DNA of 64,000 bases from Actinomycetes bacterium (lineage in GTDB: Bacteria > Actinomycetota > Acidimicrobiia > Acidimicrobiales > JAMCPL01): the NCBI GenBank assembly GCA_021816935.1, contig JAKAWR010000001.1:248001-312000 (forward strand), written 5' to 3'. The notes beneath the pieces are model-generated. The model was not told the origin of the DNA, made no database searches, and saw only the letters and a list, made by a program, of their open reading frames with translations. A program made the translations under genes and the position numbers. This document shows positions 1-64,000 of the stretch, piece after piece; within the stretch, counting starts at the first letter, position 1, and each line of letters opens with the position of its first letter.

Positions 1-127
1 CTATGTGGCGGGTTGCCCGCATCACCCCCGTGTTGCCGTTCGGCGGTGTCCGGGTACCCGGCAATTCTTCTTCCTCGTTTGCATCTTGGCCTCGTTCGAA
101 GGTGGGCAGCCACCGGCACAGCGACCT

Positions 128-1192
128 ATGATTGACAATGTGTTACAACAACCTGGTATGAGGCAGGTATCACCGAGACTTTTCCGCCGCCTTTCACTGG
201 CCGCCGTCCTCGCCTCCTTGGCGCTTCTGGCGTCAGGGGCTTGGGTCCGCCTGTCGGAGTCGGGGCTCGGCTGCTCGGCCTGGCCCGCTTGCACCCATCA
301 CCGCCTCGTCGCCCCCGATCGGTACCACTCCCTGATCGAGTTCAGCAACAGGATGCTCATCACTGCGATGGCCGTGATCTTCCTCGCCGTCCTCGCGGCC
401 GCAATTGCCAGGTCTCCACGCCGTCGCGACCTGCTCTGGCTCTCCACCGGCCTTGCAATCGGTTACGCGGCCGAAGCGGTCCTGGGCGGAATAGCCGTCC
501 TCGCAAAGCTCGCGCCAGCACTCGTGGCCGCGCACCTGATCCTGTCTCTTGTCATCCTTTCCTGCGCCACCGCCCTGCATTGGCGGTCAGCGATCCCCGA
601 CGAGGCTGCCGGCAAGCGCCCCGAACCGGTCCTTCCCCAGCCCGCCATGCTGGGCGCCTACGGCCTGATACCACTATTCTGGGCCTCCGTTGTGATGGGC
701 ACGATCGTCACAGGCAGCGGTCCACACAGCGGGAAGCCAGGTACGCCGCGTTTTCACCTCTCGCTCGGGGGCATGGTGCAGATCCACGCTGCGATCGGCC
801 TTCTCTCCTATGGCCTGGCCCTTGGCCTACTTGCGGCGGTGCTCGCCCAACATTGTCCCCCCCCCGTACAGCGGCGCGCCTTAGCGGTCGTGGTGCTGCT
901 CACCCTCCAGGGTGCCCTGGGATACTCGGTTTGGTTCAGCGCGTTCTCCGTCATTCCGTCCGAACTTCACATTGCCGGGGCCGGATTCGTTCTTGTAGCC
1001 ATCGAACGGTTCAACCTCGGGCTGTTAGCGCACTGCGGCCGACCGGGTAGCGCCGGACTGGCCGAGGCACCCCCAGCGCCCTCCGGTTACGAAGTGCCGG
1101 CGGTACTGGAGACCGCGGAGCCCAGCAGCGCCGCCAACGCGTTCCTTGCCTTCACGAGCTCGCTGACAGAGACCCGCTCGTGCGGGGTGTGA
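128..1192 (+). CDS. ctaA: Heme A synthase, CtaA/COX15 family
   Basis: Multi-TM protein with GAWVRLSESGLGCSAWPAC motif and second half WASVVMGTIVTGSGPHSGKPGTPRFHL; ATG at 128 preferred over upstream ORF start. Confidence 0.88.
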   Translation: MIDNVLQQPGMRQVSPRLFRRLSLAAVLASLALLASGAWVRLSESGLGCSAWPACTHHRLVAPDRYHSLIEFSNRMLITAMAVIFLAVLAAAIARSPRRRDLLWLSTGLAIGYAAEAVLGGIAVLAKLAPALVAAHLILSLVILSCATALHWRSAIPDEAAGKRPEPVLPQPAMLGAYGLIPLFWASVVMGTIVTGSGPHSGKPGTPRFHLSLGGMVQIHAAIGLLSYGLALGLLAAVLAQHCPPPVQRRALAVVVLLTLQGALGYSVWFSAFSVIPSELHIAGAGFVLVAIERFNLGLLAHCGRPGSAGLAEAPPAPSGYEVPAVLETAEPSSAANAFLAFTSSLTETRSCGV

Positions 1193-2307
1193 GCAAGCTC
1201 AGGATCGCCCGGCCCGAAGTTGCACGCCGGGATCCCGGCCTCGAAAAACGTTGCTGCGTCGGTCCAGCCGAGCTTTCCCTTCGGCGGCGCCCCAACCAAC
1301 GACACCAGTGCCGCCAGGAACGGGTTGTCGAGTGAAGGCGGTGCCCCTGATGCCACTTCGATCAGTTCGAAGCTCGCCCGATCCACCCAGTCGAGAGCCG
1401 GAACGCCCGCCCGCCCGGTACCTCCGAAAATGAACGACTCCAGGGCTTCCACCGCAACGGCCGCGTCGCGATCCGGCGCGAAGCGGTAGTTGAGCACGCA
1501 TGACGCCCGGTCCGGCACGACGTTCGTCACCCCTCCACCGTCGACATGCACGGCCTGAAGCTGCTCGTAGTACGTGCAGCCGGCCATCCGCACCTCACGC
1601 CCCGGAAACTCCAGCACCCGCTCGAGAAGGCTGCCCAGCAGGTGAACCGCGTTGACACCGCGCCATGGCCTCGCGGTGTGGGCACTCGCGCCGGCGATGC
1701 GGATCCGCGCCAGCATAGTTCCCTGACAGCCGGCTTCGACCAACCCTCCCGTGGGCTCGCCCACGACCGCAGCGTCCGCCTCGAAGATGTCCGGCCGGGA
1801 AGCTACTAGCCGCCGCAGGCCATTCTCCTCCCGTGTCACCTCCTCGCACGGGTAGAAAATACAGGTGAGCCCAACACTCGGATCGGGTGGGTACATCAAC
1901 AAGTCCAGAAGCACCGCAACAGACGCCTTCGTATCGACCGCGCCCAGCCCGCCGATCCAGGTTTCGCCCGCCCCGCTCGGCTCCCCGCCAGTCCCGCTCC
2001 CAGCCTCGTCGCCCGTAATGCTCGCCGCTACCCCATCCTTGCGCGGCGGGACCGTATCGAGGTGCGCCGCGGCTATAATCCCCGCCCTCCCCTGACACCC
2101 GGGCGAAACCCCTGCCCGGGCGATCACGCAGTCACCGACCCGCTCCACGAGAATGCCGCCGGCAGCGGTGCAGCCCGCCAACATCCCCTCGATCTCAGAA
2201 GCCAGCCTTGCCTCGTTCCGGCTAACGGACGGCACCGACACGAGCTGCCTGAGCAGGCCGGCCAACCGCTCCCCCGTAGCTACATCGTCCACCGATCCAG
2301 TCATCAA
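1087..2307 (-). CDS. dapE: Succinyl-diaminopimelate desuccinylase-like M20 peptidase
   Basis: AAHLDTVPPR, GLGAVDTKASVAV, CEEVTREENGL, VGEPTGG, NVVPDRASCVLNYRFAPD; next to dapD. Confidence 0.85.
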   Translation of the reverse strand: MMTGSVDDVATGERLAGLLRQLVSVPSVSRNEARLASEIEGMLAGCTAAGGILVERVGDCVIARAGVSPGCQGRAGIIAAAHLDTVPPRKDGVAASITGDEAGSGTGGEPSGAGETWIGGLGAVDTKASVAVLLDLLMYPPDPSVGLTCIFYPCEEVTREENGLRRLVASRPDIFEADAAVVGEPTGGLVEAGCQGTMLARIRIAGASAHTARPWRGVNAVHLLGSLLERVLEFPGREVRMAGCTYYEQLQAVHVDGGGVTNVVPDRASCVLNYRFAPDRDAAVAVEALESFIFGGTGRAGVPALDWVDRASFELIEVASGAPPSLDNPFLAALVSLVGAPPKGKLGWTDAATFFEAGIPACNFGPGDPELAHTPHERVSVSELVKARNALAALLGSAVSSTAGTS

Positions 2308-2356
2308 TCTCTACACTACTCCCGCCAGGCCGCCACTCAGAATCCCCGGACAACCG

Positions 2357-3277
2357 TCAGGTGACGAGGCCGTGCTCTCTCAGGATCGACTCCAATGCAG
2401 TCTTGTCATGGCGCTCATCCGGTTCCAACTTGCGCACCACCAGAACGCAGGGCAGGTGGAAATCCCCACCTCCGAACCTACTCCGGCGCTGCCCCTGCAG
2501 TGCAACGCTCCAGGCAGGTATCTCGCCGCGCCCCAGTTCTTCCCCCGTCTCAGCGTCGATAACCGGAATGGACGGATTGAGCAGCGTCCCCTCGCCGAGC
2601 ACCGAACCTTCGCCCACCCGTGCCCCCTGGGTTATCATCGAACGGCTTCCCACGAACACATCATCCCCGATCATCACGGGAGCTGCCTGCGGCGGCTCGA
2701 GTACTCCCCCGATACCGACCCCACCGGCCAGATGAACGCGCTCTCCCACCTGGGCGCACGACCCCACGGTCGCCCAGGTATCCACCATCGACCCTGCGCC
2801 AACGTACGCGCCGATGTTGACAAAGCTCGGCATCAGAACAGAACCGGGCCCGACATACGATCCCCACCGGGCAACCGCACCGGGCACAGCCCTCACTCCA
2901 ATCGCTCCGAAGTCGCTCTTCAGCCGTATACGGTCGAACGCCTCCAGCGCGCCGGCCTGCATCCTGACGGCAGGGAAAACCTTGAACATGAGCAGGATCG
3001 CCTGCTTCAACCAGATCTGCACCTCGGCTTCTCCACCAGCACGAGCGTCCCAGGACGCGACGCGCACATTGCCTCTGTCCAGGAGGTCTCCAACCTGTTC
3101 GAGCAGCTCCGATGCTTCCGGGTCGCCGCACTCGAGCTCTGCCCTCCGTTCCCAGGCATCGCGAACCAACCCGGCCAGGCCGACGTTAGGGTCGCCGGCA
3201 AAGCCAGCGGCGCTCCCCCTGGCGTCTTCTGTCCGGCCTCCCCCGGCCTCCCGATCTGGCGCAGTCGTAACATCCAT
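2357..3277 (-). CDS. dapD: 2,3,4,5-tetrahydropyridine-2,6-dicarboxylate N-succinyltransferase
   Basis: Hexapeptide-repeat protein (GSYVGPGSVLMPSFVNIGAYVGAGSMVDTWATVGSCAQVG); ATG at 3277 preferred; next to dapE. Confidence 0.85.
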   Translation of the reverse strand: MDVTTAPDREAGGGRTEDARGSAAGFAGDPNVGLAGLVRDAWERRAELECGDPEASELLEQVGDLLDRGNVRVASWDARAGGEAEVQIWLKQAILLMFKVFPAVRMQAGALEAFDRIRLKSDFGAIGVRAVPGAVARWGSYVGPGSVLMPSFVNIGAYVGAGSMVDTWATVGSCAQVGERVHLAGGVGIGGVLEPPQAAPVMIGDDVFVGSRSMITQGARVGEGSVLGEGTLLNPSIPVIDAETGEELGRGEIPAWSVALQGQRRSRFGGGDFHLPCVLVVRKLEPDERHDKTALESILREHGLVT

Positions 3278-3403
3278 AGTCCCAAGCAGGATAGCATTCG
3301 CCGGCCCGCGCACAGCCCGCCATCCAACACGTTGGTGGCGTTCGCGGCGCCCCACTTAGGGCCTACCCTCCTTACACTTGCAGGCCTGGCAAGGCTCCGC
3401 CGA

Positions 3404-5482
3404 TTAGACCGGGGCGCTGTCCGCCCCAACGCTGTCGAGCGCCACACGCTCGTCCAGCAGCAACTCCGGCGGGGACGGGACAGCGAAGAGGAATCCCTGC
3501 GCCAGATCGCACCCGAGCGCCTTCAACATTGACAGCTGGTCACGCGTCTCGACTCCCTCTCCGATTACCAGCATATCCAGCGCATGGGCCATATCCACCA
3601 TCGCCTTCACCAGGTGAGATGCACTCTTTGAGGAGCCGAGATCCTGAACGAAGGACTTATCGATCTTCAAGATATCTACCGGCAACCTCTCCAGGTAGGC
3701 AAGCGAAGAGTAGCCCGTCCCGAAGTCGTCCACAGCAATTGCGACACCGAGTTCCTTCAGCTCGCCCAAGACCACCATTGCGGCACCCGGATCCCGCATC
3801 ACCGCACTCTCGGTGATTTCGAGCGTCAGCCGACCCGGAGACAGCCCGGTCTCGCGAAGAACCCGCTTTACGGTCCGGCCGATATCCGGGTGGTCAAGCT
3901 GACGTGCTGATATGTTCACCCCCAAGGCATGGTCTTCGCACCACTGCGTCGGGTCCGCCGCGTCCCACACGCCCGCGTTGGCACAGACCTCTTCCAGCAC
4001 CCACGTCCCGATAGGGACGATCAGGCCGTTCTCCTCTGCCAGCGGCACGAAATCGTCCGGCACGATTACGCCGCGATCGGGATGCCTCCAACGCACCAGC
4101 GCCTCCACCCCGACAATCAGTTGACCACCTATATCGACAATCGGCTGGTACAGCACACGAAACTGCTGCAACTCCACGGCCTTGCGCAGCGAAGTGTCCA
4201 GTTCGATCCGCGACACCGCCTCCCGCCGCATGACCTCTCCGAACACGACCCGCCTTACTGGCCCCGTATTCGCTTCGCCCGCATGCCTGACCGCTGAATC
4301 GGCCCTCGATATGAGGTCGCTTGCAACGCTGTCGCCGGGAGCAGCCACGGCCACACCGAATCGCGGCGTCACGAAAACCTCTCCCTGCGAAGTCAACACC
4401 GGCGATGAGAACGCCTCCGCTACGACCTCAACGTACCGATCCACCGCGCCGTCGACCGGTGCCGGCATCGACGCGAGTATGGCAAGGAAATTATCTGCCC
4501 AGTACCTCCCCACCATGCGGACACCGGCGTCCACGGACACCAGCCTGCCCGCTGCAGCCAGCATCACCTCGTCAACAACCTCTGCACCGTAGGCATTCCT
4601 GATCGAACCCAGGCCATCGAGATTGATGGCCACGACTGCCAAGCCTGCATCCCCGCGCAATGCATCCCTCTCTGCCAGGGCATATGTCAGCTCGTACATC
4701 AGCCGTGCCCTGTTCGGTAAACCTGTCAGCCCGTCGCTCAGGTATGCATCGGCGAGTGCCTGGTTGACCGACGCCTCCCTCCCGATGTCCCGCATGAACC
4801 CCCCGATCCGGTATTCCTCGCCGTACCTCACGGCATAAGCCCGCACCGAAACCTCTATCTCTGAGCCGTCTCTCCTCAGCATCATCATTTTACGGCTCGA
4901 CATACCCTTGCCGTTCCTCCGCACCGCCCTGACCGCTGGATACAAGATCGACGAATCGTAATGTTGCCGGAAACGGGCCGGAATCGCCGTCTCCTTGATG
5001 AGGGTCCCCATAACCTCGTCTGCCTTCCAACCGAGAAGATCCTCTGCTGCGTCGTTCCACCGGACGATACGACCCTCTCCGTCGACCTCCACAAAAGCAT
5101 CGGCGGACACATGGACTATCGAATCGACGAGCGGGCCATCGTTACCCGCCACCTTCGCAGTCCTACGGGCAAGACCGTGATCCGTCTCCACGGACGCGCC
5201 GAATCCCACCCCATAGCCGCCTGGACCATTTGAGCCGCCTGGGCACGCCAGACCCCCTGATCCGCTCGAACCACTCGATCCGTTCACGTCCCCCGAACCG
5301 TTCATACCGCCGGAAACGCTCGCGCCGCTCCTCCCCACTCCGTCAACTTCAGCGTCTCCGCAGACGAACCCATCATCGCCATCGCGTTCGTCGCGACGAC
5401 CGTCATCCTCCACGACTCCTGCCGATTCGCATACCCCTGACTGCCCGCGCTGACCCGCGGGACGCCTTACTTGGATGCCCAC
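3404..5482 (-). CDS. PAS-GGDEF(degenerate)-EAL protein, likely c-di-GMP phosphodiesterase
   Basis: PAS (DAFVEVDGEGRIVRWNDAAEDLLGW), GGDEF-like domain with YWADNF at the active site, EAL (VGVEALVRWRHPDRG, VDDFGTGYSSLAYLERLPVDILKIDKSFV). Confidence 0.88.
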   Translation of the reverse strand: MGIQVRRPAGQRGQSGVCESAGVVEDDGRRDERDGDDGFVCGDAEVDGVGRSGASVSGGMNGSGDVNGSSGSSGSGGLACPGGSNGPGGYGVGFGASVETDHGLARRTAKVAGNDGPLVDSIVHVSADAFVEVDGEGRIVRWNDAAEDLLGWKADEVMGTLIKETAIPARFRQHYDSSILYPAVRAVRRNGKGMSSRKMMMLRRDGSEIEVSVRAYAVRYGEEYRIGGFMRDIGREASVNQALADAYLSDGLTGLPNRARLMYELTYALAERDALRGDAGLAVVAINLDGLGSIRNAYGAEVVDEVMLAAAGRLVSVDAGVRMVGRYWADNFLAILASMPAPVDGAVDRYVEVVAEAFSSPVLTSQGEVFVTPRFGVAVAAPGDSVASDLISRADSAVRHAGEANTGPVRRVVFGEVMRREAVSRIELDTSLRKAVELQQFRVLYQPIVDIGGQLIVGVEALVRWRHPDRGVIVPDDFVPLAEENGLIVPIGTWVLEEVCANAGVWDAADPTQWCEDHALGVNISARQLDHPDIGRTVKRVLRETGLSPGRLTLEITESAVMRDPGAAMVVLGELKELGVAIAVDDFGTGYSSLAYLERLPVDILKIDKSFVQDLGSSKSASHLVKAMVDMAHALDMLVIGEGVETRDQLSMLKALGCDLAQGFLFAVPSPPELLLDERVALDSVGADSAPV

Positions 5483-5657
5483 GCTACTATCCTACAGGGA
5501 AACAACCGAATGTATATGCGTCCACAAACATATTTCACATGGGCACTACAAAACATCGGAACATCTATCGCCTAGGTATCCGGACTCGTATCGTAGCTGC
5601 CCGTTTACCGTCCGTAGGGACTTGCGCCTTCCCTCACAATACCGGTATGTTTCGGGC

Positions 5658-6743
5658 GTGATAACGATAACAGGAACCGCCCAGAAGACTGCGTGGGACG
5701 CCGGCGTCCTGCCCCCGGTCGAAAGAGTCGGACCGGACATATGGTCCATACCGGTACCTATCCCGAACAACCCGTTGCGCTACGTCATCGTCTACGTGAT
5801 CGAACTTCCTAACGGGGTAGCCATCGTCGATGCCGGCTGGAATACCGAGGAGGCGTGGGAGACTCTCAACAACGGCCTTGCGCGGGCAGGAGCGTCGATG
5901 AACGACGTCAAGGCCATCCTGGTTACCCACATCCACCCGGACCACTACGGGTTGGCCGGGCGCGTCCGGGAAGTATCGGGTGGATGGATCGCTCTTCACC
6001 CAGCGGACGCGAAGCTGATTCCCAACAGGTACGTCGACCCACAACAGCTTGTAGAGGAGACGACCCGTTCCTTGAGGAGAACCGGCGTACCGGAGCTGTC
6101 CATAGAAGAGTTGGCCACCGCATCTCTCGCTATCCGCATGTTCGTGTCCACCGCCGAACCGGACGTTCTCCTCGAGGACGGCGATCACGTCGACCTCCCG
6201 GGCATCGACCTGACTGCTCTGTGGACGCCCGGCCACTCGCCCGGGCACCTCTGCTTCTACAGCCAATCGCGGCGCATCCTGCTCGCAGGCGACCACCTTC
6301 TTCCGCGAATCACCCCAATTGTCACGATCCACACGCAACAGGCTCCCGATCCCCTCGGCCAGTATCTCGGCTCTCTGGAGCGCATACGATCCCTCGGGGT
6401 TGACGAGGTATTGCCCGCTCACGAGTACCGGTTCTCCGGCCTTTCCGAGCGGGTGGACCAGCTCCTCGAACACCACGAAAAGCGAATGACCGAGATTGTG
6501 GAGCGACTGTCAGATTCCCCCGGCCTGGCCGGATGGGATCTGACAAGAAGTCTGAGCTGGGCACATGCCTTCAATGAGCTCCCGTTGTACATGCAACGTG
6601 CAGCCGTGGGTGAGGCAATGGCTCATGTGGTCGTCCTCGAACACCGCGGCGTCATTACCCGTCACGGTACCGATCCCGAATGCCTGTACCTCTCCGCAGA
6701 CGCTCCAGGTCCGGAGGACCAACCCGTCCGGGACGCGAAGTAG
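5658..6743 (+). CDS. MBL-fold metallo-hydrolase
   Basis: THIHPDHYGLAG (HxHxDH), TALWTPGHSPGHLCFY, LLAGDHLLP; GTG start at 5658 proposed. Confidence 0.85.
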   Translation: MITITGTAQKTAWDAGVLPPVERVGPDIWSIPVPIPNNPLRYVIVYVIELPNGVAIVDAGWNTEEAWETLNNGLARAGASMNDVKAILVTHIHPDHYGLAGRVREVSGGWIALHPADAKLIPNRYVDPQQLVEETTRSLRRTGVPELSIEELATASLAIRMFVSTAEPDVLLEDGDHVDLPGIDLTALWTPGHSPGHLCFYSQSRRILLAGDHLLPRITPIVTIHTQQAPDPLGQYLGSLERIRSLGVDEVLPAHEYRFSGLSERVDQLLEHHEKRMTEIVERLSDSPGLAGWDLTRSLSWAHAFNELPLYMQRAAVGEAMAHVVVLEHRGVITRHGTDPECLYLSADAPGPEDQPVRDAK

Positions 6744-6918
6744 GGCCGGCCGATCTCGGAGGAGCCCTCAGGGCCGGCGGCGAGCGCGTTGGCGTCCCTG
6801 GTCCGGCTCAACCGCATCGCTCAACGCTAGGCATCCGTACGTAACGGGGGCGGCCCGCCCTAGCCCTGTGACAGTGACCCCGGCTTCGGACATTTCTCTG
6901 TACTAGACTCGGGTTCCT

Positions 6919-7683
6919 GTGCGCAAGATAGCCGTGGCCAACCAGAAGGGCGGGGTGGCAAAGACCACGACCACTCACAACCTGGGCTACGCTCTGGCCG
7001 AAGCCGGCAGGCGGGTTCTCCTCATCGATCTCGATCCTCAGGGTGGACTTACATTCTCTTCCGGCATCGATCCGGAATCGCTTACTCTATCGATACACGA
7101 CGTACTCGTCAAGCGAGCCAAGATTACCGAAGCCCGTATTGCGGTCAGCGCGGACCTGGCTCTCGACCTGCTCCCGTCGAATATCGATCTTGCCGGCGCA
7201 GAGGTGTTCCTACTCACCCGGACGGGAAGGGAGCACGTTCTTGCGCGCGCCCTGAAGCCGATCGCCGAGGACTATGACTTCGCCCTCATCGACTGCCCCC
7301 CGTCTCTTGGCGTACTCACGATCAACGGCCTCACCGCGGCCGACGAGGTCCTTATACCCCTGCAATGCGAGACGCTAAGCCACAGGGGCGTAGGGCAACT
7401 ACTGGAGATCATCCTCGAGGATGTGCGTGCATTTTCCAACCCCTCCTTGCAGGTCCTTGGTGCGGTTGCTACGATGTACGACGGTCGTACCCGCCACGCC
7501 CGGGAGGTGCTCGAGTCGCTGCCTACCCGCTACGGGCTCCCCGTCATCCAGCCGCCCGTGCGCAAGTCGATTCGATTTGCCGAAGCTCCAGCCCGTGGAC
7601 TGTCAATCCTCCAGTACGCCCCCAGCTCGGCCGGGGCCCTTGCCTACCGTGAGCTGGCGGCAGCCCTGCTTGACGGGAGTTGA
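6919..7683 (+). CDS. ParA/Soj-family ATPase
   Basis: MRKIAVANQKGGVAKTTTTHNLGYALAEAG deviant Walker A; DFALIDCPPSLGVLTINGL. Confidence 0.9.
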   Translation: MRKIAVANQKGGVAKTTTTHNLGYALAEAGRRVLLIDLDPQGGLTFSSGIDPESLTLSIHDVLVKRAKITEARIAVSADLALDLLPSNIDLAGAEVFLLTRTGREHVLARALKPIAEDYDFALIDCPPSLGVLTINGLTAADEVLIPLQCETLSHRGVGQLLEIILEDVRAFSNPSLQVLGAVATMYDGRTRHAREVLESLPTRYGLPVIQPPVRKSIRFAEAPARGLSILQYAPSSAGALAYRELAAALLDGS

Positions 7684-7689
7684 ACGCCA

Positions 7690-8295
7690 GTGGTAACCAA
7701 AGAACCCGATCCCCTCGGCCGGCGCGCCGTCTACTGGGTAACCCCCAAGGAGACCACAATGGCGCGGCCAAAGGGTCGGGCCGCGTTCTACACCCGGCCC
7801 GACTCCGATACGGAGTCCCTTCAGGCAGGTGGGTCGCCGGGAGCGACTCCCGGCGCCTCCACCGCAACCAGGCGGTCACAGGCCCGCAACGAGGCACGGG
7901 CGCAATCCGGCCCTGCAGCACGGTCTGCCGGCACCGGCCGCACCGGCGACGCTCGTACCGGACGAGAACCAGCGGCAGGTCAGCGCTGGCGTTCTCCCTT
8001 TGGACGGCCCACCGGACCGTCTCGTCCCGGAAACGCCCCCCGAACCCCGCTACGCGTTCAACCCGGGGCGTCACGACAAACACCCACCGGCATTCACGGC
8101 GTCGACGTCTGCTGCCGCTCATGCGGCGACAGCCGCGTGATCACGGTACCCGAGTTCATCATGTTGCACTGGCCGTTCTGGATCTGGCTCCCGGGCAAGG
8201 GCTACACGCGCCTGATCCGTTGCCCGGGATGCGGCGAACGGAGCTGGATCTCCGCATCCTGGCCATCCGTCAGCGCAAAGCGCCGGCCCGCTTGA
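7690..8295 (+). CDS. Hypothetical protein: Pro/Arg-rich N-terminus, C-terminal CxxC...CxxC zinc-ribbon-like segment
   Basis: 201-aa ORF right after parA; CCRSCGDSRVITVPEF...RLIRCPGCGERSW. Confidence 0.5.
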   Translation: MVTKEPDPLGRRAVYWVTPKETTMARPKGRAAFYTRPDSDTESLQAGGSPGATPGASTATRRSQARNEARAQSGPAARSAGTGRTGDARTGREPAAGQRWRSPFGRPTGPSRPGNAPRTPLRVQPGASRQTPTGIHGVDVCCRSCGDSRVITVPEFIMLHWPFWIWLPGKGYTRLIRCPGCGERSWISASWPSVSAKRRPA

Positions 8296-8411
8296 CCTGC
8301 GGCCCCCTGCTACTGATCGTCGCGTCCCCACCTGTCTCACCCTCGGGACCGTCGCCTCTTCACGCCCTCCTGCCATTTATCCTCACGCCCCAGCTGCTTG
8401 CTCTAATCTAA

Positions 8412-8571
8412 GGGCCCGTGTCATAATTAGTGGGATGATATCCGGCGAGTCAGGGGCGTCATCTGGCAAGGACGAGGACACAGATGTACCAGGGAGTACA
8501 TCGAGGACGAGGACACAGCCAGGGGCGTCATCTGGCCGTCGGGATCGCTCAATTAATTATGACACGGGCCC
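8412..8571 (+). mobile_element. MITE-like element copy 1 (160 bp)
   Basis: Perfect TIRs GGGCCCGTGTCATAATTA/TAATTATGACACGGGCCC, flanked by TAA direct repeats (8409-8411, 8572-8574); near-identical copy at 31002-31162, diverged copy at 47406-47610. Confidence 0.88.
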
Positions 8572-8890
8572 TAACTAGCGCTGGCCTTACGATAACGAGT
8601 CTCTTCGACCGTGCAGCACCCAACACTATGCGCACTTGCCGCAACCTATACTTGACGGTTCGCGGTCATCAGTTGTGCTTGTGGAATTGGTAACGCGTTG
8701 CGTCAGGCGTTACGATTACGGTGACAGAGTGAACCGAATGGCAACGGAGTCCTAGAACTGCATAAGGCAGGCATTCTGGGCTCGATGGTTGGGGATGCAG
8801 GGTCTTGCAGGGTTCCACAACTGGCCCCGACCGATCGAAGGGCATGTCGGCGGTTGCGACCCGATAACCGGTATCAGCACGGGAGGCTGT

Positions 8891-11488
8891 ATGAGGTGGA
8901 CTGAGGCACAGGCGAAATCGGACGTCGATCCGCTTATAAGGTACCGGATGCGGCACATCCAGGCTGCCATGGTCACGAGTGCTCTACTCCTCGTCTTCGC
9001 GCTACTCTATCTCGTCCTGCCCGGTCGCCCACGGACTGACGAGTTCCCGCTCGCAATTCTTCTCGCGATAGGGATTGCCACGGCGACAGCAGCTTTGCTG
9101 TCTCCCTGGAAACGCATTCTCACGCGGGCAAAGGTTCCCGTTCAGATGGGAGCGCTGTATGCATGGGCGTTGTCCGCACTCGCGCTGGTTTCGATCGCCG
9201 TTGCAATAACCGGCGGCGCCGACTCCGCACTGTTCGTCGTCTACTTCACAATGCTCCTCTTCCTCGGCGGTAGCGCATACCCGACCGCAGGGCGGAGAAT
9301 CCTTGCGGTCCTGACGGTCCTGTCGTACGTGGCCGTTCTTGCCGCCACGGGATGGCCGCCCCGTGAGACGGCCGGAACCGTCTTCCGTATCGGCATGCTG
9401 GCATCCACCGCTTTCGCGGCAACCTTCCTGGCCGACCGGATCGTCTCCGAGTTGCGATTCCATGCGCACGCACTCGACGACTTCCTTACAAGAGCGAAGC
9501 TGTGGAGCGTCATTGCACGCCATAGGACGCGATTGGAATCAGCGAGTTACGGAGAACTTCCATCGTCACTCCTCGAATCTCTCGAGATTATCGGCTTCGA
9601 GGTCGCCGTAGTGGCCGACGCCCGGACCTCCGTTTGGCATCTATTTACTCGCCGGGAGCTCCCCGCTCCGTCGCGGCGCCTCGCCGGACTGGTTGAGGCG
9701 CTCTTCGACGAGCCGGAATCCCGCCGGCACGCTCTCGTGATCCAGAACGGGTCGATCGACGCGGTGCAGCCGCCCAACCAACTCGCCAGCACCGGGATGG
9801 TGGCCTACGATTCCACCCGCGCCGCCGCCGTCCATGAATACGGAGCTCATAACAACGGTCGCCATGCCAGGAACAGCCGCGAGCATCCCACAACCTACTT
9901 AGCCCCGCCCTTCAACGCGTCCCTCACGGACAGCCCTGCCGGTCGGCGCCTTCTTGCCGGATTCGATTGGACCAGCGCAGCAATCGTACCCGTTTTGGCC
10001 GACGGGTCGATTGTCATGGTTCTGCTCGGCGGTTCGCGTACCGAGAAGGTCCCTTCGTCGGAACAGATAGCTGCTCTGGAGCTCATCGCATCATCGGCAT
10101 CCCGCAACATCGAAAGAGTGATCCGCGACGCTAGGGACACCGAGTTGGCGTTCAACGCCAGCCATGACGCTTTGACAGGTCTCGTCAACCGCGCGAGGTT
10201 GATCAGCGAGCTCGACTCGCACTTGGCGCCCCCAAGCTCCGCCGACCCTACGTCACCTAACGGCGATGACTCCCTGGCCGATGGGCCTGACCAGCCGGTG
10301 GCCGTGTGCTTCATGGACCTGGATAGCTTCAAGAATTTCAACGATTCCACGGACCGCACCACCGCCGACGAGCTTCTGCGCGCCGTATCGCTACGCCTTC
10401 TCTCGGCGGTACGGGAGGGCGATCTCGTCGCGCGGGTGGGGGGTGACGAGTTTGCCATCATGCTCAAAGACTTCCCGAGCAAGGAAGCGTCCGAATCCTA
10501 CGCATCGCGCCTCGCCCGCGGTTTCGACTCTCCGTTTCATCTCGAAAGTCAGGACGCCTTTATCGGCGTAACCATCGGCATCGCATCCTCGGTACCAGGC
10601 GATACCGGAGACCAGCTCCTATCCAAGGCCGAGGCCGCTCTGCACAATGCACGCCAGCAGGGAACACGTATTGGCATTTTCGACGACGAGTTCGTCGCTC
10701 GGGTAAGCGAACGCATCAAGCTCGAAACCGATCTGCACAATGCCATCGACTCCGACGAACTCTTCCTCGTTTACCAGCCAATCGTGTCCCTCGACGGAGC
10801 ACGGGCCGTCGGGATGGAGGCGCTCCTGCGCTGGCGACACCCTGAAAGAGGGATCATACCCCCCCTCTCGTTCATTCCTCTCGCCGAGGAAACGGGAATC
10901 ATCACAGAGATTGGGCGCTGGGTCCTCGAAACAGCAGCCACCCAGCTCGCTGCCTGGGAGCGATCGATGACCGATGCCAGCGGTCTCTACGTCTCAGCCA
11001 ACGCATCGAGCCGCCAGCTGCAATCTGACGATATCGTCGCCCACGTAGCCGCGGCTCTCGAAGTCTCGGGGCTGCCGCCGGAACACCTCGTGGTCGAGAT
11101 CACTGAATCATCCCTCATCCGCGATCTCGACGCTGTTACCAGGCGCCTCGAACAGATCCGGTCGCTCGGTGTCCGGGTATCGCTGGACGATTTTGGAACG
11201 GGTTACTCCTCGCTGAGCTGGCTGTCGCGACTTCCGATAGACATCGTCAAGATCGACAAGTCTTTCGTCGACCGGCTCGGATCGGCAAACGACGCCATCA
11301 TCGCCGCGATCGTGTCGGTCGCTCGTGCCTTCAACCTGCACGTAGTTGCGGAGGGTATAGAGCACGAATCTCAGAGCGATCTTCTTATCCAACTGGGCTG
11401 CGAACTCGCCCAGGGATACCTCTTCGCAAGGCCTCTGCCCGTCACCGAGATGGAAGGCTACCTGGCAAAGGTCGACGCCTCGCTCTAA
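8891..11488 (+). CDS. Membrane-anchored GGDEF-EAL protein
   Basis: N-terminal TM region; intact GGDEF (ARVGGDEFAIML) and EAL (GMEALLRWRHPERG) motifs; ATG at 8891 preceded by GGGAGG. Confidence 0.9.
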   Translation: MRWTEAQAKSDVDPLIRYRMRHIQAAMVTSALLLVFALLYLVLPGRPRTDEFPLAILLAIGIATATAALLSPWKRILTRAKVPVQMGALYAWALSALALVSIAVAITGGADSALFVVYFTMLLFLGGSAYPTAGRRILAVLTVLSYVAVLAATGWPPRETAGTVFRIGMLASTAFAATFLADRIVSELRFHAHALDDFLTRAKLWSVIARHRTRLESASYGELPSSLLESLEIIGFEVAVVADARTSVWHLFTRRELPAPSRRLAGLVEALFDEPESRRHALVIQNGSIDAVQPPNQLASTGMVAYDSTRAAAVHEYGAHNNGRHARNSREHPTTYLAPPFNASLTDSPAGRRLLAGFDWTSAAIVPVLADGSIVMVLLGGSRTEKVPSSEQIAALELIASSASRNIERVIRDARDTELAFNASHDALTGLVNRARLISELDSHLAPPSSADPTSPNGDDSLADGPDQPVAVCFMDLDSFKNFNDSTDRTTADELLRAVSLRLLSAVREGDLVARVGGDEFAIMLKDFPSKEASESYASRLARGFDSPFHLESQDAFIGVTIGIASSVPGDTGDQLLSKAEAALHNARQQGTRIGIFDDEFVARVSERIKLETDLHNAIDSDELFLVYQPIVSLDGARAVGMEALLRWRHPERGIIPPLSFIPLAEETGIITEIGRWVLETAATQLAAWERSMTDASGLYVSANASSRQLQSDDIVAHVAAALEVSGLPPEHLVVEITESSLIRDLDAVTRRLEQIRSLGVRVSLDDFGTGYSSLSWLSRLPIDIVKIDKSFVDRLGSANDAIIAAIVSVARAFNLHVVAEGIEHESQSDLLIQLGCELAQGYLFARPLPVTEMEGYLAKVDASL

Positions 11489-12477
11489 TCCGGGCCTTGC
11501 CCGCGGGGCGTGATGCCGAAGCGCCCCTTCCACACCGATCCAGGTTCGAGCGTTATGAGGTCGCGTTTCGTGTTGAACCCATCCGGCGGGCAAGTCATCG
11601 GCTCGATGGCGACAGCCTCCCTGGCAACATTCCCGAACGCATCTCCGTCGGCGGTGAACACCTGCAGGTACTTGAAGCACGGATCCATCCACACGACCAC
11701 GCATCTACCGCCCTCGACGACAAGACTCGCAGCGTCGAACGAGCCATCGCTCCTGCCTACGGCCCCCCCGAACCCGAAATAGGTGGCATCAATTCTTCGT
11801 GCTCCTATGAGCGTACCATCTCGCAAGTCCAGCTCGCCTCCCGACAAGAGCGCCTCCCCCACGGGAAGCTGCCGCTCATCCACCGTGAGAACCCGATCTG
11901 CGGGCACCCGGAGCCTGCACGTGTCGACAGTGGACCCTCCCGCCCCGAAGTACGGGTGAAAGCCGATACCGAAGGGCGCCGGTTCCCGTCCGGGAGTTGC
12001 CGCCTGCAGGCGCACTTCGAGGCCCCTGCGCCCAAGCCGGTACTCGATCACCAGATCCAGCCACCAGGCATACGCAGGGCATGGAGCCAGGCGGTAAGAT
12101 AACGTGCAGTAGTTCTGCGCTCTGCTCACAAGGCTCCATCGTTCCCACCGGACCAGCCCATGTATCGCATTGCCATGCTCTGGCTCGTCGAGAGACGCCC
12201 GTCCGGTACGACCGTTGAAGGAATAGACCCCCCCTGCCAGGCGGTTTGGCCAGGGGGCGAGCACCTGCCCCGCTGCGTTGCGACACATCTCGTCCTCGCC
12301 GAATCCGTTCACCACGTCGCATCCGCCGACCGTGTAGGCCCTGAGCGTCGCACCGATCTCGGTAACCACAGCGCGTTGGCTACCATGGGCAATCTCGAAC
12401 TGCGCACCCGAGGGACGGAGGGCGCCAGCCCCTCGCACGCCGATCTCCATCTCTGCGCTTGTATTCTTCCTTGCCAC
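11485..12477 (-). CDS. Aldose 1-epimerase family protein
   Basis: GATLRAYTVGGCDVVNGF, EHGNAIHGLVRWERW, PFGIGFHPYFG, VFTADGDAFGNVAREAVAIEPMTCPPDGFN. Confidence 0.88.
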   Translation of the reverse strand: MARKNTSAEMEIGVRGAGALRPSGAQFEIAHGSQRAVVTEIGATLRAYTVGGCDVVNGFGEDEMCRNAAGQVLAPWPNRLAGGVYSFNGRTGRASLDEPEHGNAIHGLVRWERWSLVSRAQNYCTLSYRLAPCPAYAWWLDLVIEYRLGRRGLEVRLQAATPGREPAPFGIGFHPYFGAGGSTVDTCRLRVPADRVLTVDERQLPVGEALLSGGELDLRDGTLIGARRIDATYFGFGGAVGRSDGSFDAASLVVEGGRCVVVWMDPCFKYLQVFTADGDAFGNVAREAVAIEPMTCPPDGFNTKRDLITLEPGSVWKGRFGITPRGQGPD

Positions 12478-12596
12478 GACCTCTTAGCCTCTAGGATGTA
12501 CGATGACCGGCACAGCGTGCCTGGCGCAATCGTAATGTGACCGCCGGTGCCGCCCAACAGTACCCGACAGCCTACCGCACAGGAGCACTGGTTTCC

Positions 12597-13571
12597 TTGA
12601 AGATCCTCATCACGAACGACGACGGAATCGAAGCACCGGGCCTTGGCGCCCTTGCGCAGGCCGTCCGCCCGATCACATCCGAGCTCCTCGTCGCCGCACC
12701 TCTGTCCGATTACAGCGGCGCGTCAGCTGCAGTAGGGGCAGTCTACGAGCGAGCCTCTGTCGACTTCAAACCGGTGGAGCTGGACGGTCTCGATGGGGTC
12801 CCGTGCTACGGAGTAGACGCCTCGCCTGCATTGACCGTGCTCCTCGCTTTCGTCGGTGCGTTCGGTAGCCCACCGGATGCGGTCCTGTCCGGCATCAACC
12901 ACGGCGCCAACATCGGCCGGGCGGTGCTCCATTCGGGGACAATCGGTGCCGCTCTCACCGCCGCTCATTTCGGAGCAAGTGCCATTGCCGTCTCCATCCG
13001 GTTTGGTCCCGAGCCTATCCCCTGGAAGACTCCCGCGATGCTCGCACGCGAGACTCTCAAAGCCCTCACTTCGTGGCCGCCCGGAACCGTCTTGAACCTC
13101 AACACCCCCAACGTAGCGCTGTCCGACCTGGTCGGCATCGCGCGAGGCTCCCTTGGCCACCAGGGCATGCTGCGCGCTGCTGCTGCGAAGCCCGGAACCG
13201 GCTGGCCTCGCCTGGCCGTAACAAAGGCGGATACGACCTCCCCCGCCCCCGGATCCATCACGCTGCAGACCCAGGACGTGGGCGCTCCCGCAGGCGACCT
13301 CGCATTGCCGCCGCCGCAACGTGCAGCGCTACTACGGGACAGTGCGACGCTCCGCTATGTTCCGGCGGCCGCCCGCACATCCGCCCAGGACAGCACTCCG
13401 ACGCCAGGCGAGAAATCCACCCCCCCGGCCACCGACGTCGAGCTGCTGGCAGCAAACTACGCCTCGATCACGCCCCTGGTGGCTACGAGGGAGGCTACGG
13501 ACGCAGTTCAGCCTGGCGTCGCCAACCTGGTCGCGGAGCTTCTCACCAACCTCAACGCCGTCCGCCGGTAG
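12597..13571 (+). CDS. surE: 5'/3'-nucleotidase SurE
   Basis: MKILITNDDGIEAPGLGALAQAV...SDYSGASAAV...VLSGINHGANIGRAVLHSGTIGAALTA; TTG start at 12597 proposed. Confidence 0.9.
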   Translation: MKILITNDDGIEAPGLGALAQAVRPITSELLVAAPLSDYSGASAAVGAVYERASVDFKPVELDGLDGVPCYGVDASPALTVLLAFVGAFGSPPDAVLSGINHGANIGRAVLHSGTIGAALTAAHFGASAIAVSIRFGPEPIPWKTPAMLARETLKALTSWPPGTVLNLNTPNVALSDLVGIARGSLGHQGMLRAAAAKPGTGWPRLAVTKADTTSPAPGSITLQTQDVGAPAGDLALPPPQRAALLRDSATLRYVPAAARTSAQDSTPTPGEKSTPPATDVELLAANYASITPLVATREATDAVQPGVANLVAELLTNLNAVRR

Positions 13572-13587
13572 GATCCCCGCTGACGAC

Positions 13588-13616
13588 TTGACTTTCGCCC
13601 ATGCGCTTGCTATAAT
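13588..13616 (+). promoter_or_regulatory. Sigma70-type promoter TTGACT-17-TATAAT upstream of the Rpf-like gene
   Basis: TTGACT 13588-13593, 17-nt spacer, TATAAT 13611-13616; leaves a leader of about 240 nt before ATG 13865. Confidence 0.6.
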
Positions 13617-13864
13617 TAGCGACAACCGTGATGGCGTCGCGGATTAGTCTCGCAACAGCCATTACGTCCTACTCAGGAGGATACGACCGAGCACATACAA
13701 CAGGGTGTCTCAACGAGCACCTCGTACGGACAGGATGACAGTCCAGGTCCGCTTGCCCTTTCCGGCACGGCGCCGCGAGCTGAATGCGTACCCTGCGAGC
13801 ACCCGCATGACAAATCCAACCTGGAGCCCTACAGGGCTTTCTGCGACTCCAAGGAGGAGGTCCC

Positions 13865-14491
13865 ATGCGGAACCATCGTATTTACGCGGCTACAGTTGCC
13901 GCCCTCATCGCTGTCGGAGCCACCTTTGCACGGCATGACACCGTTCCGGCACCGCTGCACAACGACAAGCCCGGACAAGCGGCCATCGAGCTGCAACGCT
14001 CCGGCACTGACAACGGCGTCTCGAATGCCATCTACCAATGGATGCTTACCCACGACCTTCGACAGAACGCTGCCGTTGCCAGCGGCGTAACAGCAACGCC
14101 GATCACCATCGGTAGGCACCGGATTGCGCTCGCCGCGCTGCGCGTTCCTCCGCCGAGCCCTCCGGCACCCGCACCCAAACCGGCCGTCCCTCGGCCCGAG
14201 CCAACCGCTCCCCCGGCACCGCCGCCCCCGGTCCAGGAACCCCCGGCGCAACCTTCCGGAGGCGTATGGGCCGAACTGCGTGGCTGCGAGTCCGGCGGTA
14301 ACTACCAAGCCGATACCGGAAACGGTTACTACGGTGCCTACCAGTTCTCCCTGGCAACCTGGAATAACATGGGCCAGACCGGCTTGCCGTCGCAGGCAGC
14401 ACCCTCGATCCAGGATGCCGTCGCTCAGCGACTTCAGGCCGAGGCCGGCTGGGGACAGTGGCCCTCATGCGCCCAGCAACTCGGCCTGTAA
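13865..14491 (+). CDS. Secreted Rpf/transglycosylase-like domain protein
   Basis: Signal-like N-terminus, Pro-rich linker, C-terminal WAELRGCESGGNYQADTGNGYYGAYQFSLATWNNMG...AGWGQWPSC. Confidence 0.85.
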   Translation: MRNHRIYAATVAALIAVGATFARHDTVPAPLHNDKPGQAAIELQRSGTDNGVSNAIYQWMLTHDLRQNAAVASGVTATPITIGRHRIALAALRVPPPSPPAPAPKPAVPRPEPTAPPAPPPPVQEPPAQPSGGVWAELRGCESGGNYQADTGNGYYGAYQFSLATWNNMGQTGLPSQAAPSIQDAVAQRLQAEAGWGQWPSCAQQLGL

Positions 14492-14548
14492 GAGACTCGT
14501 CCAGCGATCATACCGGTTGGCCGTAGAGCAATCCGGCGAGTTTCGCCT

Positions 14549-14583
14549 GCCCCTCGGGCTCCGCGTCCTGGAGCCCGAGGGGC
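14549..14583. terminator. Perfect 14-bp inverted repeat between convergent Rpf-like gene and plsX
   Basis: GCCCCTCGGGCTCC-gcgtcct-GGAGCCCGAGGGGC. Confidence 0.6.
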
Positions 14584-14594
14584 ACCCTCATCGA

Positions 14595-14667
14595 AGAGCC
14601 TCGGCGGAAAGGGGTCTCGGGCGAATTAGTGCTTCGCTGCTCCAACCTCCGGGTCCGCCGAGGCTCT
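14595..14667. repeat. Dispersed palindromic repeat, copy C
   Basis: Perfect 14-bp arms AGAGCCTCGGCGGA/TCCGCCGAGGCTCT; right arm lies in the last plsX codons; interior matches copies at 15857 and 37163. Confidence 0.7.
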
Positions 14668-15648
14668 CAGCTCATCGAGAAGGCTCGTCGCCGCCAGATC
14701 TCTTGCCACCCTTAGAGCAGAGGCAATCGCCTTTGCCGAAGACGATCCGTGGCTGATTACGCAGATCCCGTCGACACCGAGAAGCATTGCCCCCCCCACG
14801 TTGTCCGGATCAAGGGCCTCCATGACCGGGGCAAGGTACTCGAAAAGAACGCCGCCCGCCGACTTCGTCTCGTCGTTCGTGATGACGACCCCCGTTAGCG
14901 TCTCGATGAAAAACTTGAGCGATCCCTCGAGGCTCTTGAGCGCTACATTGCCAGTAAAGCCGTCCGTGACGACCACGTCCACCGTGCCTTTCATCAGATC
15001 CCTCCCCTCCACGTTCCCCGCAAACTCGAACTCCCGCGCCCCCACCGCTTCGAGCATCCTGTGCGCTTCCTGCACGACAGACGTACCCTTGCCCGACTCC
15101 TCGCCTATCGACAGCAAGGCCACCCGTGGCCTCTCCACCCCGTAACGGGCCCGAGAAAAAAGTGCCCCCATCACAGCGAACTGGGCGAGCATCGCCGGAG
15201 AGCATTCGGCATTCGCTCCCGAGTCAAGCATTACAGTCGGGTTCCTGACCAGGTTCGGAATCGGGGTGGCGATTGCAGGGCGGTAGATGCCCTTGATCCT
15301 CCCAATGCGCAGCAACGCACTTACCATTGCAGCTCCGGTATTGCCAGCACTCACCATGGCGCACGCCTTGGAATCACGGACCAACTCCGCGGCCCGGACA
15401 AGAGAGGAGTCCTTCTTCCGGCGCACCGCCGAAGCTGGCTCCTCAGCCATACCGATCTCCTCGGTACACCCCACCACGGCCAAGCCTCCGACATCCCCCA
15501 ACCTCTCCTCGACTCCCGTAAGTACTACAGGGACACCATGATCCCGGTAAGCCGTAACGGCCCCTCTCACGATCTCCTCCGGCGCGTTATCACCTCCCAT
15601 CGCGTCGAGCGCTACCGGCAAGACCGCCCCGCCGGCAAGATCAGTCAA
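14626..15648 (-). CDS. plsX: Phosphate acyltransferase PlsX
   Basis: LPVALDAMGGDNAPEEIVRGAV, VSAGNTGAAMVSALL, DGFTGNVALKSLEG; TTG start overlaps rpmF stop. Confidence 0.92.
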   Translation of the reverse strand: MTDLAGGAVLPVALDAMGGDNAPEEIVRGAVTAYRDHGVPVVLTGVEERLGDVGGLAVVGCTEEIGMAEEPASAVRRKKDSSLVRAAELVRDSKACAMVSAGNTGAAMVSALLRIGRIKGIYRPAIATPIPNLVRNPTVMLDSGANAECSPAMLAQFAVMGALFSRARYGVERPRVALLSIGEESGKGTSVVQEAHRMLEAVGAREFEFAGNVEGRDLMKGTVDVVVTDGFTGNVALKSLEGSLKFFIETLTGVVITNDETKSAGGVLFEYLAPVMEALDPDNVGGAMLLGVDGICVISHGSSSAKAIASALRVARDLAATSLLDELRASADPEVGAAKH

Positions 15649-15820
15649 CTTCTACGACCATGCGACCCTTGTACCACCCGCAGTTGGGGCAAACAGTATG
15701 CGGAACCTTGACGTGATGGCAATGAGGGCAGGTACTGCGCGCGGGCGGCTCGATTCGCGTATTGGCAGCAAGCCTGCGCCGGTGCCTTGCCCGCGATGCC
15801 TTCTTCTTCGGAACTGCCAT
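15641..15820 (-). CDS. rpmF: 50S ribosomal protein L32 (59 aa, absent from supplied ORF track)
   Basis: Manual translation MAVPKKKASRARHRRRLAANTRIEPPARSTCPHCHHVKVPHTVCPNCGWYKGRMVVEVD; directly upstream of plsX. Confidence 0.95.
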   Translation of the reverse strand: MAVPKKKASRARHRRRLAANTRIEPPARSTCPHCHHVKVPHTVCPNCGWYKGRMVVEVD

Positions 15821-15856
15821 CTAATGAGTCTCCTGATCTCCAAACTTTCCCTTTAG

Positions 15857-15956
15857 AGCCTCGCCGGATAGGGATCTCGGGCGAAGTAGCGCTTCGCCAT
15901 TCCTTCCTTTCGACGATACAGCGGACCGTCTCGTCCAACTTCCATATCCGCTGAGG
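15857..15956 (-). repeat. Dispersed palindromic repeat, copy A
   Basis: Reverse complement CCTCAGCGGATATGGAAGTTGGACGAGACGGTCCGCTGTATCGTCGAAAGGAAGGAATGGCGAAGCGCTACTTCGCC... closely matches 37163-37267. Confidence 0.75.
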
Positions 15957-16076
15957 TCCGTGCCCCAGTCGCAAGGACATTTTAGCTTACCCGAGCACAG
16001 CCCGATTGAGCACCGACGCCTGCTAATCCCCAAGGTGGGACGGCCCGGTGGATGAGCGGGTCAAGTAGGCCCTCAG

Positions 16077-16104
16077 AATGGCAAGGTCCCCGGATCAAGA
16101 GTCC
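16077..16104 (+). repeat. 28-nt intergenic repeat, copy 1
   Basis: AATGGCAAGGTCCCCGGATCAAGAGTCC; 26/28 match to 36966-36993. Confidence 0.55.
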
Positions 16105-16212
16105 CTGACAAGTTAAATGGCCTCGCCGTAGGTCGCTCTATCGACCGCCCGCCTCCTGCAGCGCCGCCAATCCCCGACCGACCGGAGGCGTCTTACGGTT
16201 TCGAGCGCCCTC

Positions 16213-17250
16213 TTAGTCGAGATCCTGGTCATACACGTCCCTGCCATCCGGCTCCGCCTCGGACCTCTCCGGCCTGCCAACCCTGCCGGCAGCACCCTGT
16301 CCAGCATCCGTCTGGCCAGGGCTGCCATCACGATTCGTCCCGACCAGGCGCTCCCCGGCCCGCCGAGCACTCCCTGCGCCGCCGGGGCCACCCTCGACTA
16401 CTCTATCCCTGATCCGGTCCCGCTCCCGATGAAGCCGTGCCTCGTCACGACCGGCATCCCGCCTCTCTGCTCGTACAGCGTCATCGCCCTCAGGGCTTCC
16501 GGCTCGCCACCCCTCGACACCCGACGCACCCTTCGCCCGCAGTGCCTCCTGGCGATTCCATATCGCGGAACCTTCTTCGGTCGCCACGGTTCCACCCATC
16601 ACTGCCCCCTCCGTGCTTGCCGAAGCCGAGCCAAGGGCGCCGCCTGCCCCATCGGCCCTTGGCCGGCCGACAGCGTTGCCACCAGCCTGCGACGCGCCCT
16701 CCCGGACGCCCACGCCGCCAGTGCCTCCCCGCTCCGGGACCTGCGCTGCCCTCAGCCGCTCGCGCCCCTTCGCGGCGGTATCGATCATCTTGGCGAGAAC
16801 CCGCTCCAGATCACCAAGCTTCTGCTCGCAGTACTCATCAACCTCTTCACGACTCCGGCGTACCTGCCGGCTTGTATCCTCGAGAAGACGCTGCGCACGG
16901 CGCTTGGCCTCCCGAAGGATCTCCTGCCTCTGGACCATCTGCTCGGCCCGACTGCGCACCTGCTCCAGTATCTCCTCGCCCTCCCTTACCTGAGCACCAA
17001 GGAACTCCTCCCTGCCCACCAACAGCTCCCTCGCTTCCGCCAAGTCCTCCGGCAGAGCCTCTATCGCCTCCTGTACCAGCGAAAACATCTTGTCCCGGCT
17101 CACGAGAACCGAACCGGACATCGGGAAATGCCGAGCCTCCTCGAGAGTTGCGAGCACCTCCTGGAGCAGGGCCTCGCTCCTGGTCCCGAACTCGCGCGCA
17201 TGCCGAGCGTACCGCCCCGTCAACCTCCCGGGATCATCAACTGCGGGCAT
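16213..17250 (-). CDS. Coiled-coil protein with long low-complexity tail (possibly SepIVA/DivIVA-like by context)
   Basis: SMSGSVLVSRDKMFSLVQEAIEALPEDLAEARELL...EEVDEYCEQKLGDLERVLAKMI; between coaD and rpmF. Confidence 0.55.
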   Translation of the reverse strand: MPAVDDPGRLTGRYARHAREFGTRSEALLQEVLATLEEARHFPMSGSVLVSRDKMFSLVQEAIEALPEDLAEARELLVGREEFLGAQVREGEEILEQVRSRAEQMVQRQEILREAKRRAQRLLEDTSRQVRRSREEVDEYCEQKLGDLERVLAKMIDTAAKGRERLRAAQVPERGGTGGVGVREGASQAGGNAVGRPRADGAGGALGSASASTEGAVMGGTVATEEGSAIWNRQEALRAKGASGVEGWRAGSPEGDDAVRAERRDAGRDEARLHRERDRIRDRVVEGGPGGAGSARRAGERLVGTNRDGSPGQTDAGQGAAGRVGRPERSEAEPDGRDVYDQDLD

Positions 17251-17256
17251 ACCTCA

Positions 17257-17736
17257 TCACTCCCTGAACTGCTTGACGAGCCGGGCCGCAACAGGCACCG
17301 GCACGAAACTACTCACATCTCCACCGAAGCGCGCAACCTCTCTGAGGAGCCTCGATGCGATGAACGACGAGCGCGAGCTGGTCGGTATAAAAATCGTCTC
17401 GACACCCGACAGCTGCCTGTTCATCTGCGCCATCTGCAGCTCGTTCTCGAAGTCCGACACAGCACGCAGGCCCTTTACTATCGCGTGCGCTCCCACGTCC
17501 CTCGCTACATCGACAAGCAGCTTGGTCACCGCTGTGATCGTAACGCTCTGCAAGTGCGTCACGGACTCGCGGATCATTTCCTGGCGCTCTTCGAGAGTGA
17601 AAAGGGGGTCCGACTTCTGCGGATTCCTGAGCGCGGCCACCACGACCTCGTCGAAAAGCGACGCCGCCCGCTCGACCACCTCCAGGTGGCCGTTGTGAAA
17701 CGGATCGAACGATCCCGGAAACACCACCGTTCGCAC
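17257..17736 (-). CDS. coaD: Phosphopantetheine adenylyltransferase
   Basis: MRTVVFPGSFDPFHNGHLEVVERAASLFDEV...KGLRAVSDFENELQMAQMNRQL. Confidence 0.95.
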   Translation of the reverse strand: MRTVVFPGSFDPFHNGHLEVVERAASLFDEVVVAALRNPQKSDPLFTLEERQEMIRESVTHLQSVTITAVTKLLVDVARDVGAHAIVKGLRAVSDFENELQMAQMNRQLSGVETIFIPTSSRSSFIASRLLREVARFGGDVSSFVPVPVAARLVKQFRE

Positions 17737-17742
17737 TACGAT

Positions 17743-18300
17743 TCAGTCCTCTCTTCCAGCGTCAGCCATACCTTGATCGATCTTCTCCAGCACCTCGACC
17801 AGCGTACCCCCGTACCGCCTCCGTTTCACAAGCTCCCATCCAGCGGGTACATTCGTCGGGACCGCGGCCTCCACAACCACCACTCCGGCTTCGAGTAGCC
17901 CAAGCAGTTCGTGCACTCCTTCGAACTCGTAGGGCGGATCCAGGAATGCGACAGTAAACTCGTGCGGAGACGCCACGAAGGTCCTTACATCCTGCTCGAT
18001 TATACGAACCCTTGCAGGATCGATCTGCAGCCTCGATACAGTGCGCCGGATCGAGGCTGCGAGCTCCCGATCCCGCTCCACGAAGGTGACCTCGTTCGCT
18101 CCTCTCGAGGCCGCTTCTATCCCGATAGCCCCCGTTCCAGCGAAGAGATCCACCACCTTTGCGCCCCTGACGGCCGCCCTCGACTCCAGCAGATCGAATA
18201 TCGCCTCCCGCACGAGGCCGGTCGTCGGTCGCAATCCACGCGACTTCCTCGGGACCTCGATCGGCCTTCCCTTCAGCTCGCCACCGATCACCCTCAACAT
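17743..18300 (-). CDS. rsmD: 16S rRNA (guanine966-N2)-methyltransferase RsmD
   Basis: MLRVIGGELKGRPIEVPRKSRGLRPTTGLVREAIFDLL...DLFAGTGAIGIEAASRGA...FLDPPYE. Confidence 0.93.
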   Translation of the reverse strand: MLRVIGGELKGRPIEVPRKSRGLRPTTGLVREAIFDLLESRAAVRGAKVVDLFAGTGAIGIEAASRGANEVTFVERDRELAASIRRTVSRLQIDPARVRIIEQDVRTFVASPHEFTVAFLDPPYEFEGVHELLGLLEAGVVVVEAAVPTNVPAGWELVKRRRYGGTLVEVLEKIDQGMADAGRED

Positions 18301-18368
18301 TGCGCGACCCGCTCAATTACCGGCATGCCCTGCTCCGCTCACTCGCAAACGTCACCTGCACGCCTTCG

Positions 18369-20633
18369 TCATCCGCTTTCAAGGAACCTAGCAGCACCCT
18401 CTATGAAGAGGGACACCTCATCCATCAAGAGCGGGCTCCGTGGCTGGTCGGGATCATCCCCCACCATTTCCTCGGCCGCCTGGCGAGCAGTTAGCACCTC
18501 CTCTACGTCCACTTTCCGGAGCGTTGCCAGCTTGAACCCGCTCCTCCCGGCCTGCCGAGTCCCGAGGATATGCCCCTCCCCCCTGATCTCCATGTCAATC
18601 TCCGCAAGCTCGAAGCCGTCATCGGTCTCGCAAAGAGCCTCCAGCCTTCTCTTGGCATCTTCGGTCGTCGCCTCCGCCACCAGATAACACCACGACGCCA
18701 GGTCCGACCTTCCCACCCGACCCCGAAGTTGGTGGAGCTGCGCAAGCCCGAAACGCTCCGCGTTCTCTATCACGATGACAGTAGCATCCGGGACGTCGAC
18801 CCCAACCTCCACCACGGTTGTCGCCACCAGGACCTGTAAGTCCCCCTTCCTGAACCTATTTAGCGTCCCGCTCTTGACATCCCCCGCCATCTGGCCATGC
18901 AGCAACCCGACCTGAATGCCTGCCAACGGCCCCGCCGACAGCCGCTCGACCTCCTCGAGCGCGGACTTCGCACTCAGCCTCTCACTCTCCTCAACCAGCG
19001 GGCAGATCACGAACGCCCTGTGCCCGGCTCCGACCTCCGACCTGACCCGCGACCACATCGCCTCCTCGTCGGCCGCAGACCGCACCCAGGTCGTCTTCAC
19101 GGGAACCCTCCCTGCAGGCAGCTCATCGAGCACGGTGGTATCAAGGTCGCCGAAAATCGCCAGCGCAGCCGTCCGCGGTATCGGCGTCGCAGTCATCACC
19201 AGCAGGTCCGGATCCGGACCACTCTCGCCGGCCCGCCTTCTCGATCGCAGTAGCAGGCGCTGCTCCACGCCAAACCTGTGCTGCTCGTCTACGACCACAA
19301 GCCCGAGATTGCCCGCGCTCACCTCGTCACCCAGAAGGGCATGCGTACCGACAACGATGTCGGCCTGACCCGACCCGATACGTTTCCGGCGCCTGGCTCG
19401 CACGCCCGCCGCCAGCCTCCCGGTTAGAAGACTGACCTCCAGCGGCCTCACGCCTCCTATCACCTCCGCATCGGCGACCTGAAGATCCCGGACCAGCTCG
19501 CAAATCGAAAGGTAGTGCTGCTCTGCGAGTACCTCCGTCGGGGCCATCATCATCCCCTGGTAACCGCCCTGTACTGCCGTCAGGAGAGCGGCCAGCGCTA
19601 CGACGGTCTTACCCGATCCGACGTCGCCCTGCAGCAGGCGGTGCATCGGAAGCGTGCTTGCCATGTCTCTGCCGATCTCGTCCAGTGCGCGAAGCTGGGC
19701 TCCCGTCAGCTCGTAGGGCAGGCCCGCAAGGAAGTTCTCCACAAGCCTCGCACCATGCTCCTGACCCACGACATGAGCAATCCCTTTCAAGCCCCTGCGA
19801 CTCCGGGCGGCTGAAGCAACCAGGTGGGCTTGCAGCCACAGCAATTCCTCGAACGCAAGCCGCTTGCGGGCAAGGCTGACCTCCATGAAGCCCGGCGGTT
19901 GGTGAACCTGCCTCAATGCGACACTACGCGCAGGCAGCTTCAGCCTTCGCCGCGTACGCTCCGGCAGCGGATCGGCAACCTCCCCCGCGCGGTCCAGCGC
20001 CTCGGCGATGAAGCGCTCGAAGTCCATGGAGCTGATGCCCCGCTTGTCTGATGCCGCATAGATCGGCACAATCCGGGCAGCAGCCAAGCGGCTGCCCTTT
20101 CCCCTGAACGGGTCGCCTGGCTCGACAAGCGGGTTCGTCAACTGCAACCTCCCCCTGAAGAGCGCGGATTGCCCATACAGCCACAGACCCATTCCAACTT
20201 TCAGCTGCTTCGCTCGCCACGGCTGGTTGAAAAACCTCACCGTCATCACCTCGGCACCGCCGCGCAGCTCCACGGGCAGGCGCAGAAGATCATCAGAATC
20301 ACCGGGTCCTTCGTTCCAATCCGGCGAGGCAGTCGCCGTGCCGGTCTCACCCTGCTCCGCATCTCTGACCACGAGGTCCACGAACACCCTTCCACCCCGG
20401 ATTCGCCGCACGGTCACCGTCTCGACCCGGACCGGGACCCAAGCCATCTCGCCATCCACCATCTCTCCCAGTGTGCACGTCTTTGTCCGGTCCTCGTAGC
20501 GATACGGATAGTACGTAACGAGGTCGAGGACCGTCTCCACGCCGAGAGACGCCAGAGCGCCCGCCTGCCTCTCGCTTACGCTTTCCAGCAGGCTCACCGG
20601 CTTGGACGACAGAGAACGAAGGGTTCTGGTCAC
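18369..20633 (-). CDS. recG: ATP-dependent DNA helicase RecG
   Basis: LLQGDVGSGKTVVALAALL, MAPTEVLAEQHY, VVDEQHRFGVEQR, QLHQLRGRVGRSD. Confidence 0.95.
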   Translation of the reverse strand: MTRTLRSLSSKPVSLLESVSERQAGALASLGVETVLDLVTYYPYRYEDRTKTCTLGEMVDGEMAWVPVRVETVTVRRIRGGRVFVDLVVRDAEQGETGTATASPDWNEGPGDSDDLLRLPVELRGGAEVMTVRFFNQPWRAKQLKVGMGLWLYGQSALFRGRLQLTNPLVEPGDPFRGKGSRLAAARIVPIYAASDKRGISSMDFERFIAEALDRAGEVADPLPERTRRRLKLPARSVALRQVHQPPGFMEVSLARKRLAFEELLWLQAHLVASAARSRRGLKGIAHVVGQEHGARLVENFLAGLPYELTGAQLRALDEIGRDMASTLPMHRLLQGDVGSGKTVVALAALLTAVQGGYQGMMMAPTEVLAEQHYLSICELVRDLQVADAEVIGGVRPLEVSLLTGRLAAGVRARRRKRIGSGQADIVVGTHALLGDEVSAGNLGLVVVDEQHRFGVEQRLLLRSRRRAGESGPDPDLLVMTATPIPRTAALAIFGDLDTTVLDELPAGRVPVKTTWVRSAADEEAMWSRVRSEVGAGHRAFVICPLVEESERLSAKSALEEVERLSAGPLAGIQVGLLHGQMAGDVKSGTLNRFRKGDLQVLVATTVVEVGVDVPDATVIVIENAERFGLAQLHQLRGRVGRSDLASWCYLVAEATTEDAKRRLEALCETDDGFELAEIDMEIRGEGHILGTRQAGRSGFKLATLRKVDVEEVLTARQAAEEMVGDDPDQPRSPLLMDEVSLFIEGAARFLESG

Positions 20634-20743
20634 CGCAGCTGACGTTACCAGTAAGGCGCGAGCACCATCTCGGCGGCGGGCAGAGCCATGCCGAGCCCGA
20701 GATCCCTATCCACTGAAGCTGCTACGAGCCATCCTCGGCAGCG

Positions 20744-22513
20744 CTATTCGACGCCGATAAGGTAGGAATAGAGCGGCTGTCCCCCATCGTGAACCTCGAC
20801 CGACACCCCCGGATGATAGTCGGCCAGCCATTCGCTCACCTCCCGCGTCGCCGCTGCAGACGAACCCTCGCCCTCGATAAGGGTCACGAGCTCGCAACCC
20901 GGCTCGATCAACGATCCGATCAGGCGCGTCAGCACGGACTGCAGGGATTCCGACGAGAATGCGATACCATCCCTTGTCAGCCCGAGCCAGTCGCCGACGG
21001 CGATGGGGCCGTCGGGACCGGTCGCAGGGCGAACGGCCCTCGTGACCTCCGCACTTGCCACCCTGCGTGCCGAATCCGACATCCCGCGGCAGTTCTCCTC
21101 CGCGGTGGCCTCCGGATCGAACTCGAGGAGGGCCGCGAAACCCTCGACTATTCCGCTCGTGGGGACCACGCACACGCTCTTCGCCGAGATCTCCGCAACC
21201 TGCAGCGCCACCGGCGTGATGTTGTCGTTGTTCGGGAGGATGACCACTTCGGGCGATTCAACCGAGTCGACCACCTTCAGCATCTCCGCGGTTGACGGGT
21301 TCATCGATTGGCCACCCTCAACGTGGTGATGCACTCCGAGCGACCGGAAAATCCGCCCTATGCCTTCCCCGTTCACCACTGCAACGACGCTCGTAACCCC
21401 TGCCAGCACCAACTCCGGCCCGCTGCCGGCTCTTCTCAGGCCGGGTGCGACCGTGCCGCCGGACAGCGCACTCTCCCGCACCCATCGCTCCTCCCTCACC
21501 TGCTCGGCAAGATCACCGACTCGCAGGTTCTTGGGCCGGCCTGCATCGAGCGCCGCCTCTATAGCGGCCCCGATGTCGTTGGTATGAACGTGGCAGTTCC
21601 ACAGGCCATCTCCGCCCACCACGACGATCGAGTTCCCAATGCCCTCCAGAACGTCCTTCAACGCCGACACCGCTTCATCCGCTGCTTCGAGGAGGTACAT
21701 GACCTCGTAGCGTGTGGCCGTTACGTGCGATGCTCCCCCGCTGGGTTCACTCGCTTCTCGTTCGCCCGAATCACTCCCTCCCGCTTCCGGAGCGGCGTTT
21801 GACGCGAGAGCCCGGACAACCGGTGCGACCGCAGGAGGCGACGGCAGTGCTGCACCGTCCACCACATGTAAGAGCGCATCAAAGAACAGCACGAAACCAG
21901 CTCCCCCGGCATCCACTACCCCAGCTTCGGCCAGCACCGGAAGCATCTCCGGAGTGCGCTCGAGCATCTCTGCGGCCGCGCATCTCGCGGCTCCGACCAC
22001 CTCGGAGAGCGTTGCCCCGCCGTTCCCACCGGCCGCGCCCTCCGCGGCAGCTCTCGCCACGGTGAGCAGCGTGCCCTCCACCGGTTTCAACACAGCGTCC
22101 CGCGCCGCCTTGTCGGCGGCGGCAAGGGCGGCCGCGATCTCGACGCCGGCGATCTCGTCGTGATCCTTGATAACTCCCGTAAAGCCCCGGAGAAGCTGGG
22201 ACAGGATGACCCCCGAGTTGCCCCGAGCGCCCATGAGCGTCCCGTGCGCTACCGCCTTTGCAACCTCGGCCATGCTCGGCTCGCCGCCCCTCCCGCTGCC
22301 ATTAGCGGCACTCGCCACCTTGTCGATCTCCAAGACCGCGGAGTCCACGGTGTGAGCCATGTTCGTACCCGTATCCCCATCCGGAACCGGGTAAACGTTC
22401 AACCGATTTATCAGGTTGCTGTGGGTCTCGAGAAGATCGCGGAACACCACGATCACCTCCGCCATATCCGAAGCCGACAGCTCCGTCTTAGCCGATTCAC
22501 CTCTAGTACCCAT
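20744..22513 (-). CDS. DAK2 domain-containing protein (YloV family)
   Basis: NLINRLNVYPVPDGDTGTNMAHTV, GARGNSGVILSQLLRGF, VVDAGGAGFVLFFDALL. Confidence 0.88.
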   Translation of the reverse strand: MGTRGESAKTELSASDMAEVIVVFRDLLETHSNLINRLNVYPVPDGDTGTNMAHTVDSAVLEIDKVASAANGSGRGGEPSMAEVAKAVAHGTLMGARGNSGVILSQLLRGFTGVIKDHDEIAGVEIAAALAAADKAARDAVLKPVEGTLLTVARAAAEGAAGGNGGATLSEVVGAARCAAAEMLERTPEMLPVLAEAGVVDAGGAGFVLFFDALLHVVDGAALPSPPAVAPVVRALASNAAPEAGGSDSGEREASEPSGGASHVTATRYEVMYLLEAADEAVSALKDVLEGIGNSIVVVGGDGLWNCHVHTNDIGAAIEAALDAGRPKNLRVGDLAEQVREERWVRESALSGGTVAPGLRRAGSGPELVLAGVTSVVAVVNGEGIGRIFRSLGVHHHVEGGQSMNPSTAEMLKVVDSVESPEVVILPNNDNITPVALQVAEISAKSVCVVPTSGIVEGFAALLEFDPEATAEENCRGMSDSARRVASAEVTRAVRPATGPDGPIAVGDWLGLTRDGIAFSSESLQSVLTRLIGSLIEPGCELVTLIEGEGSSAAATREVSEWLADYHPGVSVEVHDGGQPLYSYLIGVE

Positions 22514-22623
22514 ACCCTAGGAAATGCTACAATGCCTGAAGCCTCGCGGGCGATCCTGAGCAGATCAGGTGGACACGGAACGAGGCGACCCGGCAGGCAC
22601 CTCGACCGAGAGAGGATCGATCA

Positions 22624-22833
22624 ATGGCTTCAGTATGCGATATTTGCGGCAGGCATCCCTCTTTCGGGATGTCGTTATCCCACTCGCACCGCCGCACAAA
22701 GCGCCGGTGGAACCCGAATATCCAGCGGGTCAGGGCCTTTGTCGGCGGCACCCCACGGCGCCTTCACGTATGCACAACCTGCCTCAAGAGCGGCAAGGTA
22801 GTGAAACCTCCGCACCGCGCCCCCCGAGACTGA
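22624..22833 (+). CDS. rpmB: 50S ribosomal protein L28
   Basis: MASVCDICGRHPSFGMSLSHSHRRTKRRWNPNIQRVRAF...LHVCTTCLKSGKV. Confidence 0.95.
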   Translation: MASVCDICGRHPSFGMSLSHSHRRTKRRWNPNIQRVRAFVGGTPRRLHVCTTCLKSGKVVKPPHRAPRD

Positions 22834-22836
22834 TCT

Positions 22837-22859
22837 ACCACCAGATGGCCACTGGTGGT
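22837..22859 (+). terminator. Hairpin downstream of rpmB
   Basis: ACCACCAG-ATGGCCA-CTGGTGGT, 8-bp stem, no T-tract. Confidence 0.4.
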
Positions 22860-22929
22860 GGCTGCGCCGCTCCCTTCTTCTCAGACGACCCCCGGACCTC
22901 CACGCCAGCCGTTCTCGCGCCGGACCGTT

Positions 22930-25416
22930 TCACCCGTAGTATCCTTCGAGGTCCACCACCACCTCGCCATCGCCCGAACTGTTGTAGAGTCCCACGGTCC
23001 CGCCCGATCCCACCTTCTCGATGACCAGGTTCGCGACTGTACTATCCGGGACCCAGTTGAGATCCGATACCGTCGGCATCGGGGATCCGCCAGGGTAAGC
23101 CGTCAGGGAGGAGACGCCCGACGTGTCCGTAACGGTCACGTTCAGGACGGCCGCCGTAGCTCCCAGCGGCACCCCGTCAACTCCCGCGACCGTAATGTTC
23201 GCGCTCCCGCCGGGCCTGAGCGCCGGGACCTCCGAGTCCGCCCCGGGAAGCCGCTCCGCTGCGCACCACCCGGGCGCCGGGATGGCCGAACACCGCGTGT
23301 CGACCAACCGGGCGGGGCTCAACGCAACGTATTTGTTGCCTGAGCTCGCGTAGTAGCCCGACACATCGATTATCACATCGGTATAGGTGTTCGACACGAC
23401 GTCTATTGCTCCGATCGAGTTCAGCTCCACCACTGCGCGGTTTGCCACAGTCTGTCCCGCCGCGAAGTTGACGTTTGACGCCAGCGGCACCGTCCCTCCC
23501 GACGGATAGGCGGTGACGTACCCGGCCGAGCCAGGCTCCGCTGCCGTCAGGTTGATGACGGCTGCACCTGCGAGTACGGGCACGCTCCCGAGGCCCGCTA
23601 CCTGAACGACGAGCGGGACGCCCGGCGACAGCGAAAGACCCAGACACTGGTCAGCCCCACCGCTGAGGCCTGACGGGTCTCCGGGCCTTGTGTCGCAGAT
23701 TCTCTCCGGAGAGACCGGATCATACAAAGATGCCAGGGTCTGCGAGCCGTAATAACCCTCCAGGTCTATAGCCACGTTCGCTCCCCCGGGAGATCCGTTG
23801 TAGATTGCCAGGGCGCCGCCGGTCGAGAGCGGCACCTCTGCAAGGTTCGCTATTGTCTGTCCCGCCACGAAATTCAGGTTCGATACCTCGGGACGCACCG
23901 CTCCCGCGGGGTACGCGGTGAGATACCCGGATGCGACCGGGTCCACCACGGTCAGGTTCACAACGACCACGCTCGTCCCGGACCCAGGTATACCATCCAC
24001 ACCTGCCACCCGGACGGGGAGGACGCCGCACGCCCCCAGCGTCCTACCGGAATAGGGTTTGCCGGATCCCGGTCTCGTGTCGGCAAGCCGGTACGGCGCC
24101 ACCGCCGTGTAGCCGCCCGCGGGCGGCGAGGGCGGAGAGCTCCCGTAGGAGAAACCGTCCGCACAAGTCACGGCGGATACGCTCGTGCCGTTTGCGGTTG
24201 TCACGGTCACAGCAACGGTGCCGGCACCCGGAGGAGCCTTCGCGGTGATCTCGTCCCGCGACACGACACTGACGCCCGACGCCTGCGTAGAACCGAACAT
24301 AACCCCGGTCGCCCCGGACAAGTTGTAACCGGTCACCGTCACGGAAGTGCCGCCCGCGACGGAACCGGCCGATGGGGACACCGACGTCACTGCTGGCCGC
24401 GCACCCCCTGCTCCGGCGGAGAGTGCCTGCTGCCACGTGTAAATCAGCGGCGGAACCGGCCCCGTCATCGAAAGGAAGATCGCGGCGAAGTTCCCGTTGG
24501 GCCAGTTGGAGCCGAGCGGCTGGTCCACTCCCGCTCCCATTACGAGCGTCGCGCCGATCGGACTCGGAAGGATCTGCAGGGCCGATGCCGGCGTCCCGCT
24601 TACAGCCTGGGTGCTCTTAGGATACGGGCCCAAGATGTTGTCCCGGTGTCCCCAACAGCCCGGATCAATCGGGCTCTTGCAGTCCACGTTGTTCCCGCCG
24701 TAGCCGTCGTTGTACATCCACATGTAGTCCGCATCGAGCGCGCTCATGCTCCCTCCTGCCGCAATGGACGCTCCCGGATTACCCGGTCCACCGCAGGAGG
24801 CCCCCCCACCGCTTACCCGGCAGTTCCACGCCAGATCGGTGCCTGCACCAAGCGAGAAGCCCCCCGGCAGCACCGGGTCCGCCCAGGCTCCGCCACGTTC
24901 TCCCGGCGGGGCCGCGCCGTCCTGAGCAACTTGATCGAGCGAGGCCACCAGCCCCGCAAACGGAGGGAGCCCTCTCCCCACCCGCTCCAGATTGATCACA
25001 GCGAACAGCTGCTCGTCAGGGGTCAGGCTCGTCCAGTTGCCCGGCAGGTACATGGGGCCCACCCCTTCGGTCGCTCGGGCATTGTCGATCGCTTCCACCT
25101 CCGCGTCGATGCATGCTGATGAGGAGTACTGCTCACTGTAGGGGTAAGTGGCCGAATAACACGGTGGCCCATCGGTGCAGTAGCCACTCGAGTTGCAATT
25201 GTCGTAATTTGGCACCGGCGCTATGTTCGCAGGCGGGTTGGACGGCGGCACGATCCCGGTAGCTACGGCGGTCCGAGCCGACACCGCAAGGACCGCCCCT
25301 GACATGAGCAACAATAGGGCGGGCCATTGGAGCCACGAGCCAAACCCGTGTTGCCGCCTTCCGTGCCTGATGTGCCCGCGAGGAAAACGAGGATACTCCC
25401 CCGTCGTGCCTACCAT
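22930..25416 (-). CDS. Secreted CAP/SCP-like + IPT/TIG + three ~120-aa 'LADTRPGSG...NLTVV..GYLTAYP..SNLNF..GYYG' repeats
   Basis: N-terminal TM segment; LFAVINLERVGRGLPPF...YMWMYNDGYGGN; C-terminal module shared with proteins at 34373 and 37221. Confidence 0.75.
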   Translation of the reverse strand: MVGTTGEYPRFPRGHIRHGRRQHGFGSWLQWPALLLLMSGAVLAVSARTAVATGIVPPSNPPANIAPVPNYDNCNSSGYCTDGPPCYSATYPYSEQYSSSACIDAEVEAIDNARATEGVGPMYLPGNWTSLTPDEQLFAVINLERVGRGLPPFAGLVASLDQVAQDGAAPPGERGGAWADPVLPGGFSLGAGTDLAWNCRVSGGGASCGGPGNPGASIAAGGSMSALDADYMWMYNDGYGGNNVDCKSPIDPGCWGHRDNILGPYPKSTQAVSGTPASALQILPSPIGATLVMGAGVDQPLGSNWPNGNFAAIFLSMTGPVPPLIYTWQQALSAGAGGARPAVTSVSPSAGSVAGGTSVTVTGYNLSGATGVMFGSTQASGVSVVSRDEITAKAPPGAGTVAVTVTTANGTSVSAVTCADGFSYGSSPPSPPAGGYTAVAPYRLADTRPGSGKPYSGRTLGACGVLPVRVAGVDGIPGSGTSVVVVNLTVVDPVASGYLTAYPAGAVRPEVSNLNFVAGQTIANLAEVPLSTGGALAIYNGSPGGANVAIDLEGYYGSQTLASLYDPVSPERICDTRPGDPSGLSGGADQCLGLSLSPGVPLVVQVAGLGSVPVLAGAAVINLTAAEPGSAGYVTAYPSGGTVPLASNVNFAAGQTVANRAVVELNSIGAIDVVSNTYTDVIIDVSGYYASSGNKYVALSPARLVDTRCSAIPAPGWCAAERLPGADSEVPALRPGGSANITVAGVDGVPLGATAAVLNVTVTDTSGVSSLTAYPGGSPMPTVSDLNWVPDSTVANLVIEKVGSGGTVGLYNSSGDGEVVVDLEGYYG

Positions 25417-25491
25417 ACCCTCATATCGGTCGGCCCTGATGCCTGCGCTAGGGCCGGAAGTCGGAAAATATGGCCGTCCCCCCTCGGCGCA

Positions 25492-26157
25492 TCACTCGGC
25501 CTCTGCGGTCCCCTCGCGTTCTCCCGCATGATCGCCGAGATGCCGGACTGCATAGACCGCGGCTTCGGTACGCCTCGAGAAGCCCATCTTCGTCAGCATG
25601 TTCGACACGTAATTCTTTACGGTCTTCTCGGCCAGGAACATCTCCTCGGCGATCTGCCGGTTGGTCTTCCCCTCCGCGATCAGATCGAGAATCGCCTTCT
25701 CCTGCTGGGTGAGCCGGGCGATCCGCTCGTCGACTTCCATTCCTCCTCGCAGGCGATCCATGACCCGCTTGATTAGCGTCGGATCGAGCAACGATTCCCC
25801 ATTCCCAACCTTCCTCACCGCATCCCGCAGTTCGCCGGCCTTGATCTGCTTGAGCACGTAGCCGCTCGCCCCTGCCATGATCGATGAGAAAAGTGCCTCA
25901 TCGTCAGCAAAAGAGGTGAGCATAAGGCAGTAAGGGCGGGAACCCCTGGACCGCAGGTCGCGACAGACCTCGACACCGCTACCATCGGGAAGCCTCACAT
26001 CCAGTACCACCACATCGGGATCCGCCGAGGGGATCCGTGCGAGCGCCTCGCTCGCCGTCGCCGACTCCCCCACCACCTCGATGTCCTGATCCCACTGCAG
26101 TACTTCCGTGAGCCCGCGCCTGACGACCTCGTGATCGTCCACGAGGAAAACCTTCAT
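25492..26157 (-). CDS. NarL/LuxR-family response regulator
   Basis: MKVFLVDDHEVVRRGLTEVLQWD, DVVVLDVRLPDGSG, C-terminal LTQQEKAILDLIAEGKTNRQIAEEMFLAEKTVKNYVSNML. Confidence 0.92.
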   Translation of the reverse strand: MKVFLVDDHEVVRRGLTEVLQWDQDIEVVGESATASEALARIPSADPDVVVLDVRLPDGSGVEVCRDLRSRGSRPYCLMLTSFADDEALFSSIMAGASGYVLKQIKAGELRDAVRKVGNGESLLDPTLIKRVMDRLRGGMEVDERIARLTQQEKAILDLIAEGKTNRQIAEEMFLAEKTVKNYVSNMLTKMGFSRRTEAAVYAVRHLGDHAGEREGTAEAE

Positions 26158-26238
26158 CAGGCGTTCATCTCTGGACCAGCGTAGCCGTCGCCGGCAGGTC
26201 GCGAGCCGGAGGGCCAGAGCGGAGTCTTCACCTGCCAC

Positions 26239-27456
26239 CTACCCTCGGACAACTCTCTCACGGGCCGGGACCTTCGCCGTCCAGACAAGCTCCGTGCCAC
26301 CTTCCGGGCGCCGGCCGACCACGCAGTCGCCGCCAAGAGTTCCCGCCCTGGACCGCAGGTTCCTCAGTCCCATGCCTCCCGGCCCCCCGCCATCCCCGCC
26401 TCGCCCTATACCGATCCCGTCGTCGAGAACTCTCATCACGACTCGATCGCTCGTACTGACCACTACCTTGACCGAATGCGCTCGAGCATGCCGCACAACA
26501 TTCGACAGCGCTTCGATCAGCGAGTAGGCGAGATGCTCTTCCATCTCCGAACCCTCGAAGGCGTTCACCGCCTCGTCAATCGTTGCCTCGAGCTCGATTC
26601 CCGCGGGTTCGCACATCTGGGCACTCAACTTCTCCAGCCGGACCGAGAGCCCATCCCCGTCCAGCTCGGAAGGATTGGAGAGGTGGAATACCGTGCTCCT
26701 GATCTGCCTGATCGTCTCGTCGAGCTCGTCCACCGCCCGATTTACCCTCTCGGCTGCCTCCGGATCGATGCCAAAACGCTCCGCCGACTGCAGCATCAGC
26801 CCTGCGGCAAAGATCCTCTGTATCACGAGGTCGTGGAGATCCCGTGCAATCCTCTCTCTCTCTTCCAGCAACGCTACGTTCGACAGCTTCAGATGGAGCT
26901 CTGCATGATCGATCGCCACACCTGCAGCCATCGCGAGCGCACTCACGATCTGCTCGTCCTCGTCGGTGAATTCGTCAGCACCGATCTTATCGGCCAGATA
27001 AATCCTTCCGTAGTGCTCTCCCCGCACAAGAATCGGCACGCCCAGAAAGGAGGTCATCTGCGGATGCCCCGGCGGAAAACCCACGGAAAGCGGATGCCTC
27101 CCGATGTCCCGCAACCGCACCGGGCCCGAAGAGTACTCGAGGATGCCGAGGACTCCCCTGCCTTCCGGAGGCGGACCCATCTTCTCCACCTCCTCCGCGC
27201 TGAGACCTGTTACCACGAATCGCCTGATGGAGGCATCAGCCGAAATCACCGACACCGCACCGTAACGTGAACCCGCAAGGTCCGACGCAGCACGGACTAT
27301 CCGTTTCAATATCCCCTCCAGGTCCAGATCGGACCCGACTGCCACGATAGCGTCGATCAGCCTCTGAAGCCGCCTCGCGTCAACGACCAGATCCAGGCGG
27401 AGTGCATCTCCCGGCGCAATGTCCGGAGATATTCCCGTTCCCATGACAAGCGACAA
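26239..27456 (-). CDS. GAF-domain sensor histidine kinase (DevS/NarX-like)
   Basis: GAF region; LLEERERIARDLHDLVIQRIFAAGLMLQSA; VMRVLDDGIGIG...GGMGLRNLRSRAGTLGG. Confidence 0.92.
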   Translation of the reverse strand: MSLVMGTGISPDIAPGDALRLDLVVDARRLQRLIDAIVAVGSDLDLEGILKRIVRAASDLAGSRYGAVSVISADASIRRFVVTGLSAEEVEKMGPPPEGRGVLGILEYSSGPVRLRDIGRHPLSVGFPPGHPQMTSFLGVPILVRGEHYGRIYLADKIGADEFTDEDEQIVSALAMAAGVAIDHAELHLKLSNVALLEERERIARDLHDLVIQRIFAAGLMLQSAERFGIDPEAAERVNRAVDELDETIRQIRSTVFHLSNPSELDGDGLSVRLEKLSAQMCEPAGIELEATIDEAVNAFEGSEMEEHLAYSLIEALSNVVRHARAHSVKVVVSTSDRVVMRVLDDGIGIGRGGDGGGPGGMGLRNLRSRAGTLGGDCVVGRRPEGGTELVWTAKVPARERVVRG

Positions 27457-27727
27457 TGTCTCTCTCTCGGAGTCTCGTTCCTCTAATCACAGCAGGCAAG
27501 TGGACACTCCCCGGGTTGCCCGCTCCTGGGTCGAGCCATTCCGCCCGCCGCGTTGTTACATATACAGTCTAGCCTTTTCCGTGCAACCATGTCGAACCGC
27601 CAACTGATCCTGTCACGATTAAATGGCCGCTCTTCCGGTCCATCTCCGCCAGGCGGCACGCTCGCTCGCGTGGGTCCCACCGGCATCCGCCATGCCCATG
27701 CACCCCGCTGCCTACCTCACGCCAAGC

Positions 27728-28795
27728 TCAACCAAAGCGATGCACATGCCCCCCAGGTGTCACGATCTCTCCGTTGAGCAATAGCTCACCGCTACTGGCA
27801 TTACAACGCCCCACCTGAATAGGGCGAGGAAACCCCGCCCGCGCCGCGGCCTCGCTCAACGCTACGGGGTCGTCCATTGCTATGATCAGCTCGTAGTCAT
27901 CCCCCCCGTACAGAGCGTCAGCCAGATCTGCACCCTCGGCCACCGGGATCATCCCGAGCTCGCAGCCGACACCCGAGGCCTCGAGTAGCCGGCGAAGGTC
28001 CCGCTCGAAGCCGTCGGAGACGTCGATCATCGCATGCGCCCCGACAAGCCTTGCAAGCCTTCCCTGTTCCACGAGCGCCACCGGCCGGAGGCATCTCTCC
28101 GCGAGCACCTGAAGCAAGCCGTGTGGCAGATCGAACCCGCCCGCCGAGGCGCCCGCTGAGCCCGCAGCTCCGATCCCCCTGCCCGCAGAGGCTCTGAGCG
28201 TCCTCAGGCCGGCAGCGGCCCCACCCACCGGTCCAGTGAGAAGCAAGTAGTCTCCGGGCCGTGCACCTGTGCGCAGCACCGGTCCGGGACCCTCCTCGAT
28301 AATGCCAAGGACCGTTACGGCCAGCACGAGCTGCTCACCCGCCGACACGTCGCCTCCCACCACCGGGCAGCCGATCCTCCCCGCGGCAGCAGTCATACCT
28401 GCGTAGAGTGCCTTTACGTCGAGCGGCCGATCGAGAACCAGGCCGGCGAGCGACCTTGCCGGTATCGCTCCCATAGCCGCGAGGTCGGATGCCGCCCGCA
28501 TGAGCGCCTTCCAGCCTGCATCCTCGAGCGCCGAGAACGACAGATCGAAGTGGCGCCCCTCCACGGTAAGGTCGACCGATGCAACCACGGCCGCGGAGCT
28601 CCCTGTCTTGAACATTTCGCGATCTTCCCCGATCCCGCCACCTCTCCCCGTTGAACCAAATCGCAAGACCGCCGCATCATCGCCCAGCCAGACCTCGTCG
28701 CCGGCAGGGCCAGGCAGGACGTCGCTGATGTCCTGCAATACCTCGATCTCGTCGAACGCCAACCGGCCTGCTTCACGATCTCCGGGCACTGTCAC
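27728..28795 (-). CDS. thiL: Thiamine-monophosphate kinase
   Basis: [65 protein letters not shown] start near 28795 proposed. Confidence 0.88.
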
Positions 28796-28934
28796 TGTGC
28801 CATCTTGCCACCCCGTAGGGGGTACGCCCCTCACGCCCACACGGCACCTGTATAATCGATACACGCCGCAGGGAACGGCTTCGCGGCGTTTGCACGACTC
28901 TGAGGGTATCCCGTTGCAGCCGAAAGGAGATCCA

Positions 28935-30728
28935 ATGGGGCCGACAACGAACAAACAGCTCGCAGCATGGGTGAACGGCGTCGCGAGTATGACCAAGCCC
29001 GACCACGTCGTCTGGTGCAACGGATCGGAGAAGGACAGGACTGACCTCATCGATATCCTTGTCCGGGCGGGAACCCTACGCCAGCTTTCCCCCGCCGCCA
29101 GACCCGATTCCTACTGGTGCGGCTCGGATCCCGCCGACACGGCCCGCGTGGAGGACCGCACCTTTATCTGCTCGGTCCGGGAAGACGATGCCGGACCCAC
29201 GAATAACTGGCGGGACCCCGTCAAGATGCGATCCCGCCTCACCGAGCTTTTCGCAGGTTCGATGATTGGCCGAACCATGTACGTCGTACCTTTCTCGATG
29301 GGGCCCGTCGGCTCACCCCTGGCGCAGCTCGGCGTCGAGATCACCGACTCGCCCTATGTAGCGCTATCCATGGGCATCATGACCAACATGGGTGACGCGG
29401 CCCTCCGGGAAATCGAAAAGTCCGGCGATTACGTACCATGCCTTCACTCCGTCGGAGCGCCGCTCGCGCCGGGAAGCGCTGACGTTGCGTGGCCATGTGA
29501 CGCTAATAACAAGTACATCGTCCACTTCCCCGAGACGCGCGAGATCTGGTCCTACGGTTCCGGTTATGGCGGCAATGCGCTGCTCGGCAAGAAGTGCTTC
29601 GCCCTTCGCATCGCATCAGTCATGGCACGCGACAGCGGCTGGCTCGCCGAGCACATGCTCATCCTCAAGTTGACCTCTCCCGCAGGCGATGTCCACTACG
29701 TCGCCGGAGCCTTTCCGTCGGCATGCGGCAAGACCAACCTTGCCATGCTCGTTCCCACCCTGCCCGGCTGGAAAGCGGAGACCGTCGGTGACGACATCTG
29801 CTGGATGCGCTTCGGAGACGACGGGCGCTTGTACGCGATCAATCCGGAATCCGGCTATTTCGGCGTGGCACCGGGAACCAACGAGACGACCAACCCCAAC
29901 GCGATGAGTTCGCTCGCCTCGGACACGATCTTCACCAACACCGCCCTCACGGACGCCGGAGACGTCTGGTGGGAGGGCATGACAACCGAACCTCCTGAAC
30001 ACGTGACCGATTGGACCGGCGCGGATTGGAGCCCCGAGTCCGGCACGCCGGCTGCCCACCCCAATGCAAGGTTCACCACGCCTGCGACCAGTAACCCTGC
30101 CTGCGCTCCCGAGTGGCTCGACCCTCACGGAGTTCCCATTTCAGCGATTCTTTTTGGCGGGCGGCGCTCAAGCACGGTACCGCTGGTGACGCAGTCGTTC
30201 AACTGGGCGCACGGAGTGTTCCTGGGCTCGGCTATGGGATCGGAGACTACGGCTGCGGCGACAGGCGCCGTCGGCGTGCTGCGCCGCGATCCGTTCGCGA
30301 TGATCCCGTTTTGCGGCTACAACATGGCCGACTACTTCGCACACTGGCTCGACGTCGGTGAAGCGGCGCCCGATCCCTCGAAGCTGCCCGGGATGTTCCT
30401 TGTGAACTGGTTCCGTAAAGACGCCGACGGAAGGTTCCTCTGGCCGGGGTACGGCGAGAACTCCCGAGTGCTCGACTGGGTCATCCAACGGATAGCCGGT
30501 GCCGGTAAGGCTGTCGAGACGCCGATCGGCTACGTGCCCGCACCGGGCGCAGTAGACCTGTCGGGTACAGCCGTCACCGAGCACGACATGGCCGCTCTGA
30601 ACCGGGTTGACGCTGGCGAGTGGCGCGACGAAATCGGCTTGATCCGCGAACACTACGCCAGGTTCGGCGACCGCATCCCGGACAACCTCACGAGCCAGCT
30701 CGATCTACTACAGTCTCGGCTCGGCTGA
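28935..30728 (+). CDS. pckG: Phosphoenolpyruvate carboxykinase (GTP)
   Basis: [71 protein letters not shown]. Confidence 0.96.
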
Positions 30729-31001
30729 CCGCGCCGAGACCTGGTTCCACCGCCGGGCTCTGCTGCTCGGCCGTCGAGAAGGCTGGCCGGCTTTTCACGT
30801 TATGGCTCTTCTTGTAGCACGCGCCGCCGTAGGGCTCTTCCGCCGCGACTCCACGAGGTCTCCGATGCCGCCTGGTGACCCCGGCTCGTCGAGACGCTGT
30901 TGAACCCGGCGCCCCCGCACTGGCAAAGCACGCTACGGGACACGTGCAGCGCCGGTTGGACCGCCGCGGCTACGGTTCGAAATAACGTCGCGATGCCCTT
31001 A

Positions 31002-31162
31002 GGGCCCGTGTCATAATTAGTGGGATGATATCCGGCGAGTCAGGGGCGTCATCTGGCAAGGACGAGAACGCAGATGTACCAGGGGAGTACATCGAGGACG
31101 AGGACGCAGCCAGGGGCGTCATCTGGCCGTCGGGATCGCTCAATTAATTATGACACGGGCCC
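31002..31162 (+). mobile_element. MITE-like element copy 2 (161 bp)
   Basis: Same TIRs as copy 1; TTA direct repeats at 30999-31001 and 31163-31165; between convergent pckG and pgi. Confidence 0.88.
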
Positions 31163-31297
31163 TTAATCGGGTCTCCCGACGGCCTTGTCCTCGTATACCC
31201 GTTTGGCAACCGCGTGACCCTGGTTCCGTTGACCAAAGAATTCTTGTTGAGCGGTATCGTGGGGATAGCGGAATCGCCGTAGTACGTCGCAGGAGCC

Positions 31298-33088
31298 TCA
31301 GTCACGCCGTAGGTCGGCGAAGAGCGCTACCGCCTGCCTCGTCGCCGCGTCCAGCTCCCGCCCCTGTGCCCCCTCCCCTCCGATATCGACACCGGACGGC
31401 GGAGCGCCGCCGGCCGCTCCCTGGCGCCTCCCATGGTGCGCAACGGCCCTCTCCAGCTCCGGCGCGAGCCGTGAGGCCATGGCCTTCCCGAGCTCAACCC
31501 CCCACTGGTCGAACGAGTCGATCCCCCATATCGCTCCCTCGACAAAAGCGGTGTGCTCGTAAAGAGCTATGAGCTCGCCAAGGACTCTTGGCGTCAACTT
31601 CGGCGCTACGATTACCGAGCTGGGCCGGTTGCCCGGCATCACCTTGTGAGGAACGAGATCCGCCCCCACACCTTCGGCGGCTACCTCTTCCGGAGACCTC
31701 CCGAGCGCAAGTACCGCAGCCTGCGCAAGGCCGTTCGCGAAAAGCAGGTCGTGTGCATGACCGTCACCGGCCGTAGGGTTCACGAAGAGAATCAAATCGG
31801 CGGGCACCAGCTTTGTCCCCTGATGAAGCAGCTGGTAGAAAGCATGCTGGCCGTCCGTCCCCGGCTCGCCCCAGTAAATTTCGCCAGTGTCCTCCGCAAC
31901 CCTTGAGCCGTCCAGCCGCACCGACTTGCCGTTCGACTCCATCATAAGCTGCTGCAGGTAGGCTGGAAATCTCCCGAGCCGGTCGCTGTAGGGCAGGACG
32001 GCATGGCTCTGCGCCCCGAAGAAATCGTCGTACCAGACGTTGAGCAATCCCTGGATCACCGGCATGTTCTCCTCCAGGGGAGCCTCGGCGAAATGAAGGT
32101 CCATAAGCCGGAAGCCCCGCAGCATCTCCTCGAAGCCGTCGCGCCCGATCGCCACCATGAGCGAAAAACCGATTGCCGAATCGAGCGAGTACCGCCCGCC
32201 GACCCAGTCCCAGAACTCGAGCATGTTCGCCGTATCTATCCCGAAGCGCGCCACCTCCTGGGCGTTCGTGGAGACTGCGATGAAGTGCCGGGCCACCGCC
32301 TCCATGCCGGCTCCGAGCCCCGACAGGAGCCACCGCCGTGCCGCTGCTGCATTGGTCAGCGTCTCGAGCGTAGTGAACGTCTTCGAACAGACCACGAAGA
32401 GCGTCTCCGCCGGGTCAAGATTACGGGTGACCGAGTCGAGCGCTGCCGGGTCCAAATTGGACACGAAGCGAAACCGCATTCTCGGATCGGAGTAGTCTGC
32501 GAGCGAGCGGCTCGCCATCTCGGGTCCCAGAGACGATCCCCCGATGCCGATGTTGACGACGTTGCGGATTTGCCGGCCCGTGAAACCGCGCCACTCACCG
32601 GACCTGATCGATTCCGCGAGCTCTCCCATCCTGCCCAACACCGCCCTGACACCTGCCAGCACGTCCAACCCGTCTACCACCAGCTCCTGCACCGCGGGGT
32701 GGCCATCCACGTCCACGACCATGCGCAGCGCAGCGTGCAGGACCGACCTACCCTCCGTGGAATTGATTCGAGCCCCCCGCAACATCGCATCCCTTCTCTC
32801 CTCCAGGCCCGCTGCACGGGCAAGCCGCACCAGCAGTGCCAAGGTCTCCTCTGTCGCCAGGTGTCGCGAGTAGTCGAGCCGCAGCTCATCGGCTACGATC
32901 GACATGGCCTCAGCCCTCGCTACGCCGACGTCCCCCGACAGCAGGGTCCGCAGTGACAGCTTCCCTGCCTCGCGCTGATGTGCCCGGAGGTCTGACCAAG
33001 CCTGATCCATCACCGCGTCCTCGTCGGCGTTCGCCGTTCCCGTCGATCCTCCGGCCATCATCGAGCTCCTTTCCCGTACGCCGGCCAC
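31298..33088 (-). CDS. pgi: Glucose-6-phosphate isomerase
   Basis: VVNIGIGGSSLGPEM, GGRYSLDSAIGFSLMVAIG, QQLMMESNGKSV, FDQWGVELGKAMA. Confidence 0.95.
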   Translation of the reverse strand: MAGVRERSSMMAGGSTGTANADEDAVMDQAWSDLRAHQREAGKLSLRTLLSGDVGVARAEAMSIVADELRLDYSRHLATEETLALLVRLARAAGLEERRDAMLRGARINSTEGRSVLHAALRMVVDVDGHPAVQELVVDGLDVLAGVRAVLGRMGELAESIRSGEWRGFTGRQIRNVVNIGIGGSSLGPEMASRSLADYSDPRMRFRFVSNLDPAALDSVTRNLDPAETLFVVCSKTFTTLETLTNAAAARRWLLSGLGAGMEAVARHFIAVSTNAQEVARFGIDTANMLEFWDWVGGRYSLDSAIGFSLMVAIGRDGFEEMLRGFRLMDLHFAEAPLEENMPVIQGLLNVWYDDFFGAQSHAVLPYSDRLGRFPAYLQQLMMESNGKSVRLDGSRVAEDTGEIYWGEPGTDGQHAFYQLLHQGTKLVPADLILFVNPTAGDGHAHDLLFANGLAQAAVLALGRSPEEVAAEGVGADLVPHKVMPGNRPSSVIVAPKLTPRVLGELIALYEHTAFVEGAIWGIDSFDQWGVELGKAMASRLAPELERAVAHHGRRQGAAGGAPPSGVDIGGEGAQGRELDAATRQAVALFADLRRD

Positions 33089-33337
33089 ACCTGAGCCTCA
33101 GCGCCCCTGTGACACGGCCACTCCTTTACCACGATCGCCTCCGGTCGAACGTGCACCCGCCCGCTGTCCAGGTGCAGAGCGCCCGCGCCGCCGGAAGATG
33201 CGCCCGACGCCACCGCGTGGCTATCATATCCTCCGTGCTCCCCAAACCGCCGCAGCCTTCCACCCCCCGTATTCCGCGCCCGGGTCGCCGCTGGCAAGTA
33301 GCCAGGTGAGCAGCCCCGTGACAATTCCGGAAAGGCC

Positions 33338-34261
33338 ATGCCGCTGCGGAGCGCGCCTCGCAAGCGCACTCCCGGCAGGAGACGGCACCCTTTGGCTCTA
33401 GCGATAATCACCTCGATCGTCGCGTCCTGTCTCTTCGGGATCGGGGCAAGCCTTCAGCGAAAAGGTGTCATAACCGGTACCGACTCAGGTCACTTCAGCC
33501 TGAAAAGCTTCAAACGTCTTGTCATGCAGCCGACGTGGATCGTCGGGACAGCCATGGGGATAGCAGGCTCGGTCCTGCAGCTGGTCGCCTTGCGATATGG
33601 CTCCCTCCTCCTCGTGATGCCCCTGCTAGCCGTTGGCCTCGTAATCGCCCTCGGCTTCGACGCGACCATGACCCGCGTCCACATGCCGCCGAAGGCCTGG
33701 ATTTTCACCGCGCTTACGGCCGCCGGCACCGCCGTCTTCGTCGTAGCGGTCGGCAATTCCAAGACGACCGCCCCGCACCTTTCGTCGCTCGTTTGGATTT
33801 CGGCCATCTCGGTGACCATTTACGTCGCCCTCTGGCACCTGCCGGGTCGCCACACGCGCGCACCGTGGATCATGGGTCTTGGCGGCGGCATAATATTCGC
33901 CGCTACGTCCGCCCTCGCCAAGGCTGCCGTTACCAGCACCGGGAACCTCCACGTAGTCGTTGTCCATGCGCTGGCGTCCTGGACGCTCTACGGCGCGATC
34001 TGCCTGGGGACCGCTGGCACGGTGCTCCTCCAGCACGCCTACGGCGCAGGCCCTCTTGCCAAGTCGCTCCCGATCAACACCGTGATCCAGCCCGTTGCCG
34101 GAGTTTTTATCGGCATGTGGTCGTTCCACGAGCGCTTCGGGACCGATACACCCCAACTCGTCGCAGGCGTGGCCTCCCTCGCGGTCACCCTGGCAGTGAT
34201 CTGGCTGCTCACCAGGTCCGTCGTATCGCTGCTTCCCGCCGACCAGGCGCCAACGGATTAA
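33338..34261 (+). CDS. DMT/NIPA-like multi-TM transporter
   Basis: LFGIGASLQRKGVI...GIAGSVLQLVALRYGSLLLVMPLLAVGLVIAL; repeated hydrophobic segments. Confidence 0.72.
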   Translation: MPLRSAPRKRTPGRRRHPLALAIITSIVASCLFGIGASLQRKGVITGTDSGHFSLKSFKRLVMQPTWIVGTAMGIAGSVLQLVALRYGSLLLVMPLLAVGLVIALGFDATMTRVHMPPKAWIFTALTAAGTAVFVVAVGNSKTTAPHLSSLVWISAISVTIYVALWHLPGRHTRAPWIMGLGGGIIFAATSALAKAAVTSTGNLHVVVVHALASWTLYGAICLGTAGTVLLQHAYGAGPLAKSLPINTVIQPVAGVFIGMWSFHERFGTDTPQLVAGVASLAVTLAVIWLLTRSVVSLLPADQAPTD

Positions 34262-34372
34262 CGCTGCCCGCCCCCTCGCTGCAACGGATCGGATGGGGAG
34301 CCGTCTCCGGCCCAGCACCGGTCCTCTCGGACAAACGAGTGGTCGTTCCGTCGAGTTGCGGCAGGATACTCT

Positions 34373-36895
34373 TTGACCATGAGATCCTCCAGGTCGCAAG
34401 CTGCCCGGTTCGCCGCGCCGCTGAGGGCACTCCAGTTGCCTGGCCGAACATGCACCAAGTCGGCACGGCTCGCCGGACGGTACGTGATGTCCGCCGTACC
34501 GCTGCTAGCGCTCCTGGCGGGAGGCGTTATCGCGAGCGCAGCCGGCACTGCCCGTTTGACCACCCCCTCCCCCGTGGCGTCCGCTTCCAGGTCGCAAGCA
34601 TACTGGTCCGGCCTCTCGCCGGTAGACACCATTACAGGACCAACAGGGCTGACCGGGGTATCGTGTCCGACCACCACCTTCTGCATGGCGGTAGACGGCG
34701 GAGGCAATGCAGTTATCTGGGCCATGTCATCATCGAATCCTCCGATGGCCATCGACGAAGGACAGGCGATCACGTCGGTCTCCTGCGCCACTGCGGCGTT
34801 CTGCGCCGCAGGTGATCATGCGGGGAATATCCTCATGTGGACCGGGAGTTCCTGGGCAGCTCCGCAGGCCGTGGACCCGGACGCCGGACCATTCGGACTT
34901 ACCTCGATATCCTGCTCCTCGCCATCGTTCTGCGTGGCTGCCGACGGCAACGGCAACGTAACCTACTGGAACGGCACCGCTTGGACTGCTCCCCGATCCC
35001 TCGACCCCGGCCACGGAAGCCTGCACGTTGCCTGCGGACCTCGACACGTCTGCGCGCTCGCCGACAACAGCGGGTACGCAGCTATTTTCAACGGCCAGGC
35101 GTGGGGACCCCTCGATAGCATCGATCCCGGAGGCACTCCCGTCTCTGTCTCGTGCTCCGGGACTGCTTCCTGTCTGGTAGCCGGATATTTTGGCCATGTA
35201 GAGACCTATGACGGCACCTCGTGGTCCGCTCCCCGGGAGATCGACCCAGCCGGATTCGACCTCACCGTCTCCTGCCCGCTCCCCTACGCCTGCTACGCCG
35301 TTGACGCCGCGGGTAACGCCCTTTCCTGGAACGGCGTTACCTGGTCGAAGCCGGCTTCGGTGGACCCGAACCGCCTTGAGGCCGTCTCGTGTGCAACGCA
35401 ATATTTCTGCATGGCAGTGGACTCGGCTGGAGATGCCCTTACCTACGATGCGCCTGTAGGCCCGAGCCTCTCCTCGCTCTCTCCCGCCTCAGGTCCGCTA
35501 ACAGGTACAACAACGGTCACGATAACGGGCAAAGGGCTTTCGGGAGCTACATCTGTAGATTTCGGCAGCGTTCCAGCGAAGAGCTTCACGGTCGTATCAC
35601 CCGAAGAGATCCAGGCACAGAGCCCTGCCGGCACAGCAGGCGAGGTACCTGTTGTCGTGAGCACGCCTTCGGGAAGCTCCTCTCCGGCCATGTACTGCGG
35701 AGACGCCTTCTACTACGGGGGGGCTCTGCCATCTCCCGTCTCGGGACCCCTTACCACGATGGCCCCTCTTCGCATAACAGACACACGCACGGGCTCTTCC
35801 TATCCGAAGGCAGGCCATGCCATAGATTCGTGCTCCACTCTTGATGTGGCCGTCCAGGGTGTGGGGAACATCCCCTCATCTTCTGTTGGCGCAGTCGTTG
35901 CGAACGTGACCGTCGTCTCGCCTACAGCCGCAGGGTACCTTACTTTGTATCCGAAAGGCTCTATACGCCCACTTGCCTCGGCTATCAACTTCACCTACGG
36001 AGAAACCGTGGCAAACAGGGTGGAGGTCCCACTCGATCCCGCAACCGGTGAGATATCTGTCTACAACGGATCTGACGGATCGGTGAACGTGGTGATCGAC
36101 GTAGAGGGCTACGTCCTTTCACAATCAGCCACAGGGTCCTACTACAACCCGGTTAACCCGCTGCGTATCTGCGACACGCGGGCCAACAACCCCTCCACGC
36201 TCAACGGAGCCTACGCCCAGTGCAACGCAAAGACCCTCTCTCCGGGAAATCCTCTTACAGTTCAGGTATCCTCCCTCGGGACCATCCCGACCGGTGCAAC
36301 GGCGGTAGAGGTGACCCTCACCGCAACAAACGGGGCCTCTTCGGGCTACCTCAGCGCCTACCCGGCAGGACAGAGCCCGCCCACGTCTTCGGACCTCAAC
36401 TTCGCAATAGGAGAGACCATTGCGAACAGCGCCTCTGTAGAGTTGTCTCCGACGGGAACGATGGACCTCGTCTCCAACGCTAGAACAGACGTCATCGTAG
36501 ACGTGGAGGGCTACTACGCGTCGGTGGGCAAGAGTCTCGAGATCGTATCCCCGGTGCGCCTTGCAGATACGAGACCGGGATCGGGAGAGCCTTACGCAGG
36601 AAAGACCCTTTCCGGCGGTTCCTCGCTCATAGTCCAGGTGGCAGGGGCTTCCGTGCCGCAGGGAGCCGTTGCAGCCGCTGTGAACCTCACCATTGTGGGC
36701 ACGAACTACGACGGCTACATGACCGCCTATCCACCAGGCTCACCTGTGCCTACCGCATCCAATGTGAACTGGTACGCGGGGACGAACATATCCGCGCTTG
36801 CGACACCAAAGCTCTCCTCGTCAGGTGGCCTCGCACTCTATGACGCTATCGGGCAGGCAAACGTCATAGTCGACCTGGAGGCATTCTACGATTGA
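34373..36895 (+). CDS. Secreted protein: 7 propeller-like repeats + IPT/TIG + three GYLTAYP-type repeats (paralog 1)
   Basis: Seven ~40-aa units of form VSCxxxxFCxAVDxxGNAxxWNGxxWxxPxxxDP, then TIG-like SLSPASGPLTGTTTVTITGKGLSG, then three LADTRPGSG units. Confidence 0.8.
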   Translation: MTMRSSRSQAARFAAPLRALQLPGRTCTKSARLAGRYVMSAVPLLALLAGGVIASAAGTARLTTPSPVASASRSQAYWSGLSPVDTITGPTGLTGVSCPTTTFCMAVDGGGNAVIWAMSSSNPPMAIDEGQAITSVSCATAAFCAAGDHAGNILMWTGSSWAAPQAVDPDAGPFGLTSISCSSPSFCVAADGNGNVTYWNGTAWTAPRSLDPGHGSLHVACGPRHVCALADNSGYAAIFNGQAWGPLDSIDPGGTPVSVSCSGTASCLVAGYFGHVETYDGTSWSAPREIDPAGFDLTVSCPLPYACYAVDAAGNALSWNGVTWSKPASVDPNRLEAVSCATQYFCMAVDSAGDALTYDAPVGPSLSSLSPASGPLTGTTTVTITGKGLSGATSVDFGSVPAKSFTVVSPEEIQAQSPAGTAGEVPVVVSTPSGSSSPAMYCGDAFYYGGALPSPVSGPLTTMAPLRITDTRTGSSYPKAGHAIDSCSTLDVAVQGVGNIPSSSVGAVVANVTVVSPTAAGYLTLYPKGSIRPLASAINFTYGETVANRVEVPLDPATGEISVYNGSDGSVNVVIDVEGYVLSQSATGSYYNPVNPLRICDTRANNPSTLNGAYAQCNAKTLSPGNPLTVQVSSLGTIPTGATAVEVTLTATNGASSGYLSAYPAGQSPPTSSDLNFAIGETIANSASVELSPTGTMDLVSNARTDVIVDVEGYYASVGKSLEIVSPVRLADTRPGSGEPYAGKTLSGGSSLIVQVAGASVPQGAVAAAVNLTIVGTNYDGYMTAYPPGSPVPTASNVNWYAGTNISALATPKLSSSGGLALYDAIGQANVIVDLEAFYD

Positions 36896-36959
36896 GGACA
36901 TCCGGTGAACGTCCGAGAGGAAGGAATGGCGAAGCACGATCGGTTTCGGTCCGCTGGAC
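35263..36959 (+). repeat. 1697-bp direct repeat, copy 1
   Basis: Offset of 2893 bp to copy at 38156-39852; reads as identical, including about 64 bp past the stop codon. Confidence 0.93.
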
Positions 36960-36965
36960 TCTCGT

Positions 36966-36993
36966 AATGGCAGGGTCCCGGGATCAAGAGTCC
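36966..36993 (+). repeat. 28-nt intergenic repeat, copy 2
   Basis: AATGGCAGGGTCCCGGGATCAAGAGTCC vs 16077-16104. Confidence 0.55.
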
Positions 36994-37162
36994 GAGGCCT
37001 GACCTGGCGTGAACTCCTTCATCGATGGCGCGCCACCGAGTGCAGCCCAGCGGATGATACCATCGCCACTTACAGGAACCTGACCATAATCCGGTGTCGG
37101 GTAGCACAGCCCACTCGGATCCCTCCGGGATCCGGCACGGAACATACGAAGGCGGTACTTAG

Positions 37163-37267
37163 GGCCTCAGCGGATGTGGAAGTTGGATGAGACGGTCCGC
37201 TGTACCGTCGAAAGGAAGGAGTGGCGAAGTGCTACTTCGCCCAGGGCTCCATGTCCGCTGAGGCTCT
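37163..37267 (+). repeat. Dispersed palindromic repeat, copy B
   Basis: GCCTCAGCGGATGTGGAAGTTGGATGAGACGGTCCGCTG...TCCGCTGAGGCTCT; overlaps annotated start of the ORF at 37221. Confidence 0.75.
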
Positions 37268-39788
37268 TGAGCTGCACAGAACGGGAGGCGCCACGCTAAG
37301 AGCGAGAACGACAAGACCGGTTGCACGAATGCTCACCCTCGGCGGAGTCATCGCAGGCAGCGTTGCCCTTGTCGTCGGGGGGCAGGCACTCGCCGTCAGG
37401 GGGGAGTTCGCGGCCGCCGGACGGCCAGTCGCTACGCAGGCCCAGCCGGCGCCAGCAAGTCTGGCAACCGCTCAACCAAGCGGCATTTCGGGATCGTGGA
37501 CGCCGCCGGAGCCGATCGACAGCTCAGCGGGAACCTACGGCTTGACGGGAGTCTCCTGCCCGGCAAGCAGCTTTTGCGCGGCGGTCGACGGAAATGGCAA
37601 CGCTCTGAACTGGAACGGCGTCGCTTGGTCCCGCCCTTCCGCGATCGACCCCAGTGCCGCCCTGACTGCTGTCAGCTGCACCGGGCAAGGCTTCTGTGCC
37701 GCCGTCGACGATCACGGCAGCGCCTTTATGTGGAACGGCCGCACCTGGTCCGGCCCGATTGAGCTCGGCCCGCCGGGGACCTACCTGACCGCGCTGTCCT
37801 GCTCCTCGCCCTCGTTCTGCATCGCGGCCGACACCTACGGCGACGGCTTCAAGTGGTCGGGTGCCGCCTGGTTCACCCTTGGCAGTATCGACTCCGCCTA
37901 CGTCTCCGCCGTCTCCTGCACCAGCACGTCGTTCTGCCAGGCCGTCGATACGGGAGGAAGCGCCTCGACGTGGAACGGATATGCGTTCTCCTCGCCCTCA
38001 GCCGTCTATCCCAACTCGGGCTTCGCCAGCGTCTCCTGCTCGCAGTTCAACACTTGCATGGCCCTGACGGCAACCGGAGCCTACGTCCCATACAACGGCA
38101 ACAACTGGGAAAGCCCCGGTGCCGCAGATTCGGGTAATACGCTGTACCCGCCAACCACCGTCTCCTGCCCGCTCCCCTACGCCTGCTACGCCGTTGACGC
38201 CGCGGGTAACGCCCTTTCCTGGAACGGCGTTACCTGGTCGAAGCCGGCTTCGGTGGACCCGAACCGCCTTGAGGCCGTCTCGTGTGCAACGCAATATTTC
38301 TGCATGGCAGTGGACTCGGCTGGAGATGCCCTTACCTACGATGCGCCTGTAGGCCCGAGCCTCTCCTCGCTCTCTCCCGCCTCAGGTCCGCTAACAGGTA
38401 CAACAACGGTCACGATAACGGGCAAAGGGCTTTCGGGAGCTACATCTGTAGATTTCGGCAGCGTTCCAGCGAAGAGCTTCACGGTCGTATCACCCGAAGA
38501 GATCCAGGCACAGAGCCCTGCCGGCACAGCAGGCGAGGTACCTGTTGTCGTGAGCACGCCTTCGGGAAGCTCCTCTCCGGCCATGTACTGCGGAGACGCC
38601 TTCTACTACGGGGGGGCTCTGCCATCTCCCGTCTCGGGACCCCTTACCACGATGGCCCCTCTTCGCATAACAGACACACGCACGGGCTCTTCCTATCCGA
38701 AGGCAGGCCATGCCATAGATTCGTGCTCCACTCTTGATGTGGCCGTCCAGGGTGTGGGGAACATCCCCTCATCTTCTGTTGGCGCAGTCGTTGCGAACGT
38801 GACCGTCGTCTCGCCTACAGCCGCAGGGTACCTTACTTTGTATCCGAAAGGCTCTATACGCCCACTTGCCTCGGCTATCAACTTCACCTACGGAGAAACC
38901 GTGGCAAACAGGGTGGAGGTCCCACTCGATCCCGCAACCGGTGAGATATCTGTCTACAACGGATCTGACGGATCGGTGAACGTGGTGATCGACGTAGAGG
39001 GCTACGTCCTTTCACAATCAGCCACAGGGTCCTACTACAACCCGGTTAACCCGCTGCGTATCTGCGACACGCGGGCCAACAACCCCTCCACGCTCAACGG
39101 AGCCTACGCCCAGTGCAACGCAAAGACCCTCTCTCCGGGAAATCCTCTTACAGTTCAGGTATCCTCCCTCGGGACCATCCCGACCGGTGCAACGGCGGTA
39201 GAGGTGACCCTCACCGCAACAAACGGGGCCTCTTCGGGCTACCTCAGCGCCTACCCGGCAGGACAGAGCCCGCCCACGTCTTCGGACCTCAACTTCGCAA
39301 TAGGAGAGACCATTGCGAACAGCGCCTCTGTAGAGTTGTCTCCGACGGGAACGATGGACCTCGTCTCCAACGCTAGAACAGACGTCATCGTAGACGTGGA
39401 GGGCTACTACGCGTCGGTGGGCAAGAGTCTCGAGATCGTATCCCCGGTGCGCCTTGCAGATACGAGACCGGGATCGGGAGAGCCTTACGCAGGAAAGACC
39501 CTTTCCGGCGGTTCCTCGCTCATAGTCCAGGTGGCAGGGGCTTCCGTGCCGCAGGGAGCCGTTGCAGCCGCTGTGAACCTCACCATTGTGGGCACGAACT
39601 ACGACGGCTACATGACCGCCTATCCACCAGGCTCACCTGTGCCTACCGCATCCAATGTGAACTGGTACGCGGGGACGAACATATCCGCGCTTGCGACACC
39701 AAAGCTCTCCTCGTCAGGTGGCCTCGCACTCTATGACGCTATCGGGCAGGCAAACGTCATAGTCGACCTGGAGGCATTCTACGATTGA
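37221..39788 (+). CDS. Secreted protein: 7 propeller-like repeats + IPT/TIG + three GYLTAYP-type repeats (paralog 2)
   Basis: C-terminal part identical to paralog 1; divergent N-terminal blades; signal-like MLTLGGVIAGSVALVVGGQALAV suggests real start may lie downstream of 37221. Confidence 0.78.
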   Translation: MAKCYFAQGSMSAEALELHRTGGATLRARTTRPVARMLTLGGVIAGSVALVVGGQALAVRGEFAAAGRPVATQAQPAPASLATAQPSGISGSWTPPEPIDSSAGTYGLTGVSCPASSFCAAVDGNGNALNWNGVAWSRPSAIDPSAALTAVSCTGQGFCAAVDDHGSAFMWNGRTWSGPIELGPPGTYLTALSCSSPSFCIAADTYGDGFKWSGAAWFTLGSIDSAYVSAVSCTSTSFCQAVDTGGSASTWNGYAFSSPSAVYPNSGFASVSCSQFNTCMALTATGAYVPYNGNNWESPGAADSGNTLYPPTTVSCPLPYACYAVDAAGNALSWNGVTWSKPASVDPNRLEAVSCATQYFCMAVDSAGDALTYDAPVGPSLSSLSPASGPLTGTTTVTITGKGLSGATSVDFGSVPAKSFTVVSPEEIQAQSPAGTAGEVPVVVSTPSGSSSPAMYCGDAFYYGGALPSPVSGPLTTMAPLRITDTRTGSSYPKAGHAIDSCSTLDVAVQGVGNIPSSSVGAVVANVTVVSPTAAGYLTLYPKGSIRPLASAINFTYGETVANRVEVPLDPATGEISVYNGSDGSVNVVIDVEGYVLSQSATGSYYNPVNPLRICDTRANNPSTLNGAYAQCNAKTLSPGNPLTVQVSSLGTIPTGATAVEVTLTATNGASSGYLSAYPAGQSPPTSSDLNFAIGETIANSASVELSPTGTMDLVSNARTDVIVDVEGYYASVGKSLEIVSPVRLADTRPGSGEPYAGKTLSGGSSLIVQVAGASVPQGAVAAAVNLTIVGTNYDGYMTAYPPGSPVPTASNVNWYAGTNISALATPKLSSSGGLALYDAIGQANVIVDLEAFYD

Positions 39789-39852
39789 GGACATCCGGTG
39801 AACGTCCGAGAGGAAGGAATGGCGAAGCACGATCGGTTTCGGTCCGCTGGAC
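38156..39852 (+). repeat. 1697-bp direct repeat, copy 2
   Basis: See copy 1; ends 6 bp before the plsC-like stop codon. Confidence 0.93.
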
Positions 39853-39857
39853 CGCTG

Positions 39858-40796
39858 TCAGTCTTTCCAGGGCGAGCGTCCCGCGCTCCGCCGCTCGACA
39901 CCCTCTCCCTCGCGACTCCGGCATACCCGCGTAGCCGGCGGGCGACTCGCAGCAGGCAGGCTCCATGCTCTCCGCCACTCTGACGCATCGGGGCCGAGTG
40001 GGGTGGGTGTGGTGTCGCTGCCGGCCCGCCGTGCGGCTGCCCACCAGTCGGACTGCGACTCGTCCGCAAGCTTCGCCACCTCGGCAAAGATCCGGTCGGC
40101 AAGCCGCCTTGCGTCCTCACCTTGCCGATGCTCGAGCGGTCGCCCGAAAAGAACCCTGACGCTACCTCGTCGCAGTCCCTGACCTCCCTTGGGCAGCATG
40201 GCGTAGGTGCCCGAGAGGTAGGCGGGGACAACCGGACGGCCAGTGTGCTCTGCGACGTACGCGGCACCTCCCCGCATCTCCTGCATCCATCCATCCGGCG
40301 TCCTGCCGCCCTCCGGGAAGACAAGCAAGTTCCAGCCCTCCCGCACGAGGCGCACCGCAAGCTCGGCAGACGAACGGTTGGCCTTCCTGCGCTCGAGCGG
40401 GATGGCCCCCAGGCTGAACGCGAAGAGATGGGCCTTCCACGTCCGATCGAAGAAATAGTCCGCGGCGGCGGCAACGCACGTCCTGTCCCTCATCGCCCTC
40501 GGGAGCACGCTGAGAAGCAGCGGCGTGTCCAGATGACTCGAATGGTTCGCGACCAGGATTACCGGCTCATCGACCAGATCAAGTACCTCTGCGCCCACCA
40601 CATCCGGAGATGCCGCCAGCCGGAACGCCGGTGACACCACCGAGTCCATGAGGACGGACCTCGCGAATCGCGCAGGCTTCTCCCTGGCCCACGAAGGGTC
40701 GTAATCGACACCTACGTTCCGTGTAGGCACGAGGCGTGCAACGCCGGTGGGCCAATGGGCCCTGCTGAACGGGAACGGCCGGCTGCTACTCGACAT
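39858..40796 (-). CDS. 1-acylglycerol-3-phosphate acyltransferase-like (PlsC family)
   Basis: VILVANHSSHLDTPLLLSVLP (HxxxxD), LLVFPEGGRTPDG, VVPAYLSGTYAMLPKG. Confidence 0.87.
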   Translation of the reverse strand: MSSSSRPFPFSRAHWPTGVARLVPTRNVGVDYDPSWAREKPARFARSVLMDSVVSPAFRLAASPDVVGAEVLDLVDEPVILVANHSSHLDTPLLLSVLPRAMRDRTCVAAAADYFFDRTWKAHLFAFSLGAIPLERRKANRSSAELAVRLVREGWNLLVFPEGGRTPDGWMQEMRGGAAYVAEHTGRPVVPAYLSGTYAMLPKGGQGLRRGSVRVLFGRPLEHRQGEDARRLADRIFAEVAKLADESQSDWWAAARRAGSDTTPTPLGPDASEWRRAWSLPAASRPPATRVCRSREGEGVERRSAGRSPWKD

Positions 40797-42375
40797 CGGC
40801 CATCACAAGCGGTGGCACGCGCATGTGGGTGATCGTAGGCTCCCGCCCGACAACGTCCTCCGCCATCTCGAGCGCGTCCTCCAGGGTAGATGCCGCCTTG
40901 AAACCCAAGCGCCGCACCGCCCTGCGGTCGCCGCCCACCACGATTACCGCCCCGAGATGGTCCAGGGCATGCGCGCACCAGTACCACATGTAGAAGGGAT
41001 GGACCCCATGGTAAGCGTGGCCCTTGCGGTACAGCTGGCGGTACCACGGGTCGGTGGCATAGGCCTCCTCGTACTTCACGACCTGGACCGGATCGGTTGT
41101 CTCGGCTAGCACCTCCTCGAAGAAGTCGATATAACTCGGGTGATGCCCCGCATGAAAAGCCCATGGGGTGGGGTGTCGCACGATAACAACTCCCCCCTCC
41201 CGCACGACCGGCCGGCCGCGGTACATGTTGAAGAAGTAACCGAGGCTCATTACCGCCACCAGTATCGGGTTCATGATCGAATCGACGTTGTAGGGTCCGA
41301 TATAAGGAAGCCCTATTGTGAGAATGTCGGTCTGGCCCTCGACCCGGACCAGCTGCTGTGCAAAAACGTTGGCCAGCGTCGCCTCATGGACAGCCTCCAC
41401 CTCGCCTGCCTGCACCGACGTCATCTGATGTGGCGCCCGGATCGAATGAAGGATTGCTCGCTTGGCACGATCGCCCAGCACCGACAATCCCCTCGACGCC
41501 GCGACAAACGACGCCCGGTCCCGCACCCTCCATTCCCACTCCCGCTTCTGCAGGAAAGCGAACTGTTGGGGGAACGTGTTCGTATTGAGGGTCGTCTCGA
41601 TCTGGAACACCTTCACGCCGCTCTCTCGAATCAACCGCCCCATGCGCCAGTTGGACGAGTGCAGCTCCGAATGGTGCATGTCCATGAACGACCGGCTCGC
41701 CAGCATCGTGGCCGGGTTGTGGTGGTGCCTAACGCTCCTGTAGCTTGCGAGGCCCGTCGCCACGCTCTTGTGCCCCCCGTCCATTGGGACAAGATTGATG
41801 TTGACGTAGACCAGGAGGTCAGACTCGGCTGCCCGTCTGGATATCTCGACCTCTTCGCCCTGGTCGGTCTTTCCGATGAAGGCGAGAGCTTCCTGATCCT
41901 CCGCATCATGCTGCAACAGGTGCCCGCTCGGGGCAAACGCCTCGTAAATCCTCTGGCCCAGCGCATGTCTCAGTTCTGCCTCCGTCATCCGCCTGTGCAG
42001 GCTGAGTGCGGCGATGATCACGACATCGTCCACCCCGGCCTGCGCGGCCATGTCAAGCACCTCCTCGATCACCAGCTGGCGATTGTCGGGCGCCTGCATC
42101 GGTGGCAGGGGCAGCGATACGTCGTCGAATGCGATTGTAAGGCGCATATCCGGCCGCAACAACGTGGGGAGCGGATCGCAGCCCCCCAGGGGATGGAGAA
42201 GTGCATCCCGAACCGCTTCGACCGGATCGACCAGCGGTTCCAGTGGATCAGGTGGGTAGATCACCCTGCTGCGCTCCGCCGGCAATGACTCCAGGAGTAA
42301 TCCCTCGCCATTCCAGAACAGCACCGGGGGCGTTGAACGTTCCACAGGCAGGACGAAGCCGGGTCGCGGGCTCAT
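40786..42375 (-). CDS. LarA-like / DUF2088 family protein
   Basis: MRLTIAFDDVSLPLPPMQAPDNRQLVIEEVLDMAAQAGVDDVVIIAALSLHRRMTEAELRHALG; INLVPMDGGHKSVATGLASYRSVRHHH. Confidence 0.72.
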   Translation of the reverse strand: MSPRPGFVLPVERSTPPVLFWNGEGLLLESLPAERSRVIYPPDPLEPLVDPVEAVRDALLHPLGGCDPLPTLLRPDMRLTIAFDDVSLPLPPMQAPDNRQLVIEEVLDMAAQAGVDDVVIIAALSLHRRMTEAELRHALGQRIYEAFAPSGHLLQHDAEDQEALAFIGKTDQGEEVEISRRAAESDLLVYVNINLVPMDGGHKSVATGLASYRSVRHHHNPATMLASRSFMDMHHSELHSSNWRMGRLIRESGVKVFQIETTLNTNTFPQQFAFLQKREWEWRVRDRASFVAASRGLSVLGDRAKRAILHSIRAPHQMTSVQAGEVEAVHEATLANVFAQQLVRVEGQTDILTIGLPYIGPYNVDSIMNPILVAVMSLGYFFNMYRGRPVVREGGVVIVRHPTPWAFHAGHHPSYIDFFEEVLAETTDPVQVVKYEEAYATDPWYRQLYRKGHAYHGVHPFYMWYWCAHALDHLGAVIVVGGDRRAVRRLGFKAASTLEDALEMAEDVVGREPTITHMRVPPLVMADVE

Positions 42376-43712
42376 CGGACTTCTCCTTTCCCCGGCACGA
42401 TGGCGGCCACCTCGGCGTGCAGGCTCCCCCCGGAGCTCCCAGCACCCGCCTTGTCCCTTCCTGCCGCCATGTTCCCACCCGAGCGCGCCGGCCGGCTGGG
42501 GCGTGCCTGCGGGTTGAACACGATCTTCACAGCTCCCCTCGAACCAGCCGTAGCTGCGTGCATGACAGCCTCCTCATAGCGCTCGAGAGGGTACGCGGCC
42601 GTTACGAGCCGTCCCAGCTTCAGCCTGCCCGCCAGCTCGATGGCGAGCTCGAAAGTCCGTACCCTACCGCGGGGAACGTCCTCTACTCCATAGGTATAGC
42701 TACCGGTTATGGAAAGCTCCCTATGCCACACGGAGGGGAAGTCGAGCGACATCCTGGCAGGCATTCCCACAAGGACCAGCCTGCCTCGCGGCCTCAGCAG
42801 GGACAGCGACTGCAGGATCGAACCCCTGGACGCCACGCAGTCAAAGACAACGTCTGCGCCACTCACGACATCGCCCCCGACCAGGTGCGAGTGACTCTTC
42901 CGCCGCACCGCCCGCGCAAGCTCTTCGCGACCGCCGGCCTCGTCTGCCCCCAGCTCGACTGCAAACCGCTTCTGATGCGGATACTTCGCGCCCGCAAGAA
43001 TGCTTCCCACCGGTGTCAGCTCCCGCACCGCGGCAATTGTGAGCAGTCCCAGGGTGCCGGCACCAACTACAGCGACGTTCTCTCCTTCCTGCACCTTTGC
43101 CAGAAGTGCCCCGTGGACGGCACACGCCGCGGGCTCGACGATCACGGCATCGGTATCGTCCATACCGGCTGGGATCGCGTGGAGCTGGCTTGCGTGAGCG
43201 ACCAGCGGCGCTGCCGACCAGCCGCCCCCCGTGCTCTTGCAATAGCCGGTCATGAGGCCCGGCTCGATGTGGCCGTGAGTCGTGCTCAGGCACAGGCCCG
43301 TATCACCTGCAGCGCAACTCTCGCATTTCGGGTCAAGCCCCCTGGCAGCGCACTGGAGAACAGGCTCTACAACCACGCGCTCCCCGTCCTGCAACGGGGA
43401 GCGCCCCGGTATCGCTACGCCGCCAGCCGAAGACAGCGTACCGACGATCTCGTGACCCGGCACGAACGGGAAGCTCATGTAAGGCTCGAAGTGCCTGGAT
43501 CCCGTCCCGTCGAGCAGGGAAAGGTCCGAACCGCAGATACCGGACAGCAGCGGCGCGACCTCGACCCAACCCTCGCCGGGGAGCCGAGGCGTTTCTATGT
43601 CGGTAAGGCGGAGCGGCGCCATCGACACTCCCCTACCCGATCCTGCAGCCAGCGTGGCCAGCCGGGACGCGGCTATCCGCGGAATGCTCCTTTCGAACAC
43701 CAGCGCCTTCAC
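42372..43712 (-). CDS. Zinc-binding medium-chain alcohol dehydrogenase
   Basis: LSGICGSDLSLLDG, FVPGHEIVGTL, CxxCxxxxxxxC cluster CESCAAGDTGLC, VVGAGTLGLLTIAAV. Confidence 0.88.
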   Translation of the reverse strand: MKALVFERSIPRIAASRLATLAAGSGRGVSMAPLRLTDIETPRLPGEGWVEVAPLLSGICGSDLSLLDGTGSRHFEPYMSFPFVPGHEIVGTLSSAGGVAIPGRSPLQDGERVVVEPVLQCAARGLDPKCESCAAGDTGLCLSTTHGHIEPGLMTGYCKSTGGGWSAAPLVAHASQLHAIPAGMDDTDAVIVEPAACAVHGALLAKVQEGENVAVVGAGTLGLLTIAAVRELTPVGSILAGAKYPHQKRFAVELGADEAGGREELARAVRRKSHSHLVGGDVVSGADVVFDCVASRGSILQSLSLLRPRGRLVLVGMPARMSLDFPSVWHRELSITGSYTYGVEDVPRGRVRTFELAIELAGRLKLGRLVTAAYPLERYEEAVMHAATAGSRGAVKIVFNPQARPSRPARSGGNMAAGRDKAGAGSSGGSLHAEVAAIVPGKGEVR

Positions 43713-46522
43713 TACCGGCCTCGCTCCGGTCCTCCAGGGGTGTCGCCGGCTCGACCCTGACCGCCTGGTTGGCTTGGCCCGCCACCTCGGCCCAGGCCGC
43801 TTGGGGTACGGCTCCGGCCGACCCGCAACGTGCCCCCGGCCTCCAATGTTGCCACGGCCTTCAGTCCTCGCTGCACTGCTGCAGTATAGAGCCTCCGCAC
43901 CCTCTCCGAACGGATCCCACTACCGGCACGACCCGACGTTCCCCGCTTCGCCGCAGGCCGTCGGAGCGAGCCGAGCGCACCGGTGCTGCCGTCGGAACCG
44001 GCCAGCCCACCTGCGGCCAGCAAGTCGATGGCCCGCCGGACGGCCTCGGGGCGTAGCCGCCGTCCTCCCGCAAGCGGTGCCGTCGCCAACCAGGGTGCCC
44101 CGGGCGCCCCCATCTTCCACGTTTCGGTATGCCAGCCTCTCTTCGACGCTACCGCCGCGAGCCGTTGATCACCGTTCACCACCACGGGATAGCCGACAGC
44201 CTCCAGCAACGGCAAATCCGACACCGAGTCTGCGTACGCGACAGCTTCTGATAGCTCGATGCCGCGTTCGCGCGCGTACTCAGCGACGAGCAACGCTCGG
44301 GCCTCGCCAATCGGCGGTATGCCCGTGAGCCTTCCGTTGTACCGCTGCACCGTGGCACCGTTTCCGGCCACATCCTCCAGCTGAAGCCCCGCCGAAATAA
44401 CGTCATCGAAAAGAACACGGAGAGGCTCCACAACGAAATCTAGCGCCCCCGTAACGAGCAACGTCCGCTGACCCATCTCGCGGTGTTTGCGCACTCTGGC
44501 GATCCCGGCCGGGTACGACCTCTCTAGCAGGTGCTGGTGGAAGAGCTCCCATGACCCCCTTTGCATCTCGGCAACTCGCGCGCCGTCGTAGCTGCGATAG
44601 AACGCCCTCAGGAAGTCTCCCCGGTCCCGCTTGTCCAGCAGCCACAGGCGCGGCGCCTGCATCGCCAGCCGTGCGATGAAACGCATCCTCTCCGGAGCGT
44701 CGAGAGACTGGCCGGCAAGCCAGACGTAGGCGTCGATTACATTGGAGGCGATGAGTGTGCCCTCCCAGTCGAACACCACGAGCTTTCGCTCCGGCGACAA
44801 CACCGCCCTGGTCGCCCTATCTCGCCTGCGCGACGCCCTCGAACGCTCCGGCGTTGTCTTCGCCCGTGCATGCGTAACCACGGACGGCAGGTGCACCTCA
44901 CTCACGTAGCTCGCCCAATCGATAACCAACGGATCGAACCTGAGCTGCCGCCTGTCCTCCGGATCCAGGCTCTCATAAAGGCTCATCAGCCGAGAGACGT
45001 CGAAGACCGCCTCCGTCTCGGTATACGATCCGTACAGTTCGGCATACGACAGAGCACGCATCGCCAGGCCACGCCGATCCAGTATCCGGGAGCGGAGGTC
45101 GCCTACGCCGCGGACCGGCACCGAGCCGAGCAGGCGATCCGCAGCCCCGAGCCAGGTCACGTAGCGCCGCAGCTGTCCCTGTACCTCGCCGTGTCCCGGG
45201 AAGGACCACTGCGGGACCTGTATCGGCTGGCCCTGCTCGTCGTAGAGGGGGTGCTCCGAAAACCAGTCCCTCACCATCTCGAAAAGCCTGCTGTAGCGCA
45301 ACGGGTTGCGGGATCCCGTCGCGACGTGGATCACGACAGGATGTCCTGGTACCGGGCCGCTATACGTAGAGCCGCCTGCACTCCGGTCGGAGCCGTCGGC
45401 GTCTCTCGTCCCATGCGCCGCCACCGCAAGGAGCGCCGAAACGACCATGTCCACCGGCACCACGTCGATAACGCCTTCGGCGATGCCGGGAAACTCGCGC
45501 AGCAGACCCCGTGCATAGGAGATGATGATCGGCTCCGCCATCCGGAATCCCCGTATCCAGCCCGGGTAAGGTTCTTCCAGCGCCGATTCGATAATGGAGG
45601 GACGCACGATACTGATCGGGAGGTCCGTGTGATCGGCGGCGAGCACCCTCTCGCCCAGAGCTTTTGTGAACGCATAACCGTCAGGCCAGCCGAGTGACTG
45701 CGCTCTTGCACGACCCGCGTCGACAAGTGACCGCTTGACCCAATCCTGGCGAAACCGCTCCGCCCTTTCGGCAATGACGTGCATGCCGGCCGACCCCAGC
45801 TCCCGGCGGGCCTCCTTACTGAAGCCCTGCAGCCGGACCGGAGAGCGCGACTGCGCCTCGAGATCACTCCGAACGCGGCGCGCCGCCGCAATCTCCGCGT
45901 CGATGTCGACCTCTGTCGTAACCGTGGTGTGGGTCCGGGCGGCCTTCGTCTCCCGGATCGCATCGGCCCAGAGGATTTCTTCAGCTCGCCCCTGATGGGT
46001 TCCCGCTACGTAGGCGGTGGACACTGCAATCAGGTGAGGAAGCTCGATGCCCGACTGCGGACGGGCACCCGCCTCCAGCGCCTTAGTGATCGCCCCGGCC
46101 ACCCGGCCCGGACCCAGCAGGTTGACCTCGATTGCCCCATCGAGCGGCGAATCGAACGCTACGGCCGCCGCCGAATGGATCGCAATATCGCAGGAGCCGA
46201 GTATTTCCAGCGCCTCCGGTTCCAGGCCCAGCCCGTCCCGGGAAACATCGCCAGCGACGACCTGGACTCGATCTGCAACCAGGGCATCGAAGGCGCCTCC
46301 CAGCTCCGATCGCAGCCTGTCGTAACAGTCGTTCCTGAAGATCTCCCGCTCCGCTCTGACCGCCGCGCTGGTCCGCTGGCCGCTCCGCACCAGCAGCACA
46401 AGCTCCACGTCCGGCACGGTCCGCAGGAACCGTTCGACCAAAGCCGTCCCCAGGAAACCCGTCCCCCCGGTGATGAAGATGCGCTTGCCGCTGAGGCTCT
46501 CCGCTATTCGCTTACTCACCAC
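43712..46522 (-). CDS. Fatty acyl reductase-like SDR fused to HAD-IB phosphatase domain
   Basis: IFITGGTGFLGTALVERFL, YAFTKALGERVL, SIVRPSIIESALEEPYPGWI; C-terminal VVFDWEGTLIASNVIDAY...YADSVSDLPLLEAVGYPVVVNGD. Confidence 0.82.
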   Translation of the reverse strand: MVSKRIAESLSGKRIFITGGTGFLGTALVERFLRTVPDVELVLLVRSGQRTSAAVRAEREIFRNDCYDRLRSELGGAFDALVADRVQVVAGDVSRDGLGLEPEALEILGSCDIAIHSAAAVAFDSPLDGAIEVNLLGPGRVAGAITKALEAGARPQSGIELPHLIAVSTAYVAGTHQGRAEEILWADAIRETKAARTHTTVTTEVDIDAEIAAARRVRSDLEAQSRSPVRLQGFSKEARRELGSAGMHVIAERAERFRQDWVKRSLVDAGRARAQSLGWPDGYAFTKALGERVLAADHTDLPISIVRPSIIESALEEPYPGWIRGFRMAEPIIISYARGLLREFPGIAEGVIDVVPVDMVVSALLAVAAHGTRDADGSDRSAGGSTYSGPVPGHPVVIHVATGSRNPLRYSRLFEMVRDWFSEHPLYDEQGQPIQVPQWSFPGHGEVQGQLRRYVTWLGAADRLLGSVPVRGVGDLRSRILDRRGLAMRALSYAELYGSYTETEAVFDVSRLMSLYESLDPEDRRQLRFDPLVIDWASYVSEVHLPSVVTHARAKTTPERSRASRRRDRATRAVLSPERKLVVFDWEGTLIASNVIDAYVWLAGQSLDAPERMRFIARLAMQAPRLWLLDKRDRGDFLRAFYRSYDGARVAEMQRGSWELFHQHLLERSYPAGIARVRKHREMGQRTLLVTGALDFVVEPLRVLFDDVISAGLQLEDVAGNGATVQRYNGRLTGIPPIGEARALLVAEYARERGIELSEAVAYADSVSDLPLLEAVGYPVVVNGDQRLAAVASKRGWHTETWKMGAPGAPWLATAPLAGGRRLRPEAVRRAIDLLAAGGLAGSDGSTGALGSLRRPAAKRGTSGRAGSGIRSERVRRLYTAAVQRGLKAVATLEAGGTLRVGRSRTPSGLGRGGGPSQPGGQGRAGDTPGGPERGR

Positions 46523-46558
46523 GCCTCATTGTCTATCACGCGCAGCCTTCGCCACGCC

Positions 46559-47392
46559 TTATTCGCTGGGCCTCTTTGCGCTCTTGCCGCTCTGAGGTCC
46601 GGCTTTGCGGCGCACCTTCGGCGGTGTGTAGCGCTTGGACGCAGCAGGAGTCTCGCGTGATACGGGCGCCGGAGCCGAGTCGTTCGTACGGCCTCTGCCG
46701 AATAGCCAGCGCCGGCCTGTCCCCCCTTCACCGCCTCTTCGTTCTCCGCTGCCGGCCTTGGTGGCATTGCCGGAGCTCCGAGACCCCGACGCCTGCCTCA
46801 GCGGCATACCAAGCGCCTTCTCTGCCTCCCTCTGGAGCTTCATCGTCCTCCAGATCAGCCAGCCGCCGAACACGAAAAACGGGATGGCAAGCAGCAGCGT
46901 TAACCCTCCGAATGCGAAACCGGCGAAAAGTGCGGCGAATGCCAGCAACGCCCGCCGCCTGATCCAGGCGCCTGCAAAGATGACGCCGGCAAGAACGAGC
47001 CCTACAGTCAGGTAGATTGCAACCTCGCTGACGTCAGTGCGGTTCTTGCCGTGCGTTACCGGATGGACAAGGTACGGGATGGTGATCGACAGCCACACAA
47101 TGGCAGCTAATGCAGCCACCAGGAAGCCGTAACGCCGTTCCCGGTCCTCGAGGGTGTTGACCACGCGCCGGACCGTCTTGGCATCGAGGGGTTGGCGCCC
47201 GGAAGCGCCGGCTGGACCCGAACCGTTCGCGCCGGTCACCTTCCCGGCGCCTGCCGGCTTGCCGTGGCGAGCCGGTTCACCACCGCTCACGGGCTCGCTG
47301 CTGCGGCCAGCCTTGCCTTGCCCGGCTGGATCCTCCTCGCCGTTACTCTCGCCCCTGACTCGGCCATTGGTGCCGTTCCTTGCCTCGAACAC
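46559..47392 (-). CDS. Hypothetical membrane protein
   Basis: Central TM segments flanked by low-complexity basic regions. Confidence 0.6.
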   Translation of the reverse strand: MFEARNGTNGRVRGESNGEEDPAGQGKAGRSSEPVSGGEPARHGKPAGAGKVTGANGSGPAGASGRQPLDAKTVRRVVNTLEDRERRYGFLVAALAAIVWLSITIPYLVHPVTHGKNRTDVSEVAIYLTVGLVLAGVIFAGAWIRRRALLAFAALFAGFAFGGLTLLLAIPFFVFGGWLIWRTMKLQREAEKALGMPLRQASGSRSSGNATKAGSGERRGGEGGTGRRWLFGRGRTNDSAPAPVSRETPAASKRYTPPKVRRKAGPQSGKSAKRPSE

Positions 47393-47405
47393 TCCCCGAG
47401 CCTAG

Positions 47406-47610
47406 TGCACCGTCTCACAAATAACCATGCGATCTCGCCAGCCAGATGACGCCGCTGGCTGTGTCCTCGTCCTCGACGTACTCCCTGGTACGCGCATACA
47501 ATGTGCTTCGCCATGCCTGTCCCGCAACAGTCCACCGGACTGTTGCGCATCCTTGCCAGGCAGCGCCCCTGACTTGCCGATTATCATCACGCTATTTATG
47601 AGACGGTACA
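47406..47610 (-). mobile_element. MITE-like element copy 3 (205 bp, diverged)
   Basis: TIRs TGYACCGTCTCAYAAATA; CTAG direct repeats at 47402-47405 and 47611-47614; core homologous to copies 1 and 2. Confidence 0.8.
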
Positions 47611-47728
47611 CTAGCACCGGCCACTTCGCACCCGGCCTAGCCCTTCGGCTGAACCAAGCCCAGCCTCCCCCACGCCGGAGATTTGATAGGCTTCTCCGGG
47701 ACAGAGAGGCCACCAGGGGGCCTCCCTC

Positions 47729-47802
47729 GGGCGCTTAGCTCAGACGGATAGAGCGCAGCCTTCACACGGCTGAGGTCGGAGGTTCAAGTCCTCTAGCGCC
47801 CA
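47729..47802 (+). tRNA. tRNA-Val (anticodon CAC)
   Basis: GGGCGCT...AGCGCCC acceptor, CAGCC-TTCACAC-GGCTG anticodon arm, T-loop TTCAAGT; no encoded CCA. Confidence 0.95.
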
Positions 47803-47980
47803 CGCATTCGACCGAGCGCGGCTGTCGGAGTTCCTATAGGCTTGATGGAGGCCGGACGACATGATGGCGGAGGCCGGGCTCGCCTCGGAGAAGGGCAATG
47901 TCTTACGAGACCGCAGAGTCCCGCTGCCATCGGTAAGCGGACCAATCCAAAGAGAATCGGCCCGCCGGAAGCGGAAACAT

Positions 47981-48008
47981 AAGCAAGAAGCAAGAAGCAA
48001 GAAGCAAG
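47981..48008 (+). repeat. Tandem heptamer (AAGCAAG)x4
   Basis: aagcaagaagcaagaagcaagaagcaag immediately before the RBS/ATG at 48016. Confidence 0.9.
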
Positions 48009-48015
48009 AAGGTAC

Positions 48016-48465
48016 ATGATGCCACTAACTGGAGAGTACGAACCGTCGCCGTCGGCCTGGGTTGCGGGTCAGGTCGCCGAGTATGAAGGCTCCGGCGGCA
48101 CCCGGGGCAATACGCTTCGCGACACCGGCCTGCCAATTGTCATCGTGACGACCCGCGGCGCCAAGTCAGGCAAGATCCGTAAGTTCGGGCTTATGCGCGT
48201 CGAGCACAACGGCGAATACGCCCTGATTGCCTCGAAGGGCGGCGCTCCCGAGAACCCCAGCTGGTATCACAACATCATGGCCGACCCGACTGCCCTCATG
48301 GTCCAGGATGGCCCGCAGCCGTTCGACGCTACAGCACGTGAGGTGATCGGCGACGAGAGGGCTGAGTGGTGGGCACGCGCCGTCGATGCCTTCCCACCGT
48401 ACGCCGAGTACCAGCAAAAGACCGTGCGAGACATTCCCATCCTTGTCGCCCGGCCCGCACGGTAG
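48016..48465 (+). CDS. Deazaflavin (F420)-dependent nitroreductase-like (DDN family)
   Basis: LPIVIVTTRGAKSGKIRKFGLMRVEHNGEYALIASKGGAPENPSWYHNIMADP. Confidence 0.88.
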   Translation: MMPLTGEYEPSPSAWVAGQVAEYEGSGGTRGNTLRDTGLPIVIVTTRGAKSGKIRKFGLMRVEHNGEYALIASKGGAPENPSWYHNIMADPTALMVQDGPQPFDATAREVIGDERAEWWARAVDAFPPYAEYQQKTVRDIPILVARPAR

Positions 48466-48512
48466 ACTCTGACCACGACCGGAACCTCCCCCTGTATCGT
48501 CTCCCGTCGCGG

Positions 48513-48938
48513 TCAGCGGGCTCTTGCGAAGCGCCGGACGGCCTCGAGTAACTCAGCCGCTTTCTCGGTCGCGACATTGCCGTCACCCGAGGCCAGTGCC
48601 CCGGCAACGCAGTGGTTTACATGGTCCTCCAGTATCAGCAAGGCCACCGCTTCGAGGGCCGTCGATACTGCCGATACCTGCGTCAGTATGTCGATGCAAT
48701 AACGGTCATCCGCGATCATTTTCTCGATGCCGCGGACCTGGCCCTCGATGCGGTGCATGCGCCTCGAAAGTGCGTCCTTGTCGCCCTCGGCAATGTAACC
48801 GTGAACCGGGTGGTCCCCGTGTACCGGCTTTCGCCAAACCGGGTCTCCGTGATCAGGCCCTGTATCGCTACCCGCTGTACCCGCAACATCCTCCCCAGGG
48901 CCATAACCCGGGCCATGTACTCGCCGGTCCCTCGTCAC
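48513..48938 (-). CDS. csoR: CsoR-family metal-responsive repressor
   Basis: RRMHRIEGQVRGIEKMIADDRYCIDILTQVSAVSTALEAVALLILEDHVNHCV. Confidence 0.9.
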   Translation of the reverse strand: MTRDRRVHGPGYGPGEDVAGTAGSDTGPDHGDPVWRKPVHGDHPVHGYIAEGDKDALSRRMHRIEGQVRGIEKMIADDRYCIDILTQVSAVSTALEAVALLILEDHVNHCVAGALASGDGNVATEKAAELLEAVRRFARAR

Positions 48939-51172
48939 GGCGTCAACCTTACCGTTTGGAACCGCCGCAGCCTGAGAGAGTTAGATACGACGAAAACGCT
49001 CGAGAAAGCCATCGCGGCAGCGGCGATCACCGGGTTGACGATACCGGCTACGGCAAGCGGGATGGCTGCGACATTGTATGCAAATGCCCAGAAGAGGTTG
49101 CCCTTGATTGTTGCCAGGGTCCGCCGGGCAAGCCGGATGGCATCCGCGGCCATCCGCAGGTCGCCTGACACCAGGGTCAGGTCCGATGCCTCGATAGCCA
49201 CGTCGGTGCCCGTCCCGATGGACAGCCCCAGATCCGCCTGCGCCAGCGCCGGAGCATCGTTGATCCCGTCGCCTACCATGGCTACCACCTCGCCCGCCTC
49301 CTGCAAGCGACGCACCTCGTCCGCCTTGCCGCCGGGCAGGACGCCGGCAAGCACCCGCTCGATGCCGGCTTCAGCAGCGACGGCCGCCGCGACCCGTTCG
49401 TTGTCACCTGTGAGAAGAACGGGCGTAAGCCCGAGAGCACGCAGCTCCGAGACCGCCTCCCGACTCGTCGGCTTGAGCTTGTCAGTCAGAGCCACCAGAC
49501 CCAGCACCTCACCATCGCAAACCGCTCCAACCACGGTCCTCCCCATTGCCTCCAGATGCCGGACTTCCTCCACGAGGCCCCCGGCGTGGCCGACTACCTG
49601 CCCGGTAAGCAACGAAGGTCGCCCGACCAGCACCACGTGGCCTTCTACCACAGCTTCCACCCCGATGCCGGCTCGGTTCTTGAACCCCTCCGCGGAGAGG
49701 AGCGGCCCGAGCCGCTCTCGACCGTAATCCGCAATGGCCCGGGCTATCGGGTGTTCGCTCGCGTCCTCTGTGGCGGCTACGAGAGCGAGAAGGCGCTCCT
49801 GGTTCACGCCGGCGACGGGAACAAGAGCCGCAACCTCCATCTTTCCCTCCGTCAGAGTGCCCGTCTTGTCGAGCACCACCGTCGTCACCTTGCGGGTCTG
49901 CTCCAGGGCCTGCGGGCCCTTGATGACGATACCCAGCTGTGCGCCTCGCCCGGTACCCACCATGAGGGCGGTAGGCGTCGCAAGCCCGAGCGCGCAAGGG
50001 CAGGCGATCACCACGACCGCCACCGCCACCGTGAATGCCGTCGCGGTCCCCGATCCCGAAAACGTCAGCCACCCTGCAAGGCTGAGCAACGAAACGGCAA
50101 TGACAACCGGTACGAAAACTGCCGATACCCGGTCGGCCAGGCGCTGCACCTGCGCCTTGCCGGCCTGAGCCTGGCCGACGAGCCTTGCGATCTGGGCAAG
50201 AGTAGTCTCCGAGCCCACCCTTATTGCCCGGACCACCAGGCGGCCGCTCGCGTTCACCGCACCACCGGCTACCTCGTCCCCCGGTACGATATCGACCGGC
50301 ACGGACTCGCCTGTCAGCATCGACTCGTCCACCGCCGATGACCCCGTCTCGACGATCCCGTCTGTTGCTACTTTCTCGCCGGGCCGTACGACGAACAGGT
50401 CGCCGACCTGGAGTCTATCGATCGGCACCAGCACCTCCTCTCCGTCGCGGACCACTCGAGCCTCCTTCGCCCCCAACTCGAGAAGCGCTCGCACGGCCTC
50501 TCCCGAGCGCCGCTTCGCCCGGGCCTCGAAGTAACGCCCGAGCAGGATCAGCGCGGTGATCAGCGTAGCCGTGTCGAAGTACACACCCTCCTTCAACCCC
50601 GCAAGCAGCACCACGGTCGACCAGATCCAGGCTGCCAGTGTTCCCAGCGATATCAGCGTGTCCATGGTCGCAATCCGGTGCCGAGCGTTCAGCGCCGCTG
50701 CCCGGTGGAAGGGCCAGCCTGCGTATGCCACCACAGGCGTGGCCAGCGCAAGCGAGACCCATTCCCAGCCGGAGAAGCGAGCCGGCACCACCCATGCCCA
50801 GAGTGCCACCGGCACGGAGGCAGCTACCGCCATCGCCAAGCGCGTCCGGTACTCCCTCGCCGGGTCCTCATCGCCTGGAGTATCATCGGGAACGGCCGCC
50901 CCGTAACCGATCCGTTTCACCGCTCCGATCAGGTCATCTACCGACACCCGGCAGGCGTCGAAGGATACCGCCGCCTGCTCGCCGGCAAAGTTGACCGTCG
51001 CAGCTACGCCGTCCAGCTTGTTCAGGCTTTTCTCGATGCGGACCGCGCACGTTGCGCATGTCATGCCCGAGATCGCAAGGTCGACATGGGCCGCCTCCGG
51101 CGCTGTCGGGTCGCTTGCCGCATAACCCGGCACTGCCCGGTCGGGCCTCTCTACGGGCTTGACCGCTGCCAT
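48935..51172 (-). CDS. copA: Copper-translocating P-type ATPase
   Basis: HMA motif GMTCATC, CPC motif VVIACPCALGLATPTA, DKTGTLTEGK, MVGDGINDAPAL. Confidence 0.95.
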   Translation of the reverse strand: MAAVKPVERPDRAVPGYAASDPTAPEAAHVDLAISGMTCATCAVRIEKSLNKLDGVAATVNFAGEQAAVSFDACRVSVDDLIGAVKRIGYGAAVPDDTPGDEDPAREYRTRLAMAVAASVPVALWAWVVPARFSGWEWVSLALATPVVAYAGWPFHRAAALNARHRIATMDTLISLGTLAAWIWSTVVLLAGLKEGVYFDTATLITALILLGRYFEARAKRRSGEAVRALLELGAKEARVVRDGEEVLVPIDRLQVGDLFVVRPGEKVATDGIVETGSSAVDESMLTGESVPVDIVPGDEVAGGAVNASGRLVVRAIRVGSETTLAQIARLVGQAQAGKAQVQRLADRVSAVFVPVVIAVSLLSLAGWLTFSGSGTATAFTVAVAVVVIACPCALGLATPTALMVGTGRGAQLGIVIKGPQALEQTRKVTTVVLDKTGTLTEGKMEVAALVPVAGVNQERLLALVAATEDASEHPIARAIADYGRERLGPLLSAEGFKNRAGIGVEAVVEGHVVLVGRPSLLTGQVVGHAGGLVEEVRHLEAMGRTVVGAVCDGEVLGLVALTDKLKPTSREAVSELRALGLTPVLLTGDNERVAAAVAAEAGIERVLAGVLPGGKADEVRRLQEAGEVVAMVGDGINDAPALAQADLGLSIGTGTDVAIEASDLTLVSGDLRMAADAIRLARRTLATIKGNLFWAFAYNVAAIPLAVAGIVNPVIAAAAMAFSSVFVVSNSLRLRRFQTVRLTP

Positions 51173-51375
51173 CGCACAGCCTCGTAGCCCGCTTCCAGGA
51201 TCGCGGCCCGCAGTGCGGAATCGTCAAGAGCCTCACCGACCACCTCGACAAGTTTCGTCCCCAGGTCTACCTCCACCTCGGCGACTCCTGATACCCGACT
51301 CACTTCGGTTGTGATGGCGTGCTTGCAGTGGTCACACGTCATTCCGGGCACGCTATAGGTAAGAGCCTGGCTCAT
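51151..51375 (-). CDS. copZ: Copper chaperone (HMA domain)
   Basis: MSQALTYSVPGMTCDHCKHAITTEVSRVSGV...; 74 aa; overlaps copA start. Confidence 0.9.
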   Translation of the reverse strand: MSQALTYSVPGMTCDHCKHAITTEVSRVSGVAEVEVDLGTKLVEVVGEALDDSALRAAILEAGYEAVRWQRSSP

Positions 51376-51416
51376 CGTCACTCCTCTCTCGGATTCAGGG
51401 GACATCTCTTCAGCAC

Positions 51417-51431
51417 TACCCCCATGGGGTA
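51417..51431. promoter_or_regulatory. CsoR-type operator 1
   Basis: TACCCC-CAT-GGGGTA palindrome upstream of copZ. Confidence 0.75.
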
Positions 51432-51439
51432 TATTGCCC

Positions 51440-51445
51440 ATTATA
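51440..51445 (-). promoter_or_regulatory. -10 element of copZ-copA-csoR promoter
   Basis: TATAAT on minus strand between the two operators. Confidence 0.55.
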
Positions 51446-51452
51446 GCACTGA

Positions 51453-51467
51453 TACCCCGGAGGGGTA
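51453..51467. promoter_or_regulatory. CsoR-type operator 2
   Basis: TACCCC-GGA-GGGGTA palindrome, 36 bp from operator 1. Confidence 0.75.
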
Positions 51468-51674
51468 CTGTCGCAGGTGACGCCGAGTATGGGACCAAGG
51501 GCTATGCCCGCACGGTGAGCCCTCGATACGCCAGGGCACCCTCCGTGCAATCCGGGCGGCCATGTTATTATGTCGCTATGTTTGGGACTGAGTGTGCCTG
51601 GTAGACCTGATCGTGCGACGTATGACGTCACCGCCGGACCGAAGCTGGCACCTCGAGACACGGCTGGGGCGGGA

Positions 51675-53252
51675 ATGCACGACCGGCAACCGGGGAACGG
51701 GCAGCCGGCTCCCGATGGTGCCGCCAATACTCGTCGGCGGCGCCCACGGCTACTGGTCCTCGTGGTTGCCTATATGGCGGAGACGACCATCGAGTCCGTG
51801 CTCAAGCGGATCCCTCGGGACATCCTCAGCCGGTTCGAGATCGAGGTTCTTGTCGTAGACGACGGCTCCCACGATGCCACCTTCGCTCGCGCTACCCGGC
51901 TGCACGGAAGCGGCGAGGGGGCGCTCCTGCCCACGACCGTTCTGCGCAACCCGACCAATCAGGGCTACGGCGGCAACCAGAAGATCGGCATGCACTATGC
52001 CATCGCCAACCACTTCGATTTCCTCGTCCTTCTGCACGGGGATGGCCAGTACGCACCGGAGCGGATGGGCGATCTCCTCGAACCCCTGGTGGCTGGCTCG
52101 GCCGATGCCGTCATAGGATCACGGATGCTCGATCGAGGCGGGGCACGTTCGGGAGGCATGCCGCTGTACAAGTTTGCCGGCAACCGCATCCTCACCAGTT
52201 TCCAGAACCGCGTCCTCGGCACGAGCCTGAGCGAGTTCCACTCCGGTTACCGGGCCTATTCGGTGGGTGCGCTCTCCGATGTGCCGTTCTCGCTCGACAC
52301 CGACGATTTCCATTTCGACACGGAGATCCTCGTCCAGTTCTTCCTCTGGGGAAAGCGGGTTGCCGAAGTGGGGATCCCCACGTACTATGGCGACGAGATC
52401 TGTTACGTCAACGGCCTGCGCTATGCAAAAGACGTGGTGATCGCCTCGGCCAAGGGCGCCCTGCAGCGTTTCGGCATCTTCTACGATCCCAAGTACGATG
52501 CCTCCGGCCTGCACGGCGAGCCGATCTACGAATCGAAACTGGACTTCGAGAGCCCCCAGTCGATAGTGGCGTCGTTCGTGCTACCGGGCGAGCGCGTGGC
52601 AGACCTCGGGTGCGGCCCGGGCGATTTTGCGAACGGCCTCAGGGACCGCGGGTGCTACGTGATCGGCGTCGACAGCTTCGCCCAAGATGCCTCGCTTTTC
52701 GACCGGTTCATCCTGGCCGACCTGGACAGCGATCCCCTGGCCGTCAATCCCTCCTCATTCGACGCCGTGCTCATGCTCGACATTCTCGAACACCTATCCT
52801 CGCCGGAGAAGTTCCTTGCTGCTCTGCGTGAGGCGATCTGGGCAGGCAGCCCTCCCGGGCCGAAGATCTTCGCCTCGACGGGAAACGTCGCATTCCTCCC
52901 GCTACGCATGTCGCTGCTCTCAGGCGAGTTCAACTACGGGCTCCGCGGCATCCTCGACCTCAGTCACAAGCGGCTGTTCACGAAGCGAACGTTCCTCCGG
53001 CTCATCCGCCAGGCCGGCTACGTTGTCGACAGCATCCAGGGCATCCCACCACCGCTACCGATGGTGGGCGGAACGAGCGGCGCGGCGCGAGCACTTTTCC
53101 GGGTGACCGCCTTCCTTGCTCACCGCATGCCATCGCTCTTCGCATACCAGTTCCTGGTGACGGCGCATGTGAGCCCCCAACTCGGCTGGCTCGTCGCCGA
53201 GGCGACCTCCGAAGCAGCGCGAATAACTGCAACTGACCACCTGGAGACGTGA
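51675..53252 (+). CDS. Bifunctional GT2 glycosyltransferase / class I SAM methyltransferase
   Basis: N-terminal LLVLVVAYMAETTIESVLKRIP...VVDDGSHD...HGDGQYAPE; C-terminal VADLGCGPGDFANGLRDRGCYVIGVD...LMLDILEHLSSPEKFL. Confidence 0.88.
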   Translation: MHDRQPGNGQPAPDGAANTRRRRPRLLVLVVAYMAETTIESVLKRIPRDILSRFEIEVLVVDDGSHDATFARATRLHGSGEGALLPTTVLRNPTNQGYGGNQKIGMHYAIANHFDFLVLLHGDGQYAPERMGDLLEPLVAGSADAVIGSRMLDRGGARSGGMPLYKFAGNRILTSFQNRVLGTSLSEFHSGYRAYSVGALSDVPFSLDTDDFHFDTEILVQFFLWGKRVAEVGIPTYYGDEICYVNGLRYAKDVVIASAKGALQRFGIFYDPKYDASGLHGEPIYESKLDFESPQSIVASFVLPGERVADLGCGPGDFANGLRDRGCYVIGVDSFAQDASLFDRFILADLDSDPLAVNPSSFDAVLMLDILEHLSSPEKFLAALREAIWAGSPPGPKIFASTGNVAFLPLRMSLLSGEFNYGLRGILDLSHKRLFTKRTFLRLIRQAGYVVDSIQGIPPPLPMVGGTSGAARALFRVTAFLAHRMPSLFAYQFLVTAHVSPQLGWLVAEATSEAARITATDHLET

Positions 53253-53277
53253 TCGTGGGTGCGGGGCGCAGCCACCA

Positions 53278-55317
53278 TCATCGGCTTCGCCTGCCGCCCG
53301 TAGGCGGCAAGGCCGCATTTCGTAACACAGCCTCCGTAACGTACCATGAGGCCATGTCCCAGAATACGCCCCCTGCATCGTCAGTGCCGAACGTCACGCC
53401 CCCGAGCCACTTGGCCGTCACGACCATCCGAGGTTCTCGGAACAGCGGGAGGCTTGGAAGATCCTGCCACAGGAGGGAGTCGATTTGGGAAAGTGTCGTA
53501 TTAGCACTGGCCGGGTTCAACTCCGATGCCACCTGCCCGAACAGCAAGTCCACGTTGGGATCGTAGAATCCGTTCCAGTCGGCCCCAGCGGTACCGTAGG
53601 GAGGCAATGGGGCCGGTCGACCCTGAACCGCCGTCCTCCCCCCTCCGACACCAGGCCTCACGGCTGCGGGCGTGTAAAGTTGTTCGGCCTGCGTCGGGAA
53701 GGGGCTCTGTGACGCCGGCATCAGCGCGAGATCGTAGCTTCCGCCGGCCAGTATCGTGCCCACAAGCGTGACCGGATCCACGGGAACCGTCTGCACATTG
53801 AACCCCGCGTCAAAGAGCTCAGCAACTATGGCTCCCGCGGCACGGCAAGCCCACCGATCAGCCGAGTCCCACGCCAGGCGAAGTGTCACGGGAGCGGCAC
53901 CGCTGAACCAGAGTCCTCTGCCGCCGTCACCGGGCATCTCGTGCAGGCGCAGGCCTGCAGCTTCCAGGTACGAACGGGCTACTCCTGGCGAGGGGCTGGC
54001 GAACGCATCAGGCGCCCGCGGTAGCACCGATCCCACGCTTGCAGGGACGTAGTGATCGTAGGTTGCAGGGGCCGCCAGAACCGAACCCGTCGCCGCCTCT
54101 GCGACTGCCGCCCGATCGATGTAACGGCCGATCCCATCTCGCACCGACAGATCGGTCGTCAACGCGCTCCCCGTCGTGTTGAACAGCAGTTGCATCTCCG
54201 TCGAACCCGTGCCGATCGCGAAGTCCAACCGCGGGTTCCCTGCGGCCCGTAACAGCGACTCCTCACCGAAGCTGGCCAGGTACGCGAGCCCGAATGATCC
54301 GGCGCCGATCGCTGCCCCACCCCCCGCTGCTCCCGCCGGGAGAAACACGATTTCCCGGATCGACGGCCGCTGTCCCCACCAGCGCGGGTTCGTTGAGAGC
54401 GTAACTTCGCGCCCCGGAACGAACGATGTGACTTCGTAGGGCCCAGCCGACAGCGCCGGTACCGTATAGCCGCCTGAGGCAGGGCGGATCTTGCCCGGCT
54501 TCCCGGCCGCGCCCACTGCAGGCGGCGGGGACATGTAGGCAAAGAGCGACTCCCAGTCCGAATAGGGCTCTGCGAACACGACTGTCACGCTGCCCGCTCC
54601 CGGACCCGCGCTGATCGACGCTATATCGTCGTAGCCGTTGATCGGTCCTGGCGTAGCGCCGGGAACCGATGTATGGGTCGTGCCTGCGCTGGCCCGAGCG
54701 GACGCTGCCGGCAGCACCGGCAAGCCGGTCGCATCCTTCTCCTCCTGCCACATGGAGACAAAGTCCTCAACAGTGAGCCTAGAGCCGTCCGACCAAACGG
54801 CCCCGGGGTTGATCTGGTAGACGGCAGTCTGCGGGCTGACGTGAACAAGGGTCGCACTCGTAGCGACAAGGGTATCGAGCTGGGGCGTTCCTGGCGGAAC
54901 GATCACGAATGGCGAGGGCAATACGAGTGAATCGACAGCGCGCGTTACGGTATTGTCACCTCCCGGTTGGTACGGGTCGAGAGTACCGGGAATCTCGCTC
55001 ACCCCGACCGTGAGCTTGGCATCCTTCGACGTAACCAACCGTACGGCCTGCGTCGTAGGCGGCACTCGAGGACTACGCGACCCAACCGGCCGCGACTGTG
55101 TGCACCCCCCCAGCCCCGCTAGTAGCGCCGCCATCGGCAAAGCCACGATCCCCGCGGCAGCAAGACTGCGGCAACCCCGCCTCAATTCCAAACCTGAAGA
55201 TCTCTGCGTTCCCACCTTCTGCCGTGTTCGGAGCGCTGAGGCTCTAGCCCCGGCTTTGCCCCTATCTTCCTCTCGGACGTCCACCGGACGTCCTCGCACC
55301 GGACGCCGTCTCGCCAT
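53278..55317 (-). CDS. ABC transporter substrate-binding lipoprotein (SBP_bac_5-like)
   Basis: Lipobox-like MAALLAGLGGCTQS; KLTVGVSEIPGTLDPYQPGGDN; true start probably downstream of 55317. Confidence 0.75.
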   Translation of the reverse strand: MARRRPVRGRPVDVREEDRGKAGARASALRTRQKVGTQRSSGLELRRGCRSLAAAGIVALPMAALLAGLGGCTQSRPVGSRSPRVPPTTQAVRLVTSKDAKLTVGVSEIPGTLDPYQPGGDNTVTRAVDSLVLPSPFVIVPPGTPQLDTLVATSATLVHVSPQTAVYQINPGAVWSDGSRLTVEDFVSMWQEEKDATGLPVLPAASARASAGTTHTSVPGATPGPINGYDDIASISAGPGAGSVTVVFAEPYSDWESLFAYMSPPPAVGAAGKPGKIRPASGGYTVPALSAGPYEVTSFVPGREVTLSTNPRWWGQRPSIREIVFLPAGAAGGGAAIGAGSFGLAYLASFGEESLLRAAGNPRLDFAIGTGSTEMQLLFNTTGSALTTDLSVRDGIGRYIDRAAVAEAATGSVLAAPATYDHYVPASVGSVLPRAPDAFASPSPGVARSYLEAAGLRLHEMPGDGGRGLWFSGAAPVTLRLAWDSADRWACRAAGAIVAELFDAGFNVQTVPVDPVTLVGTILAGGSYDLALMPASQSPFPTQAEQLYTPAAVRPGVGGGRTAVQGRPAPLPPYGTAGADWNGFYDPNVDLLFGQVASELNPASANTTLSQIDSLLWQDLPSLPLFREPRMVVTAKWLGGVTFGTDDAGGVFWDMASWYVTEAVLRNAALPPTGGRRSR

Positions 55318-55528
55318 CGGGAATCCACTCCACCTCCTCTACCGAATCGCCCTTCCCGCACCAGCGGCAGGCGACCTCGATCACACTGCGATCAAGTACC
55401 GCGTCCTCCTCGATATGAAGTTCCCCACCGAGATCGTAATGATAAAACGAGCGAATCGTCGTGGTGGCCGTGACATCAAAGCGGGTCAGGTTCCCACAGT
55501 CGGAACAGCGGTATCGTTTGGCAGTCAT
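55262..55528 (-). CDS. Small zinc-ribbon hypothetical protein
   Basis: MTAKRYRCSDCGNLTRFDV...VACRWCGKGDSV. Confidence 0.65.
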   Translation of the reverse strand: MTAKRYRCSDCGNLTRFDVTATTTIRSFYHYDLGGELHIEEDAVLDRSVIEVACRWCGKGDSVEEVEWIPDGETASGARTSGGRPRGR

Positions 55529-55576
55529 GCACCGGTCAATCTATCAGCCGACCAGCCGTCCGGCCAGGCGCCGCTC

Positions 55577-56674
55577 TCACTCTGACGATTCGGCCCTGGA
55601 ACTCTTCGAGGCGGCCACCAGGCCGTCGAGTGCCCTTGCTGCAGCCCCCTCGTCGATGGAGCCCTGCGCCGCTTCCACGCCCTCGGAGAAAGTGGCGCAG
55701 AGCCCCGAGACCACAGTGGCGGCCGCGGCATTCAGCACGACTATGTCCCGAGCCGGCCCATGGCCACCCGAGAGCACCTCGCCTGCAATCGCCACGTTGC
55801 GGCTCACATCCCCACCTGCCACGCTGGCCGCCCCCGCCACGGCAAACCCGTAATCCTCAGGCACAAGCGTCCAGGCCCGCTGCCGGCCATCCTCACTCAG
55901 CTCGAGGATCCTAGTCGGCGCCGAAAGCGAGATCTCATCCATCCCGTCATCTCCCGTCACGACCATCGCGCGCCTGCAGCCTCTTGCCGCAAGAACCCGC
56001 ACCATCTTCTCCGCGGCTGGCGAGTTCGGAACCCCCAGCACCTGGCATACCTCCCGCGCCGGATTGGCAAGCGGCCCGAGCATGTTGAAGACTGTCGATA
56101 CTCCCAGCTCGCGTCGCACCGCGGCGGCATGGCGCATCGCCGGATGGAACCGCGGTGCAAAGCAGAAGCCGATGCCTGCGTTCTCGATGCATCTCTCCAC
56201 CCCTGGCGCACCAAGGTCGATCACGACCCCCAGGGCTTCAAGAAGGTCCGCTGAGCCGGTCAACGACGATGCAGCCCGCCCGCCGTGCTTGCACACTTTC
56301 GCGCCGGCACCCGCGACGACCAGCGCCGCCAGAGTCGATACGTTGAAGGTCCCGAGACCATCCCCCCCTGTCCCGCAGGTGTCGATCACGACCCCGCCCG
56401 GATCGACCCTTTCCGCGACCGAAAGCATCGCCTCCAGGAAGCCTGCCATCTCCTCCACCGTCTCACCTTTCGCCTTGAGTCCGGTCAGTAACGCTGCGAT
56501 CCTCACTGGTGACGCTCCACCGGCGAGAACCCATGACATCACGGCCCGTGCCTCATCCCGGCTTAGATCGACACCCCCGGTCACGCCTGCAGCGAGACGT
56601 GCCCAGCCTCCCTCGACATCTAGCGCAGGCGCATCTTCCCCTCCCGCAGGCCCTCCCCCGGTTAATCCCACCAC
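55577..56674 (-). CDS. trpD: Anthranilate phosphoribosyltransferase
   Basis: DTCGTGGDGLGTFNVSTLAALVVAGAGAKVCKHGGRAASSLTGSADLLEALG. Confidence 0.95.
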   Translation of the reverse strand: MVGLTGGGPAGGEDAPALDVEGGWARLAAGVTGGVDLSRDEARAVMSWVLAGGASPVRIAALLTGLKAKGETVEEMAGFLEAMLSVAERVDPGGVVIDTCGTGGDGLGTFNVSTLAALVVAGAGAKVCKHGGRAASSLTGSADLLEALGVVIDLGAPGVERCIENAGIGFCFAPRFHPAMRHAAAVRRELGVSTVFNMLGPLANPAREVCQVLGVPNSPAAEKMVRVLAARGCRRAMVVTGDDGMDEISLSAPTRILELSEDGRQRAWTLVPEDYGFAVAGAASVAGGDVSRNVAIAGEVLSGGHGPARDIVVLNAAAATVVSGLCATFSEGVEAAQGSIDEGAAARALDGLVAASKSSRAESSE

Positions 56675-57852
56675 ACGTCCCCGTCCAGGACGCCCCGTGC
56701 GACGATGCCGAGCTGCACCTGCGAAGTGCCCTCCACGATGGTCAGTTGCTTCGCGTCCCTATACCACTGCTCGGTCGGCTGCTCCTCCATGTAGCCGGCC
56801 GCCCCGAGGAGCTGCAACGCCAGGCTTGACGTTCGCACGGCAAGCTCGGTCGCGTAGTACTTCGCCATCGACAGGTAGGGTGCCCACTGCCTGGTCACCT
56901 TGCCCTCGTCGACGTAAGACGCCGCCCTGTATGTGAGCAGGCGAGCCGCTTCGATATCCACGGCGCACTTCGCGATCTCCCACTGGAGGCCCTGCATCTC
57001 GGATTCCATCACACCGAACATCTCGCGTCCCTTTGCGTACTCGACGGCGTACTCGAGAGCACCCTCGGCCAGTCCGAGACCCCGCGCTGCAACGACCGGC
57101 CGCAGCGTGTTCAATGTCCGCATCGCCACGGAGAAACCCGACTCCGCACCGATCGCATTTTCCGGCGGCACGCGCACGCCGTCAAGGTTCAGCTCGCCCG
57201 TATCGATCCCGTGCACACCCATCTTGCGATCGACACGCCCCAGGCCGACCCCATCAAAGCCTCGCTCAACGATAAAACCCCGTATGTCCCGGCTGGAACG
57301 GCTAATGCCCTCGCCGGTCCTGGCGAACACGGCGAACCAGTCGGCCTGGCTAACTCCGGATATCCAGCATTTCTGCCCAGTTAGAATGTAGCCCCCGGGA
57401 CGGTCCATGTCTGGAACGGCTCGGGTGGACATGCCCGCCACGTCGCTTCCCGCCCCCGGCTCCGACAGCCCGAATGCCGCCCTCTGCGAGCCATCCGCAA
57501 TCGCCGCGACGTAACGCTTCTTCTGATCTTCTCCCCCACCGATCAGCACCGGCGTCGTCGCCAGGCGCGTAAGAAGTAGCATGAGCGCCGCGGTGCTGGA
57601 GTACTTCGCCACCTCCTCCACTGCAATTGCGAGAGCGAGAATACCAGCGCCGGACCCACCGAACTCCTCGGGAATCGCCAAGCCGAGCAAGCCTGCCGAC
57701 TTGAAGCTGTCGAACCAATCCGAGGGGTACTCGCCTGTGAGGTCCACCTCCCTAGAACGGGGCTGGACCTTCTCCCGAGCGAGCCGCCTTACCGTATCGC
57801 GGAGTTGCTCGAGCTCTGGTGTCAGGCCGAAACCTGCGCCGCCGCCGATCAC
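56662..57852 (-). CDS. Acyl-CoA dehydrogenase
   Basis: AFGLSEPGAGSDVAGM, GYILTGQKCWISG, QLLGAAGYMEEQPTEQWYRDAKQLTIVEGTSQVQLGIVAR. Confidence 0.93.
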   Translation of the reverse strand: MIGGGAGFGLTPELEQLRDTVRRLAREKVQPRSREVDLTGEYPSDWFDSFKSAGLLGLAIPEEFGGSGAGILALAIAVEEVAKYSSTAALMLLLTRLATTPVLIGGGEDQKKRYVAAIADGSQRAAFGLSEPGAGSDVAGMSTRAVPDMDRPGGYILTGQKCWISGVSQADWFAVFARTGEGISRSSRDIRGFIVERGFDGVGLGRVDRKMGVHGIDTGELNLDGVRVPPENAIGAESGFSVAMRTLNTLRPVVAARGLGLAEGALEYAVEYAKGREMFGVMESEMQGLQWEIAKCAVDIEAARLLTYRAASYVDEGKVTRQWAPYLSMAKYYATELAVRTSSLALQLLGAAGYMEEQPTEQWYRDAKQLTIVEGTSQVQLGIVARGVLDGDVWWD

Positions 57853-57902
57853 GCCACCGGAACCTTCACAGCGCTTCTTCGGCTTCGCGCCAACAGGTAT
57901 CC

Positions 57903-58163
57903 CTAAGCAGACTTGCGGCGCTGGCGCAGGATGCGCCGTCTTTCACGCTCGGTCATCCCGCCCCAGATCCCCTCCTTTTCACGCTTCGCCAGAGCGTACT
58001 CCAGGCAGGCCTCCCTCACGGAGCAGGATGCACAGATGGCTTTCGCTACCGCGGCCTCCGCCTCCTCGTCGGGCGTATCCGGGTCGGGGTAGAACACGTT
58101 CGTGTCCATACCCTTGCACGCGGCCCGCTTGTTCCAAGCCGTACTCAACTGCACCCGGTTCAT
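57903..58163 (-). CDS. WhiB-family regulator
   Basis: AACKG...CASCSVREACLEYAL...EGIWGGMTERERR. Confidence 0.95.
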   Translation of the reverse strand: MNRVQLSTAWNKRAACKGMDTNVFYPDPDTPDEEAEAAVAKAICASCSVREACLEYALAKREKEGIWGGMTERERRRILRQRRKSA

Positions 58164-58265
58164 TACGCCTTCCTACTTCCTACATCACTACTGCTCATCA
58201 CGTCCGGCGGCACGATGGGCGATGCGAGATTGCTGCCAGTTCATTCGGAAAACCCGATCCCTTGT

Positions 58266-58303
58266 AGCCTCGGCGCACATTTGCCTGAACATCCGCCGAG
58301 GCT
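58266..58303. repeat. Dispersed palindromic repeat, short copy E
   Basis: AGCCTCGGCG/CGCCGAGGCT 10-bp perfect arms, 18-nt interior. Confidence 0.55.
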
Positions 58304-58427
58304 CCAATCCGGTCCCTCCCGTGGCCGGACCAGAACGACAGAAACCCTCGCTTGCACGCGGGTGCCTTCAGATAGTGCTATTATCGCGCACCCATTTGCT
58401 CCATGTCCAGTCTTGCGGAGTATTTTT

Positions 58428-59129
58428 CTATCCGCGGAGATCCTGGAGCAGCGCCTCCTTAGTGACTCCTCCTATGGCAGCCTCTGCCCTGTAAGCCCGG
58501 TGGTCCACGGCAAGGACCGCATCCCCGGTTGCGAAATCCACAATATCGTCATGCGAGAATCTGAGCTTTACGTAGTGAACCGCCGCTGTAGCCTCCTCGC
58601 GCGTGAGCAGGCCCTCGTGAGCCGTCTCCGGGGCTCCAGCCACAAGCCGATCGTCCCCTGCTGCGGTTCTGAACCGGATCGAAAGCGCCCTCTCGACGCC
58701 AACTAGCTCGGGGAGCCATTTGCGTAGCGCCTCGGAACTGGTCAGCTCTATGAACACTGTCGCTGACAACTCACCCTTGAGCGGTATGAGCCCATTGTAG
58801 TCGTCGATCTCACGTTGCACCTGCTCATCCGAGATCAGTCGTTCCGCCCTCACCAGTTCCTGGATCTGGAACCTAACCGTCTCCTCGTTCTCGAAGACCA
58901 CAGTCAGCAACTCACCGAGAGCGACCCTCCTGATCTTCTTGAGGGCGATAACCGCCGCTCGCATCTCATCGCGCCGACGCTCATACTCGCGTACGTCCAA
59001 GATGTCGTCCAGTGTCAAGCGCCTGCTCAAAGACGCGCACCACCTTTCCGTCCAAACCCCCTCCGCTGTGACCACCCCTTCACCGCCTACACCACCCCCT
59101 CGGCCGCACGCGCCGGGTCCTCCACGCAC
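58428..59129 (-). CDS. DUF3501-like protein
   Basis: LTLDDILDVREYERRRDEMRAAVIALKKIRRVALGELLTVVFENEETVRFQIQELVRAERL; adjacent to Fe-S/CCG protein and rubrerythrin. Confidence 0.75.
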   Translation of the reverse strand: MRGGPGACGRGGGVGGEGVVTAEGVWTERWCASLSRRLTLDDILDVREYERRRDEMRAAVIALKKIRRVALGELLTVVFENEETVRFQIQELVRAERLISDEQVQREIDDYNGLIPLKGELSATVFIELTSSEALRKWLPELVGVERALSIRFRTAAGDDRLVAGAPETAHEGLLTREEATAAVHYVKLRFSHDDIVDFATGDAVLAVDHRAYRAEAAIGGVTKEALLQDLRG

Positions 59130-59159
59130 ATCCCTTCGCCAAGCCGAGCAAGCGCCTCC

Positions 59160-60728
59160 TCATCCCTGCCCGAGGCCGTAGGCACGCTCCACCAGCTCGA
59201 TTGGATGCACCGGCCGTACCCCGGTCTCCTCCAGGATCGCGACGTTTGCAAGGTGGCACGAACCACACGCGACCGCGCCAATATCTCCATGCCCCACCGC
59301 CACTCCGGCTTTGCTCAACTCGGCAACAAGCGGCCCGGCAATCAGCCTGGCAAGCTCCTCGTTAGCACTCCGGTAACCCCAGGTACCGTCGATCCCGGCG
59401 CACCGGTTCACCAGGCGCACCGTCCAGCCTGCCAGCTTCAACAGGTCACGATCCTTGAGGCCGACCGCCTGCGCCTGAGAGTGGCACGAGACGTGGTAGG
59501 CAACCTCAGCTGCCAGCCGCGCCGGCCCTCCGAAACCGCTGAAATCCCGGCGCAGCGGCTTGCCCGACAGCCGTTCCAGCTCCATCAGGTGCTCCGCCGG
59601 CTCCCTGATCGCTGCCGCAACGGCGATCACGTCATCTGCCAGCGAACCACGCTTGACGGATGGCCCGGTGCGCTCACCTATCGAGCGGCACCCCGCGCCC
59701 GCGTCCCCCATCCCTCCGGATCTCCCGCCCTCCCCCGCGTCGCCGCTGCCGGTGCGTTCACCTCCACTGCCTTCCCCACTTGCGCTGCTGTCCCCGTTGG
59801 CACCGTCGTCGATCGCGTCGGACCCAACGTGCAACTCGCTGGCCGCACGAGCAGTGACAGCGCTACCTACCAGGACGGCCGGATAGTCCTTACGCATCAC
59901 ATATGCACAGGTGGCCTGGGCAACGATGATTTTCGAACCGCTACCGGCCGCTCCCGCAAGTGCCTCGACATTAGCCAGAGCGGCCCGGCGAAACTGGTCG
60001 AGGTTGCCGGCGTGAAGCCACGGAGCTCCACAGCAACCAACACCATCAGGCAAGCTGCACTTAACCCCGTTGTGCTCTTCAACTCGCACCACCGCCTTGC
60101 CGATACCCGGCTCCATGTACTCGACGAAACACGTGGGAAAGATGACCGCCTCCGCATCCTCCCGACCCGGGGAGGGCGATGGAGTATGCTCCTTGCGGAA
60201 CCAGGTCGAGAACCTCTGCTTGGCGTAGGGAGGAAGCATCCGCTTCGGGGCTATGCCGAGCGCGGCCCCCATCGCACGCCGTAACGGCGTGCCCGGCTTG
60301 GTAAGAGCCCGGTTCACAAGCCCACCGAACGCCACCGATACCCTCCCGACCATATCGGTACGCGATAGCATCTGCTCCGCGATCCGCTCCCTTACTCCGA
60401 CATCTCCCCCAACGTGCCTCACGACCCTTGCTCGCAGCATCAACTTCGGGTAATCCAGCTCGAACTGGTGTGGAGGCAGGTACGGACACTTGAGAGCGCA
60501 CAGCTTGCATTGGAAGCATTCGTCGACAACCCGGTCCTGTGCGGCCTTGGTCAGGGAATGCACCTTGCCGTCCGTGTCATCGATCGCACTGAAAAGGGTC
60601 TTGAACGATGGGCACAGGTTGAAGCAGAGCCGGCAGCCATGGCAAACCTCGAAGACCCTTGCCAACTCCTCCCGGAAATCGCCCTCGTCCGTATAACACG
60701 CCTCGGCAGGCGAGTACGTAGTGCTCAC
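59160..60728 (-). CDS. 4Fe-4S ferredoxin / CCG-domain heterodisulfide reductase-like protein
   Basis: CHGCRLCFNLCP and CFQCKLCALKCP clusters; CCG-type GVGCCGAPW and ACGSCHLANV. Confidence 0.87.
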   Translation of the reverse strand: MSTTYSPAEACYTDEGDFREELARVFEVCHGCRLCFNLCPSFKTLFSAIDDTDGKVHSLTKAAQDRVVDECFQCKLCALKCPYLPPHQFELDYPKLMLRARVVRHVGGDVGVRERIAEQMLSRTDMVGRVSVAFGGLVNRALTKPGTPLRRAMGAALGIAPKRMLPPYAKQRFSTWFRKEHTPSPSPGREDAEAVIFPTCFVEYMEPGIGKAVVRVEEHNGVKCSLPDGVGCCGAPWLHAGNLDQFRRAALANVEALAGAAGSGSKIIVAQATCAYVMRKDYPAVLVGSAVTARAASELHVGSDAIDDGANGDSSASGEGSGGERTGSGDAGEGGRSGGMGDAGAGCRSIGERTGPSVKRGSLADDVIAVAAAIREPAEHLMELERLSGKPLRRDFSGFGGPARLAAEVAYHVSCHSQAQAVGLKDRDLLKLAGWTVRLVNRCAGIDGTWGYRSANEELARLIAGPLVAELSKAGVAVGHGDIGAVACGSCHLANVAILEETGVRPVHPIELVERAYGLGQG

Positions 60729-60956
60729 AACAGGTCCTTCCTCGCTATACGGACACCCACTGACGGCCGTCCGAGCCGGGTCCTCTGTGCCTCGCCGCTC
60801 ATCCGGGAAAAATCAGCCCCATCGTACGGAGGTCATGGCGACTCGACCTATCACCCACCTCCTCCCCGCCACCAGCGTCATCGCCGCCCCGTGTACCGGC
60901 CCCGCCATTCGCCACCAGCTAATCAGATTCGCCACCCGTGAACAAAACCCGCCCCG

Positions 60957-60998
60957 GCGCTTCGACCCGGAGGGGGGAGGGGGTCAAGGTCGAAGCGC
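60957..60998 (-). other. Stem-loop, 11-bp stem, C-rich loop on transcribed strand
   Basis: GCGCTTCGACC-cggaggggggagggggtcaa-GGTCGAAGCGC. Confidence 0.6.
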
Positions 60999-61069
60999 TT
61001 TACCGGGACGGGCGACCATGGGGTTGGAGAGGCCGGCACCGGGGAGGGGTCCGGCTACCGGCCCAATTA

Positions 61070-61093
61070 CCTGAGTGAGGGGGGTAACTCAGG
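61070..61093 (-). terminator. Stem-loop spanning the rubrerythrin stop codon
   Basis: CCTGAGT-gaggggggta-ACTCAGG. Confidence 0.5.
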
Positions 61094-61517
61094 CAACCGA
61101 CTCCAACCCTTCTTTAAATCTACCAGCATGGCTCCGCTCCGCGCGCGCGAGAGTCTCGAACCATTCCCCAATTTCCTCAAAACCCTCTTCCCTGGCCGTC
61201 CGGGCGAACCCGGGGTACATCTCCGTGTACTCGTACGTCTCCCCCTCGATGGCCGAATGCAGATTGTTCTCCGTCGTTCCCACTGCATGGCCTGTTACCG
61301 GGTCCCCGGACTCGCTCAAGAAATCGAAATGCCCGAAAGCGTGGCCTGTCTCACCTTCCCCCACCGACCGGAACAGCGCGGCCACATCCGGATATCCCTC
61401 AACATCAGCCTTCTGAGCGAAGTACAGATAGCGCCGGTTCGCCTGGCTCTCGCCCGCGAACGCTTCCTTTAGATTATTCTCGGTTTTCGTTCCCTTAAGT
61501 GACGCCATGTCAGCCAA
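61089..61517 (-). CDS. Rubrerythrin (di-iron domain only)
   Basis: [49 protein letters not shown]...[14 protein letters not shown]; no C-terminal rubredoxin cysteines. Confidence 0.92.
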
Positions 61518-62004
61518 CTACCTCCATCTTCGCCTTTGCCTTGTGCTCCTGCCTACTCGTCATCGCCCTCAGGGTCCTGCTGGCCTCCTGGCAGGCGGAG
61601 CAGACACCCTTGAAAACCACCTGAACCGCCACGACATCGAAATCCGGCCGCAACGCATCAGGCAGGGCAACTCCTTGGTATTCCGCGAACACGTCCCTCA
61701 CCTTTCCACAGACGCTACACACGGCGTGATGATGTGTCTCCTGGTCGGTGTTCGGGTCGAAACGCGCCATGCCCGTACCCAACTCGAGCGGTAATACCTC
61801 GCCCACCGACGCAAGCTCGTTGAGCGTCCGGTACACGGTTTGCAGCGAGATCGTCTCGACCTGCTTGCGGGCTGCGCGGTAGATCGACTCTGCCGTAGGA
61901 TGGGAGGTATTGTCCTGCAGTATCCGGAAAATGCACTGCCGCTGCGGGGTCATCCTGTAGCCACGTGCCTTGAACAGGTCTACCATTTCGTCTACGGTTC
62001 TCAT
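61510..62004 (-). CDS. Fur-family regulator (PerR-like)
   Basis: MRTVDEMVDLFKARGYRMTPQRQCIFRILQDNTSHPTAESIYRAA...HHHAVCSVCGKV; ATG at 62004. Confidence 0.9.
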   Translation of the reverse strand: MRTVDEMVDLFKARGYRMTPQRQCIFRILQDNTSHPTAESIYRAARKQVETISLQTVYRTLNELASVGEVLPLELGTGMARFDPNTDQETHHHAVCSVCGKVRDVFAEYQGVALPDALRPDFDVVAVQVVFKGVCSACQEASRTLRAMTSRQEHKAKAKMEVVG

Positions 62005-62011
62005 GTGTCTT

Positions 62012-62040
62012 ATTATAATAGCAGTCTTTCTCCCCGTCAA
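62012..62040 (-). promoter_or_regulatory. Promoter TTGACG-17-TATAAT with Fur/PerR-like TATTATAATA palindrome, probably leaderless
   Basis: -10 ends 7 nt before ATG 62004; 10-bp palindrome 62011-62020. Confidence 0.6.
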
Positions 62041-62162
62041 CGGGTTGCAAGTGATGTTGGCTGTTATTTGATACTTACTCCTAATAAAACTACTCCCCTA
62101 CCTACTCGCTGGCCGTCCCCCGGCTTGCATCGTAGGTCGACACCTATGGCAAGCTGGAGTTC

Positions 62163-63905
62163 ATGACCCAGTTCGACCGCAGCGCTGCTCTCGAGCGCCT
62201 GGCCTCCGAAGAGTTCGATGTTCTCGTCATCGGTGGTGGTATAACCGGCGCCGGCGTAGCACTCGAGAGCGCTTCAAGGGGCCTCAGGACGGCCCTCATC
62301 GAGAAGGCCGACTTCGCCTCGGGCACGTCGTCCCGCTCCTCGAAGCTGGTACATGGCGGTCTGCGCTACCTCCAGCACGGCGAGCTCCCCCTCGTATACC
62401 AGGCCCTTCACGAGCGCCAGCGCCTGCTCCGCAACGCCCCGCACCTGGTCCACCCGCTGCCGTTCGTCGTACCCGTGTTCAGGTCAAAACGGCAGAGGAC
62501 TATGTCCGCAGCCCTTGCGACAGGACTCTGGGCGTACGACCTCACCGGAGGGTTCCGCATCGGCCGGCGCCACCGAGCGCTCGAAACGGGCGATGTGGCG
62601 GACCTGCTGCCGGCAATCGACTCGGAGAAGGTGGCCAAGGGCTTCCTGTACTACGACGCGCGAGCAGATGACGCGCGGCTCACGCTGGCCGTGCTACGAA
62701 CCGCGGCCCTCCGCTACGACGCTGTGGCCGCCAACTATCTCGGCGCCACCGGCTTGCTGCACAGATCGAACGGCCGGGTCGCGGGTGCGGTCGCCGCCGA
62801 TACCCAGCCGGGCGGGACCGCGGGGAACAAGCGACCGGCCACGATGGAGATACGTGCACGCTGCGTCATCAATGCGACCGGCGTATGGGTGGACGACATC
62901 CAGGGCATGGACAAGCCCGGCCATAGCCGGACGATCACCCCGGCAAAGGGCATCCACATTACCTTCCCGGCAGCCAAGCTGCCCGTACGCAATGCCGCCG
63001 TCCTGCCGGTACCCAACGACGCCAGGAGCATTTTCGTCATACCCTGGGAGGGGGGCAGTCACGTGTACGTGGGCACGACGGACACGGAGTGGAGCGGTTC
63101 CGTAGACGACCCGGCCTGTGAGAGATCCGATGTGGAGTACCTGATCGCCGCGGTCAACCGTTTCGTCCGGACCGAGCTGACACCGGCGGATGTGACTGCG
63201 TCGTGGGCAGGCGTCAGGCCGCTTCTATCGCGTGACGATTCTACTGCGTCCGGCCGCTCGGCAAAGCGCACAGCGGACCTGTCCCGCCGCCACACCGTCA
63301 TCGTCTCGGAGGCTGGGCTGGTCACGGTGACCGGCGGAAAGCTGACAACCTACCGCCGGATGGCCGAGGATACCCTGTCCTGCGCCGTCGACCTGCTCCG
63401 GGAGAGTCCTGGCGGGCCCGGGGTGCTCCCGCCAGGGACGCTGCGCCGGAGCCCTACCAGGCGTCTCCGCCTTATCGGTGCCGCCAGCTTGCCGGCACTC
63501 GACGAGCTGGCGAAGGCCGGAGCGGCGTCACGACTAGGGATCGACGAGAATATCCTTCACCATCTCACCGGCCGCTACGGTACAGAGGCAGGCCGGCTGC
63601 TGTCATTGGCCGGCGACGACGACGCGCTGCTCGAGCCCATCGTAGAAGGACTGCCCTACCTCCGGATCGAAGCCAAATGGGCCGTATCGCAGGAGATGGC
63701 CTGCACCATGGACGATATCCTGACCCGCCGCACCCGCATCGCACTCCTCGACGCTAAGGCGGCGGAATCAGCTGCTACTTCTCTTGCGGGCGTTCTCGGC
63801 AACGCTATACGACCGGAGGCTCCTGTAATGGCAGAACAGGCGGCGAGTCCTGAGCTGCCAGACGAGGATGTCTCCGCCGGGGGCACCCCGGGCGGACGGC
63901 AGTAG
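62163..63905 (+). CDS. glpD: Glycerol-3-phosphate dehydrogenase
   Basis: FDVLVIGGGITGAGVALESASRGLRTALIEKADFASGTSSRSSKLVHGGLRYLQHGEL; LVTVTGGKLTTYRRMAEDT. Confidence 0.94.
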   Translation: MTQFDRSAALERLASEEFDVLVIGGGITGAGVALESASRGLRTALIEKADFASGTSSRSSKLVHGGLRYLQHGELPLVYQALHERQRLLRNAPHLVHPLPFVVPVFRSKRQRTMSAALATGLWAYDLTGGFRIGRRHRALETGDVADLLPAIDSEKVAKGFLYYDARADDARLTLAVLRTAALRYDAVAANYLGATGLLHRSNGRVAGAVAADTQPGGTAGNKRPATMEIRARCVINATGVWVDDIQGMDKPGHSRTITPAKGIHITFPAAKLPVRNAAVLPVPNDARSIFVIPWEGGSHVYVGTTDTEWSGSVDDPACERSDVEYLIAAVNRFVRTELTPADVTASWAGVRPLLSRDDSTASGRSAKRTADLSRRHTVIVSEAGLVTVTGGKLTTYRRMAEDTLSCAVDLLRESPGGPGVLPPGTLRRSPTRRLRLIGAASLPALDELAKAGAASRLGIDENILHHLTGRYGTEAGRLLSLAGDDDALLEPIVEGLPYLRIEAKWAVSQEMACTMDDILTRRTRIALLDAKAAESAATSLAGVLGNAIRPEAPVMAEQAASPELPDEDVSAGGTPGGRQ

Positions 63906-64000
63906 TGGGACGTACGCCGCCGCTTGCTCCCGGCTATCACGACCTGGCCGGCGCAACCGAGCGTTTCCGCCTCCCGAAGGTCGCGCCGAGCGCGTCCACC
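63905..64000 (+). CDS. Partial CDS running off the window
   Basis: GTG overlapping glpD TAG; open frame to window end (VGRTPPLAPGYHDLAGATERFRLPKVAPSAST). Confidence 0.35.
   Translation, partial: MGRTPPLAPGYHDLAGATERFRLPKVAPSAST

Follow-up and report, generated by a model that had tools for sequence, protein, structure and literature searches.

Organization of the Locus

The window, i.e., the whole stretch of 64,000 nucleotides that was analysed, was found to contain four overlapping open reading frames on the minus strand. An earlier note on this DNA had described overlaps of 1, 4, and 11 bp and had called the products an acyl reductase-HAD protein (here FAR-HAD, a fatty acyl-CoA reductase fused to a HAD domain), an ADH, a LarA-like protein, and a PlsC-like protein. 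The coordinates and overlaps were reproduced exactly, and Pfam matches were found for all four proteins. The ATGA overlap was read directly in the window sequence. The four genes constitute one operon with translational coupling, and a further open reading frame lies immediately upstream.

46559..47392, minus strand: open reading frame of 277 aa, 36 bp upstream of FAR-HAD, which may be the first gene of the transcript
43712..46522, minus strand: FAR-HAD fusion, 936 aa (NAD_binding_4, aa 17-363; weak FAR C-terminal domain, aa 491-543; HAD-IB phosphatase domain, aa 582-774)
42372..43712, minus strand: zinc-dependent medium-chain ADH, 446 aa
40786..42375, minus strand: LarA-like protein, 529 aa
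39858..40796, minus strand: PlsC-like acyltransferase, 312 aa

The 277-aa product had no Pfam match, and its gene fell outside the conserved neighbour clusters of the operon loci.

The FAR-HAD protein contained NAD_binding_4 (181 bits) and HAD (85 bits) domains within one chain. The best PDB match of its FAR part was 7eoz, a fatty acyl-CoA reductase (226 bits, about 550 residues). The GxxGxxG motif (GGTGFLG, aa 19-25) and the YxxxK motif (Y283..K287) were conserved, and the HAD nucleophile D585 was invariant in 56/56 sequences, within a DxE motif in 45 and a DxD motif in 11. The ADH contained ADH_N and ADH_zinc_N domains; its nearest NCBIfam families, scyllo-inosose 3-dehydrogenase and L-threonine dehydrogenase, scored far below cut-off. 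The PlsC-like protein matched Acyltransferase (PF01553, 75 bits) and the 1-acyl-G3P acyltransferase of PDB 5kym (55 bits). It contained an NHxxHxD motif at N84-D90, followed by FPEGG in place of FPEGT, and the HxxxxD (H85..D90) and EGxR (E162 G163..R165) motifs were conserved across its relatives. Judged by these motifs, it is a member of the PlsC (1-acyl-G3P acyltransferase) family.

Conservation and Co-inheritance of the Operon

In our study, 41 loci of the order to which the window belongs were read, namely the window and 40 others. FAR-HAD and LarA were co-linear in all of them, together with ADH in 35 and PlsC in 40, so that ADH was missing in 6/41 and PlsC in 1/41. The LarA family (NF052592) was present in 88/99 genomes of the order and FAR-HAD in 87/99. 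Both were encoded in 86 genomes, LarA only in 2, FAR-HAD only in 1, and neither in 10 (Fisher p = 5e-11); the two genes were gained and lost together. Searches of the class and phylum found the LarA family beyond the order too: 15 loci of other Actinomycetota lineages, Rubrobacter included, held FAR-HAD, ADH, and LarA together, with FAR-HAD and LarA again co-linear. Thus the synteny of FAR-HAD and LarA, for which a neighbourhood search had been proposed earlier, is strong in the order, well above what chance would give, and recurs elsewhere in the phylum. More distant relatives of LarA (L196-L200), which score below the family cut-off and share about 40% identity in the aligned columns, were found outside this context, and the lipid linkage is therefore confined to the LarAH14/15/16 family. 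Only ordinary LarA was found in the plasmid records searched for carriers of the LarA-like family.

Family and Active Site of the LarA-Like Protein

The LarA-like protein matched Lar_N (PF09861, 132 bits) and the NCBIfam family NF052592 (LarAH14/15/16), the latter at 860.5 bits (curated cut-off, 740) over positions 1-520 of 520. The putative function carried in the NCBI name of NF052592 is 'hydroxyacid isomerase'; we know of no substrate for the LarAH14/15/16 family. The predicted model (pLDDT 78.9, pTM 0.82) matched 18 chains of known LarA-type structures in Foldseek (E <= 1.1e-21), the best PDB match being 9q3k, a single-histidine LarA. Residue equivalences were taken from a profile alignment to L. 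plantarum LarA, and conservation was counted over 60 sequences.

41995..41997, minus strand: H127, equivalent to catalytic His108 of L. plantarum LarA (60/60)
41794..41796, minus strand: N194, at or beside the position of the second catalytic histidine, His174 (Asn in 58/60; alignment shift of one residue)
41767..41769, minus strand: K203, equivalent to Lys184, which is covalently joined to the cofactor in L. plantarum LarA (60/60)
41719..41721, minus strand: H219, equivalent to the Ni-ligand His200 (60/60)

D84 aligned with Asp72 of L. plantarum LarA and was invariant (60/60). The position of Arg75 was occupied by S87, with Ser in 56/60 sequences and C or T in the remainder. Altogether, about 130 positions of the protein were nearly invariant across the phylum. 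Y362 and H459 aligned with the active-site Tyr307 and His401 of the single-histidine LarA enzymes, and His306 and Lys76 of these enzymes corresponded to P361 and S87.

Two features are expected of a 2-hydroxy-acid racemase/epimerase of this superfamily. Of its two catalytic histidines, the first was kept as H127 and the His174 position was Asn; its carboxylate-binding Arg was replaced by S87. By sequence, the protein is a member of the LarA superfamily and not a standard racemase. In known racemases, Arg75/Arg73 contacts the substrate carboxylate and the phosphate of the nickel-pincer nucleotide, NPN (PMC12611868). The absence of this Arg suggests that the substrate lacks such a carboxylate. 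The LarAH14 protein of Frankia sp. was inactive on every hydroxy-acid substrate assayed, and its authors suggested that groups missing these residues may perform another hydride-mediated reaction (PMC7583248). A protein of Phytophthora termed 'LarAH15' is a gluconate epimerase (PMC11770544), and the LarAH numbers in the two papers may denote different groups.

Supply of the Nickel-Pincer Cofactor

The larBCE maturation genes, said in the earlier note to lie outside the window, were all three found elsewhere in the genome, above the NCBIfam cut-offs: LarB and LarC were adjacent (G000:C7:469-2581) and LarE was present on another contig (G000:C17). In two lineages outside the class (L193 and L183), larC, larB, and larE were found directly downstream of PlsC. 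LarA and LarC occurred together in 80 of the 99 genomes of the order, LarA without a LarC match in 8, LarC without LarA in 3, and neither in 8 (p = 1e-5); genome incompleteness explains the 8 LarA-positive genomes only partly. Since larBCE are present in the genome and adjoin the operon in two relatives, the LarA-like protein very probably uses the NPN cofactor. The operon had earlier been said to be called into question by a loss of synteny in relatives, or by absent catalytic residues together with a genome devoid of larBCE. The synteny was found to be kept and larBCE were present; one catalytic residue was absent.

Rubrobacter and the Markers of Ether Lipids

The genomes in question were assigned to Rubrobacter because they contain plasmids identical to records of R. 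radiotolerans and R. tropicus. In Rubrobacter, the cluster was devoid of PlsC, and in 5/6 loci a PlsY-type acyltransferase (PF02660) was found beside FAR-HAD; the sixth locus was truncated at that end. The MOSC, MarR, and protoglobin genes that separate ADH from LarA in Rubrobacter were set aside as not conserved. The only strong FAR-type reductase of Rubrobacter G395 was the operon's own. Alkyl-DHAP synthase (AGPS) was not found in Rubrobacter G395 and G367, each of which encoded three FAD-oxidase proteins, none resembling it. A lipid study of the Rubrobacterales reportedly refers, in its abstract, to a putative operon for 1-O-alkyl glycerol phosphate. Dominant mixed ether/ester lipids are reported for Rubrobacter(ales) in the title of Sinninghe Damste 2023, as cited in PMC11150832.

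In the order of the window, an AGPS homologue (match to PDB 2uuu, 228 bits) was encoded in 36/99 genomes, of which 34 carried the operon. In 7 of these 34 genomes, from 6 families, FAR-HAD was preceded on the same strand by the AGPS gene, at a distance of 0.7-4.4 kb; the chance estimate for this proximity was 4e-11, a figure that ignores shared ancestry. The AGPS gene was located elsewhere in the other 27 operon-bearing genomes, including that of the window, where it was 258 kb from the operon. AGPS was not found in 54 of the 88 operon-bearing genomes of the order, and 2 genomes contained AGPS only and 9 neither (p = 0.32). AGPS as an obligate partner of the operon was rejected by this co-occurrence. 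Since AGPS does not track the operon and is 258 kb distant in the window's genome, the gene content does not compel an ether product. The joint presence of AGPS and LarA in 34 genomes indicates that LarA is no simple replacement of AGPS; as Rubrobacter is seemingly devoid of AGPS, LarA might still perform the ether step there. The marker of the Ger/PlsA route, DUF2229 (PF09989), was absent from the 10 genomes tested (0/10), Rubrobacter included.

Proposed Role of the Operon

The proposal in the earlier note that the operon is dedicated to a lipid and includes a LarA-like step is well supported by the synteny, the co-occurrence, the larBCE genes, and the presence of AGPS nearby in several genomes. 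The best explanation, to which we give a probability of about 0.42, is that the operon builds a fatty-alcohol-derived glycerolipid, most likely of alkyl-ether (mixed ether/ester) type, with an NPN hydride step on a glycerol-derived intermediate. An ether-type lipid is the best-supported class of product, with more independent support than a hydroxy-lipid.

By its family, FAR would convert acyl-CoA to a long-chain alcohol. The PlsC-like protein, or the PlsY-type protein in Rubrobacter, would acylate a backbone of the glycerol-phosphate type, and the HAD domain would take the phosphate off a pathway intermediate. The ADH may interconvert an alcohol/carbonyl pair of the pathway; it is dispensable in six genomes. 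The LarA-like protein would carry the nickel-pincer nucleotide on K203/H219, with H127 as the single acid/base. Its reaction may be a hydride transfer on a lipid intermediate derived from glycerol, from a hydroxyl/carbonyl group and back to it or from one such group to another, in place of the racemisation of a 2-hydroxy acid. AGPS, where present, would form the ether bond.

A bolder variant, which assigns the making or enabling of the ether bond to the LarA-like enzyme itself, is in our view a long shot. NPN would take a hydride from C2 of 1-acyl-glycerol(-phosphate), giving a transient ketone, which would let the acyl group leave C1 and the FAR-made alcohol enter. The hydride would then return to the same face, so one catalytic histidine would suffice. 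The reaction would be analogous to that of S-adenosylhomocysteine hydrolase with NAD. If true, this would be an oxygen-tolerant route to bacterial ether lipids that is independent of alkyl-DHAP synthase, and the nickel-pincer cofactor would have its first use outside isomerases.

The operon could instead serve a hydroxy-lipid pathway, an option raised in the earlier note: LarA would set the configuration of a 2-hydroxy acid, as free acid or in acyl form, FAR would reduce this acid to a 1,2-diol, and PlsC would acylate the diol. Members of the LarA superfamily use 2-hydroxy acids (PMC7583248), and one operon holds both FAR and PlsC. However, the action on a 2-hydroxy acid that had been attributed to this family in the earlier note is not supported, given the Asn in place of the second catalytic His, the Ser in place of the carboxylate-binding Arg, and the inactivity of the Frankia LarAH14 on the 2-hydroxy acids assayed (PMC7583248); moreover, the PlsY replacement in Rubrobacter indicates glycerol phosphate. 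We regard this pathway as unlikely.

A wax-ester or alkyl-ester pathway without an ether bond, in which FAR gives a fatty alcohol that the PlsC-like protein esterifies, seems improbable. The FAR domain is present, and the PlsC-like family is known to include enzymes with other acceptors, but PlsY, which stands in for PlsC in Rubrobacter, uses glycerol phosphate. Such a pathway leaves no role for LarA and HAD, and the AGPS neighbours in 7 genomes also argue against it.

In L. plantarum, LarA supplies D-lactate for cell-wall precursors. It is very unlikely that the LarA-like protein likewise supplies a D-hydroxy acid (e.g., D-lactate) to the cell wall and that the lipid genes are mere neighbours. 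Fourteen loci had a Ddl-family gene upstream on the same strand, and 8 had MurF nearby, but Ddl occurred in only 14/61 loci and was absent near the window's operon, and the best-scoring Ddl genes encode D-Ala-D-Ala and not D-Ala-D-Lac ligases. With these neighbours sporadic, FAR-HAD the obligate partner of LarA, and catalytic His174 missing, a cell-wall role was rejected. Equally implausible is a non-catalytic LarA-like protein, as a structural or regulatory subunit of a lipid complex: the protein has indeed lost one catalytic His and the conserved Arg, but the NPN-attachment Lys, the Ni-ligand His, the other catalytic His, and the nearly invariant positions persist over the phylum, and larBCE adjoin the operon in two genomes.

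Comparison with Known Systems and Significance

The glycerolipid operon proposed here can be compared with several described systems. With LarAH14/15/16 (NF052592; LarAH14 of Frankia sp., Desguin 2020, PMC7583248), the match is full-length and there is no difference at the family level; what is added here is the operon context and its phylum-wide conservation. The closest solved structures, by sequence (155 bits) and by fold, are LarA_Bw and LarA_Sp (PDB 9q3j, 9q2u/9q3k; PMC12611868), with a TM of 0.80 on target and about 24% identity. They share with the LarA-like protein the change of His to Asn and the equivalents of Lys, Ni-His, Tyr307, and His401, whereas they contain His306 and Lys76 where it contains Pro361 and Ser87. 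Their genes adjoin sugar-metabolism genes, whereas the LarA-like gene adjoins lipid genes. L. plantarum LarA (PDB 5huq) has in common with it the fold, the NPN-binding Lys184/His200, His108, and Asp72; the LarA-like protein differs in the absence of His174 and Arg75, in a C-terminal domain that is unrecognised by sequence, and in a context unrelated to lactate.

Among the routes to ether lipids, the AGPS pathway likewise needs a FAR-made fatty alcohol and acyltransferases, and AGPS lies beside the operon in the 7 genomes described above; its classical version is without a LarA-like step, and AGPS is outside the operon of the window. ElbD is a polyketide-synthase-like enzyme. The Ger/PlsA and ElbD routes (PMC11150832, PMC11868695) lead to the same probable class of product, whereas PF09989 is absent from the 10 genomes tested. 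Literature searches combining DUF2088 with acyltransferase, lactate racemase domain with lipid, and HAD-IB with FAR returned nothing relevant, and no paper describing a nickel-pincer enzyme in lipid synthesis was found. Part of the operon context may already be listed in the supplementary material of PMC7583248 or in the lipid study of the Rubrobacterales.

Taken together, the locus points to an undescribed nickel-dependent step in the making of a special, probably ether-type, membrane lipid. As far as we found, the nickel-pincer cofactor is thereby linked to membrane-lipid synthesis for the first time. The LarAH groups without the second His have no known reaction, and one of them now has a strong functional context. 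The operon is a candidate for the ether lipids, so far unexplained, of aerobic actinobacteria; it is kept across much of the phylum, and Rubrobacter offers a cultured model.

Surroundings of the operon

A perfect direct repeat of 1697 bp was found beside the PlsC-like gene, and its two copies (window 35263-36959 and 38156-39852) join two tandem secreted-looking proteins with identical C-terminal halves:

34373-36895, first protein
37221-39788, second protein, containing a TIG domain

The PlsC-like gene lies a few bases past the end of the second copy. The perfect repeat and the identical halves suggest that a duplication or a gene conversion took place very recently, or else that the assembly contains an artefact. 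At the other end of the operon, an ORF precedes the FAR-HAD gene by 36 bp on the shared strand:

46559-47392, minus strand, 277 aa

The ORF had no match in the Pfam search, and no conservation was seen among the relatives.

In the order Acidimicrobiales, a Ddl-family gene was a recurrent upstream neighbour of FAR-HAD and shared its strand in 14 loci, and the top scorers near the operon were D-Ala-D-Ala ligases; MurF recurred nearby in 8 loci. Such neighbours upstream of FAR-HAD were found in L036, L037, L045, L046, L055, L068 and other loci. Some Rubrobacter genomes contained a MOSC protein between ADH and LarA:

L187, 10016-11894, MOSC, MarR regulator and protoglobin
L190, 7855-8547, MOSC

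LarC and alkyl-DHAP synthase

Eight LarA-positive genomes of the order (G017, G022, G024, G031, G035, G039, G050 and G052) lacked a LarC match, which may reflect incomplete assemblies or a different route of nickel insertion. The window's own genome encodes a homologue of the ether-bond enzyme alkyl-DHAP synthase, present on the operon's contig about 258 kb away from the operon:

G000, contig C3, 32532-34322, alkyl-DHAP synthase homologue
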